Source: Mucilaginibacter cryoferens
GTDB lineage: Bacteria; Bacteroidota; Bacteroidia; Sphingobacteriales; Sphingobacteriaceae
Length of the DNA: 40,264 nucleotides
Direction: 5' to 3'
Assembly: GCF_014205845.1 (NCBI RefSeq)
Contig: NZ_JACHCR010000038.1
Coordinates: forward strand, 1 to 40,264
Shown: positions 1-40,264 of the stretch, one piece after another
Position numbering within the stretch: the stretch's first letter is position 1
How the letters are laid out: each line of letters begins with the position of its first letter
Notes under the pieces: generated by a model
Told to the model about the DNA's origin: nothing
The model's input: the letters and a program-made list of their open reading frames with translations, nothing else
Databases searched by the model: none
Made by a program: the position numbers and the translations under genes

Positions 1-112
1 ATACATATGGACTGAATCTCCTTGATTTCTCTGCTAACGGGTCAGGAGTTGTCCACCTACCAATAACAGGATCATAAAACCGCGCCCCATAATCGCAGAG
101 GGTAATTAGTAC
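1..112 (-). pseudogene. Fragment of an RHS-repeat core domain, running off the left edge
   Basis: Read leftward from about position 94, the minus strand encodes [18 protein letters not shown] and then [12 protein letters not shown]. This is the signature of the RHS repeat-associated core, the cleavage and shell-closing region just before the variable C-terminal toxin of Rhs/WapA-type proteins. Upstream in the same frame there is a stop codon at 113-115 and no RHS-like sequence. What is visible is therefore a displaced C-terminal tip, not an intact gene. Such orphan tips commonly arise by recombination at RHS loci. Whether a toxin and immunity gene follow lies outside the window. The motif match is clear; the pseudogene status is inferred from the in-frame stop. 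Confidence 0.75.
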
Positions 113-332
113 CTATAAGTGCATAGAGGTACCGAAAGCCCATAGTTGCAACCAACTAAAAATTCTCTTTTTATTGTAACTATAAGTTAAATTAAAACTG
201 CAATTTTCTGATAACTGAGCCATAAAATAAGGTTACCTCTTTAAACAAGCTGATACAATCAATTTGGTTGAGCTTGCAAAATAATAAAAACTTTAATAAT
301 CATGTTTAAAAACGGGGAAGCGAAGTTCAAAA
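113..332. other. AT-rich intergenic stretch with no recognised feature
   Basis: No credible reading frame, hairpin terminator or RNA gene was seen between the RHS fragment and the stop codon of the DUF4184 gene. The stretch is AT-rich and may hold degraded sequence. Confidence 0.4.
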
Positions 333-1064
333 TTATGTTGTTCGTTTCGGATTAGTGATTATTGATGTAACAATCAAACCTATAAATCCACCCGCTATTA
401 ATGTAACTATTACATCGCCGTATTGATGATAAGAAAGACCGGTCATTAACCTAACTGCAAGTGTTATAATGGATACAACGACTATTTGAACCCAAAAAAC
501 TACTAAATGATGGTTTTTTTTGGGATTACCTAATGGCAAAGCGTAAACAGCCAATACTATAACAATTGCTCCAATTACTGAACTCCCATGCTGAATGACT
601 TTATAAACGAATAGCCGGTGTTCTCCTAAGTGTATTGTATTGGATAAGACTGGCATCACTGTCACAAAATAGCCATTCGGATGTGTAAATCCGTCCCAAA
701 GAATATGTGATGCAGCCCCAATCAAAATGGAAAGAACAACAATTAATAAGTATTGTAAAAATGAACCATGATTATCTACGCCCCTAAACCGTGAGAATCG
801 TCGATTTAAAGCTACTGGCAGATGTAAAATAACGCTATCCTTAATTAATATCTGATAAACAAAGATTACTACCAAACCTAACGGCAGATCAAACCAAAAT
901 AATCCTGTCCATGTATGGCTATAAATGCTTTTCACCCTCATACGTATAAAATACTCGAAATCAGGCACCATGCTCCCAATGATTAGACCTGTTAACGAAA
1001 CCCACCGTTTAGGTAAATATCTCAATGGTATAACAATGGCAGGATGGGAAAATGTAAAAGGCAT
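333..1064 (-). CDS. DUF4184 family integral membrane protein
   Basis: This 243-residue protein opens with MPFTFSHPAIVIPLRYLP, the usual start of DUF4184 proteins, which contain a conserved early SHPA motif. It has several hydrophobic segments, roughly at residues 60-75, 108-125, 160-178, 190-207 and 217-236. A central SHILWDGFTHPNG motif resembles the His/Asp cluster (HxxWDxxTH) of membrane-bound metal-dependent hydrolase-like proteins. The function of the family is unknown. The start is the first ATG and gives the canonical N-terminus. The gene lies 27 bp beyond a minus-strand terminator, so it is probably transcribed separately from the 1132-1785 pair. It sits in accessory DNA and may be cargo. 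The family call is confident; any catalytic role is inference. Confidence 0.8.
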   Translation of the reverse strand: MPFTFSHPAIVIPLRYLPKRWVSLTGLIIGSMVPDFEYFIRMRVKSIYSHTWTGLFWFDLPLGLVVIFVYQILIKDSVILHLPVALNRRFSRFRGVDNHGSFLQYLLIVVLSILIGAASHILWDGFTHPNGYFVTVMPVLSNTIHLGEHRLFVYKVIQHGSSVIGAIVIVLAVYALPLGNPKKNHHLVVFWVQIVVVSIITLAVRLMTGLSYHQYGDVIVTLIAGGFIGLIVTSIITNPKRTT

Positions 1065-1082
1065 AGTTCTTACTTTATAGGC

Positions 1083-1109
1083 AAAAAAAAAGCTGGATTA
1101 ATATCCAGC
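1083..1109 (-). terminator. Rho-independent terminator after the 54-residue ORF
   Basis: Seven-bp arms at 1092-1098 and 1103-1109 with a 4-nt loop are followed on the minus strand by a run of nine T residues (1091-1083). It is placed directly after the small ORF and ends that transcript. Confidence 0.85.
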
Positions 1110-1131
1110 CTTTATTATGATTTCAATCGTT

Positions 1132-1296
1132 TTATTTCTTTTGTTGACCAGGCAATCCCACCCTTTGAAGGGTTTGTGTAGCTTCCTCTAATTTTTTGAT
1201 AAAAAACGGATCATTAGCATGACTTTTAACGTTATCGCTAACTACTCCTGGCCCAAAACCTTTTATAGTTTTTAATTTTTTTTCTACAGTTGGCAT
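1132..1296 (-). CDS. Small hypothetical protein (54 aa), partner of the DUF6934 gene
   Basis: A short reading frame starts MPTVEKKLKTIKGFGPGVV and ends GLPGQQKK. The start at 1296 is chosen because a GGAG Shine-Dalgarno-like motif lies 5 nt before it; an in-frame ATG 15 bp upstream contains that motif and is less likely. The protein is lysine-rich (11 Lys), soluble and probably partly helical, with no recognised domain. It is encoded 39 bp downstream of the DUF6934 gene and is followed at once by a strong terminator, so the two form a tight two-gene unit. The good ribosome-binding site, codon-like composition and terminator support a real gene. The function is unknown; an antitoxin-like or adaptor role is only a guess. 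Confidence 0.65.
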   Translation of the reverse strand: MPTVEKKLKTIKGFGPGVVSDNVKSHANDPFFIKKLEEATQTLQRVGLPGQQKK

Positions 1297-1335
1297 ACTT
1301 ACTCCTTTCATGACGCAATATTCAAATATAATTAA

Positions 1336-1785
1336 TTACTTCTGTTTTACCAAAAACGCCACATAATTGATAGTGTTGGGCTTAAACACATGCCAAACAT
1401 CATCTTTTAATCCATACACATCAAAATCCTTGCTAATTTCTTCCCACAAACCCGCTATCCCCATTTGATATAGTCTGGTACGTGCAGTTGTGCTACCCTT
1501 TGCATAAATATAATGGTTCCCATAGTGGTTGCAAAATTCAACAATAGTGTTTGCCACTGTAGCTAAAACTACGTCCCTATCTTCATTATTACTAACCACA
1601 ACATCATCTGTTTCTCCTGAATATGGGTCTTGATCGCCAAATCCTAAATTATAAATTGGCGGTTCCGAATTGGGGATTTTTGTAAACATGACAATTTTTT
1701 TTATCCGTCCTTTTGGGCCGTCACTATAAAATTCATAGTCTTGAAAGTCATTACTATTAATGTATGGATAGCGTTCTAAATTCAT
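1336..1785 (-). CDS. DUF6934 family protein
   Basis: This 149-residue soluble protein carries the conserved features recalled for the Bacteroidota DUF6934 family: an N-terminal ERYPYINSNDFQDYEFYSDG, a central SNNEDRDVVLATVANT, and a GNHYIYAKGSTTARTRLYQM block near residues 89-108. The charged RD and RTRLYQ segments are conserved-looking but have no assigned activity. The family is widespread in Bacteroidota accessory regions and its function is unknown. Here it is the first gene of a two-gene unit with the 54-residue ORF downstream, next to a mobilization module, which suggests cargo, a toxin-antitoxin pair or a defence module. The family call is fairly secure from the motifs; the role is not. 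Confidence 0.75.
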   Translation of the reverse strand: MNLERYPYINSNDFQDYEFYSDGPKGRIKKIVMFTKIPNSEPPIYNLGFGDQDPYSGETDDVVVSNNEDRDVVLATVANTIVEFCNHYGNHYIYAKGSTTARTRLYQMGIAGLWEEISKDFDVYGLKDDVWHVFKPNTINYVAFLVKQK

Positions 1786-1904
1786 GGTATTATATTTAGC
1801 AAAAATCCGTTTTCAAAAATAGTAAATAGTATTAGCGGTTGAGCAGATAAGCTAATTCGTGCGTTTTTTACTTGCCTTTGATTCATATTTAAAAGTTTGT
1901 CGTG

Positions 1905-2582
1905 TTAGTGCATACCTCTCATTTTCCTCAAACTATCCGCTTCCCTTTCCAGTTGTCTAATTCGCACTTCCGTTGTCTGTAATTCCAAGTAACGTTTTAT
2001 GCTATCCGTCCGGTATTGATTGATTGCCGGGACATTCAGGCTGTCTAATTGGCTTTGTAACCTCTGCCTTTTCGTAGTGTCTGCTATTAAATAGTTCCAG
2101 TACCAGGCTTTACGAAAACGGCCGTTTTGGCTGTCCTTATACCAGTAACGGAAGCCAAACCAACTAACGAGGCCAACTATAATAGCCAAAGCAGTTAGGT
2201 ACATACTGCGCTTTGCCATAGTTTTTAAAAAGCCCCTCCCGGCATCTTCCGGCAATACTAAAATCCTATTTTTGGAAAATAATTCATGCAATACCTGTAA
2301 GACAGCTGTTCTTGTGGCGGTCATACCTTCACTGGCAATTTTAGAAAGGGGTAAAGTACTTGGCGCGGGTACGGTGACCTCGATCTTTTGGTATTTCTGC
2401 TCAAAGCTGCTGATCAGTTTTTGCGTATGATTATCCTTTTCAGCAATAAGCGCATTCTTTTGATCGATCTGCTGCTGTTGCTCTTTTATAAAGTTTTTGA
2501 TCTCCTTTAAATCAGCTGCATGCTCGTTCAATACGGATGTTAAGGTGATCTCATCAATTGGGGTTTTTTCATTTGGTTTCAT
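1905..2582 (-). CDS. Coiled-coil, single-pass membrane protein of the mobilization operon
   Basis: This 225-residue protein has a predicted coiled coil at residues 20-65 (Glu/Gln/Lys-rich heptads), a linker, one transmembrane helix at about 128-147 (LTALAIIVGLVSWFGFRYWY) and a second charged helical region at 190-222. It starts 46 bp after the relaxase stop and is on the same strand, so it is the last gene of the mob operon. Similar membrane/coiled-coil proteins follow relaxase genes in Bacteroidota mobilizable elements, but no biochemical function is known. It could tether the relaxosome to the membrane or to a coupling protein; that is inference from topology and context. Confidence 0.65.
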   Translation of the reverse strand: MKPNEKTPIDEITLTSVLNEHAADLKEIKNFIKEQQQQIDQKNALIAEKDNHTQKLISSFEQKYQKIEVTVPAPSTLPLSKIASEGMTATRTAVLQVLHELFSKNRILVLPEDAGRGFLKTMAKRSMYLTALAIIVGLVSWFGFRYWYKDSQNGRFRKAWYWNYLIADTTKRQRLQSQLDSLNVPAINQYRTDSIKRYLELQTTEVRIRQLEREADSLRKMRGMH

Positions 2583-2628
2583 GATGTTATTTTAAAATTT
2601 AATAATTCTGTTCATTTTAATCGCATAG

Positions 2629-3516
2629 TCATCTGCCTATACTTGGCGTATGCTGCCGTGTTTGCTGTATTTCCTTTTCCTGCTGTTGCTGTTTCTTCAA
2701 TTCCTCTTGCTGTTGCCGTAACACTTGCGCCTGCCTGTTTTGTTCTTGTTGCTGTAAAAGCGGTTCCTGTTTTAGCTTCTTCTCAATATCCATCAGAGCA
2801 TACCCAACTTGACTGCCTTTGAAGCGTACATGCTGCGCATCGGTAAAAGCGATACCCCGGCCTAACTCCACTTCGTAACCCCGCTGCTCCATATACTTTT
2901 TGACCTGCTGCACATCCTTGCTTTGTTTGATTGCTGCTTGCAGGTGCTTTTTTAAAGCCTCTTTGCGGCTGTCTAAACGCTGGCTTTGTGCAACCCTTTG
3001 CTCCGGCTTCAAAAACTTATTGGGGCTTAAAACCCGCTCTAATTTGTATTCTATCTCCATCTTCCGGGCGAACTCGGCCACATGCTTATAGCTGTTGCTG
3101 TCACTGGCTGTTTTGCCGTCGAAGCCGATTCGGTTGGCGACAATATGCATGTGTTCATGATCGGTATCTTTGTGCGCTACAACTACATACTGGTGGTCTT
3201 TGAAATCGAATTTTTCGGCCAGCTTTTCTACCATGTCTATTTTATCCTGCAAGCCTAACTTCCCGGCATCGCTGTGGGCGAAGCTTAACGAAAAGTGAAA
3301 CACCGGCTTTGATTGATAAGGGTTTAGCTTGGCTACTTCGATCATTTCCCGCACCAGTTCTAACCGGGTGCCGAAGCATTGGTTATAAGCAATCACCTCC
3401 ACCTGTTTCTTTTCAAGCTCCTGCATTTGCAGCTCTTTGTTTTCCTGCCGCCTGCCCTCAAAGAGGTAATGTAGTACGCCTCGGAAACTTTTGCCTGTGC
3501 CAACTTTCCCGATCAT
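2629..3516 (-). CDS. Relaxase / mobilization nuclease (MobA/VirD2-like, HUH)
   Basis: Relaxases nick one strand at oriT and pilot it during conjugative mobilization. This 295-residue protein begins MIGKVGTGKSFRGVLHYLFEG; Tyr17 is a candidate nucleophile. The metal-binding motif HKDTDHEHMHIVANR spans residues 115-129 (His120, His122, His124), matching the three-His HxHxH cluster of the PF03432 relaxase family. The C-terminal third is Gln/Lys-rich and coiled. It overlaps the upstream MobC-like gene by 4 bp (ATGA), indicating translational coupling, and a coiled-coil membrane protein follows. At 295 residues it is shorter than the roughly 400 recalled for many Bacteroidota relaxases, but the missing part would be the variable tail. 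The element would be mobilizable rather than self-transmissible, since no transfer genes are seen. Confidence 0.9.
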   Translation of the reverse strand: MIGKVGTGKSFRGVLHYLFEGRRQENKELQMQELEKKQVEVIAYNQCFGTRLELVREMIEVAKLNPYQSKPVFHFSLSFAHSDAGKLGLQDKIDMVEKLAEKFDFKDHQYVVVAHKDTDHEHMHIVANRIGFDGKTASDSNSYKHVAEFARKMEIEYKLERVLSPNKFLKPEQRVAQSQRLDSRKEALKKHLQAAIKQSKDVQQVKKYMEQRGYEVELGRGIAFTDAQHVRFKGSQVGYALMDIEKKLKQEPLLQQQEQNRQAQVLRQQQEELKKQQQQEKEIQQTRQHTPSIGR

Positions 3517-3935
3517 GATACATAGGCATTAATATTCTTCACCAAGCCACGCAGGCTGCGCACATCCTGATCGAGCAAAGCCCTTTCCATCGCATTCAGA
3601 TCATCGCCCCGGTTGCGCCGCTTTGCGATCTGGTTGAGGTTGGCGGCGATGTGATTGAGCGTACCGCGCATTTCCAAAACAGATTTTGGCAGGGTCTTGA
3701 CCCTGACCTCTATCCGCGTATTCAATCCCAGGTTTCGCAGGAAAACCGACGGGTTCATGCCTACTCGTTTAGCGTTGGCTTCAATGATCTTTTTCTCGAT
3801 GAGCGTACACATTACGCTCACGCTGCTGCGCCGTTTATGTGGTACGTTCGGGCGGCCACCACGGTTCACCCGGCCCAAAGGGGCCGGGTCTTTTGTATTT
3901 ATTTTCTTTTTAACTTGACTTTCCATAAGCTTCAA
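3513..3935 (-). CDS. MobC-like relaxosome accessory protein
   Basis: This 140-residue basic protein has an N-terminal tail rich in Lys/Arg, a ribbon-helix-helix-like segment at about 35-75 (SSVSVMCTLIEKKIIEANAK) and the motif LNHIAANLNQIAKRRN at about 94-109, the hallmark of MobC-type mobilization proteins (PF05713). MobC proteins bind near oriT and help the relaxase open DNA at the nick site. The gene overlaps the relaxase start by 4 bp. Its own 5' end faces the hairpin array at 3961-4401, which may be its binding region or contain oriT. The start at 3935 is the first ATG; a second Met three codons later is also possible. The family call is firm from the motif and position. Confidence 0.85.
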   Translation of the reverse strand: MKLMESQVKKKINTKDPAPLGRVNRGGRPNVPHKRRSSVSVMCTLIEKKIIEANAKRVGMNPSVFLRNLGLNTRIEVRVKTLPKSVLEMRGTLNHIAANLNQIAKRRNRGDDLNAMERALLDQDVRSLRGLVKNINAYVS

Positions 3936-3960
3936 TTCGTTAAAAAATCCTCAAAAAATC

Positions 3961-4401
3961 CCCCCGAATGCGATAGCATGAGCGGGGGCCAGCAAGTTTC
4001 GGCATGGCCGAAACATAGCTGGCTCCGCTTACAGGCCAAAGGCCTGTTCCGCTATCTGTATATATGGCTATCGCCATATATACAGAGGCTGTTTGGGCAG
4101 CACCAAGGTGCTGCCCCGCCAAAAGCGGCTTGCCGCTTTCGCGGTTCTTCAATAATCGCTATAGCGATTATTGGGCTATTCAAACGGTGGCACCAAAGGT
4201 GCTGCCTGTTCTTTCCGGCGGCTTGCCGCCGGGTCTGTTTTACACCCGCCTGCGGGTGTCGGGCTTTCAGCATACCGCTCGCGGTATCGCTGATCTGGCG
4301 ATCCTTTTTACCGATGGGCACCAATGGTGCCCATCGGTACGCTGCCCAATCACGGCGGGTGTGTCGGGCTGCGTTCAAAAAGCCGTTTACTTTTTGACGC
4401 A
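3961..4401. repeat. Array of about 13 short-loop hairpins with mostly different stems (candidate oriT or structured RNA)
   Basis: Perfect or near-perfect inverted repeats follow one another. Arms are 3961-3966/3983-3988 (with inner 3968-3971/3976-3979), 3997-4003/4007-4013 (inside 3988-3993/4018-4023), 4031-4037/4041-4047, 4055-4068/4073-4086, 4095-4104/4107-4116, 4122-4129/4132-4139, 4150-4159/4164-4173, 4186-4194/4198-4206 (two G-T pairs), 4215-4222/4225-4232, 4242-4249/4252-4259, 4268-4278/4281-4292 (one bulge), 4309-4322/4326-4339, and 4370-4382/4390-4401 (one bulge). The first twelve loops are 2-4 nt and every one is closed by 5'-C...G-3'. Their centres are 25-35 bp apart up to 4280, then 44 bp. 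Spacers of 5-12 nt loosely repeat GGCTGTTT or TCCGCT. Most stems differ in sequence. The array lies between the HTH gene and the mob operon and is not coding. Confidence 0.9.
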
Positions 4402-4480
4402 CTTAAGATCGCCTGTAATGCCGTTAACTTAATTTTACCGCTAATGATAGGGATGGTAGTTTCCATACGCTCCATTGGCC
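4402..4480. other. Short spacer between the hairpin array and the HTH gene
   Basis: This stretch lies just downstream of the HTH gene's stop in transcription order. It has no clear terminator T-run, so the array may be transcribed as part of a long HTH-to-mob transcript. Confidence 0.3.
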
Positions 4481-4831
4481 TTAAAACGATTTGGATTTTT
4501 TACTTCCGGTTGTCAGATGCTGTAACGCATCTTCCCGGATTTCATCCGCCGTTTTCTTCCGGCCAGACTTAATCCATTCGGTTAGTTCCGAACGATAGAA
4601 ATACAGGCGTTTCCCGCGCTTATTAACAGGGATTTCTTTACGGCATACTTTACTGTAAACGGTAGGGACGGCCAGGTCTAAAAATTCGGCGGCCTTTGTG
4701 ATGGGCATAAGCTCTTCCTGCTCTGGTGACTGTTCTTGCCGACTGATTAAAAGCTGTTCTATGTTGTCCAGCTTTTCTTGCATTTTAGTTACCGCCTCGG
4801 GTAACTGGTCAAAGGTGAGTGTATCTTTCAT
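4481..4831 (-). CDS. Helix-turn-helix excisionase-like protein (HTH_17)
   Basis: This 116-residue protein has a coiled N-terminal segment (residues 8-35) and then a winged-helix/MerR-like excisionase domain at about 42-90: MPITKAAEFLDLAVPTVYSK followed by IPVNKRGKRLYFYRSELTEWI. This is the HTH_17 pattern of Xis-like proteins in Bacteroidota integrative elements, which bend DNA at att sites or activate excision and mobilization genes. It sits between the 381-residue unknown gene and the hairpin array and mob genes, a common place for this family. It could equally be a transcription factor for the mob operon. The domain call is firm; whether it acts in excision or in regulation is open. Confidence 0.82.
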   Translation of the reverse strand: MKDTLTFDQLPEAVTKMQEKLDNIEQLLISRQEQSPEQEELMPITKAAEFLDLAVPTVYSKVCRKEIPVNKRGKRLYFYRSELTEWIKSGRKKTADEIREDALQHLTTGSKKSKSF

Positions 4832-4876
4832 TGCGCATTAATTTTGTTTAATGCTGCAATGGTATGGGCTTGTTTT

Positions 4877-4909
4877 GCAGGGTTACAAGTAGGTAGGCAT
4901 TAACCCTGC
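4877..4909. repeat. Inverted repeat between the 381-aa gene and the HTH gene
   Basis: Nine-bp perfect arms (4877-4885 GCAGGGTTA, 4901-4909 TAACCCTGC) flank a 15-nt loop that itself contains a GTAG GTAG direct repeat. No T-run follows on the minus strand, so it is more likely an operator or a protein-binding site for the HTH gene promoter than a terminator. Confidence 0.5.
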
Positions 4910-4911
4910 GT

Positions 4912-6057
4912 CTACCCCCTCATTTTTTTGCTATTTTTTGTGGCAGAAGCGGGCAGAATAAAAAATTTGTCTTCCTTTTGTTCAATTTTCAGGATGGGGG
5001 ACTTGCACGGGCGGCCTTTGGTTGACATCAATCCGTTGAGATAGTCTTCGGGTAGCTCGCGGGGTTGGGACTGCGGCGATAGATAAAGGAATTTTGGGGC
5101 TATCCATCTTTCGAGGTCGCTCATACGGCAGCCTACAATCAGGTTAGCTTCTTTGAGCTGTTTAAAAGCATCAGCCAGTTGGGTAGCGGAACCACGAAAT
5201 AATAATGGACTGGCAGGGGCTTCGTCATCTAATAACAATTTTTCCAGTGAAGAATGTTCTTCAGGAACAAAATAGGTTTTCAATAAGTCAAATAGTTGCC
5301 CGGCTGCTCCCTCCTTAAAGGTCGGATAGTATCCCATTAATTTAGCAGCAGCCAACTGTTCTTCACTTAGTTCAGGCTCGGTGGGTGCTTCCTGAACCGC
5401 CGCTGTTTCCGGTACGCCAGGTGTTTCGGACTTTGGGGTTATTATTGTCTCGTTGGTAGTTTCAGCCGTTGCCGCTTTTTGTTTCTCTCTTTCGGCATCC
5501 AGCCATTCTTTAAATTCAGCTTCAGACCGCTTTGGCTTAATGGCTGTTTCAGTAGTATAGATCAGTTCTCTTAAAAACTTTTCCCGCAACTTGACCGATT
5601 CGCCAAGGTCTTCTGCAAATTTGCTGCTTACTTCGATTTCTGCGTTGGTGGATTGCAGTCCGTTAACAATAAATAAATATTCCAGGTTGACGGAAAAAAT
5701 AAAGTGCCGTTCATAGACCTGTGTCATTTCCGAATGGTGGTCGTGGTAATTTCTCCAAAATTCCTTAAAACGTTCGCGTACTTTGGCGAGTTCTTCCAAT
5801 TGTAGCTTGATGCGTTCTTTATCTAAAGTCATCAGATCGATAAAGGCCATATCTTTCAATACCCGTAATTCGCTCCGGTAAGAAAAACTGTCATAGTATT
5901 GGGTTTGATGGCTTAAGTCGTAGACCTTAACATGCTTCTTTTCATTCGTTCCCCATTCCATGTGAATATCGTCTTCGATAACACGCAGGTCGAATGTTTG
6001 GATACGGGTCAGAAATTCTTTAAAGTGCTGCATAATAGGTAGTATGTAGTAGAGCAA
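4912..6057 (-). CDS. Hypothetical mobile-element protein, weakly RteC-like C-terminus
   Basis: This 381-residue soluble protein is not recognised with confidence. Residues 1-175 are charged and helical (for example LQLEELAKVRERFKEFWRNY). Residues 190-230 are a low-complexity Ala/Glu/Thr/Pro linker. Residues 240-345 form a second domain. The segment LLFRGSATQLADAFKQLKEA with a following WIAPKFLY faintly recalls the C-terminal helical motif of RteC, the regulator of excision in CTnDOT-type elements, but the match is weak. A start at Met9 (6033, MQHFKEFLTRIQT) is as plausible as the first ATG. It is the first gene after tRNA-Asn and upstream of the HTH and mob genes, so a regulatory or replication-accessory role in the element is inferred. 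Confidence 0.6.
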   Translation of the reverse strand: MLYYILPIMQHFKEFLTRIQTFDLRVIEDDIHMEWGTNEKKHVKVYDLSHQTQYYDSFSYRSELRVLKDMAFIDLMTLDKERIKLQLEELAKVRERFKEFWRNYHDHHSEMTQVYERHFIFSVNLEYLFIVNGLQSTNAEIEVSSKFAEDLGESVKLREKFLRELIYTTETAIKPKRSEAEFKEWLDAEREKQKAATAETTNETIITPKSETPGVPETAAVQEAPTEPELSEEQLAAAKLMGYYPTFKEGAAGQLFDLLKTYFVPEEHSSLEKLLLDDEAPASPLLFRGSATQLADAFKQLKEANLIVGCRMSDLERWIAPKFLYLSPQSQPRELPEDYLNGLMSTKGRPCKSPILKIEQKEDKFFILPASATKNSKKMRG

Positions 6058-6123
6058 AGTTACATAATATACCTATTTGTCAAACCAATTCAGACCTGGC
6101 AATCCTATGTTGTTTGTGTGTTT

Positions 6124-6154
6124 TTTGTGAAATTGTGTGAGAAATGTGTGAGAA
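6124..6154. repeat. Helically phased direct repeats next to tRNA-Asn
   Basis: The 10-mer TGTGTGAGAA occurs at 6134-6143 and 6145-6154, exactly 11 bp apart, and a related TTTGTGAAAT lies at 6124-6133. The repeats lie between the tRNA 3' end and the first gene of the mobile element. The spacing suits repeated binding by one protein on one DNA face, for example arm-type sites of a tyrosine recombinase, Xis sites or an operator. Confidence 0.55.
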
Positions 6155-6155
6155 T

Positions 6156-6182
6156 AAAAAAACCCCACTCGCCAGAGTGGGG
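6156..6182 (-). terminator. Terminator of tRNA-Asn
   Basis: Eight-bp arms at 6163-6170 and 6175-6182 (CCCCACTC/GAGTGGGG) with a 4-nt loop are followed on the minus strand by seven T residues (6162-6156). It lies 20 bp past the tRNA 3' end. Confidence 0.85.
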
Positions 6183-6202
6183 TTAAATCATTGATTTTCA
6201 GG

Positions 6203-6276
6203 CTCCTGAGGCTGGGCTCGAACCAGCGACCCTCTGATTAACAGTCAGATGCTCTAACCAGCTGAGCTACTCAGGA
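6203..6276 (-). tRNA. tRNA-Asn (anticodon GTT)
   Basis: The minus strand from 6276 folds as a 74-nt cloverleaf: a 7-bp acceptor stem TCCTGAG/CTCAGGA, a D-arm with AGCTGGTTA, an anticodon stem TCTGA/TCAGA around loop CTGTTAA (anticodon GTT), a 5-nt variable loop GGGTC, a T-arm GCTGG/CCAGC with TTCGAGC, and discriminator G. The CCA end is not fully encoded. A good promoter lies upstream and a terminator downstream. Its 3' end faces the mobilization module, the usual geometry for a tRNA used as an integration site. Confidence 0.97.
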
Positions 6277-6299
6277 ATCTTTTTCCGTTTGGAGTGGTG

Positions 6300-6330
6300 C
6301 AAAAGTATGATTTCTATCGAAAATTCACAA
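6300..6330 (-). promoter_or_regulatory. Bacteroidota-type promoter of tRNA-Asn
   Basis: On the minus strand TTG (6330-6328) is followed after 20 nt by TACTTTTG (6307-6300). This matches the Bacteroidota sigma-ABfr consensus of TTTG-N17-23-TAnnTTTG. The predicted start of transcription is about 16 nt before the mature tRNA. Confidence 0.75.
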
Positions 6331-6560
6331 TTTTTCTGATAAAAAAAATGAAATATTTTTCAATTTTGTTGTTAGTTATTGATAATGTGGTATTTGTGTT
6401 TTGGATAATGGTGCGTTTTTTTGTCGTTTACATGCGGTTAACATCTGTGGTAGGCTTTTTTGTTGTTTAGTGTGTAAACCTGGTAAAAGCCTTGTTCGGT
6501 ATTGCTCATTATTCATTCATTTTCGCAATATTTGCCGTTAAAAAATATAAATACTTTTAC

Positions 6561-7475
6561 ATGAGTTTGTTAGTTATAGGTACTGTGGCATTTGATGCCA
6601 TTGAAACACCCTTCGGAAAAACGGATAAGATAGTTGGCGGGTCGGCAACGTTCGCGAGTTTGGGCGCATCTTATTTTTATGATAAGATAAACATTGTTGC
6701 CGTAGTGGGCGACGACTTTCCGCAGAGCGAGATCCAAGACCTGAACAAACATAATGTTGATACCGAAGGCTTACAGATTAAGCAAGGCGAGAAATCGTTT
6801 TTTTGGAGTGGTAAGTATCATAACGATATGAATAGCCGCGATACATTGGTTACCGAATTAAATGTTTTGGCCGATTTTGATCCTATCATCCCAGCATCGT
6901 ACCAGGACTGCGAATACCTGATGTTGGGTAATCTATCCCCACAGGTACAGCAAAGTGTTATAGAGCGCCTTAACAAACGCCCTAAACTCATTGTAATGGA
7001 TACCATGAATTTTTGGATGGATATTGCACTGGACGAATTATTAAAGACCCTGAAACTGGTTGATGTATTAACCATTAACGATGCCGAGGCCCGCCAATTA
7101 TCTGGCGAGTTTTCTTTGGTAAAAGCCGCCCGTAAAATTTTAACCATGGGGCCAAAATACCTTATCATTAAAAAAGGCGAGCATGGCGCACTACTTTTTC
7201 ACGGGGATAAAATATTCAGCGCTCCTGCGCTTCCGTTAGAAGAGGTTTTTGATCCTACAGGTGCAGGCGATACTTTTGCCGGTGGATTTATAGGTTACAT
7301 GGCCAAAGCCGGCGTTGTAAGCTTCGATAATATGAAAAATGCTATCATCTTTGGCTCTGCGCTGGCATCATTCTGCGTGGAAAAATTTGGTTCCGAAAGA
7401 TTGAGAAATCTTACACAAGAAGAAATTACAGCCCGCTTAGATGAATTTGTTGGTTTAGCTAAGTTTGAGTTATAA
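6561..7475 (+). CDS. PfkB-family carbohydrate/nucleoside kinase
   Basis: This cytosolic kinase phosphorylates a sugar or nucleoside with ATP; the substrate is not determined. The 304-residue protein begins MSLLVIGTVAFDAIETPFG, followed by the glycine-rich GGSATFASLGASYF substrate-binding region of the ribokinase family. The PfkB C-terminal signature DPTGAGDTFAGGFIGY starts at residue 231, with Asp237 as the catalytic base. The frame is open back to 6492, but the start at 6561 gives the canonical N-terminus, while the upstream 23 residues are low-complexity and unlike the family. It stands alone between tRNA-Asn and the carotenoid operon, so context does not reveal the substrate. Confidence 0.9.
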   Translation: MSLLVIGTVAFDAIETPFGKTDKIVGGSATFASLGASYFYDKINIVAVVGDDFPQSEIQDLNKHNVDTEGLQIKQGEKSFFWSGKYHNDMNSRDTLVTELNVLADFDPIIPASYQDCEYLMLGNLSPQVQQSVIERLNKRPKLIVMDTMNFWMDIALDELLKTLKLVDVLTINDAEARQLSGEFSLVKAARKILTMGPKYLIIKKGEHGALLFHGDKIFSAPALPLEEVFDPTGAGDTFAGGFIGYMAKAGVVSFDNMKNAIIFGSALASFCVEKFGSERLRNLTQEEITARLDEFVGLAKFEL

Positions 7476-7578
7476 GCCTCACCCAGCCTTTTCCTAAGGT
7501 AGATGACTTTTGATTTATAAATTTGGAAGGCATGTATAGCGTCAATCTTTATATGCTTTCTAAATTTAAAACCTCTCC

Positions 7579-7827
7579 CTAGGCGGTAGCGGGGCTCAGT
7601 ATACCCACCTTTTCAAATTTTTCAAATACGGTTTCGGTATGTGGGGCATCGGCTAATTCGGGTGTCAGATCCTGGCCTGCCCAGTGTTCGTAGTGCTTAC
7701 CGTTTCTCCATAAACGACTTTCGGTTACATCATATATAATTCCTTTGTAAGCCACCCAAATCTGCGGCTTATCCTGCCCGTTGCGTAGGGCCAGTTGCGA
7801 GCGGGTATATTCAGGCAGGTTGGTCAT
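7579..7827 (-). CDS. Small cytochrome b5-like heme-binding domain protein
   Basis: This 82-residue protein, starting MTNLPEYTRSQLALRNGQ, contains the core of a cytochrome b5-like heme/steroid-binding domain: IWVAYKGIIYDVTESRLW and then HYEHWAGQDLTPELADAPH. Candidate axial ligands are the His of HYEHWAG and the His of APHTETVFE. No signal or membrane anchor is present. The start at 7827 overlaps the lycopene cyclase stop by 17 bp, implying coupling; an ATG at 7857 would add 10 residues inside the cyclase gene. As the last gene of the carotenoid operon it may supply electrons to a carotenoid-modifying or desaturating enzyme, but this is inference. The family assignment is secure. Confidence 0.82.
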   Translation of the reverse strand: MTNLPEYTRSQLALRNGQDKPQIWVAYKGIIYDVTESRLWRNGKHYEHWAGQDLTPELADAPHTETVFEKFEKVGILSPATA

Positions 7828-8503
7828 TAGTTTTGTTTCTCGCTTTAAAATACTCAAAAAAGCCGATGTTCATTAGCAGCAAAGCCATGAGGTAAAAGTG
7901 ATCCTCTAGGGGGATAGTTCCCAGTCTTTTACCCATGTTTTGGTTGTTGTTATAAATTACAACAGGGATAGCCGTAAGTATACCGTTAACTATATAAAAT
8001 GGTACAAGTGCCACCAGGTAAGCAATATAGAAGCGGTTAAGCCAGTTCACTTTAATAATGTACTCTAATGCCACTATCAAAACCAATAATAAGCCAAAAG
8101 TAATTGCTGTATATATCTTGTTATAATAAAAAAGAAGCAGGAGCATGCATAACATAACCAGCAGGCTGCTTATTATGCCTGTTAGCCTGATATCTATCTG
8201 CCATTTAATATAAAAATTTAAGCAGGCATAAATAAACAAACAGGCAAAAGGCACCGTTAAAAAAAATAGTATTTCTTCTAACGGTAAGGCTAAAAAGTTA
8301 ATTCCGAGAATATAAACAGCATTAAACGACCAAACCCCCTTCATGGTAAACAGTACATCCCAAAACAGAAAGAACAGGCCGGTAATAGCCATTCCGGGCC
8401 ATATAAATTTCCAGCTTTTGTAAAAGTGAACCTTTTTATCAAACGATAGTACAATCGGAAAAAATATCGTTAACAAGTTAATAAGCAGGTAAGTGTATCT
8501 CAC
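7811..8503 (-). CDS. Lycopene cyclase, CrtYc/CrtYd (CarR-type) fused in one polypeptide
   Basis: This 230-residue integral membrane protein contains two tandem CarR/CrtYcd-type domains, each about 100 residues with three hydrophobic helices. The diagnostic acidic motifs are PLEE at residues 74-77 and PLED at 198-201. In this cofactor-free cyclase class they are thought to drive acid-catalysed ring closure of lycopene. Actinobacteria encode the two halves as separate crtYc and crtYd genes; Bacteroidota usually fuse them. The start overlaps the upstream exported protein by 4 bp (ATGA type). With CrtB and CrtI nearby, the expected product is gamma- or beta-carotene; one or two rings cannot be told from the sequence. 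Confidence 0.88.
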   Translation of the reverse strand: MRYTYLLINLLTIFFPIVLSFDKKVHFYKSWKFIWPGMAITGLFFLFWDVLFTMKGVWSFNAVYILGINFLALPLEEILFFLTVPFACLFIYACLNFYIKWQIDIRLTGIISSLLVMLCMLLLLFYYNKIYTAITFGLLLVLIVALEYIIKVNWLNRFYIAYLVALVPFYIVNGILTAIPVVIYNNNQNMGKRLGTIPLEDHFYLMALLLMNIGFFEYFKARNKTNDQPA

Positions 8504-9048
8504 TTTAATTCGGCTAAATGTTTATTCAGGTCTTGGTTTTGGGTAGCGGTGCAGCGCTTAGACTGGAGCAAAAATTTGATGATAGCCACGGTTAAATCCT
8601 TGTCGGCGGTGCCATAATTCTTTTTATCCAGCTGGGTTATGATCTCCTCACTATCAGTAGTTAAGTCTTTATTAAAGCCCAAAAAGCCGGGTACGTTATG
8701 TTCTACAGAGAAGCGTAAAAACCTGATCTCGATGTTATGCGGATCGGCGCTTACGGCTGTTTTATAGGTGGCTTCGGCATTGTTCAAATGCTTTACCTTC
8801 ATGTATGGGTTCCAGCTTAGTTTGGCTTTACAGGCCGACAGCGTAGCCAGGTAGCCGCTGATAACTCCGGTACGGTTTTTTATTGCCGCAAGACTTTTAT
8901 ACAACGAATCGGTAGTTTTGCTGCTGTTCATACACACTACCAGCAGGCTTCGGATGTGCCTCAGGTTGGGTTCGTCTGCTTTAACCTGTTGGTTAACAGT
9001 TAGTGATAAAAGAGCCAGTGCTATAAATAATATACGTTTTACTATCAT
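8500..9048 (-). CDS. Exported hypothetical protein within the carotenoid operon
   Basis: This 182-residue protein has a clear Sec signal peptide (residues 1-24, cleavage near VKADEP). The mature part is helical with a TPR-like stretch at about 85-120 (LNNAEATYKTAVSADPHNIE). No catalytic motif is seen. It overlaps crtB upstream and the lycopene cyclase downstream by 4 bp each, so it is made in step with the pigment enzymes. I recall similar genes inside Bacteroidota carotenoid clusters. A periplasmic helper or membrane-assembly role is possible. The gene is certain; the function is unknown. Confidence 0.78.
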   Translation of the reverse strand: MIVKRILFIALALLSLTVNQQVKADEPNLRHIRSLLVVCMNSSKTTDSLYKSLAAIKNRTGVISGYLATLSACKAKLSWNPYMKVKHLNNAEATYKTAVSADPHNIEIRFLRFSVEHNVPGFLGFNKDLTTDSEEIITQLDKKNYGTADKDLTVAIIKFLLQSKRCTATQNQDLNKHLAELK

Positions 9049-9878
9049 ATTACATTTAATTTTTGCTGCAATACAGCTTTAACGTATAAACCCATTTTGC
9101 GGGTATCAGATATCCTGATCCTTTTTTGGAGGATGACGTTTGCCGGGGTATAGCTAATTTTTTTGAACAATTGCAGGTAATAAATATAGGCGATGTATAC
9201 CCCAAGTCGTGTACCGTTGGGTAACCTTTTGATACCCTCAAATGCATCGTTAAAGTTCTTTTGAATATCTTCCTGGATGTCTTTCTTATCCTCTTCGGTA
9301 AAATTGCTAAAATCTACACCCGGGAAATAGGTACGGCCACGTTCGTGAAGGTCGGCCTGTACATCGCGTAAAAAATTCACTTTCTGAAAAGCCGCGCCAA
9401 GACTGCGGGCCTGGGGCAAAAGCGCCTGGTAAAGCGTTTCATCATTGGCGGTAAAAACACGCAGGCACATTAAGCCTACCACTTCGGCCGAGCCATAGAT
9501 ATAGGTTTGATAGGCATCCTCACTATAAACCTTTTTTTCGATATCCATTTCCATCGAGCTCAAAAAAGCTCCGATCTGTTCATGGTGTATCCCATACTGG
9601 GTAACTACCTGTTGAAACGAATGCAAAACCGGATTTAGGCTGATGCCATCACTTATAGCCTTAAAGGTTTCGGCTCTGAAATTATTGATCAGTTGTAATT
9701 TATCATGGGTATGAAAAGTATCCACAATTTCGTCTGCATACCTAACAAAGCCGTAAATAGCGTAAATAGGATAACGGAAACTTTTATCAAAGGCCCGAAT
9801 CCCGAGGCTAAAAGAGGTGCTGTATTTTTGGGTAATTAACTTACTGCATTCAAAACAGGTCTCGTTGTACAGTTTCAT
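9045..9878 (-). CDS. crtB: Phytoene synthase
   Basis: CrtB condenses two geranylgeranyl diphosphates to phytoene, the first committed step of carotenoid synthesis. The 277-residue protein carries both Asp-rich metal-binding motifs of the squalene/phytoene synthase family: DEIVD at residues 49-53 and NFLRDVQAD at 168-176, with the YSTSFSLG motif at 19-26 and ERGRTYFPG at 179-187. The frame is open to 9911, but a -7 promoter box at 9901-9908 lies inside that extension, so translation more likely starts at 9878 or 9881 (MMKLYNE). It heads the minus-strand operon crtB, exported protein, lycopene cyclase, cytochrome b5 and is divergent from crtI. Squalene synthase activity is less likely given this context. 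Confidence 0.92.
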   Translation of the reverse strand: MKLYNETCFECSKLITQKYSTSFSLGIRAFDKSFRYPIYAIYGFVRYADEIVDTFHTHDKLQLINNFRAETFKAISDGISLNPVLHSFQQVVTQYGIHHEQIGAFLSSMEMDIEKKVYSEDAYQTYIYGSAEVVGLMCLRVFTANDETLYQALLPQARSLGAAFQKVNFLRDVQADLHERGRTYFPGVDFSNFTEEDKKDIQEDIQKNFNDAFEGIKRLPNGTRLGVYIAYIYYLQLFKKISYTPANVILQKRIRISDTRKMGLYVKAVLQQKLNVI

Positions 9879-9900
9879 CATTTGCAATGCCGTTGTGCCC

Positions 9901-9908
9901 CAAAAATA
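9901..9908 (-). promoter_or_regulatory. -7 promoter box of the crtB operon
   Basis: The minus strand reads TATTTTTG, a perfect TAnnTTTG box, about 20 nt before the preferred crtB start. No clear TTG is seen at the -33 position, so activation by another factor is possible. This box is the main argument for the shorter crtB start. Confidence 0.55.
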
Positions 9909-9969
9909 CAAAATCGATGGCGTATTGTTTTTTTATCGGCATAAAACAATTTACTTTACAATGGAGGTG

Positions 9970-10179
9970 GGTTCGAGGTTCGTGTTGCGAGGCTCGGGTA
10001 GGATTGGTTCTGGGGCGTGTTAAAAGGTTCGAATAGGAATGCGAACACAAACCAGGCAACACCAACCTCGAACCGGAGTAAAAAACAACAATGCAAAACA
10101 TAAGGAAAAAAGACGCCGGCAACACAAGTCCCAAGCCTCAAAATCAACAACACGAGCCTGGCAACACGAGCCACGAACC
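9970..10179. repeat. Degenerate dispersed repeat units in the crtB-crtI intergenic region and the crtI 5' end
   Basis: Variants of GGCAACACGAGCC followed by (T/A)CGAACC occur inverted at 9970-9997 and direct at 10053-10074, 10116-10138, 10144-10159 and 10160-10179. The last three units lie inside crtI and encode its Asn/Gln/His/Pro-rich N-terminal extension. The pattern looks like an expanding short intergenic repeat that has spread into the gene. Confidence 0.65.
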
Positions 10180-11647
10180 AAAACAGATCATCGTTATAGG
10201 GGCCGGCTTTGCGGGCCTGTCTGCGGCCTGTGTTTTGGCTAAAGAAGGGTACAAGGTTACTGTGCTGGAGAAGAATGATCAGCCGGGTGGCCGGGCACGG
10301 GTTTGGGAACAGGATGGTTTTAAGTTTGATATGGGCCCAAGCTGGTATTGGATGCCCGATGTGTTCGAAAACTTTTTCGCGTTGTTTGGTAAAAAGCCAT
10401 CTGATTATTATAATCTGGAAAGATTAGACCCCGGCTACCGGGTTTATTTTGGTAAGGATGATGTGATGGACGTACCTGCCGGCATGCCGGAGTTAGAAAC
10501 TCTTTTTGAAAGCATCGAGCCTGGTAGCAGTAAAGGCCTGAGAGCGTTTTTAAAACAAGCGGCCTACAAATACAAAGTAGGTATGGGCGAATACGTTTTT
10601 CGTCCGTCGCACGCTATAACCGAGTTTATTGATGTAAATCTTATAAAAAAAAGCTTTAGCCTGCAGTTGTTGGGTAGCATGAGCAAACATGTGCGTAAGT
10701 ATTTTACAAATGCTAAATTGATTAAGTTGCTGGAGTTTCCGGTGCTGTTTCTGGGTGCCACCCCGCAAAATACCCCGGCCATGTACAGCATGATGAATTA
10801 TGCCGACCTGGCCCTGGGTACCTGGTATCCCCAAGGTGGAATGAACCAGATAGTAGGGGCCATGGTTAGCCTTGCCGGGGAATTAGGTGTAGAAATAAAA
10901 TTAAATACCGAAGTAACTAAAATCAATACAGAAAACAAACTGGCCGATAGGATTGAAACTACTAACGGTCTTTTTAAAGCTGATTTTATAATTGCCGGTG
11001 CCGATTATGAGCATGTAGATCAGCATTTGCTGGATAAGAAAGATCGGAATTATACAGAGAAATATTGGGCCGACCGCACCATGTCGCCATCGAGCCTGTT
11101 GTTTTACATCGGCACCAATAAAAAGGTGGAGGGGATACAGCATCACAATTTGTTTTTTGATGAAGATTTTGAGCTGCACGCCAAAGAAATATACACCACA
11201 CCAATGTGGCCAACCAGTCCGTTGTTTTATGTATCCTGTACATCTAAAACAGATAGTAGTGTTGCGCCGGCCGGGGGAGAGAACCTGTTTTTTTTAATGC
11301 CGATTGCTCCAGGCCTGGATGATGATGATAGCATCCGTGAAAAATATTTCAATCTGATGCTTGATCGCTTTAAGCATATAACAGGCAACGACATCCGCGA
11401 CACAATAGTTGTAAAACGAAGCTATGCTTTAAATGACTTTAAGGCCGACTATCATTCTTTTAAGGGCAACGCCTATGGGTTGGCAAATACACTGGCTCAA
11501 ACTGCTTTTTTTAAGCCTGCCATGCGTGCGAAGCATATTAAAAATATGTTGTATACCGGGCAGTTAACAGTGCCGGGGCCTGGTGTGCCACCAGCTATTA
11601 TATCCGGCCAGGTGGCGGCTATGGAGGCAATGAAGATCCTCTCTTGA
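10091..11647 (+). CDS. crtI: Phytoene desaturase, CrtI type
   Basis: This FAD enzyme desaturates phytoene to lycopene (or neurosporene). It is 518 residues. The dinucleotide-binding motif VIGAGFAGLSAACVLA begins at residue 35, followed by LEKNDQPGGRARVWEQDGF; the C-terminal CrtI signature TVPGPGVPPAIISGQVAA sits near 490-510. Residues 8-30 form an unusual polar extension (NTSPKPQNQQHEP and NTSHEP) encoded by the dispersed repeat units of this region. ATG 10091 is the only start before the Rossmann motif; a GGAG lies 13 nt upstream. It is divergent from crtB and ends at a terminator shared with the sigma factor gene. The enzyme call is firm; the exact number of desaturations cannot be read from sequence. 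Confidence 0.93.
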   Translation: MQNIRKKDAGNTSPKPQNQQHEPGNTSHEPKQIIVIGAGFAGLSAACVLAKEGYKVTVLEKNDQPGGRARVWEQDGFKFDMGPSWYWMPDVFENFFALFGKKPSDYYNLERLDPGYRVYFGKDDVMDVPAGMPELETLFESIEPGSSKGLRAFLKQAAYKYKVGMGEYVFRPSHAITEFIDVNLIKKSFSLQLLGSMSKHVRKYFTNAKLIKLLEFPVLFLGATPQNTPAMYSMMNYADLALGTWYPQGGMNQIVGAMVSLAGELGVEIKLNTEVTKINTENKLADRIETTNGLFKADFIIAGADYEHVDQHLLDKKDRNYTEKYWADRTMSPSSLLFYIGTNKKVEGIQHHNLFFDEDFELHAKEIYTTPMWPTSPLFYVSCTSKTDSSVAPAGGENLFFLMPIAPGLDDDDSIREKYFNLMLDRFKHITGNDIRDTIVVKRSYALNDFKADYHSFKGNAYGLANTLAQTAFFKPAMRAKHIKNMLYTGQLTVPGPGVPPAIISGQVAAMEAMKILS

Positions 11648-11664
11648 ATCCTTTATCCAAACAG

Positions 11665-11691
11665 AAAAACCCGCCTTAACAGCGGGTTTTT
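11665..11691. terminator. Bidirectional terminator between crtI and the sigma factor gene
   Basis: Ten-bp arms AAAAACCCGC (11665-11674) and GCGGGTTTTT (11682-11691) with a 7-nt loop give a T-run on either strand, ending both convergent transcripts. Confidence 0.9.
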
Positions 11692-11717
11692 CTTGTATAT
11701 AGTTTGAGTTTATGATC

Positions 11718-12254
11718 TTAGTTTTCGGCGTACACGGGTTTGGCAATGCCGTTATCGTATGCTTTTAGGTTTTTCTTCAATAGCTTGCGGGCCACGTGAA
11801 TGCGGGTTTTTACGGTACCGATAGGGATCTCTAAATGATCGGCAATTTCGTGGTATTTGTGGCCTTCAAAATACATGGTAAAGGGTACGTAGTAATCTTC
11901 GGGCAGCCTGTCTAAAGCTCTTTTAATATCATCCATTACAAACTTGGCTTCGCCTTGGTTTTTGGTTGAGCTGAATACCAGGTTTGGTGACGAGATCTCG
12001 TCACTTTTGGTAACAAATGTGCTCATTTTAACAAAACGGCGATAGTTATTGATAAATGTATTTTTCATGATGGTGTATAACCATCCTTTTAAATTCGTTC
12101 CTTCTTTAAACTTATTGTAATAAGTTATGGCCTTCAACATTGTATCCTGAACAAGGTCGTTAGCATCGTCTGCATCATGCGTAAAGTGTAAAGCGTAAGA
12201 TCTTAACGATGTAGCTTGACGTAATACCAGGGTGTTAAACTCAATCTTTGTCAT
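11718..12254 (-). CDS. ECF-family RNA polymerase sigma factor
   Basis: This 178-residue protein has sigma region 2 at about 8-75 (HDADDANDLVQDTMLKA, then LKGWLYTIMKNTFINNYRR) and region 4 at about 110-165 (LDRLPEDYYVPFTMYFEGHK, then IPIGTVKTRIHVARKLL). No region 1.1 or 3 is present, which defines the extracytoplasmic-function class. No anti-sigma gene is adjacent. Bacteroidota often have a sigma gene of this kind beside crtI/crtB, and light- or stress-responsive pigment control is plausible, but no matching promoter pair was identified here. The gene is convergent with crtI and preceded by a 265-bp intergenic region. The family assignment is firm; the regulon is unknown. Confidence 0.92.
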   Translation of the reverse strand: MTKIEFNTLVLRQATSLRSYALHFTHDADDANDLVQDTMLKAITYYNKFKEGTNLKGWLYTIMKNTFINNYRRFVKMSTFVTKSDEISSPNLVFSSTKNQGEAKFVMDDIKRALDRLPEDYYVPFTMYFEGHKYHEIADHLEIPIGTVKTRIHVARKLLKKNLKAYDNGIAKPVYAEN

Positions 12255-12442
12255 TTTGTTAAAGTTTTGTGTTAACAGTTAGGCAAGCATAGTGCCAGTA
12301 CCGCATAAAATGCCGTATAAATAATCTGTAAACTCAAAAAATGGCGGATTGAATGGATGTGTAAATATTACACTTTGATTACAATTAAGTAGCTGACAGG
12401 TAGTTGTTTAATGGTGATTACTGCAACGCCGGTAAGCAATGT

Positions 12443-12467
12443 TGTAACTGTAATTGTAACAGTAATG
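12443..12467. repeat. Near-tandem TGTAAY hexamer repeats upstream of murB's stop and the sigma gene
   Basis: Four adjacent hexamers close to TGTAAY (TGTAAC, TGTAAT, TGTAAC, AGTAAT) lie in the 265-bp gap between murB and the sigma factor gene. The gap is otherwise AT-rich with no terminator seen. They may be a regulator-binding cluster for the sigma gene. Confidence 0.35.
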
Positions 12468-12519
12468 TTATTAGAAATAGATGAAAACAAAATGAAATAT
12501 TTAGTTAAAATTTAATTTT

Positions 12520-13539
12520 TTAACTGATAATATTCACTTCGCGTTGTAGTGTAACGCCAAATTTAGCGTACACACTGTCTATAATTTGCGACGAAAAGTT
12601 GTACACTTCTTCGCCGGTTGCCCCGCCGTGGTTCACTAATACCAATGCCTGGTTCTTCCAGGTACCGGTATTTCCAATCGTTTTTCCCTTCCAGCCACAC
12701 TGTTCAATAAGCCAGCCGGCTGCCAGCTTTATCTGTCCATCGGCTGTAGGGTAATTTACCACATCCGGAAACTTAGTGTATACAGCTTCAAACTCGGGCT
12801 GGCTTATTACCGGATTTTTAAAAAAGCTGCCGGCATTACCTATAGTACCCGGATCAGGCAGTTTAGATACCCGGATATGCGATACCACCTGCGATACATC
12901 TTTAATGGTAGGCAACGTAATACCACGGTTAGCCAGTTCTTGCGCTATGGCGCCATACTGGGTATTAATATTGGCAATAAGCGATAGATGGAACTTTACC
13001 GATACTATAATGTATTGCCCTTTCAGTTCGTTTTTAAATACACTTTCGCGGTAGCCAAATTTGCAGTCGGCTTTGCTAAATGTTTTAAAGATGCCTGTAG
13101 TAATTTCAAAAGCTTTGCAGCTTACAAACCCGTCTTTTAACTCAACGCCATAGGCACCGATATTTTGAATAGGCGATGCACCTACCGAGCCAGGGATCAA
13201 ACTAAGGTTTTCGATACCGGCATATTGGCGGGCTACGCAAAAGTTTACCAGATCGTTCCATACCTCACCGCCGCCGGCTTCAACAAATACATCCTGATGG
13301 CTTATGCGATGTTCTATCCCACGTATATTCATGCGGATAGCCAGACCATCAAAATTGGTAACCAATAATAAATTACTGCCTCCCCCCAAAATCAAACGTT
13401 CTGTTTGCTGCCATTGTGGGTCGGCAAACAGTTCAACCAGGTCATCCTCGTGGGCTATCTCAACAAAATACCGGGCACGTGCATCAATACCAAAAGTGTT
13501 AAAATTTTTAAGCGATACGTTTTCTTGTATTTGTAACAT
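12520..13539 (-). CDS. murB: UDP-N-acetylmuramate dehydrogenase
   Basis: MurB reduces UDP-GlcNAc-enolpyruvate to UDP-MurNAc with NADPH and FAD in cytoplasmic peptidoglycan synthesis. The 339-residue length matches type I (E. coli-like) MurB. FAD-binding motifs are visible: LILGGGSNLL (49-58) and SLIPGSVGASPIQNIGAYGVE (113-133). Catalytic candidates are Arg163 in FGYRES, Ser238 in GNAGSFFKNP and Glu334 in LQREVNII. The first ATG gives the expected N-terminus (FNTFGIDARA). It is a single gene on the minus strand with its own upstream region containing short repeats. The assignment is essentially certain. Confidence 0.97.
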   Translation of the reverse strand: MLQIQENVSLKNFNTFGIDARARYFVEIAHEDDLVELFADPQWQQTERLILGGGSNLLLVTNFDGLAIRMNIRGIEHRISHQDVFVEAGGGEVWNDLVNFCVARQYAGIENLSLIPGSVGASPIQNIGAYGVELKDGFVSCKAFEITTGIFKTFSKADCKFGYRESVFKNELKGQYIIVSVKFHLSLIANINTQYGAIAQELANRGITLPTIKDVSQVVSHIRVSKLPDPGTIGNAGSFFKNPVISQPEFEAVYTKFPDVVNYPTADGQIKLAAGWLIEQCGWKGKTIGNTGTWKNQALVLVNHGGATGEEVYNFSSQIIDSVYAKFGVTLQREVNIIS

Positions 13540-13544
13540 ATTTT

Positions 13545-13595
13545 GATTTCGGATGTGGGATGTTCGATTTCGGATTTATTGCTGCGAATTTCGGA
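13545..13595. repeat. Short direct repeats (GATTTCGGAT) between murB and the lipoprotein gene
   Basis: GATTTCGGAT occurs at 13545-13554 and 13566-13575, with a related GAATTTCGGA at 13586-13595. They are spaced about 21 bp apart in the divergent promoter region. They resemble low-complexity intergenic repeats and may affect either promoter. Confidence 0.45.
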
Positions 13596-13696
13596 ATTTT
13601 AATTTACAAGATTTGGGACCTTTTTGAAAGTGATTAATTCAATTGTTTGCTGCGCGATCTCTATTGATTATATTTATCAGAAAAATACCTGAACCC

Positions 13697-14470
13697 ATGA
13701 AAAATAGTGCAACACTATTGGCCCTATATTGTATCGTGTTATTGTCGACTTGCAAATCGGGTTCGCCAAAAACAGATATGGAGCTTTACAATGATACAGC
13801 TGCCAATCCGGCAAAATCAGTTATTGCCGTACTAAACTCCGAAGACCCCGTTTTGATAGATAGTTCGGAGAATGTGATGTATCCGTTGGTGAATAAACTG
13901 GCTGATGATAGTCATGAAAGTGGATCATTTAGCAGTGGCAGGTCGAAAACCTACTGGAATATTATATTTTACAATACTGCCACCCAAAAGTATCATTTGC
14001 TGGATTCAAGCCGCAAAATGATCATTAGTACTTATAATACTTCCTACGCCAGCCACGAATATGGTTATTCGGGGTCGGAAGGTGCCGGCGAAGTTTCGTC
14101 ATTAAACGTTACAAGAAGAGGTAGCTATATTTTTTACGCTATAGCGGTTGACGATTTTAACAAAAACGGGATGCTTGACGACGAAGATCCTGATTACCTG
14201 TTTATCTCCGACAAAGAAGGGAATAATTTTAAGCAGATATCCCCCGACAGCGCTAACGTAAATAGCTGGGAATTAATAGAAAAAACGGGGAAGGTGCTGA
14301 TGCAAACCGTTAAAGACGGTAACCACGATAAAAAATTTTCAGACGATGCAGTTGTCATACCTTATATATACGACCTGAAAAAAGGGGGGGCCGCAGAGCA
14401 GGTATTCAATTTGAAATTTAGCAAAATGGTAAATGATCTGCATCGAAAATTATGGCTTGTTAAAAAATAA
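13697..14470 (+). CDS. Hypothetical lipoprotein
   Basis: This 257-residue protein starts MKNSATLLALYCIVLLSTC with a probable lipobox LSTC and Cys19 as lipid anchor (Thr at -1 is unusual). The mature protein alternates polar strands and contains an acidic stretch, DFNKNGMLDDEDPDY (EF-hand- or dockerin-like acidic loop), which could bind calcium; no enzyme motif is seen. The open frame extends upstream to 13643 but those 18 residues precede the signal peptide, so the later ATG is preferred. It is convergent with the GT4 gene, and the two stop codons lie in one hairpin. The function is unknown. Confidence 0.7.
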   Translation: MKNSATLLALYCIVLLSTCKSGSPKTDMELYNDTAANPAKSVIAVLNSEDPVLIDSSENVMYPLVNKLADDSHESGSFSSGRSKTYWNIIFYNTATQKYHLLDSSRKMIISTYNTSYASHEYGYSGSEGAGEVSSLNVTRRGSYIFYAIAVDDFNKNGMLDDEDPDYLFISDKEGNNFKQISPDSANVNSWELIEKTGKVLMQTVKDGNHDKKFSDDAVVIPYIYDLKKGGAAEQVFNLKFSKMVNDLHRKLWLVKK

Positions 14471-14488
14471 CCAGTGTTGTTGGTTATT
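14466..14488. terminator. Hairpin spanning both stop codons of convergent genes
   Basis: Eight-bp arms AATAACCA (14466-14473) and TGGTTATT (14481-14488) contain the TAA stop of the lipoprotein gene (14468-14470) and the TAA stop of the glycosyltransferase gene (14484-14486). On the minus strand a T-rich run follows, so it likely terminates the glycosyltransferase transcript. Confidence 0.65.
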
Positions 14489-15467
14489 CCACCCAGGGCA
14501 GGTACTTAACCGTATTAGCTACCTGTAAAGTTGGTGTTTGGGTATTTAGTTGCTGGCCGTTCAAAATCTGTTCGTAAAGGAGCAGGTACTTTTGCACCAT
14601 GGTTTTTACGGTAAAATGCGCTATTGCGTAATCATGGCATAGCTGGTTATTAAAATCGCCGATGGCTTTAAGGCCATTGGTGAGTGTAGATATGCTATTA
14701 CTTAGCAAGCCAACTTCGGCAGGCACCAATTCTGGTAACGAGCCGTAGGGGGTACCTAACACCGGGCAGCCGAAGTATAGGCTCTCAATGATGGCCAGGC
14801 CAAAAGGTTCGTGCCACAACACCGGGAACAACAAGGCTTTGGAACTATTAAGCACTGTTGATTTAACATCGTTATTAACCATGCCTTTAAAACGTACATT
14901 TAGGTTTGGTGTAAACCTTAATCCCATTTTTAAGTTTAAACGTGTGCCGCCCAATACAATAAGTTTATTACCGCTTTGGGTTGCCACATCAATAGCACCT
15001 TTTACGTTTTTTACCTTCCAGGCGGCTTTTGCCAAAAAGTGGGTGTGGATGCGTTTTTTAGATAGATCGGGTTTGTGGTAGTCATCCGGATCGAGGCCGT
15101 GATGTACAAAGGTATCCCCGCCATAGCGCGAAGCCTGGTTGGCAGATACAAACACCGAATTTTGATTGAGTTGCCTGCCAAAGCCGGGATTATCATGTAC
15201 ATTTATAAGGTAAGGCTTTTTGGTAAAGCCGGTTACCTGGAAATGAAAATGCACCAGGTCTACATCATCGGGCACCTGCAGGTTAATATCAACAGCCGGA
15301 TCATATACCAATACTTTGGCAAACGGGCACGATGAGCCGCCAGCAACCAGGTAACTAATATGGTGCCCCAAACTATTAAGTTCTTTACCAAGCCACCAGA
15401 TCATACGCTCGGTACCGCCATATTTGGCCGCCGGTATCTGGGTATTGTTTACTATCAGTATCTTCAT
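14484..15467 (-). CDS. Glycosyltransferase family 4
   Basis: This 327-residue cytosolic GT-B enzyme transfers a sugar from a nucleotide donor to an unknown acceptor. The N-terminal acceptor domain begins MKILIVNNTQIPAAKYGGTE with the glycine-rich loop of GT4; the C-terminal donor domain holds the EPFGLAIIESLYFGCPVLGT block at about 240-260, including the E-x7-E motif. The length is slightly short for GT4, but both lobes are present. There are no polysaccharide neighbours, so it may act in small-molecule or outer-surface glycosylation. The start gives the canonical N-terminus. The family assignment is firm, the acceptor unknown. Confidence 0.88.
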   Translation of the reverse strand: MKILIVNNTQIPAAKYGGTERMIWWLGKELNSLGHHISYLVAGGSSCPFAKVLVYDPAVDINLQVPDDVDLVHFHFQVTGFTKKPYLINVHDNPGFGRQLNQNSVFVSANQASRYGGDTFVHHGLDPDDYHKPDLSKKRIHTHFLAKAAWKVKNVKGAIDVATQSGNKLIVLGGTRLNLKMGLRFTPNLNVRFKGMVNNDVKSTVLNSSKALLFPVLWHEPFGLAIIESLYFGCPVLGTPYGSLPELVPAEVGLLSNSISTLTNGLKAIGDFNNQLCHDYAIAHFTVKTMVQKYLLLYEQILNGQQLNTQTPTLQVANTVKYLPWVE

Positions 15468-15668
15468 TTAAAAATGTAAGCGCCCGAATTTCGTAATTTT
15501 AATCGGATTGAGGGAATAGCAATACATAGGCCCATGGAAGCAATCGCTATTTGCCAAATTGCCCTTTTATTTACTTATTTTCGAATTTTGATGCCAGTAA
15601 TATAAATTATCCACTTTTTTAATTATTTTAGAAACTTCATTAACTTATTAATAAATCAATCAAAAGAA

Positions 15669-16961
15669 ATGGCATCCATTAGCAGTCCCGAATCGTTGGC
15701 GCAAAAGAAAACAATTGTAAGCCCGGTAATAATCATAGGCGTTCTGTTTTTTATTTTCGGTTTTGTAACCTGGTTAAATTCGGTATTGATCCCTTATTTA
15801 AAAATAGCCTGCCAGCTAAACAACCGCGAATCGTACTTAGTGGCAAGTGCTTTTTATATAGCTTACCTGTTAATGGCCAAACCATCGGCGTGGTTGCTTA
15901 AAATATTCGGTTTTAAAAACGGAATGGCTGCGGGCCTGGTAATTATAGCCCTTGGCGCGCTTGTTTTTATACCGGCCGCTTTAACCCGTACTTATGCCAT
16001 TTTCTTAATCGGCTTGTTTGTGCAGGGTAGCGGGCTTGCTGTTTTACAATCGGCTTCAAATCCATACATTACTATTGTTGGTCCGCCAGAGAGTGCTGCC
16101 AAGCGTATCAGTATAATGGGTATTTTTAACAAGTTTGCCGGTGTACTGGCACCTATAGCCCTTGGCGCAGTGGTTTTAAATAATATCGACGCGTTTAATG
16201 CCAACCTGGCAAAGCTGGATATAACTCAAAAAACAGCCGAACTGAATGAATTGGCATCGCGGGTAATATTACCTTATGTGTTAATGGTTATTGTATTGGC
16301 CATATTAGCGGTACTTATTTATTTCTCTGGCTTGCCAGAAATTGATACCGACCACGAGGACGAGACCGTAGCGGCCGCTAACTCTGGTAAAACCAGTATT
16401 ATGCAATTTCCGCATTTGGTGTTGGGCGTAATAGCACTCTTCCTTTATGTAGGTGCCGAAGTTATAGCCGGCGATTCGATCATTGGTTACGGTACGGCGC
16501 ATCACATTCCATTATCAACGGCCAAGTACTTCGCATCGGGTACATTAATATGCATGGTGATCGGCTACATCGCCGGTATCCTGTTTATTCCAAAGTATAT
16601 TTCGCAGCAAAAGGCTTTGGTTTATTCGGCAATATTGGGTGTAATTTTAACGGCATTAGCTCTTTTTACGCCTAAATATGCTTCCATTAGCTGTATTGCT
16701 CTTTTAGGATTAGCCAACTCATTAATGTGGCCGGCTATATGGCCTTTGGCGCTTTCGGGCCTGGGCAGGTTTACTAAAATTGGTTCGTCATTACTGGTAA
16801 TGGGGATTGCAGGCGCTGCGATATTTCCACCGATATATGGTTTATTGGTCGATAAAATATCAGCCCAAACTGCTTACGTTATCCTCATTCCTATTTATCT
16901 CTTCATCCTTTATTTTGCAACCATTGGCTACAAAAAAGGGAAGCATGTAATTGCGGTGTAG
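15669..16961 (+). CDS. Sugar MFS transporter (FucP/glucose-galactose permease family)
   Basis: This 430-residue inner-membrane protein has about 12 hydrophobic segments. It begins with IIIGVLFFIFGFVTWLNSVLIPYLK (split here only for description: FFIFGFVTWLNSVLIPYLK), which is the TM1 signature of the FucP-type proton symporters, and contains QSASNPYITIVGPPESAAKR at about 121-140, also typical. The family imports fucose, glucose, galactose or N-acetylglucosamine. A strong terminator follows at 16986-17023, so it is monocistronic. No kinase or catabolic gene is beside it, so the sugar is not known; products of the downstream GH2 enzymes are possible substrates. Confidence 0.9.
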   Translation: MASISSPESLAQKKTIVSPVIIIGVLFFIFGFVTWLNSVLIPYLKIACQLNNRESYLVASAFYIAYLLMAKPSAWLLKIFGFKNGMAAGLVIIALGALVFIPAALTRTYAIFLIGLFVQGSGLAVLQSASNPYITIVGPPESAAKRISIMGIFNKFAGVLAPIALGAVVLNNIDAFNANLAKLDITQKTAELNELASRVILPYVLMVIVLAILAVLIYFSGLPEIDTDHEDETVAAANSGKTSIMQFPHLVLGVIALFLYVGAEVIAGDSIIGYGTAHHIPLSTAKYFASGTLICMVIGYIAGILFIPKYISQQKALVYSAILGVILTALALFTPKYASISCIALLGLANSLMWPAIWPLALSGLGRFTKIGSSLLVMGIAGAAIFPPIYGLLVDKISAQTAYVILIPIYLFILYFATIGYKKGKHVIAV

Positions 16962-16985
16962 CATTACACTTTAACAATACTTTAA

Positions 16986-17023
16986 ATAAAGGCAGCAATA
17001 AATAATTATATTGCTGCCTTTAT
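16986..17023 (+). terminator. Terminator after the sugar transporter
   Basis: Fifteen-bp perfect arms (16986-17000 and 17009-17023) with an 8-nt loop are followed by a T-rich stretch (ATTTTAA). It separates the transporter from the next membrane-protein gene. Confidence 0.88.
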
Positions 17024-17039
17024 ATTTTAAACCTTATTC

Positions 17040-17636
17040 ATGAAAATAAGACTCAATTACTGGCAATTGCTTTTATTATTGCTCCCTTTTATAGCAGGAA
17101 TTACTCTTAACTTTAAATATTTTACTCACACTGTTCCTTTTACGTATCTTCTTGATGCCAGGGTAATGAATTTTTTTTTGACATTAAGCATGTGCTTAAT
17201 GGTATGCTACCAGGCATATTTGGGCATAAACTTCAATAACTCAAGGCCAAACAGATCTGAATGGTTTAATTTTAATGCCTACATACCTGTAGTGTTCAAT
17301 GTTGCCTACCTGCTTTATGAAATTTGCTTTACATGGATTTTGCCGGTGCATAACCATTTAAGCCCGGGCCCAATAAAAAAATCCGACCTCAATCCAACAT
17401 CGTTGGTCATCATTGTTTTATTGATACAAACAGCAATTACATTTCTTTTTGTAAATACCCAATATGTATCTAAACGGATAAAGTTGATTACTGATATCGA
17501 ACAGCGGGAAGATGCTAAAATAGATTTCTTAAATCCTATGAGAAAGCTATTGAAACTATCCATAATTGTAGTTGCAAGCAGTTTATTAATATCGATAATG
17601 GTTGATATTATAACATTTGGAGTTATGTCAAAGTAA
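17040..17636 (+). CDS. Hypothetical integral membrane protein
   Basis: This 198-residue protein has four or five hydrophobic segments (about 8-24, 43-60, 80-98, 122-140 and 172-193) and a short charged loop (DIEQREDAKIDF) before the last. No family was recognised. The ATG at 17040 lies directly after the transporter terminator. It is followed by the DUF2165 gene at 82 bp, with which it could be co-transcribed. The length and membrane pattern support a real gene. Confidence 0.6.
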   Translation: MKIRLNYWQLLLLLLPFIAGITLNFKYFTHTVPFTYLLDARVMNFFLTLSMCLMVCYQAYLGINFNNSRPNRSEWFNFNAYIPVVFNVAYLLYEICFTWILPVHNHLSPGPIKKSDLNPTSLVIIVLLIQTAITFLFVNTQYVSKRIKLITDIEQREDAKIDFLNPMRKLLKLSIIVVASSLLISIMVDIITFGVMSK

Positions 17637-17717
17637 GTTTCAATTTAATGAATTGTATATAATTCAGGCCGCCGAACTATCAACATAAAACAGCATATTC
17701 GTTTAATAAACCTCACA

Positions 17718-18227
17718 ATGATGTATCCGGTTCAGTTTCTGTTTAGGATTGCCAAAGCAATGGCCGTGGCTGCAATTGGTTTAATGGCATTATTGGTGGT
17801 AATAGGCAACACTACCGACTATTTTACCAATTACCATTTTGTTGAACATGTAATGAAAATGGATACCATTTTTCCCGGTAGTCATTTATATTACCGGCAC
17901 ATCAATAATGTATTTCTTTTTCATGCAGGGTATATTGTACTTATCGGCACCGAAGCCGCCATGGCATTCTGCTGTATTAAAGGCAGCTTGCTGCTTTTTA
18001 AAAACTTAAGGTCGGCTGCTGCGCTATTTCATGCATCAAAAAACTGGGCAGTAGCCGGTATTATCATCGGCATCATGATCTGGTTTTTAGGGTTTGAGGT
18101 TGTTGGTGGCGAATGGTTTGCCATGTGGCAAAGCAGTGTTTGGAACGGACTTGGCGCTGCCGAAAGAATTGTTAGTTTTTTGGTGATGGTGCTCATTCTG
18201 CTTCATTTTAAAGAAGAGGACCTGTAA
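17718..18227 (+). CDS. DUF2165 family small integral membrane protein
   Basis: This 169-residue protein has four transmembrane helices and family-like motifs: IGNTTDYFTNYHFVEHVMKM with MDTIFPGS at about 34-59, and GFEVVGGEWFAMWQSSVWNG near 130-149. DUF2165 proteins are predicted small membrane proteins with no known function. The start may be Met1 or Met2. The gene is convergent with the hybrid kinase with only 22 bp between stops. The family call is good from the conserved GEWFxMWQSxxWNG block. Confidence 0.8.
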   Translation: MMYPVQFLFRIAKAMAVAAIGLMALLVVIGNTTDYFTNYHFVEHVMKMDTIFPGSHLYYRHINNVFLFHAGYIVLIGTEAAMAFCCIKGSLLLFKNLRSAAALFHASKNWAVAGIIIGIMIWFLGFEVVGGEWFAMWQSSVWNGLGAAERIVSFLVMVLILLHFKEEDL

Positions 18228-18249
18228 AAGCAATCGCTGCATATTTAAT

Positions 18250-21081
18250 CTATAGCAATTCGTTTACATCGCGCCCATAATGTTCCTTAAACAGTTTGCT
18301 GAAATAGGCAGGTGTTTCAAACCCTGCTATATACGATATTTCTGATATGGTACGATAACGGCCGCTCTCAATAGCCTCGCGCGCAATTTGTAACCGGATA
18401 TCCCTGATGTACCGGTTGGGAGTTAAGCCGGTGATGCTTTTAACTCTTCTGAAAAGCTGGCGTTCGCTTAAGGCCATATCATTGCTTAATATCATCATGT
18501 TTAAATCAATTTTGCCAACGTATTTGCGTACCAGTGTTTCAAAGTCGGCCAGCCAGAGCAAATCGGCCGGAGAAACGTATGGTGCATCCTGCGCGTCGTT
18601 TTCCAATGCAGTTGCATCCGGGTTATTCAATTGGGCAAACTCCTGTTGGTCTTGTGCAGAAAAGCCCGCTCTTTCGGCAGCATTACTAAGCAGGTTACCA
18701 ACGCGGGCCAATAACTCGCTGCTTATAAATGGTTTGGTGAGGTAATCATCTACACCTATATTTAACGCCTTTAGTTTATTTTGATGATCGCCGAGGGCAG
18801 TAAGCATAATTACGGGAACGCGGCAAAACGAGGCATCGTTTTTTAAATGACCAAGTAGGGTAAAACCATCCATTTCGGGCATCATTACATCAGATATAAT
18901 AAGGTTGGGCTGCGTGGGCATGGTTTTAAGTATCTCCAGCGCTTCCTTGCCATTATTGGCCGTAACAACCCGGTAAAAAGGTTTAATAATAGAGCCAATG
19001 TACTGTGCCATTTCATGATGATCTTCTACCAGTAACACCAATTGTTCGCCTTCGCCGCCTGCTACTTCCTGCGTGTTTTCTATTACAATTTGCCCCTGTT
19101 CTGCCAGTGCGGCATTTGAGGCCGGTATTTTAGGAATAACAGCTATAAAAGTGGAGCCAGTGCCCAAGGTACTTTTAACTTTAATGCTGCCACCCATCAG
19201 CTCGCTAAACTCACACGCTATGGCCAGGCCTATACCGGTGCCGCCTTCTGCCTCAGTTTCGCCTCGTTTGCTTTGATAGTAGCGATCGAAAATTAAGGGC
19301 AGATCATCCTGGTGAATGCCTTTGCCATTGTCGGTAACGGTAAACTCAATCATTTCGCCGGTAATTGCTGCCGTTACACTTACAGCTCCGCGCGGCGACG
19401 TAAATTTGATAGCGTTACTCAATAAGTTATTGGCAATTTTCTCAAACTTATCCGCATCCAGCTGCACAAATAAATGCTTATCAATATTGTTTAGCAGTGT
19501 GTAGGTTACGTTTTTATATGCCGCCGCCGAAGCAAAGCCCTGGTAAATAACGTTTACAAACCAGGCCAGTTCAACCGGTTTTAATTTTACAGTTAATGTG
19601 CCCGCCCCTATTTTGCCCAGATCAAGCAACTCGTTAACCAGGCTGAGTAGTTTTTTACTGTTCCTGAAAACGGCCTCCAGATAGGTTTGTTGTTGCTGCT
19701 CATCCATTTTAGTTTTATTGAGCAACTGCTCCGTTGGGCCCATTATCAGCGTTAAAGGGGTACGCAACTCGTGGCTAATGTTGGCAAAAAACCTGGTTTT
19801 CATGGCATCAAGGTGGGCCAGCTGCTTATGGCGTTCATTAAGCAAAACGCTTTCTCTTTTTTTCTTATTGGAAAGCCATATAAATACAAGTATAACGGCC
19901 AATAATATAATAGCAGCCATCACTATAATAAAATCCCTTTGCAGGGTGGCCTCCCTTTTTTGGTTGGCGGCTATAATCAGGCGTTTATCGGCTTTGTATT
20001 TTTCGGCCAGTTCGGTAGCAACCCTGTCTTTATCAAGGTCGTTTAGGCTATCTTTTATATTGGTATACCTATCGTGGTATTCAAAAGCCATTTTATAATC
20101 GCCTATGCCCCAGTAAGCTTTACTTAACTGAAAATAAATATCCCTTGTTTGTGTGCGGTTGCTTTGTGCTTCGGGTTGGGCGGCCAATACCTGTTGGGCA
20201 TAATCTATTCCGGCCTGGTAATGCCCCTGGTCTATCTCAATGGTCATTAACTCATTAAGCGAATGCTTTTCTACGGCTAAAAAGTTTTCTCTTTTTGCTA
20301 TCGCAACTGATTCCTTTAGCACAATTTTGGCTGTATCAAACCGGTCTATCTTTCGGTATATACGGCCAAGGCCGCTTAAGTAATTTGCTCTTTCGTAGGC
20401 AGATAGGGTGGATACGTATGGCGCTTTAAATATGGCTTCCTGGTAAGGAACCGCTATTTTTAAATACGCGGGTGTTTCTATAGATGTATAGGAGTAAATA
20501 CCGCACAGCAGGTTTAGCGATGCCAGGTACATGGCTGTATCCTTCAGTGTTTGAGCCTCTTTCATGGCTTGCAAGGCGTAGGGCCTACTCTTAAAAGGGT
20601 CGCCTATGGAGCGGTACAGGTTACCAATGCTAATGAGGCAGCCAATGCCTTGCTTTTGCCAGCCTTTGGCATCTGTTACCTTTAAAAGCTCGAAAGCAGT
20701 GTTGATAGCCTCCAGACTCCGGCCCCGGCGGCCCAGCAGATCGGCTATCATAATGCCCGATCTGGTGTACGTTTCCGGATCTTTTACCGAGGTAAGTTTA
20801 TTGGCTTTGTAAGCCAGATCAAGCGCGCGTATTTCGTCACCGTTTGTGTAGGCTTTAAAAGATTGTGCAAATAGCACCTGAGCTTCAAATAGTTGATTGT
20901 GATTCTTTTGAGCTATGCCCATGAGTTGGCGGGCATAGTTTTCGGCCGAGTCGGCGTTTCTTATCTGTTTATATTTTGTTAAAAGCGGCTGTGTTTCTTT
21001 TAGTTGCGCCAATGTAACCGAGCAGGGGAGTAGCAATAAACAAACGGCAGCAATTTTTAATTTATGTAAACGGTACAACAT
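18250..21081 (-). CDS. Hybrid two-component regulator: TPR sensor, histidine kinase, receiver, AraC DNA-binding domain
   Basis: This 943-residue single-polypeptide regulator has a signal peptide (MLYRLHKLKIAAVCLLLLPC), periplasmic TPR-like helices to about residue 380, a transmembrane helix near 383-403, HisKA with phospho-acceptor His437 (ISHELRTPLTLIMGP), HATPase (NNLLSNAIKF, then GTGIGLA), a receiver with Asp731 (IISDVMMPEMDG) and a C-terminal AraC HTH (LSERQLFRRVKSITG to FETPAYFSKLFKEHYG). Numbering uses the start at 21081, chosen because it gives a proper signal peptide; the frame is open to 21156. It is divergent from lacZ and probably controls it. Typical PUL hybrid regulators use Reg_prop propeller sensors; this one has TPRs instead. 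All catalytic motifs look intact. Confidence 0.93.
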   Translation of the reverse strand: MLYRLHKLKIAAVCLLLLPCSVTLAQLKETQPLLTKYKQIRNADSAENYARQLMGIAQKNHNQLFEAQVLFAQSFKAYTNGDEIRALDLAYKANKLTSVKDPETYTRSGIMIADLLGRRGRSLEAINTAFELLKVTDAKGWQKQGIGCLISIGNLYRSIGDPFKSRPYALQAMKEAQTLKDTAMYLASLNLLCGIYSYTSIETPAYLKIAVPYQEAIFKAPYVSTLSAYERANYLSGLGRIYRKIDRFDTAKIVLKESVAIAKRENFLAVEKHSLNELMTIEIDQGHYQAGIDYAQQVLAAQPEAQSNRTQTRDIYFQLSKAYWGIGDYKMAFEYHDRYTNIKDSLNDLDKDRVATELAEKYKADKRLIIAANQKREATLQRDFIIVMAAIILLAVILVFIWLSNKKKRESVLLNERHKQLAHLDAMKTRFFANISHELRTPLTLIMGPTEQLLNKTKMDEQQQQTYLEAVFRNSKKLLSLVNELLDLGKIGAGTLTVKLKPVELAWFVNVIYQGFASAAAYKNVTYTLLNNIDKHLFVQLDADKFEKIANNLLSNAIKFTSPRGAVSVTAAITGEMIEFTVTDNGKGIHQDDLPLIFDRYYQSKRGETEAEGGTGIGLAIACEFSELMGGSIKVKSTLGTGSTFIAVIPKIPASNAALAEQGQIVIENTQEVAGGEGEQLVLLVEDHHEMAQYIGSIIKPFYRVVTANNGKEALEILKTMPTQPNLIISDVMMPEMDGFTLLGHLKNDASFCRVPVIMLTALGDHQNKLKALNIGVDDYLTKPFISSELLARVGNLLSNAAERAGFSAQDQQEFAQLNNPDATALENDAQDAPYVSPADLLWLADFETLVRKYVGKIDLNMMILSNDMALSERQLFRRVKSITGLTPNRYIRDIRLQIAREAIESGRYRTISEISYIAGFETPAYFSKLFKEHYGRDVNELL

Positions 21082-21294
21082 CGTTATATTCAATAAGGGC
21101 TGCCTAATGTACATTTTATTATGGTTTAAACACCGGGTGACCACAGATCCAATCAAAAATGTGACAGAGGTTTGTGCTGTTTAAGTTAATTGTGGTAAAA
21201 ATGTATAAATGACAATTTAAGTGTTTAATATTTATATTTCTTTGCCGTAATTTAACGCGCATTTTGTAACCAATCCAATTTATTATAACCACCT

Positions 21295-24200
21295 ATGATT
21301 AACCTCCTCTTTAGCAAACAATTTGCTAAGCTTTTATTGATCTCCGTTTTTATTTTTAGTTATAAAGTAAGCTCAGGTTTTCAGCAGCAACAAAGTACCG
21401 GGCTATCAAAAACAGATACCGCGTTTGTACCCAAAGAAATTGAAGATCCCGAAAATATCGGGATAAATAAAGAGGCAAGCCACGCTACATTAATGCCATA
21501 TGCTACTTTAAAAGAAGCATTGGCCGCTAACCGCCATGCATCATCTTTTAGCCGCAGCCTAAACGGACTGTGGAAGTTTAACTGGGTAGACTGGCCCCAA
21601 AAGCGCCCGGTAAATTTTTATAAAACCGACTATGATGTATCTGGCTGGAAAGATATTAAAGTGCCATCTAACTGGCAGGTAGAAGGCTACGGAACACCTT
21701 ATTACAGCAACTATACCTATATTTTCCAAAAAGATTTTCCGAGGGTGATGAGCACTCCGCCCGTAAAATATACTGCTTACAAAGAGCGCAATCCGGTAGG
21801 CAGCTACCGCCGCGATTTTACGGTACCGGCAGAGTGGAGCGGCCGCCGCATATTTATAACCTTTGATGGTGTGGATGCAGGTTTCTTTATATGGGTAAAT
21901 GGTAAAAAAGTAGGCTACAGCGTAAATAGCCGTAATGCCGCCGAGTTTGATCTCACCAAATATCTGCAACCCGGTAAAAACACCCTGGCGGTTGAAGTTT
22001 ACCGCTTTACCACCGGCAGCTACCTGGAAGATCAGGATATGTGGCGCTTAAGCGGGATTTTTAGGAACGTAACTTTATGGAGCGCCCCGCAAGAGCATAT
22101 CCGCGATTATTTCATCAAAACAAACCTCGATAAGCAATTTAAAAACGCCGATCTGGTAGTATCAACCCAAGTAAAAAACTACGGTACTATAGCAGTAAAA
22201 GCACGCGAGTTAAATATTGCCTTGTTTAATGGTAATGTTGCCGTACCGGGTGCCGCAACTAAAAAAACTATCCCTGCATTACAGCCGGGTCAGGAGGTTG
22301 TGGTTGAAGCCAGCGTACACGTAGCCAACCCGCAAAAATGGACGGCAGAAACACCAAAGCTGTATACCACCGTAGTGAAAATTAATGATGGCGGCAATAC
22401 TGTGGAAACTATATCATCACGTACCGGTTTCAGGAACATAGAGATCAAAGGACGTTTGTTTTTGGTGAACGGAGTACCTATTAAACTAAAAGGTGTTAAC
22501 CGTCATGAAAACTGGCCAAACGACGGGCACGCCGTTACCGAGGCGCAAATGATCAGCGATATTTTACTCATCAAACAGGCCAATTGCAACCACGTACGTA
22601 CCTGTCATTATTCCGACGATCCGAGGTGGTATGAGCAGTGCGACGAATATGGAATTTACCTTGTTGCCGAAGCTAACCTGGAAAGCCATGGTGCCTGGGA
22701 TGAGTTTAACGAAGAGCCAAGAATTAAAGCGGCCCTTATTGACAGGAACGTAGCCAATGTGGAGAATTTTAAAAACCATCCATCAGTTATCATCTGGTCG
22801 TTAGGTAACGAGTGTGGCAGTGGGGGTTCAAACTTCAGGGCAATATTAAAGGTGATCGGGGATATTGATCCAACCCGCCCAAGGCATTACCAGGGTTTTG
22901 GCATAGGTAATAACAACCCTGCCGATATGGATAGCGAGATGTATACCGATGTGGAAAGCCTCGAAAAACATGCCAACGATAAAACTTTAACCAAGCCGTT
23001 TTACCTGTGCGAGTACGCGCATGCCATGTTTAACTCCATGGGGTCGGTTGATATTTATAACGATTTGTTTGATAAATATCCTCAACTATTGGGTGGCGCT
23101 ATCTGGGAATGGCAAGATCAGGGGATTTATAACAACCGCGATCCTAAGCATCCTATAACTGCTTTTGGTGGTGGTTTTGGCGAGTATCCAAACGATCAAT
23201 ATTTTATTCACAAAGGCGTGGTGTTTTCAGACAGATCGCCAAAACCTCATTACCCTGAGTTGAAACATGCTTATCAATGGATTAGCATCAAGGCAAAAGA
23301 CCTTAAAAACGGAGTAGTTACCATTAAAAACCGTTACCAGTTTATAAACCTGAATGGCTTTACTGCCAAATGGGATCTGAGCGAAGACGGTAAAGTATTG
23401 TCTGCCGGTAGTTTGGCGGTGGGCCTAATTAATCCGGGTGGCGAAAAGGATATCAAAATACCATTTAAAGTTAATCCTAAACCAGGCGCAGAATATTTTT
23501 TAAGAGTCTCTTTTGATTTGGCAACAGATAAGCTTTGGGCAAAAAAAGGATTTGAAGTTGCATCGCAGCAATTACAATTACCGGTTGCCATACCGTTTGT
23601 TGAGGATAAAGCGAAAGGTGATGCATTAACCTTAAACGATTCTAAAGATGAGATCAAAGTAGCTGGAACTGGCTTTAGACTTCGGTTTGATAAAGCAAAA
23701 GGCACTTTCACTAAAATGGAAAAAGACGGCGAAGACCTCATTAAACAAAACGGCGGCCCTATGCTGCACTTGTGGAGAGCACCGCACCGTAAAGATGATA
23801 TGTGGGCTTATGAAGATTGGGAGAAAAATGGATTAAAAGATCTAACCTGGGTTGCCACCGATGTGAAAAGCATACAAATTGCTGCCAATATAATAGAGAT
23901 AAAAGCAAGCTTAACAGGTACCGGTAAAAACAACTTTGTTGTTAATCATAAAGTGGTTTATACTATAAATGGTAAGGGCGAAATTAAGGTTGATAACGAC
24001 GTTACTTTCAGCGATCCTAAACTGATCCTGGCCCGCATTGGTGTGCGGATGTTTTTGAATAAAGAACTTGATCAGTTTGATTACCTGGGCCGCGGTCCAA
24101 TGGAAAACTATGGCGATCGTAAAAGCGGTTTCGACGTTGGTCACTACTCCAGCACTGTAAACAAGCAACTAACCCCTTACGAAAAACCAATGGAATGTGG

Positions 24201-24495
24201 TAACCACGAAGATGTACGCTGGGCCAATGTAACATCGGCCAAAGGTTTAGGTATCAGCATTAAAAAAGGGGATGCATTGTTACAGGTTGCCGCGCTGCCA
24301 TACAGCGATGAAGAAATGACTGATGTAGAGTATAAAATAGATCTGCCAAAAAGCAGTGGCACTGTTTTGTGTATTAGCCATAAAACATTGGGTGTTGGCT
24401 CTTGGGGTTGTGGTCCGCGGCCGTTGGAGCCTTACCTGGTTTATGCTAAACCAACAACATTTAGTTACCAGATCCAATTATTAAAAAAGAAATAA
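21295..24495 (+). CDS. lacZ: Secreted beta-galactosidase, GH2 LacZ type
   Basis: This 1066-residue enzyme hydrolyses terminal beta-galactosides. A signal peptide (residues 1-29, KLLLISVFIFSYKVSSG) sends it to the periplasm or surface. Domains follow the LacZ order: jelly-roll sugar-binding domain (about 50-270), immunoglobulin-like domain (275-375), TIM barrel (380-680) starting GVNRHENWP, a second Ig-like domain and the C-terminal beta-sandwich (small chain, about 790-1060). The acid/base is Glu506 in SLGNECG and the nucleophile is Glu573 in FYLCEYAHAMFNSMG, both intact. It is divergent from the hybrid regulator and ended by a terminator. Beta-galactosidase is the most likely activity given the full LacZ layout. 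Confidence 0.95.
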   Translation: MINLLFSKQFAKLLLISVFIFSYKVSSGFQQQQSTGLSKTDTAFVPKEIEDPENIGINKEASHATLMPYATLKEALAANRHASSFSRSLNGLWKFNWVDWPQKRPVNFYKTDYDVSGWKDIKVPSNWQVEGYGTPYYSNYTYIFQKDFPRVMSTPPVKYTAYKERNPVGSYRRDFTVPAEWSGRRIFITFDGVDAGFFIWVNGKKVGYSVNSRNAAEFDLTKYLQPGKNTLAVEVYRFTTGSYLEDQDMWRLSGIFRNVTLWSAPQEHIRDYFIKTNLDKQFKNADLVVSTQVKNYGTIAVKARELNIALFNGNVAVPGAATKKTIPALQPGQEVVVEASVHVANPQKWTAETPKLYTTVVKINDGGNTVETISSRTGFRNIEIKGRLFLVNGVPIKLKGVNRHENWPNDGHAVTEAQMISDILLIKQANCNHVRTCHYSDDPRWYEQCDEYGIYLVAEANLESHGAWDEFNEEPRIKAALIDRNVANVENFKNHPSVIIWSLGNECGSGGSNFRAILKVIGDIDPTRPRHYQGFGIGNNNPADMDSEMYTDVESLEKHANDKTLTKPFYLCEYAHAMFNSMGSVDIYNDLFDKYPQLLGGAIWEWQDQGIYNNRDPKHPITAFGGGFGEYPNDQYFIHKGVVFSDRSPKPHYPELKHAYQWISIKAKDLKNGVVTIKNRYQFINLNGFTAKWDLSEDGKVLSAGSLAVGLINPGGEKDIKIPFKVNPKPGAEYFLRVSFDLATDKLWAKKGFEVASQQLQLPVAIPFVEDKAKGDALTLNDSKDEIKVAGTGFRLRFDKAKGTFTKMEKDGEDLIKQNGGPMLHLWRAPHRKDDMWAYEDWEKNGLKDLTWVATDVKSIQIAANIIEIKASLTGTGKNNFVVNHKVVYTINGKGEIKVDNDVTFSDPKLILARIGVRMFLNKELDQFDYLGRGPMENYGDRKSGFDVGHYSSTVNKQLTPYEKPMECGNHEDVRWANVTSAKGLGISIKKGDALLQVAALPYSDEEMTDVEYKIDLPKSSGTVLCISHKTLGVGSWGCGPRPLEPYLVYAKPTTFSYQIQLLKKK

Positions 24496-24537
24496 TATAG
24501 CGTAAGCAGTTATAAAAGGTTTTAAAAGCCACTTTTT

Positions 24538-24580
24538 AGGAGGAAAGAGATCAATTTAAAGATGTTTTTTCCTCCTTTTT
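24538..24580 (+). terminator. Terminator after lacZ
   Basis: Arms AGGAGGAAA (24538-24546) and TTTCCTCCT (24568-24576) are followed by T residues (24576-24581). This uncouples lacZ from the second GH2 gene. Confidence 0.85.
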
Positions 24581-24725
24581 TATTACCAACCTATTGGTTT
24601 AAATAAAAACAGGTAGTTTCCGGGAACGATTGCACAGTTTTAGTTGAGCATATTCTTTTTTAATCGGGCAGGAGTAATTAATCTTGTTCACATTAAGCCT
24701 GCCTTGTTTAACCTATAAACCAGTT

Positions 24726-27485
24726 ATGAAAAAAGTACTACTGCAATTATTGTTTACATTGATGTGCCTGAGTGCCTTTGCACAGGGTACTATAGTTAAA
24801 TACCTGTCTGGTACAGATAAAGACCATACCACGCCCTGGGATTTTTATTGCACCGGTGGACGAAAAAGCGGGGTATGGACAAAAATTGCAGTACCCTCAA
24901 ACTGGGAACTACAGGGTTTTGGCACTTATAACTATGGCCACGATAAAGTTAAGGGCAATGAACAGGGTTTATATAAGCACGATTTTTTTGCCGGCAATTG
25001 GGCCGGTAAAAGAGTATTTATAGTTTTTGAAGGATCGATGACCGATACCCGGGTGATGGTAAACGGCAAACAAGCGGGCCCTGTTCATCAGGGGAGTTTT
25101 TATCGCTTTAAGTATGATATTACCGAGCTGATAAAACCCAACGCTCAAAACCTGCTGGAAGTTACGGTTGATAAAACATCAGCAAACTCATCTGTAAATG
25201 ATGCCGAGCGCCGCAATAGCGATTTTTGGGTTTTCGGTGGTATTTACCGCCCGGTTTACCTGGAAATTGTTCCTGAAACTTTTATTGACAGAATGGCCGT
25301 AAACGCAAAAGCCGATGGCTCTTTTCGGTTGGATGTTTACCCTCAAAACCTAAAAGGCGACGAAACCATTGAAGGCCAGGTTCAAAACCTGAAAGGGGAA
25401 AACGTTGGTAAACCATTTTCTATTCAAGCAAATACCAATAACGATCACTTAGAGCTAAAGTTCGGTTTTAAGCAGCCTTTAACGTGGAGTGCCGAGTTCC
25501 CTAACCTGTACCAGGTGCTGGTAAGCATCAAAAACGCGCGGGGAATTATTCACCAGGTTAAGCAAAAGTTTGGCTTCCGCACGGTGGAGTTACGTGTTAA
25601 TGATGGTTTGTATGTAAACGGCACAAAAATAATGATGAAAGGAAGCGATCGGCATAGCTTTTGGCCCCAGACGGGGCGCACTTTAAGTCACGGCGTTCAC
25701 CTGTTGGATGTTAAGTTGATGAAGGAGATGAATATGAACGCAGTACGCATGTCGCACTACCCGCCCGATCAGGATTTTTTGGATGTTTGCGATTCACTGG
25801 GTGTGTATGTACTGGATGAGCTTACCGGTTGGCAAGCCAAATACGATACCGTGGTAGGGCATAAGCTGGTAAAAGAACTGGTAGTGCGCGATGTAAATCA
25901 TCCTTCCATTTTGTTTTGGGATAACGGTAATGAGGGAGGATGGAATCGCGGATTGGACAACGACTATGCCCTATACGACCCGCAAAAACGTACCGTGATC
26001 CATCCCTGGGAAAAATTTAACGGTACCGATACCAAACATTATCCCGATTATAATTACATGGTTAACGCGGCAGCCAACGGAAAAGAAGTTTTCTTCCCTA
26101 CCGAATTTATGCACGGGTTGTATGATGGTGGTGCAGCCGCCGGGCTTGATGATTTTTGGGCACAGATGGTGAAACACCCGCATGGTGGCGGTGGTTTTAT
26201 CTGGGCGTTTTTGGATGAAGCGGTTATTCGTACAGATAAAGGAGGCATTTATGATTCTGACGGTAATCATGCTCCAGACGGTATTGTTGGTCCGCACCGC
26301 GAAAAGGAGGGTAGCTTTTATGCGATAAAAGAGATCTGGTCGCCGGTTTACATCAACCCGCAATCCATTGACTCTCATTTTGACGGAAAAATACCTGTCG
26401 AAAACAGGTACTCGTTCACCAATCTTAATCAATGCTCATTTAAATGGCAACTGGTTAAATTTCCATCGGCACAAAGTAAAACCACTGCTGCTATTGTAAA
26501 GGCAACAGGCTTACTTGTCCCCATTGATCTTAAACCGGGCGAAAAAGGCGAACTAAATTTGCCTTTGCCGGTATCATGGGCAAAAAATGATGCCTTATAC
26601 CTTACCGCTTATGGGCCCGATAAAAAAGAGATATTTACCTGGAGTTGGGTCGTCAATACCCCGGCAGCTATAGCCAATAAAATAGTTTTGTCGCCGGCAA
26701 AATCGGCCATTAAAACCGATGAAACAGATGCCTCGCTTACTGTAAAATGCGATGGGATAAGCTATTATTTTGATAAAGCTACCGGGTATATTCAAAAGGT
26801 TGTTAAGTCATCGGGTACTATTTCATTATCGGGTGGGCCGGTTTTGGCTGGGGTTAACACTCAATTAAAGCAGTTTACCCATCAATCTTTTAAAGGCCAG
26901 CAGGTTGTTGAGGCCGATTACCAGGGAGGCGGATCATTACATATAAAATGGACATTTGCCACTGGGCACCCCGTTAAACTGGATTATCAATACGCGCAGC
27001 AGGGCGATGCCGATTTTATGGGCATTACTTTCAACTACCCCGAGGGAAAAATTACAGGTATGAAATGGCTTGGCCGCGGGCCGTACCGGGTTTGGAAAAA
27101 CAGGCTTAAAGGCCAGCAGTTTGGTGTTTGGCACAAAGCCTACAACAACAGCATCACCGGCGAAACCTGGGGATATCCCGAATTTAAGGGTTACCATGCC
27201 GAAGTTAACTGGGTAGTGATCGAAAATACAGAATCGCCGTTTACCGTTTATTCGGCCGATAAAAATACATACCTGCAAATGCTGCATCCGGCCCGGGAAA
27301 AGGATGCATTAAGCAATAACAATGTGGAGCCCGCTTTTCCGGATGGGAGCATTGGTTTTTTAAATGCCATTGCGCCTATCGGTACCAAATTTCAGCCCGC
27401 CAAAGTAATGGGGCCGCAAAGCCAAACCAACCATGCCAACGGCGAGCAAATAAGCGGAACACTTTGGTTTGATTTTATGCACTGA
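24726..27485 (+). CDS. Secreted glycoside hydrolase family 2 (beta-galactosidase-like)
   Basis: This 919-residue protein starts MKKVLLQLLFTLMCLSAFAQ, a signal peptide ending at the AQ cleavage site; an upstream open extension from 24684 is ignored. The GH2 order is kept: sugar-binding domain (about 40-185, PSNWELQGFGTYNY), Ig-like domain, TIM barrel (from KGSDRHSFWPQTGR near 310) and a C-terminal small-chain-like sandwich. Glu403 in DNGNEGGW is the acid/base and Glu460 in FFPTEFMHG the nucleophile. The barrel is more compact than in the neighbouring LacZ (57 residues between catalytic Glu, against 67). Substrate is uncertain among beta-galactosides, beta-mannosides or related linkages. The dehydrogenase gene begins 38 bp downstream without a terminator, so the two are probably co-transcribed. 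Confidence 0.9.
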   Translation: MKKVLLQLLFTLMCLSAFAQGTIVKYLSGTDKDHTTPWDFYCTGGRKSGVWTKIAVPSNWELQGFGTYNYGHDKVKGNEQGLYKHDFFAGNWAGKRVFIVFEGSMTDTRVMVNGKQAGPVHQGSFYRFKYDITELIKPNAQNLLEVTVDKTSANSSVNDAERRNSDFWVFGGIYRPVYLEIVPETFIDRMAVNAKADGSFRLDVYPQNLKGDETIEGQVQNLKGENVGKPFSIQANTNNDHLELKFGFKQPLTWSAEFPNLYQVLVSIKNARGIIHQVKQKFGFRTVELRVNDGLYVNGTKIMMKGSDRHSFWPQTGRTLSHGVHLLDVKLMKEMNMNAVRMSHYPPDQDFLDVCDSLGVYVLDELTGWQAKYDTVVGHKLVKELVVRDVNHPSILFWDNGNEGGWNRGLDNDYALYDPQKRTVIHPWEKFNGTDTKHYPDYNYMVNAAANGKEVFFPTEFMHGLYDGGAAAGLDDFWAQMVKHPHGGGGFIWAFLDEAVIRTDKGGIYDSDGNHAPDGIVGPHREKEGSFYAIKEIWSPVYINPQSIDSHFDGKIPVENRYSFTNLNQCSFKWQLVKFPSAQSKTTAAIVKATGLLVPIDLKPGEKGELNLPLPVSWAKNDALYLTAYGPDKKEIFTWSWVVNTPAAIANKIVLSPAKSAIKTDETDASLTVKCDGISYYFDKATGYIQKVVKSSGTISLSGGPVLAGVNTQLKQFTHQSFKGQQVVEADYQGGGSLHIKWTFATGHPVKLDYQYAQQGDADFMGITFNYPEGKITGMKWLGRGPYRVWKNRLKGQQFGVWHKAYNNSITGETWGYPEFKGYHAEVNWVVIENTESPFTVYSADKNTYLQMLHPAREKDALSNNNVEPAFPDGSIGFLNAIAPIGTKFQPAKVMGPQSQTNHANGEQISGTLWFDFMH

Positions 27486-27523
27486 TGCTAAACAATAATT
27501 AACTTAATAACAATAAATCAACT

Positions 27524-28783
27524 ATGAAAAAAGTACATCCTCATAAACACCGTTCAAAACCGGTATCCTGGCTATCTTTTGTTACGCTGCTTGCAATTGG
27601 TATTGCAGCGTTTATTTTTCCGTCTTATATTTCTCCCCAAATAAAAACACCTAAACAAAATACCGATCCCGCTAATATAACCGTAAAAGTACAGCAGGTT
27701 ACAGATAACCTGGAGGCCCCCACCGCTTTAGCGTTTCCGGGCAATGGTGATATTTGGGTAACCGAGCAAAAAGGGAAAATACGGGTAATTAAAAACGGTA
27801 AGCTAATCGATGGCCCCCTGCTTGATTTAAAAAGTAAGATGATAAAGGTAAACAACGGGTACGAAGAGCGCGGCCTGTTGGGTATTGCACTGCACCCTAA
27901 GTTTAAAACCAACAGAAAATTCTACGTGTTTTACAGCGCCCCATCTGCAAATAAATCAAACCACATGGATGTAATTGCCGAGTATAAAGTGCCCGCGAAC
28001 GCAGGACCGATTGACCCTAACAGCGGCCGTATTATACTTACACAAGAAAAACCTGATGGTAACCACGATGGTGGCTGTTTGCAGTTTGGTGCCGATGGTT
28101 ATTTATACTTTTCTTTTGGTGATGGCGGCGGCCAGGGCGATAAGCATGGCGAAATTGGCAACGGGCAAAAGTTGGATATTTTGCTTGGTAAAATATCGCG
28201 TATTGATATTAACACGCCCAACGGTTATTTAGTACCTAGGGATAACCCGTTTGTAGGGCGCAAAGATGCCCGGCCCGAAATATGGGCTTACGGTTTTCGC
28301 AACCCGTACCGCTTTTCTTTTGATAAAATAACCCGTCAATTATTTGCTGGCGACGTTGGTCAGGATTTGTGGGAAGAGGTTGACATTGTAAAAAAAGGAG
28401 CAAATTACGGTTGGCGTTTGTTTGAAGGAACGCACCCTTACAACCCGGCTTCGGGGTCTGATACAAAAGGTATCACAATGCCTATAACTGAGTATAGCCA
28501 TAAAGAGGGGGTATCTGTTATAGGCGGATATATTTACAATGGTAATCAAGTACCGGTTTTAAAGAGCAAATATTTTTTTGCCGATTGGGCCGGCCCTGTA
28601 TTTTACTTGCAAAAGGCAGGTGCAAAATGGCTGCGTGGTAAAGTGGTTTTACAAAACATCCCGCCAAGCTTAAAAATTACTGGTTTTGGCGAAGACCCGT
28701 CTGGTGAGTTATACATGCTTACCAACCCCGATACTGGTCCCGGTAATACCAAGGGGTGTGTTTATAAGATAGTTAAAAACTAA
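27524..28783 (+). CDS. PQQ-dependent sugar dehydrogenase (GSDH family)
   Basis: This 419-residue six-bladed propeller enzyme oxidises aldoses to lactones in the periplasm using PQQ. It has a membrane-anchor or uncleaved signal segment at about residues 15-38. Family features include ALAFPGNGDIWVTEQKGKI (67-85), EERGLLGIALHPKF (blade 2), the DGNHDGG motif near 184-190 with the catalytic-type His, FSFGDGGGQGDKHG, and AYGFRNPYRFSFD. It lies 38 bp after the GH2 gene, suggesting oxidation of the sugar that enzyme releases. No PQQ biosynthesis genes are seen. A soluble aldose dehydrogenase (YliI-like) is the closest known type; the true substrate is open. Confidence 0.9.
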   Translation: MKKVHPHKHRSKPVSWLSFVTLLAIGIAAFIFPSYISPQIKTPKQNTDPANITVKVQQVTDNLEAPTALAFPGNGDIWVTEQKGKIRVIKNGKLIDGPLLDLKSKMIKVNNGYEERGLLGIALHPKFKTNRKFYVFYSAPSANKSNHMDVIAEYKVPANAGPIDPNSGRIILTQEKPDGNHDGGCLQFGADGYLYFSFGDGGGQGDKHGEIGNGQKLDILLGKISRIDINTPNGYLVPRDNPFVGRKDARPEIWAYGFRNPYRFSFDKITRQLFAGDVGQDLWEEVDIVKKGANYGWRLFEGTHPYNPASGSDTKGITMPITEYSHKEGVSVIGGYIYNGNQVPVLKSKYFFADWAGPVFYLQKAGAKWLRGKVVLQNIPPSLKITGFGEDPSGELYMLTNPDTGPGNTKGCVYKIVKN

Positions 28784-28786
28784 TGG

Positions 28787-28829
28787 AAACAAAACAGGCT
28801 GTCCGTAAAATGGGCAGCCTGTTTTGTTT
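28787..28829 (+). terminator. Terminator after the sugar dehydrogenase
   Basis: Fifteen-bp arms (28787-28801 and 28815-28829) with a 13-nt loop end in a T-rich tract. It closes the GH2-dehydrogenase transcription unit. Confidence 0.88.
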
Positions 28830-28941
28830 GTTTTAAGGTTATTTATAAAGGAGCTTAAAGCAATCTTTGCTGTAAACGTGCCGCTTTTATAATTACTTCT
28901 TTAAATTTGGGCAGAACTACCAGATTAACAGACCTATACAC

Positions 28942-31095
28942 ATGAGTAACCAAACTAAAAACCTTTTAAGTATTGTAATAATATTTTTGCTGGCCTCAAC
29001 GGCGGGTAAAAGTCAAACCAAACCAGCCTATACCAAGTATGTAAATACGTTTATTGGTACGGCGCCGCTTAATGATCCTAAAATACTGGGTTACGAGTTG
29101 CCAAAGGGCTGGCGTTCATGGGCTGGCCTTACGTTTCCGGGAAGCTCGTTGCCTAATGCCATGGTGCAATTAAGCCCGATAACCGCATTTGGCTCGGGGG
29201 CGGGCTACCAGTACGAAGACTCGGTTATTTATGGTTTTGCACATACCAATAAAGGGCATTGGAATCTTTGTAATATTCCTATTCTGCCGGTTTCTAATCC
29301 GGGTAGCAAGTTTGGTTCGCGGTTCTCGCATAAAAGAGAAAGCTCGGCACCGGGGTTTTACCAGGTGTATCTTGATGATTATAATGTTAACGTAAGCCTT
29401 ACATCAACCCTGAGGTGCGGCTACCATAAATACGAGTTTAAAAACAATACCAACAGGCAGATTCTTTTCGACCTGGCTAAAGCCAATAGCGGGGTATCAA
29501 CCTGGAATATTGAGCAGGTTGGGCCGTCGGCTCTGCAAGGCTTTCAGGGCGGCGAGAATATTTATTTTTATGTAACGCTGAATACCAACATTGAAAAATT
29601 AGATAAAACCAACGAGGGGCAGCACAATGGCTTTGCCCTGGTGCATTTGGCCAATGGCAGCACCGGACCGGTTGAACTTAAAATAGGACTGTCGTTTGTA
29701 AGTACCGCTAATGCCAAACAAAACCTGGAGCAGGAAATAGGGGATAAATCTTTTGATGTTATCCGTAACGAGGCCACCCAAAAATGGGAAACCCTATTAT
29801 CAACCATACAGGTAAAGGGCGGTACCGAAAAACAAAAACGCATGTTTTACTCGTGCCTGTACCGTTCGTTTTTGTGGCCGGCTTTGCGCAGCGATGTAAA
29901 TGGCGAGTATACGGATGCCAAAAAAAATGTTTCGAAGGCCGATTTTAACTATTATACCGAACCTTCGTTATGGGATACCTACCGCAATAAGGATGTATTG
30001 CTGGGGCTGATAACGCCGCAGGTTACTTTGGGGGTAATTAAATCAATGAAGGATGTGGGCGATAAAACGGGCTTTATACCTACCTTCTTTCACGGCGATC
30101 ATGCGGCGTCGTCTATCGCCGGGGCTTACTTAAGGGGGATAGACAACTTCGATATTAAAGATACTTACAGGTTGTTGTTAAGAAACGCCAATGTTGCAGG
30201 TGGTCCCCGGCCATTTATTACAGAGTATATTCAAAAGGGTTACATTTCTGACCCGGATATTGCCGATCCGCAGGTAGAGACCAAGGCAAAGGCTGGTGTT
30301 TCAAAAACGCTGGAATATGCTTATGATGATTATTCGGTAGCGCAGATAGCCAAAAAACTGGGCGATACGCTCAACTACAGGCTATTGATGGAGCGATCAA
30401 AAAATTATAAAAATATGTTCGATCCAGGCACCCGGTTTATGCGGGGCAGGTTAGAAAACGGCGACTGGATAAAGCCCTTTAATCCACAACAGCCATATTA
30501 CGAATATATGTACCGGGAGGCCAACGCCTGGCAGGTATCGTTTTTTGCGCCGCATGATATGCCGGGGTTGATAGCCTTGTATGGTGGTCCAAAAGGTTTT
30601 GAATCTAAACTCGATTCGCTGTTTACCTTACCCTGGAACCCTAACTATATTGCCCGCAATGTAGAAACCATGATAGGCCAATACTGCCAGGGTAACCAGC
30701 CAGATCATGAAGCGCCTTTTGCCTATATTTTTATCGGCAAGCCAGCAAAATCGCAAAAGATAATCGATAATATTTTGAACAATTTATACGGTATAGGCGA
30801 TGAAGGCCTGGAACTTAGCGGTATGGACGATGCGGGCGAAATGTCGTCGTGGTACGTATTCAGCGCGCTGGGGCTCTATCCGTTTTCGGCAACCGATCCT
30901 AAATATATTGTTACCGCGCCGCTTTTTGACGAAGTAAAATGGAAAACAAGCTCCGGAAAAATACTCACCATCACCAAACCCGGAAAGGGCAGGGCGTTAA
31001 CAGCCATTAAGGTGAACGGAAAAAGGCTCAACGGCTACTTTGTATCGCATGATCTGTTTAAAAATGGTGGTAATATAACTATTACCACAAAATAG
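28942..31095 (+). CDS. GH92 family alpha-mannosidase
   Basis: GH92 enzymes are calcium-dependent exo-alpha-mannosidases, mostly alpha-1,2. This 717-residue protein has an N-terminal signal segment ending near AGKSQ, then the N-terminal beta-sandwich (YVNTFIGT, FPGSSLPNAMVQLSP, GFAHTN). The C-terminal (alpha/alpha)6 domain has REANAWQVSFFAPHD at about 530, GNQPDHEAPF near 590 and LSGMDDAGEMSSWYVFSALG near 628-647, containing the family's catalytic acid (Glu in the NAWQ motif) and paired Asp base candidates. The family usually has EGNAWQ and GNEPSH; here REANAWQ and GNQPDH differ, which may shift linkage specificity. It stands alone between two terminators in the carbohydrate region. Confidence 0.92.
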   Translation: MSNQTKNLLSIVIIFLLASTAGKSQTKPAYTKYVNTFIGTAPLNDPKILGYELPKGWRSWAGLTFPGSSLPNAMVQLSPITAFGSGAGYQYEDSVIYGFAHTNKGHWNLCNIPILPVSNPGSKFGSRFSHKRESSAPGFYQVYLDDYNVNVSLTSTLRCGYHKYEFKNNTNRQILFDLAKANSGVSTWNIEQVGPSALQGFQGGENIYFYVTLNTNIEKLDKTNEGQHNGFALVHLANGSTGPVELKIGLSFVSTANAKQNLEQEIGDKSFDVIRNEATQKWETLLSTIQVKGGTEKQKRMFYSCLYRSFLWPALRSDVNGEYTDAKKNVSKADFNYYTEPSLWDTYRNKDVLLGLITPQVTLGVIKSMKDVGDKTGFIPTFFHGDHAASSIAGAYLRGIDNFDIKDTYRLLLRNANVAGGPRPFITEYIQKGYISDPDIADPQVETKAKAGVSKTLEYAYDDYSVAQIAKKLGDTLNYRLLMERSKNYKNMFDPGTRFMRGRLENGDWIKPFNPQQPYYEYMYREANAWQVSFFAPHDMPGLIALYGGPKGFESKLDSLFTLPWNPNYIARNVETMIGQYCQGNQPDHEAPFAYIFIGKPAKSQKIIDNILNNLYGIGDEGLELSGMDDAGEMSSWYVFSALGLYPFSATDPKYIVTAPLFDEVKWKTSSGKILTITKPGKGRALTAIKVNGKRLNGYFVSHDLFKNGGNITITTK

Positions 31096-31117
31096 GTATA
31101 AAATAAAATTGATGATG

Positions 31118-31156
31118 TAACAATGGCATTAACTGTATAAGTTGATGCCATTGTTA
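31118..31156 (+). terminator. Terminator after the GH92 gene
   Basis: Twelve-bp arms TAACAATGGCAT (31118-31129) and ATGCCATTGTTA (31145-31156) with a 15-nt loop are followed by TTTT. Confidence 0.85.
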
Positions 31157-31316
31157 TTTTAGCGGCTTCGGGATGGTTACGTGCGTATCGTTTAACTGAT
31201 GCGGCCATTGCTGCATCTTTGATAGCAAGCCCTGCATGTTTAAACCATCTATAAAGTTTATTAAACAGATTAGCCGGGGAAGCAATCACTTTTAAACGCT
31301 GATTGAGACCTTAACC

Positions 31317-31345
31317 ATAGCGATGGGTTTCAAACCCATCGCTAT
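31317..31345. repeat. Solo perfect palindrome
   Basis: Fourteen-bp arms (31317-31330 and 31332-31345) flank one central C; the inner part reads GATGGGTTTCAAACCCATC. It lies about 68 bp past the DUF1684 stop and could act as that gene's terminator or be a dispersed intergenic palindrome. A weak T-rich stretch follows on the plus strand only. Confidence 0.7.
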
Positions 31346-31412
31346 TTGCTAATATTTAATGCTAATACCCGTTTTTTCTTATATATAGACTAAACCCGAC
31401 TTCCCTGGCAGG

Positions 31413-32015
31413 TTAATGTGCCTTTTGGCCTGCAAATAATTTTTCACCGGCGTTTACAGCTATGGGCAGCCGGTTTTCGTCGGGAGGTTTGGGGCACGAG
31501 TAATTGCCGCTAAAGGCGCAATACGGATTATAAGCCTTGTTAAGATCTATTACTACGGTGCCGTTTTTAAAATCGTTTTTAGTAAGATCTATGTAACGCC
31601 CGCCGCCATAGGTTTCTTTGCCATTTGTATCATCGGTAAATGGTAAAAACAGGTAATTGCTGTACATGGGGTTTTGCGATAGCGCTATGCTTCTGTAAAC
31701 GCTAAGTTCCATTGGCTTGCCCTGAAGGGTAAATTTTAATAAGGCATATTTTACATACTGGCTGCCGGTGCCGCTAAATACCGGCATGGTAAAAGTGCTT
31801 GCATCTGGCAGCAGGGTTGCCTGGGCTGTTACCCTGTAGGTACTGTCGGCATCATAAAAGCGGAGCTGGGCAAGGTCGTCTTTTTTAAGGGGCGAGTTTG
31901 CGTCCTTCAAAAAATCGTCCATATAACCTTTGCGGAAGGTGGCTATTTGTGTAGCATAATCCTGCGCGAAGCAGGTAGTAGCAGTCATTAATAATAAGAT
32001 CAGAATGTACTTCAT
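31413..32015 (-). CDS. DUF1684 family exported protein
   Basis: This 200-residue protein starts MKYILILLLMTATTCFAQ, a signal peptide with AQ cleavage; an upstream open extension to 32072 would bury it. DUF1684 features follow: FRKGYMDDFLKDANSPLKKD (residues about 28-47), LRFYDADSTYRV, a KETYGGGRYIDL block near 135-146 and the Cys-containing NPYCAFSGNYSCPKPPDENRLP motif near 165-186. The family has no known activity. It is oriented opposite to the SusC/SusD genes and separated from them by a 386-bp intergenic region, so it is probably not part of the uptake system. Confidence 0.85.
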   Translation of the reverse strand: MKYILILLLMTATTCFAQDYATQIATFRKGYMDDFLKDANSPLKKDDLAQLRFYDADSTYRVTAQATLLPDASTFTMPVFSGTGSQYVKYALLKFTLQGKPMELSVYRSIALSQNPMYSNYLFLPFTDDTNGKETYGGGRYIDLTKNDFKNGTVVIDLNKAYNPYCAFSGNYSCPKPPDENRLPIAVNAGEKLFAGQKAH

Positions 32016-32401
32016 GATTACCGGTGTTTGATTGTTAGCGCCAATATATAAAATACAATGTTTAAAGCCCAAGGGCGGAGAATTATTGCCAATAAGTTAT
32101 ATGTATAACGCAAAATAAGCTTAAACCTGTGTTAAAATAAGCGCGAATAATAAGCAAAATTAAGAGGAGCCGGATATAAATCCGTGTCTTCGGCTTTTGC
32201 CAATGTTAAAAATAAACCCATTTATAAGGTCTCCTTTGATATAAAAAACACAATCATTTAACCCTATTGTAACATAAATGTTAATATACGGGCAGCTTTG
32301 GCAAATTTCTGAAAAAAAGGGAGGGGTGGCCGCAAATAAATTTACAAATCTGAAAGTCAGATTTTAAATAAAATAGAATTTAACCCCAAAAACTTTAATT
32401 T
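32016..32401. promoter_or_regulatory. Divergent intergenic region upstream of susC
   Basis: This 386-bp AT-rich region must carry the promoters of the DUF1684 gene and of susC. No TAnnTTTG box with correct spacing to a TTG was convincing on the susC side, and no hairpin leader was certain. Confidence 0.4.
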
Positions 32402-35400
32402 ATGAAGTTGAAACATTTACTAAAAAAGCTTATTTTTTCCTTAGTAGGCATATTTGTATTCTGTTTTAGTGCTTATGCGCAAACAGTTGCCTTAAAAGGA
32501 AAAGTAACTGACGATAAAGGTTTGCCCATCCCAGGCGTCACCGTCAGACTTAAAGGTACCAACAAAGGTGTTAGTACCAATACCAATGGTATGTTCAGTA
32601 TCAGTTACCCAGGTACGGGTACTATTAGCTTCTCGGCCATAGGCTACACATCCAAAGATGTAAAGCTCAGCGGCGAAACAGAAGTAAACGTTGTATTGCC
32701 CGAGGATAATAAAGCCCTCAGCGAAGTGGTTGTAACCGCGCTTGGTATTAAACGCGATAAAAGGGTATTAACCTACAGCAGCCAGGAAGTAAAGGGTACC
32801 GAATTGGTACAGGGAAAAGATCCCAACATTGTTAATGATATTGCCGGTAAAGTATCGGGCGTACAGATCACCAGCTCATCTGGTAGCCCAGGTAGTTCAA
32901 CCCGTATCGTTATTCGTGGTGCATCGTCATTTTATGGCGATAATAACGCTTTAATGGTTATCGACGGTATCCCGGTTGATAACACCGAAACCGGGAACCT
33001 TAACTCGGGCCCTGGTACCAGCAGGATTGCCGATCTCGATCCCAATATTGTTGAAAGCATCAACGTTTTAAAAGGCGCGGCTGCAACGGCGTTATATGGT
33101 TCGCTGGGTGCAAACGGGGTAATTATTATTACAACCAAAACAGGCTCGGCCAATAAAAAACCCACTATTAATTTCTCTTCAGATTTCTCGTCCGAAACGG
33201 CGTTGCTTCCGCAAATTCAAAGCAAATACGCGCAGGGTACAAACGGTATTTTTTACGATGGTACAACTTTAAAAACAAGTACCTCATGGGGCCCTTTAAT
33301 GGATACTCTTAAAATAAACGGTCAACCCGCAAAAAAATACAACCAGTCTGATTTGTTTTTTAAAACCGGCCATACCTACAACAATGTGGTAAGTATTAAT
33401 GGTGGTGGCCCTGCATCTAATTACTTTATATCGTACTCTAACTTTAACCAGACAGGTACAGTACCTACTACTACATTTTTGCGTAATTCTATATTTGCTA
33501 AATATGGTGCGCAGATACTTCCAAACCTCACCACTACTTTCCAGTTAAATTATACCAATTCGCAAAACGTGCGGTTGCCAGAGGGGTATGCTTTGGAAAG
33601 CCCGGTGTGGACAATTTTTACCGCTCCTATATCATACAACCTGTTGCCTTATGAAAACGCCGACGGCACACAGCGCTTGTATCGTTACTCCCGCAATAAT
33701 CCTTACTGGGTGCTTAATAATATCTCCAATAAATCGGGCGTAAACAGGTTTATGCCAACTTTTACCGCCGACTATAAGCCCCTGAAATGGCTTACCATAA
33801 CAGAGCGTTTTGGAGCCGACGTTTACTCGGAGCAGGATAACTATCATGAGTCTGCCAACTCAGTATCTAACCCTAACGGCCGTATTGTGGTTAATAATAC
33901 CATTTTCAGGCAGATTAATAACGATCTGATTGTTACTGCCAATCACCAGTTTGGCGATTTTAACATCGATGGCATTTTAGGGAACAATATTTTTTCGCAA
34001 TACACCGAAGATTCGTACGCCAATGGCCTTGGGCTTTCGGTAGCTGGGCTCAATAATATCAGTTCGGCCTCAAATATTACCTATTCAGAAAGCCACACAC
34101 TAAAACGCAGGATAGGTTTTTACGTGCAATCTAACATCGATTATAAAAAGTTCCTGGTGTTATCTTTAACCGGCAGGTACGATGGCAGCTCCGTACTGGC
34201 AACTTCAAATAGTTTTTACCCTTATGGCTCGGCAGCAACAAGCTTTATATTCTCAGAGTTTTTCTCTAAAGATTTTCAGGATGTAATGAACCTGGGTAAA
34301 TTACGTGTATCATACGCTACAGTTGGCGGCAGTAACGTTGATCCTTATTCGCTTACAACACCATACAATAGCCAAAGTGGTACTTATGCCATACGTAATA
34401 TCTCGTTCCCATACCAGGGGCAATCGGGCTTTTTGCTAAACCCTACGCTGGGTAATCCCAACCTCAAAAACGAGCGGATAAATGAGTTTGAGGCTGGCTT
34501 TGAAACAGGCTTTTTTAATAACAGGATAACACTTGAAGCATCTTATTTTGCCAAGAAAACCACCGACGGAATTATTCCCGGTGTAAGTATTGCCCCATCA
34601 ACCGGGTATAGTGGTACCACCGTAAATACCGGTATAATGCAAAATAAAGGTGTGGAGTTATTACTTGGCCTGGTACCTGTAAAAAGCCGTGACTTTAGCT
34701 GGAACGTAACGGTAAATTTTACAGTCACCAGGAATAAGGTATTGAGTATTGATGGCGATCTGGATCAGATAGGCAATGGTTTTACTACCATTATTAAAGG
34801 CCAGCCATACGGTACCATATACGGAACACGTTATGCCCGCAATGCGCAGGGTAAGCTGTTGATTGATGCAAGCGGCTTACCTTATGCCGATGATACGCAA
34901 GGCATTATTGGTAACATTAACCCCAAATGGACCGCCGGTATTACCAACAACCTGCGTTACAAACAGTTTAACCTGAGTTTCTTCTTCGATGTGAAAAAAG
35001 GAGGCGACATTCAGAACAATGTTGACGGCTACGGATATTTTTATGGCACACCTAAAGTTACCGAAAACAGGGGACCAAGAGTGGTTGATGGTATAAGCGC
35101 AGCAACAGGGCAGCCCAATACCATATCTGTTAACGGCCAGGCTTACTACCAGCGTATAAACGGTATCACCGAATCTGTAATACAGGATGGTACCTATATT
35201 AAATTGCGTAATGCAAGTATAGGTTACTCTATAAAACCATTATGGTTAAAGGGCACTCCTTTTAAAGCGCTTAATTTTAGTGTTACCGGTCGTAACCTAT
35301 GGATCTATGCACCGCACTTTACCGGTGGCGATCCGGAAGTAAGCTCATTCGGTTCATCAAATGGCTCGCAGGGTATCTACTCCTTCTCTACCCCAACATC

Positions 35401-35437
35401 CAGATCTATCGACTTTAGCTTAAAATTCACACTTTAA
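32402..35437 (+). CDS. SusC/RagA-family TonB-dependent outer-membrane transporter
   Basis: This 1011-residue beta-barrel imports glycans or other large nutrients with TonB energy. A signal peptide ends near AYAQ. A carboxypeptidase-regulatory-like domain (about 30-108, VALKGKVTDDKGLPIPGVTV) precedes a TonB-box-like SEVVVTALG at about 107-115, then the plug (KVSGVQITSSSG, then VIDGIPVDN and GSLGANGVIIITTKTG at 225-245) and a barrel ending in FSLKFTL with a C-terminal aromatic-hydrophobic strand. There is no anti-sigma-interacting N-terminal extension, so control is more likely by the nearby AraC protein or the hybrid kinase. SusD follows after 24 bp. The substrate is not identifiable. Confidence 0.96.
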   Translation: MKLKHLLKKLIFSLVGIFVFCFSAYAQTVALKGKVTDDKGLPIPGVTVRLKGTNKGVSTNTNGMFSISYPGTGTISFSAIGYTSKDVKLSGETEVNVVLPEDNKALSEVVVTALGIKRDKRVLTYSSQEVKGTELVQGKDPNIVNDIAGKVSGVQITSSSGSPGSSTRIVIRGASSFYGDNNALMVIDGIPVDNTETGNLNSGPGTSRIADLDPNIVESINVLKGAAATALYGSLGANGVIIITTKTGSANKKPTINFSSDFSSETALLPQIQSKYAQGTNGIFYDGTTLKTSTSWGPLMDTLKINGQPAKKYNQSDLFFKTGHTYNNVVSINGGGPASNYFISYSNFNQTGTVPTTTFLRNSIFAKYGAQILPNLTTTFQLNYTNSQNVRLPEGYALESPVWTIFTAPISYNLLPYENADGTQRLYRYSRNNPYWVLNNISNKSGVNRFMPTFTADYKPLKWLTITERFGADVYSEQDNYHESANSVSNPNGRIVVNNTIFRQINNDLIVTANHQFGDFNIDGILGNNIFSQYTEDSYANGLGLSVAGLNNISSASNITYSESHTLKRRIGFYVQSNIDYKKFLVLSLTGRYDGSSVLATSNSFYPYGSAATSFIFSEFFSKDFQDVMNLGKLRVSYATVGGSNVDPYSLTTPYNSQSGTYAIRNISFPYQGQSGFLLNPTLGNPNLKNERINEFEAGFETGFFNNRITLEASYFAKKTTDGIIPGVSIAPSTGYSGTTVNTGIMQNKGVELLLGLVPVKSRDFSWNVTVNFTVTRNKVLSIDGDLDQIGNGFTTIIKGQPYGTIYGTRYARNAQGKLLIDASGLPYADDTQGIIGNINPKWTAGITNNLRYKQFNLSFFFDVKKGGDIQNNVDGYGYFYGTPKVTENRGPRVVDGISAATGQPNTISVNGQAYYQRINGITESVIQDGTYIKLRNASIGYSIKPLWLKGTPFKALNFSVTGRNLWIYAPHFTGGDPEVSSFGSSNGSQGIYSFSTPTSRSIDFSLKFTL

Positions 35438-35461
35438 TTCATTTATCAAACAAAAAATATC

Positions 35462-36847
35462 ATGAAAAAAATATCAATGATTTTAATGTCATGTATCCTG
35501 ATAAGTGCTTCGGGGTGTAAAAAATATATCGATGTAAACCAAAATCAAAACCAGCCAATTGATGTGGCAGAGGCGCAGATACTGGCTCCTATTGAGTTGG
35601 ATATTTCATCGAGCTTACATGCCGGCAACGTAGCTGTTATTGTGCAGGAGTATATGCAGGTAGCCGCCCTTAACCAGGTAGCGCCCAATGCCGGCACCTA
35701 TTTAATGTACAACTCAGATATGGATGGCGATTGGACCAACCTGTATGTTACCTGTTTAAACAACCTGGTAACGCTAAATACAAAAGCGGTTGCCAGTGGC
35801 AAAACAAATTATGCAGGCATAGCCAAAATATTAACAGCTTATTGCCTGGGTACCGGTACCGATTTGTGGGGCGATATACCTTACTCAAAAGCCTTTGGCG
35901 GAACAACCAATCTGGTGCCAACTTATGATGCCCAAAAAGATATCTACACCCAGATACAAAGCTTACTGGACGCCGGTTTAGCAGATATTGCCAAAAATGG
36001 CACAATAGCCCCCGGTGGAGATGATTATTTTTACGCCGGAGATATGACCAAGTGGACAAAACTGGCTTATACCTTAAAGGCCCGTTACTATATGCACCTC
36101 ACCAAAGCACCGGGTTACACCGCTGCCGCGCAGGCGCAACTGGCACTTACCGCGCTTGAAAAAGGCATGCAATCAAACGATGATGATCTGAAAATGACCT
36201 ATCCCGGTGCTGCAGGTACCGAAAACCCATGGCAACAAAACTTTATATCGGCCAGTACAATAGTTTTGGGAGCCACTTTTGTTGATGGTTTAAAAACCCG
36301 TAACGATCCCCGTTTAGGCATCATGGTTGCGCCGGCACTTAATACCAGTTTATACACCGGGCTTGGCCAGGGTTTAAGCACCATTGGGCAGTTGGAAGAT
36401 TACTCGCGCCCCGGCAGTTTTTATGGTGCAACAGGCGCAAATAACTACATTGTAAATTACTCCGAAGCATTGTTTATAAAGGCCGAGGCTACACTGATAA
36501 CTTCGGGTTACGCGCTTGCGGCACCTATTTACCAAAGCGCTGTTTTATCGCACATGACCAAGCTTGGTGTAAGCACAACCAATGCCAATAGTTACCTTGC
36601 CAACAGGGTATTAACTACCGGCAATGCCGAGCAGTTGATCATCGAAGAAAAAGGTATAGCCAATTTTCTTTCGTTAGAAAACTTTACCGATTACAGGCGT
36701 ACTGGTTACCCGGTTTTACCTGCGGTGCCCAACGCGCTCTCTGCAATTCCGCGCAGGGTGTTGTATCCACAGGTAGAAATTACCTCCAATCCGCAGCCAC
36801 AGCAAACGGCTAAATTAACGGATAGGCTTTGGTGGGATGTGCAATAA
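35462..36847 (+). CDS. SusD/RagB-like nutrient-binding outer-membrane lipoprotein (SusD-like_2)
   Basis: This 461-residue lipoprotein has signal MKKISMILMSCILISASGC with lipid-anchor Cys19. The mature N-terminus KKYIDVNQNQNQP is typical of the SusD-like_2 (PF12771) type. TPR-like helices follow, with LTAYCLGTGTDLWGDIPYSKAF at about 122-143 and an IEEKGIANFLSLENFTDYRRTG block near 398-419. SusD caps the SusC barrel and binds the ligand on the cell surface. The gene lies 24 bp after susC in one operon and is followed by a strong terminator. This SusD-like_2 class often goes with oligosaccharide, peptide or glycopeptide uptake, so the cargo need not be a polysaccharide. Confidence 0.95.
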   Translation: MKKISMILMSCILISASGCKKYIDVNQNQNQPIDVAEAQILAPIELDISSSLHAGNVAVIVQEYMQVAALNQVAPNAGTYLMYNSDMDGDWTNLYVTCLNNLVTLNTKAVASGKTNYAGIAKILTAYCLGTGTDLWGDIPYSKAFGGTTNLVPTYDAQKDIYTQIQSLLDAGLADIAKNGTIAPGGDDYFYAGDMTKWTKLAYTLKARYYMHLTKAPGYTAAAQAQLALTALEKGMQSNDDDLKMTYPGAAGTENPWQQNFISASTIVLGATFVDGLKTRNDPRLGIMVAPALNTSLYTGLGQGLSTIGQLEDYSRPGSFYGATGANNYIVNYSEALFIKAEATLITSGYALAAPIYQSAVLSHMTKLGVSTTNANSYLANRVLTTGNAEQLIIEEKGIANFLSLENFTDYRRTGYPVLPAVPNALSAIPRRVLYPQVEITSNPQPQQTAKLTDRLWWDVQ

Positions 36848-37237
36848 TTGACAAGCCCCTTTTTATAGCATACATATTGCATCCGCACTCCTTAACAGGA
36901 TGCGGGTGTTTTTTTGTGTTAACATTTTGTATTGCATGCAAAAAACGCGCAAAATATACCCTCCTCTGTATTTTATTTAATTTTTACAATAGTCACTTAA
37001 ACATGTGCGTTGGCGCGTAGATGAATAAATATATAGGTATTAACCTTGCTGATGCTGGCCTTGTCAAAATTTTATTTGCTGGTTGGTTTCACCCAAAAAA
37101 TGCAGCAATGCTAAAGTTTTAACCCTGTCATCTGCTTAAAATTAACAGATGATAGCAACATTTTATCCGGTTAAGGGCAAGTATTAGTTATTAGAGTTAA
37201 GTAATTGTAAATTCAAGGAAGATTAAAAGCAATTCAT
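36848..37237. promoter_or_regulatory. Intergenic region between susD and the AraC regulator
   Basis: The 390-bp gap contains the susD terminator and, nearer the AraC gene, a 7-bp inverted repeat TCATCTG (37128-37134) / CAGATGA (37146-37152) about 85 bp before the start codon. The latter could be an operator. No other feature was found. Confidence 0.45.
36879..36915 (+). terminator. Terminator after susD
   Basis: A 9-bp stem (36879-36887 with 36901-36909, two G-U pairs) is topped by a 4-bp stem (36889-36892 with 36897-36900) and followed by six T residues at 36910-36915. Confidence 0.85.
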
Positions 37238-38140
37238 ATGAAAGTTTTACAATTTACTATCCCTGTACCCCATGATAAGAGCGTGATAGCAGAAAAAGTT
37301 TCTCTTCCATACCATTATCCTTACCTGCACAGGCATAAAGAGGTCCAGATAACCTGGATACAAAAAGGAGAAGGAACGCTTATTGCGGGTAACAACATGC
37401 ATGATTACTCATCGGGCGATATCTTTTTATTAGGGGCCAATTTGCCGCATGTATTTAAAAGCAACCCCGAATATTTTATAAATGGCGGCGATAAGCAAAT
37501 TGAAGCCATTTCCATATTTTTTAACCCCGAAGGGGCATTATCATCCCTGTTTGATTTGCCCGAACTAAAAGCCGGTAAAATATTTTTACAACAGCACCAA
37601 CAGGGTTTTAAAGTGCCCGATTGCGCTGCCGACCAGGTATCTGAAACCATGATGGCTTTAAAAAACGCCGGCGGTACAGATCAGCTGGTGCAGTTTTTTA
37701 ACCTGTTGAAGGCGCTTATTAATATGGGGGTTAAGCCCGATTCATTATCTACCTATGGTAACCTGCCAGGGATAACCGAAAATGAGGGCATCAGGATAGG
37801 TAATATCTACAACTTTATTATGCAGCATTACAGCGAGGACATAGCCCTGGAGGATGTTGCCAAAGTTGCCTTTATGACCCCCGAATCTTTTTGCAGGTAC
37901 TTTAAAAAGCATACCGGGCATACCTTCATTTCGTTTTTGAACGAGATACGGGTAAACGAGGCCTGTAAAAAACTAATAGCCCATAAGTTCGAGAGCATAA
38001 ACACCGTAGCCTACAAATGCGGGTTTAAAAGTATAACCAATTTTAACCGGGTATTTAAGTTTGTGATAGGCAACTCGCCTCGCGGCTACCTGGATGCGTA
38101 CAACAATAATATGGCAAGCCTGAGCAGGGCTGCAAGCTAA
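37238..38140 (+). CDS. AraC-family transcriptional regulator with cupin sensor domain
   Basis: This 300-residue cytosolic regulator has an N-terminal cupin-like sensor (residues about 20-100, YLHRHKEVQITWIQKGEGTL and SGDIFLLGANLPHVFKS) and a C-terminal AraC double HTH (about 190-288, EDIALEDVAKVAFMTPESFC and YKCGFKSITNFNRVFK, ending with the usual NSPRGYLDAY). The HRH in the cupin is the expected sugar/metal face. It lies downstream of a susD terminator with its own promoter region and upstream of a DUF885 gene at 41 bp. It may control the SusC/SusD genes, the peptidase or both; an inverted repeat precedes it. The family is certain, the ligand unknown. Confidence 0.93.
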   Translation: MKVLQFTIPVPHDKSVIAEKVSLPYHYPYLHRHKEVQITWIQKGEGTLIAGNNMHDYSSGDIFLLGANLPHVFKSNPEYFINGGDKQIEAISIFFNPEGALSSLFDLPELKAGKIFLQQHQQGFKVPDCAADQVSETMMALKNAGGTDQLVQFFNLLKALINMGVKPDSLSTYGNLPGITENEGIRIGNIYNFIMQHYSEDIALEDVAKVAFMTPESFCRYFKKHTGHTFISFLNEIRVNEACKKLIAHKFESINTVAYKCGFKSITNFNRVFKFVIGNSPRGYLDAYNNNMASLSRAAS

Positions 38141-38181
38141 AAATCTACCAACATCTTAATTACATCTCTAAAAACTAAACT

Positions 38182-39981
38182 GTGTTAACCATAAAAAAAA
38201 CATCATTCACCTTCGTCATAGCGTTTTGTTTAACCGTTTGTTGGTTGGCAGGTAGCGCGCAAACAGGTTCGGTAAACAACGCCCTGTATGAGCAAACCAG
38301 CGAAATAGCCGGTACCATTATAAGGTATGGACAGGATATAAACGCTATTAAGGATTTTTATTCGCCGTATAATGTAAACGAGCATGCCGAAGATCAGTAT
38401 AAAATGAATGTGCTTAACTCGCCCGAGCAACGCAGGCGGCTGGTTGAGGTTAACAACGATTACTTAAAACAGCTGTCGCAGGCAGATTTTAGCGCCATGA
38501 GTATTTATGGTAAGGTTGATTATATACTGTTGAAGAAGCGGATCAACTTTGAGTTGAACGACCTGCAAAAAGAAGACGAAAAGTATCAGCAGATAACCAA
38601 ATACCTCTCTTTTGCCGATGGTATTTATGCGCTGGAGAAAAAACGCAGGCGCGGCGATTTTCTGGATGGCGAAAAAGTAGCTACCGAAATGACCGCTATA
38701 CTGAAACAATTAAAAGCCGATTCGGCAACATATAGCAAACTACAAGGGTTGGATATGCCTTTGGCCAAAATGACCCGCAACGCTTTACTGGGTTTAAAGG
38801 GCCGGTTGAAAGATTTTTACGTTTTTTACGATGGCTACGATCCCGCGTTTACCTGGTGGGTACCCGAGCCTTATAAGGCCCTGAGCAATGCGTTGCAGAA
38901 GTATAGCGATATGGCGTTGAGTAAAGGCAAAGTAATTACCACCCAAAAGCCAGATAGCAGCGGCATAAAGGGTGTGCCTATTGGCAGGGATGCTTTGATA
39001 AGCCAGCTACAGGCCGAAATGATCCCATACACACCCGAAGAACTCATTCAGTTAGCTAACAAGGAGTTTGCCTGGTGCGATAAGGAAATGCTGAAGGCAT
39101 CACAGGAAATGGGTTTTGGCAACGATTGGAAAAAGGCTTTGGAAAAGGTGAAGAACAGCTACGTGCCGGTAGGCCATCAGCCCGAGTTAATTGTTAAACT
39201 TTATAACGATGCTATCAGCTTTATTAAAGAGCGCGATCTGATCACTATTCCGCCATTGGCCGAAGAAACCTGGGGTATGGTGATGATGTCGCCCGAGCGG
39301 CAGTTGGTTAACCCGTTTTTTACCGGGGGAAAGGAGATCAGCATATCGTACCCAACAAATACTATGGAGGCGCAGGATAAGCTAATGAGCATGCGCGGTA
39401 ACAACCCGTATTTTTCGCGCGGAACGGTACAGCACGAATTGATACCAGGCCATAACCTGCAATATTTTATGAATAGCAGGTATAAAGCCTACAGGCAGGA
39501 TTTTTCGACCCCGTTTGCAATTGAAGGCTGGGCCTTATACTGGGAATTGCTGCTGTATGATAAAGGTTTTGCCAAAACACCCGAAGAAAGAGTGGGCATG
39601 CTTTTTTGGCGCATGCACCGCTGCGCCAGGATCATCTTCTCGCTCAATTACCACCTGGGCAAATGGACGCCACAGCAATGTGTAGACTTTTTGGTTGACC
39701 GTGTAGGGCACGAAAGGGCAAATGCCGCTGGCGAAGTAAGGCGCTCGTTTGAGGGCGGGTATAGTCCCCTTTACCAGGTAGCTTACCTGTTGGGTGGCCT
39801 GCAAATAATGGAGCTTAAAAAAGAAATGGTTGATAGCGGCAAAATGAGCTACAAACAATTTCATGATACCGTAATGAAAGAAAACCTTATCCCCATTGAA
39901 ATGATAAGGGCCACATTAACCAACCAGCCCCTAACCAGAGACTTTACCACCAGCTGGAAGTTTTACGATTTTAATAAGTAG
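38182..39981 (+). CDS. DUF885 family exported metallopeptidase-like protein
   Basis: This 599-residue protein starts at a GTG codon: an in-frame stop lies two codons upstream, no ATG is near, and the next residues form a signal peptide (FTFVIAFCLTVCWLAGSAQ). DUF885 proteins resemble zinc carboxypeptidases. The metal motif HELIPGH spans residues 418-424 and a second Glu is in EGWALYWE (Glu448), both intact. The N-terminal helical domain and the central GVPIGRDALISQLQAEMIPY region match the family. It lies 41 bp after the AraC gene and could be co-transcribed. Peptide or amino-acid-ester hydrolysis in the periplasm is likely but unproven. Confidence 0.88.
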   Translation: MLTIKKTSFTFVIAFCLTVCWLAGSAQTGSVNNALYEQTSEIAGTIIRYGQDINAIKDFYSPYNVNEHAEDQYKMNVLNSPEQRRRLVEVNNDYLKQLSQADFSAMSIYGKVDYILLKKRINFELNDLQKEDEKYQQITKYLSFADGIYALEKKRRRGDFLDGEKVATEMTAILKQLKADSATYSKLQGLDMPLAKMTRNALLGLKGRLKDFYVFYDGYDPAFTWWVPEPYKALSNALQKYSDMALSKGKVITTQKPDSSGIKGVPIGRDALISQLQAEMIPYTPEELIQLANKEFAWCDKEMLKASQEMGFGNDWKKALEKVKNSYVPVGHQPELIVKLYNDAISFIKERDLITIPPLAEETWGMVMMSPERQLVNPFFTGGKEISISYPTNTMEAQDKLMSMRGNNPYFSRGTVQHELIPGHNLQYFMNSRYKAYRQDFSTPFAIEGWALYWELLLYDKGFAKTPEERVGMLFWRMHRCARIIFSLNYHLGKWTPQQCVDFLVDRVGHERANAAGEVRRSFEGGYSPLYQVAYLLGGLQIMELKKEMVDSGKMSYKQFHDTVMKENLIPIEMIRATLTNQPLTRDFTTSWKFYDFNK

Positions 39982-40009
39982 GGGGAGGTAGAACAAAAAA
40001 CTCTCCCCC
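39981..40009. terminator. Possible hairpin at the DUF885 stop
   Basis: Arms GGGGGAG (39981-39987) and CTCCCCC (40003-40009) flank a 15-nt loop, starting at the last base of the stop codon. There is no T-run after it, so termination is uncertain. Confidence 0.45.
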
Positions 40010-40015
40010 AGCATC

Positions 40016-40114
40016 ACCATTGCGAGGAACGAAGCAATCCCCGATTTACAGAGTCACTATCTAAATTCGCTCTGTAGCTTGGGGACTGCTTCGTCGTACC
40101 TCCTTATAATGACA
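40016..40114. repeat. Imperfect palindromic dispersed repeat (REP/MITE-like)
   Basis: The left half has ATTGCGAGGAACGAAGCAAT and then CCCCGATTTACAGAG. The right half is its imperfect inverse: CTCTGTAGCTTGGGGACTGC, then TTCGTCGTACCTCC and TTATAATGACA. The whole spans about 99 bp. This GAGGAACGAAGCAATC/GATTGCTTCGTCGTACCTC type of palindrome is a familiar non-coding dispersed repeat in many bacterial genomes. It carries no gene. Confidence 0.8.
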
Positions 40115-40188
40115 TGTTTGTAAGGTATTGATTTTCAGCATGTATTTTTTAAACACAAACCCCTCACCGCCGTCATTGCCTTTAGATT

Positions 40189-40240
40189 AGCTTCAACAAA
40201 ATAATATAGGTTATTATTATTATTGTTGAAGCTTTCTTTT
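40189..40240 (+). terminator. Terminator-like hairpin near the right edge
   Basis: Arms AGCTTCAACAA (40189-40199) and TTGTTGAAGCT (40223-40233) enclose an AT-rich stretch with TTA repeats, followed by a T-rich run on the plus strand. It may end the DUF885 transcript or belong to a gene beyond the window. Confidence 0.55.
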
Positions 40241-40264
40241 TGCTTCTTTTTCTTTGTTAATAAC

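Follow-up and report, generated by a model that had tools for sequence, protein, structure and literature searches.

In RP4 and ColIb the primase travels with the transferred strand, and in NBU1 a primase is found by the oriT, the order being primase-oriT-relaxase. To our knowledge, second-strand synthesis after transfer of the mobilizable elements of Bacteroidota has been little studied. A primase is named among the genes required for mobilizable transposons in a passage of PMC4755523. Part of PMC4595007 describes sso1 of ICEBs1, a single-strand origin downstream of oriT that helps second-strand synthesis, and passages of PMC9849209 and PMC11541004 describe Frpo, which folds to rebuild -10 and -35 promoter boxes. 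In origins of the MOBP type, according to a section of PMC3772185, the nick is made after a repeat, in a conserved nick region with the consensus (C/T)ATCCTG(C/T) located 3' of the repeat. Among the papers listed by a literature search, none described a hairpin array at an oriT such as the one reported here.

The stretch of DNA analyzed (the window, 40,264 nt) is the complete contig of genome G000. Its nearest named relatives belong to Mucilaginibacter, very probably the genus of the source as well. The original prediction had described one array of twelve or more hairpins in it; direct inspection of the sequence located the named hairpins where they had been placed, with centers mostly 25-35 bp apart as claimed, but the first two belong to the oriT and are separate from the array. 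The hairpins thus form two modules, the oriT core (3961-4025) and the array proper (approximately 4031-4340, ten hairpins). The predicted loops of 2-4 nt do not hold for hairpins 5 and 10 in the following list of features, nor do the predicted arms of 4-14 bp for hairpin 10.

2629..3516, minus strand: relaxase gene, PF03432 (MobA/VirD2-like; Pfam)
3513..3935, minus strand: mobC, NikA-like, PF21983 (Pfam)
3961..3988, minus strand: motif hairpin between the oriT repeat and mobC, with TCATGCTATCGCATTC (inner ATGC/GCAT) in a variable stem
3988..4023, plus strand: oriT inverted repeat (strict pattern), inner arms 3996-4014, outer arms GCCAGC/GCTGGC
4014..4023, plus strand: putative nic region CATAGCTGGC on the presumed transferred strand, placed by the conserved flank and the MOBP rule
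4031..4047: array hairpin 1
4055..4086: array hairpin 2, 14-bp stem, seven pairs with double-sided changes
4095..4116: array hairpin 3, lost in locus L062
4122..4139: array hairpin 4, nearly invariant
4150..4173: array hairpin 5, gapless 12-bp palindrome (no loop), four pairs with double-sided changes
4186..4206: array hairpin 6
4215..4232: array hairpin 7
4242..4259: array hairpin 8
4267..4293: array hairpin 9, two-tiered, not present in L067 or L068
4309..4339: array hairpin 10, 15-bp arms with a formal loop of 1 nt, missing from some homologues
4375..4397: weaker outlying hairpin
4481..4831, minus strand: HTH_17 protein gene (Pfam) on the far side of the array, pointing towards oriT
6201..6276, minus strand: tRNA-Asn

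Upstream of mobC the hairpins are followed by the HTH_17 gene, a 381-aa ORF with no Pfam match, and the tRNA-Asn, which perhaps marks the attachment side of the element. Of the 12 other array loci, L057 and L058 have the same tRNA-Asn near the array; it is near none of the remaining 10 scanned, among which L061 has a tRNA-Ser. No att repeat or copy of the tRNA end was detected in the 40,264-nt window; the tRNA-end repeat was likewise absent from 30 kb of genomes G320 and G288, and a crude pattern search of the same 30 kb detected no integrase.

Of 301 genomes from the family, 59 matched with relatives of MobC, and 64 loci were taken from genome contigs. The inverted repeat CTATGTTTYGGY..RCCRAAAC lies upstream of mobC in 56 of these 64 loci by a strict pattern, and four or more of the remaining eight show a variant of it. 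The locus has one mark of a MOBP-type oriT, an inverted repeat beside a relaxase gene and an accessory gene that is conserved across relatives. The core alone was matched in 16 of the 22 matching genomes from a sample of 399 family genomes; plasmids gave no match, and the oriT pattern was not matched in viral contigs. At least four hairpins within 400 nt beside oriT are present in only eight of the 64 MobC loci, most loci being without an array. The suggestion that the hairpins are an oriT was thus right as to location and holds for the first two hairpins only, the array being a separate, optional module across the putative nic from them. By eye, TCATGCTATCGCATTC or a close variant occurs in one to four copies with differing stems in many of the 64 loci; across Bacteroidota the hairpins that carry it vary freely in their stems, with as many as four copies in tandem in L098, and it perhaps serves in termination or MobC binding.

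On the array side of the oriT, seven of the eight free positions next to CTATG are conserved at 1.5-2.0 bits, and the other flank reaches at most 1.4 (40 distinct loci; CTATG, a requirement of the search, is left out of the count, and length changes lower the values of the other side). Given that the conserved flank faces the array and that MOBP origins are nicked after the repeat, nic would be expected near 4015-4022 on the plus strand, with the array on the leading side and entering the recipient first. We infer this position rather than read it from a match, because the oriT core has no exact copy of the hexamer ATCCTG, its nearest sequence being CATAGCTGG. Junctions in L003 and L061 were considered as relaxase events and clues to nic; an IS110-family transposase adjoins the L003 junction, and the reading was dropped for both loci together. 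An IS110-family transposase and a long non-coding side join the oriT at AG-CT-ATG in four loci (L069:3315-4880, with PF01548 and PF02371; L071:700-2262; L087:2152-3906; and L153), whose MobC proteins belong to two lineages and among which L087 and L153 may be near-identical strains. L069 has a DUF5712 gene on the far side; its match with L071 and L087 reaches as far as that gene or extends into it. In L069, L071 and L087 the non-coding side holds AGCTATGT, identical to the target, as a bridge-RNA guide might.

A DNA search with the array matched nine of 149 Mucilaginibacter genomes, the window's own included, with at most four candidate places scored per genome. The match in G304 covers only 35 nt; apart from it and the window's own genome, the seven others give at least 12 long homologues of 74-94% identity. 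All 12 share one orientation and 11 of them run into an oriT, while L061 breaks off within the first nucleotides of the oriT; the gene upstream of the array varies by eye. The arrays seen are confined to Mucilaginibacter.

An alignment of 11 sequences was used for covariation analysis, leaving out L065 (Ns) and the short L068. Pairing is kept in 97.2% of its 993 stem cells, in agreement with the claim that structure is conserved over sequence, and at ten loop-closing pairs C-G occupies 100 of the 107 cells, as had been noticed in the window. Compensatory changes in the arms, which had been proposed as a check on homologues, were found: 15 of 94 pairs have changed on both sides, compared with 5.9 +- 1.5 in shuffles (0 of 500 as high) and 1-4 in slid controls. 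The count is eight without the seven pairs of 4055-4086, a stem that occurs in two versions, which may reflect a cassette swap instead of stepwise compensation. In the same alignment further pair types are not in excess (21 vs 21.8 in shuffles). The mean majority fraction is 0.942 in stems, 0.885 in spacers and 0.771 in loops. On the mobC strand the stem mismatches comprise 10 G.U and 11 A.C cells, five of the latter in one row, so that no strand bias is seen in the 11 sequences; a cruder count gave 25 G.U and 49 A.C in 13 sequences with the first hairpin poorly aligned.

Folded as DNA, the plus strand from 3961 to 4345 forms hairpins that mostly stay separate, with an energy of -126 kcal/mol and a z of -14.1 relative to 100 dinucleotide shuffles. 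For the minus strand folded as RNA z is -12.7, and its best fold merges two of the hairpins; the predictions prefer neither strand, nor DNA over RNA. With a cluster threshold of arms of at least 7, loops of 0-5 and gaps below 60, the window cluster has six hairpins and those of other array loci 4-11; L068 and its duplicate L072 fall under four, as do the second hairpin sets of L086, L088, L090 and L099. A background of 1.2 Mb (60 stretches picked from three array-bearing genomes) contained two clusters of four hairpins and none of five or more. One four-hairpin cluster of this sample, L217:12222-12411, has two hairpins with like stems (TTTGTG..CACAAA). Some long ORFs overlap the array, which is very probably non-coding because indels of 1-2 nt separate its homologues in the loops and spacers. 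Between 3900 and 4500 there are only two-copy direct repeats of 8-20 nt, and the array is indeed unlike a CRISPR, REP or attC element. Rfam gave nothing near thresholds for the hairpin region, and TAnnTTTG, which we take to be the Bacteroidota -7 motif, occurs on neither strand of 3901-4520.

In relatives without an array, the ORF abutting the oriT on the array side usually encodes a CHC2/Toprim primase (identified by Pfam in the example L018 and by profile search in other loci). A set of 80 distinct oriT loci was compiled by removing near-duplicates (at most 3 mismatches in 250 nt) and six known duplicates and by dropping pattern-less loci, with an array locus defined as one with at least four hairpins in 400 nt. 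A primase gene is present in 0 of 18 array loci and 43 of 62 array-less loci, and 36 of the 43 genes end 17-62 nt from the oriT repeat. In the 19 array-less loci without a primase the flank is 72 nt in one case and 1.4-4.9 kb in the others. Within Mucilaginibacter the counts are 0 of 18 and 10 of 16, the primase hit being short or fragmented in three of the ten (L075, L078 and L085). In a smaller overall set of 72 loci, a primase was present in 0 of 17 array loci and 42 of 55 others. Locus L009 of G225, which is below the hairpin threshold, has more hairpins by eye. Fisher's test yields p = 5e-8, a value that ignores kinship and is too good; all arrays seen are from one genus, so there are few independent events.

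Five of the 18 array loci have hairpin sets of different sequence in the same slot. Hairpin sets that differ in sequence from that of the window occupy this slot beside the oriT in L002, L086, L088, L090, L099 and L148, L002 being a second mob locus within the window's own genome. AACAG, a motif picked after looking, occurs on the mobC strand in three of nine spacers of the window set (shuffle mean 0.19), and in two of three spacers in L148, none of five in L086 and one of four in L088.

One mob module is found with either neighbor. Locus L057 is 96.9% identical to the primase-bearing L080 over 4046 bp from the oriT onwards, and 96-97% identical to L080, L081 and L082 over a stretch that starts 5 nt ahead of the oriT core and extends across the mob genes; its MobC shares 93-94% identity with the MobC proteins of L080-L082 and 54% with that of the window. 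The array side of L057, in contrast, matches the window at 92.6-94.0% as part of a 2,088-bp match of 91.6%, and L080 agrees with it there at only 45-47%. The junction lies within the oriT core. No primase hit was obtained in 30 kb around the L057 array or around the array at 2.96 Mb of G320, while the control L080 was detected.

The simplest account is that array and primase serve the same step, second-strand priming, and on balance we narrowly favor the reading that the array is a multi-hairpin single-strand priming site replacing the primase of the element. A single-strand origin located downstream of an oriT has a precedent in sso1 of ICEBs1. The plus strand, once nicked at the MOBP-type oriT (3961-4025), would enter the recipient 5' end first, and the array, beside the oriT on the presumed leading side, would make up the few hundred nucleotides that come in first. 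In single-stranded form it could fold like beads on a string; its hairpins would most likely keep SSB off and offer the short spacers to the host primase or RNA polymerase, either of which might then start the complementary strand; the array would do in cis the job done in trans by the CHC2/Toprim primase of relatives. The folded single-strand structure put forward in the original prediction is favored by position and primase exclusion, with the transferred strand assigned by the reasoning given above. Against priming, the single-strand priming sites known to us have one to three hairpins, not ten. More tentatively, and with somewhat less than even confidence, the array may represent a single-strand origin of a new type, built as a module of about ten hairpins selected for structure only, that took over from a conjugative primase encoded by the element, array and primase being traded among elements through exchange at nic. 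On this reading, the differing hairpin sets found in one slot suggest more than one origin of the arrangement among Mucilaginibacter elements.

Four other explanations were weighed. It is unlikely that the array is a structured leader RNA of the mobC-relaxase operon, as the original prediction also suggested, in which a minus-strand transcript would fold and control expression or termination: mobC is directly downstream, the RNA fold is strong (z -12.7) and one hairpin has G.U as its outermost pair in four of 11 sequences, but G.U is not in excess over A.C (10 vs 11), 62 of the 80 oriT loci of relatives lack an array, the array of L057 goes with a MobC that shares only 54% identity with that of the window, and neither an Rfam family nor TAnnTTTG was found. 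Rather unlikely is a passive by-product, i.e., leading modules exchanged at the oriT that carry relic hairpins kept perfect by quasi-palindrome correction while the DNA is single-stranded, with no priming. The equal numbers of G.U and A.C mismatches suit such a strand-blind process, as do the clean swap at the oriT in L057 and the loss of hairpins in some copies (L062, L067 and L068), and a swap of array and primase by exchange at the oriT without common function is possible; however, near-invariant stems such as 4122-4139, the conserved spacers (0.885) and the constant place at the oriT suggest selection. A single-strand promoter similar to Frpo, at which the folded strand would recruit RNA polymerase for leading genes with priming secondary, is likewise unlikely. 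The presumed leading position, the HTH_17 gene directed towards the oriT and the ability of Frpo to rebuild promoter boxes by folding agree with it, but no annotated gene lies between the array and the putative nic, where the RNA would run, TAnnTTTG is absent from the array, and ten hairpins would be unnecessary. A chance cluster of unrelated dispersed palindromes, suggested by the unlike sequences of most hairpins, is refuted by the twelve homologues, the covariation, the z of -14 and the 1.2-Mb background, and has practically no probability left.

If the priming reading is true, the array is a compact site for priming and needs no machinery other than the host's. L057 (array) and L080 (primase), on 97% identical mob modules, are a natural pair, and the question of array versus primase is therefore directly testable.

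Known systems near to the array include sso1 of ICEBs1 and the sso's of rolling-circle plasmids. Compared by description with the part of PMC4595007 on ICEBs1 sso1, the array is similar in being non-coding, hairpin-forming and beside the oriT of a mobile element; sso1 has three stem-loops with a sequence like that of a plasmid sso, whereas the array has about ten with changing stems and is from a different phylum. With Frpo/ssi of F-like plasmids, as described in passages of PMC9849209 and PMC11541004, it would share the leading region, a folded transferred strand and a primer RNA (proposed for the array), but Frpo rebuilds one promoter in a stem-loop and the array is without TAnnTTTG. The oriT resembles the RP4-type MOBP oriT in its inverted repeat with conserved flank, its PF03432 relaxase and its PF21983 protein, and differs from it in having CATAGCTGG as the nearest sequence to the nick hexamer. 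In Bacteroidota mobilizable elements with a primase, the primase gene occupies the same slot beside the oriT, and the array stands in its place.
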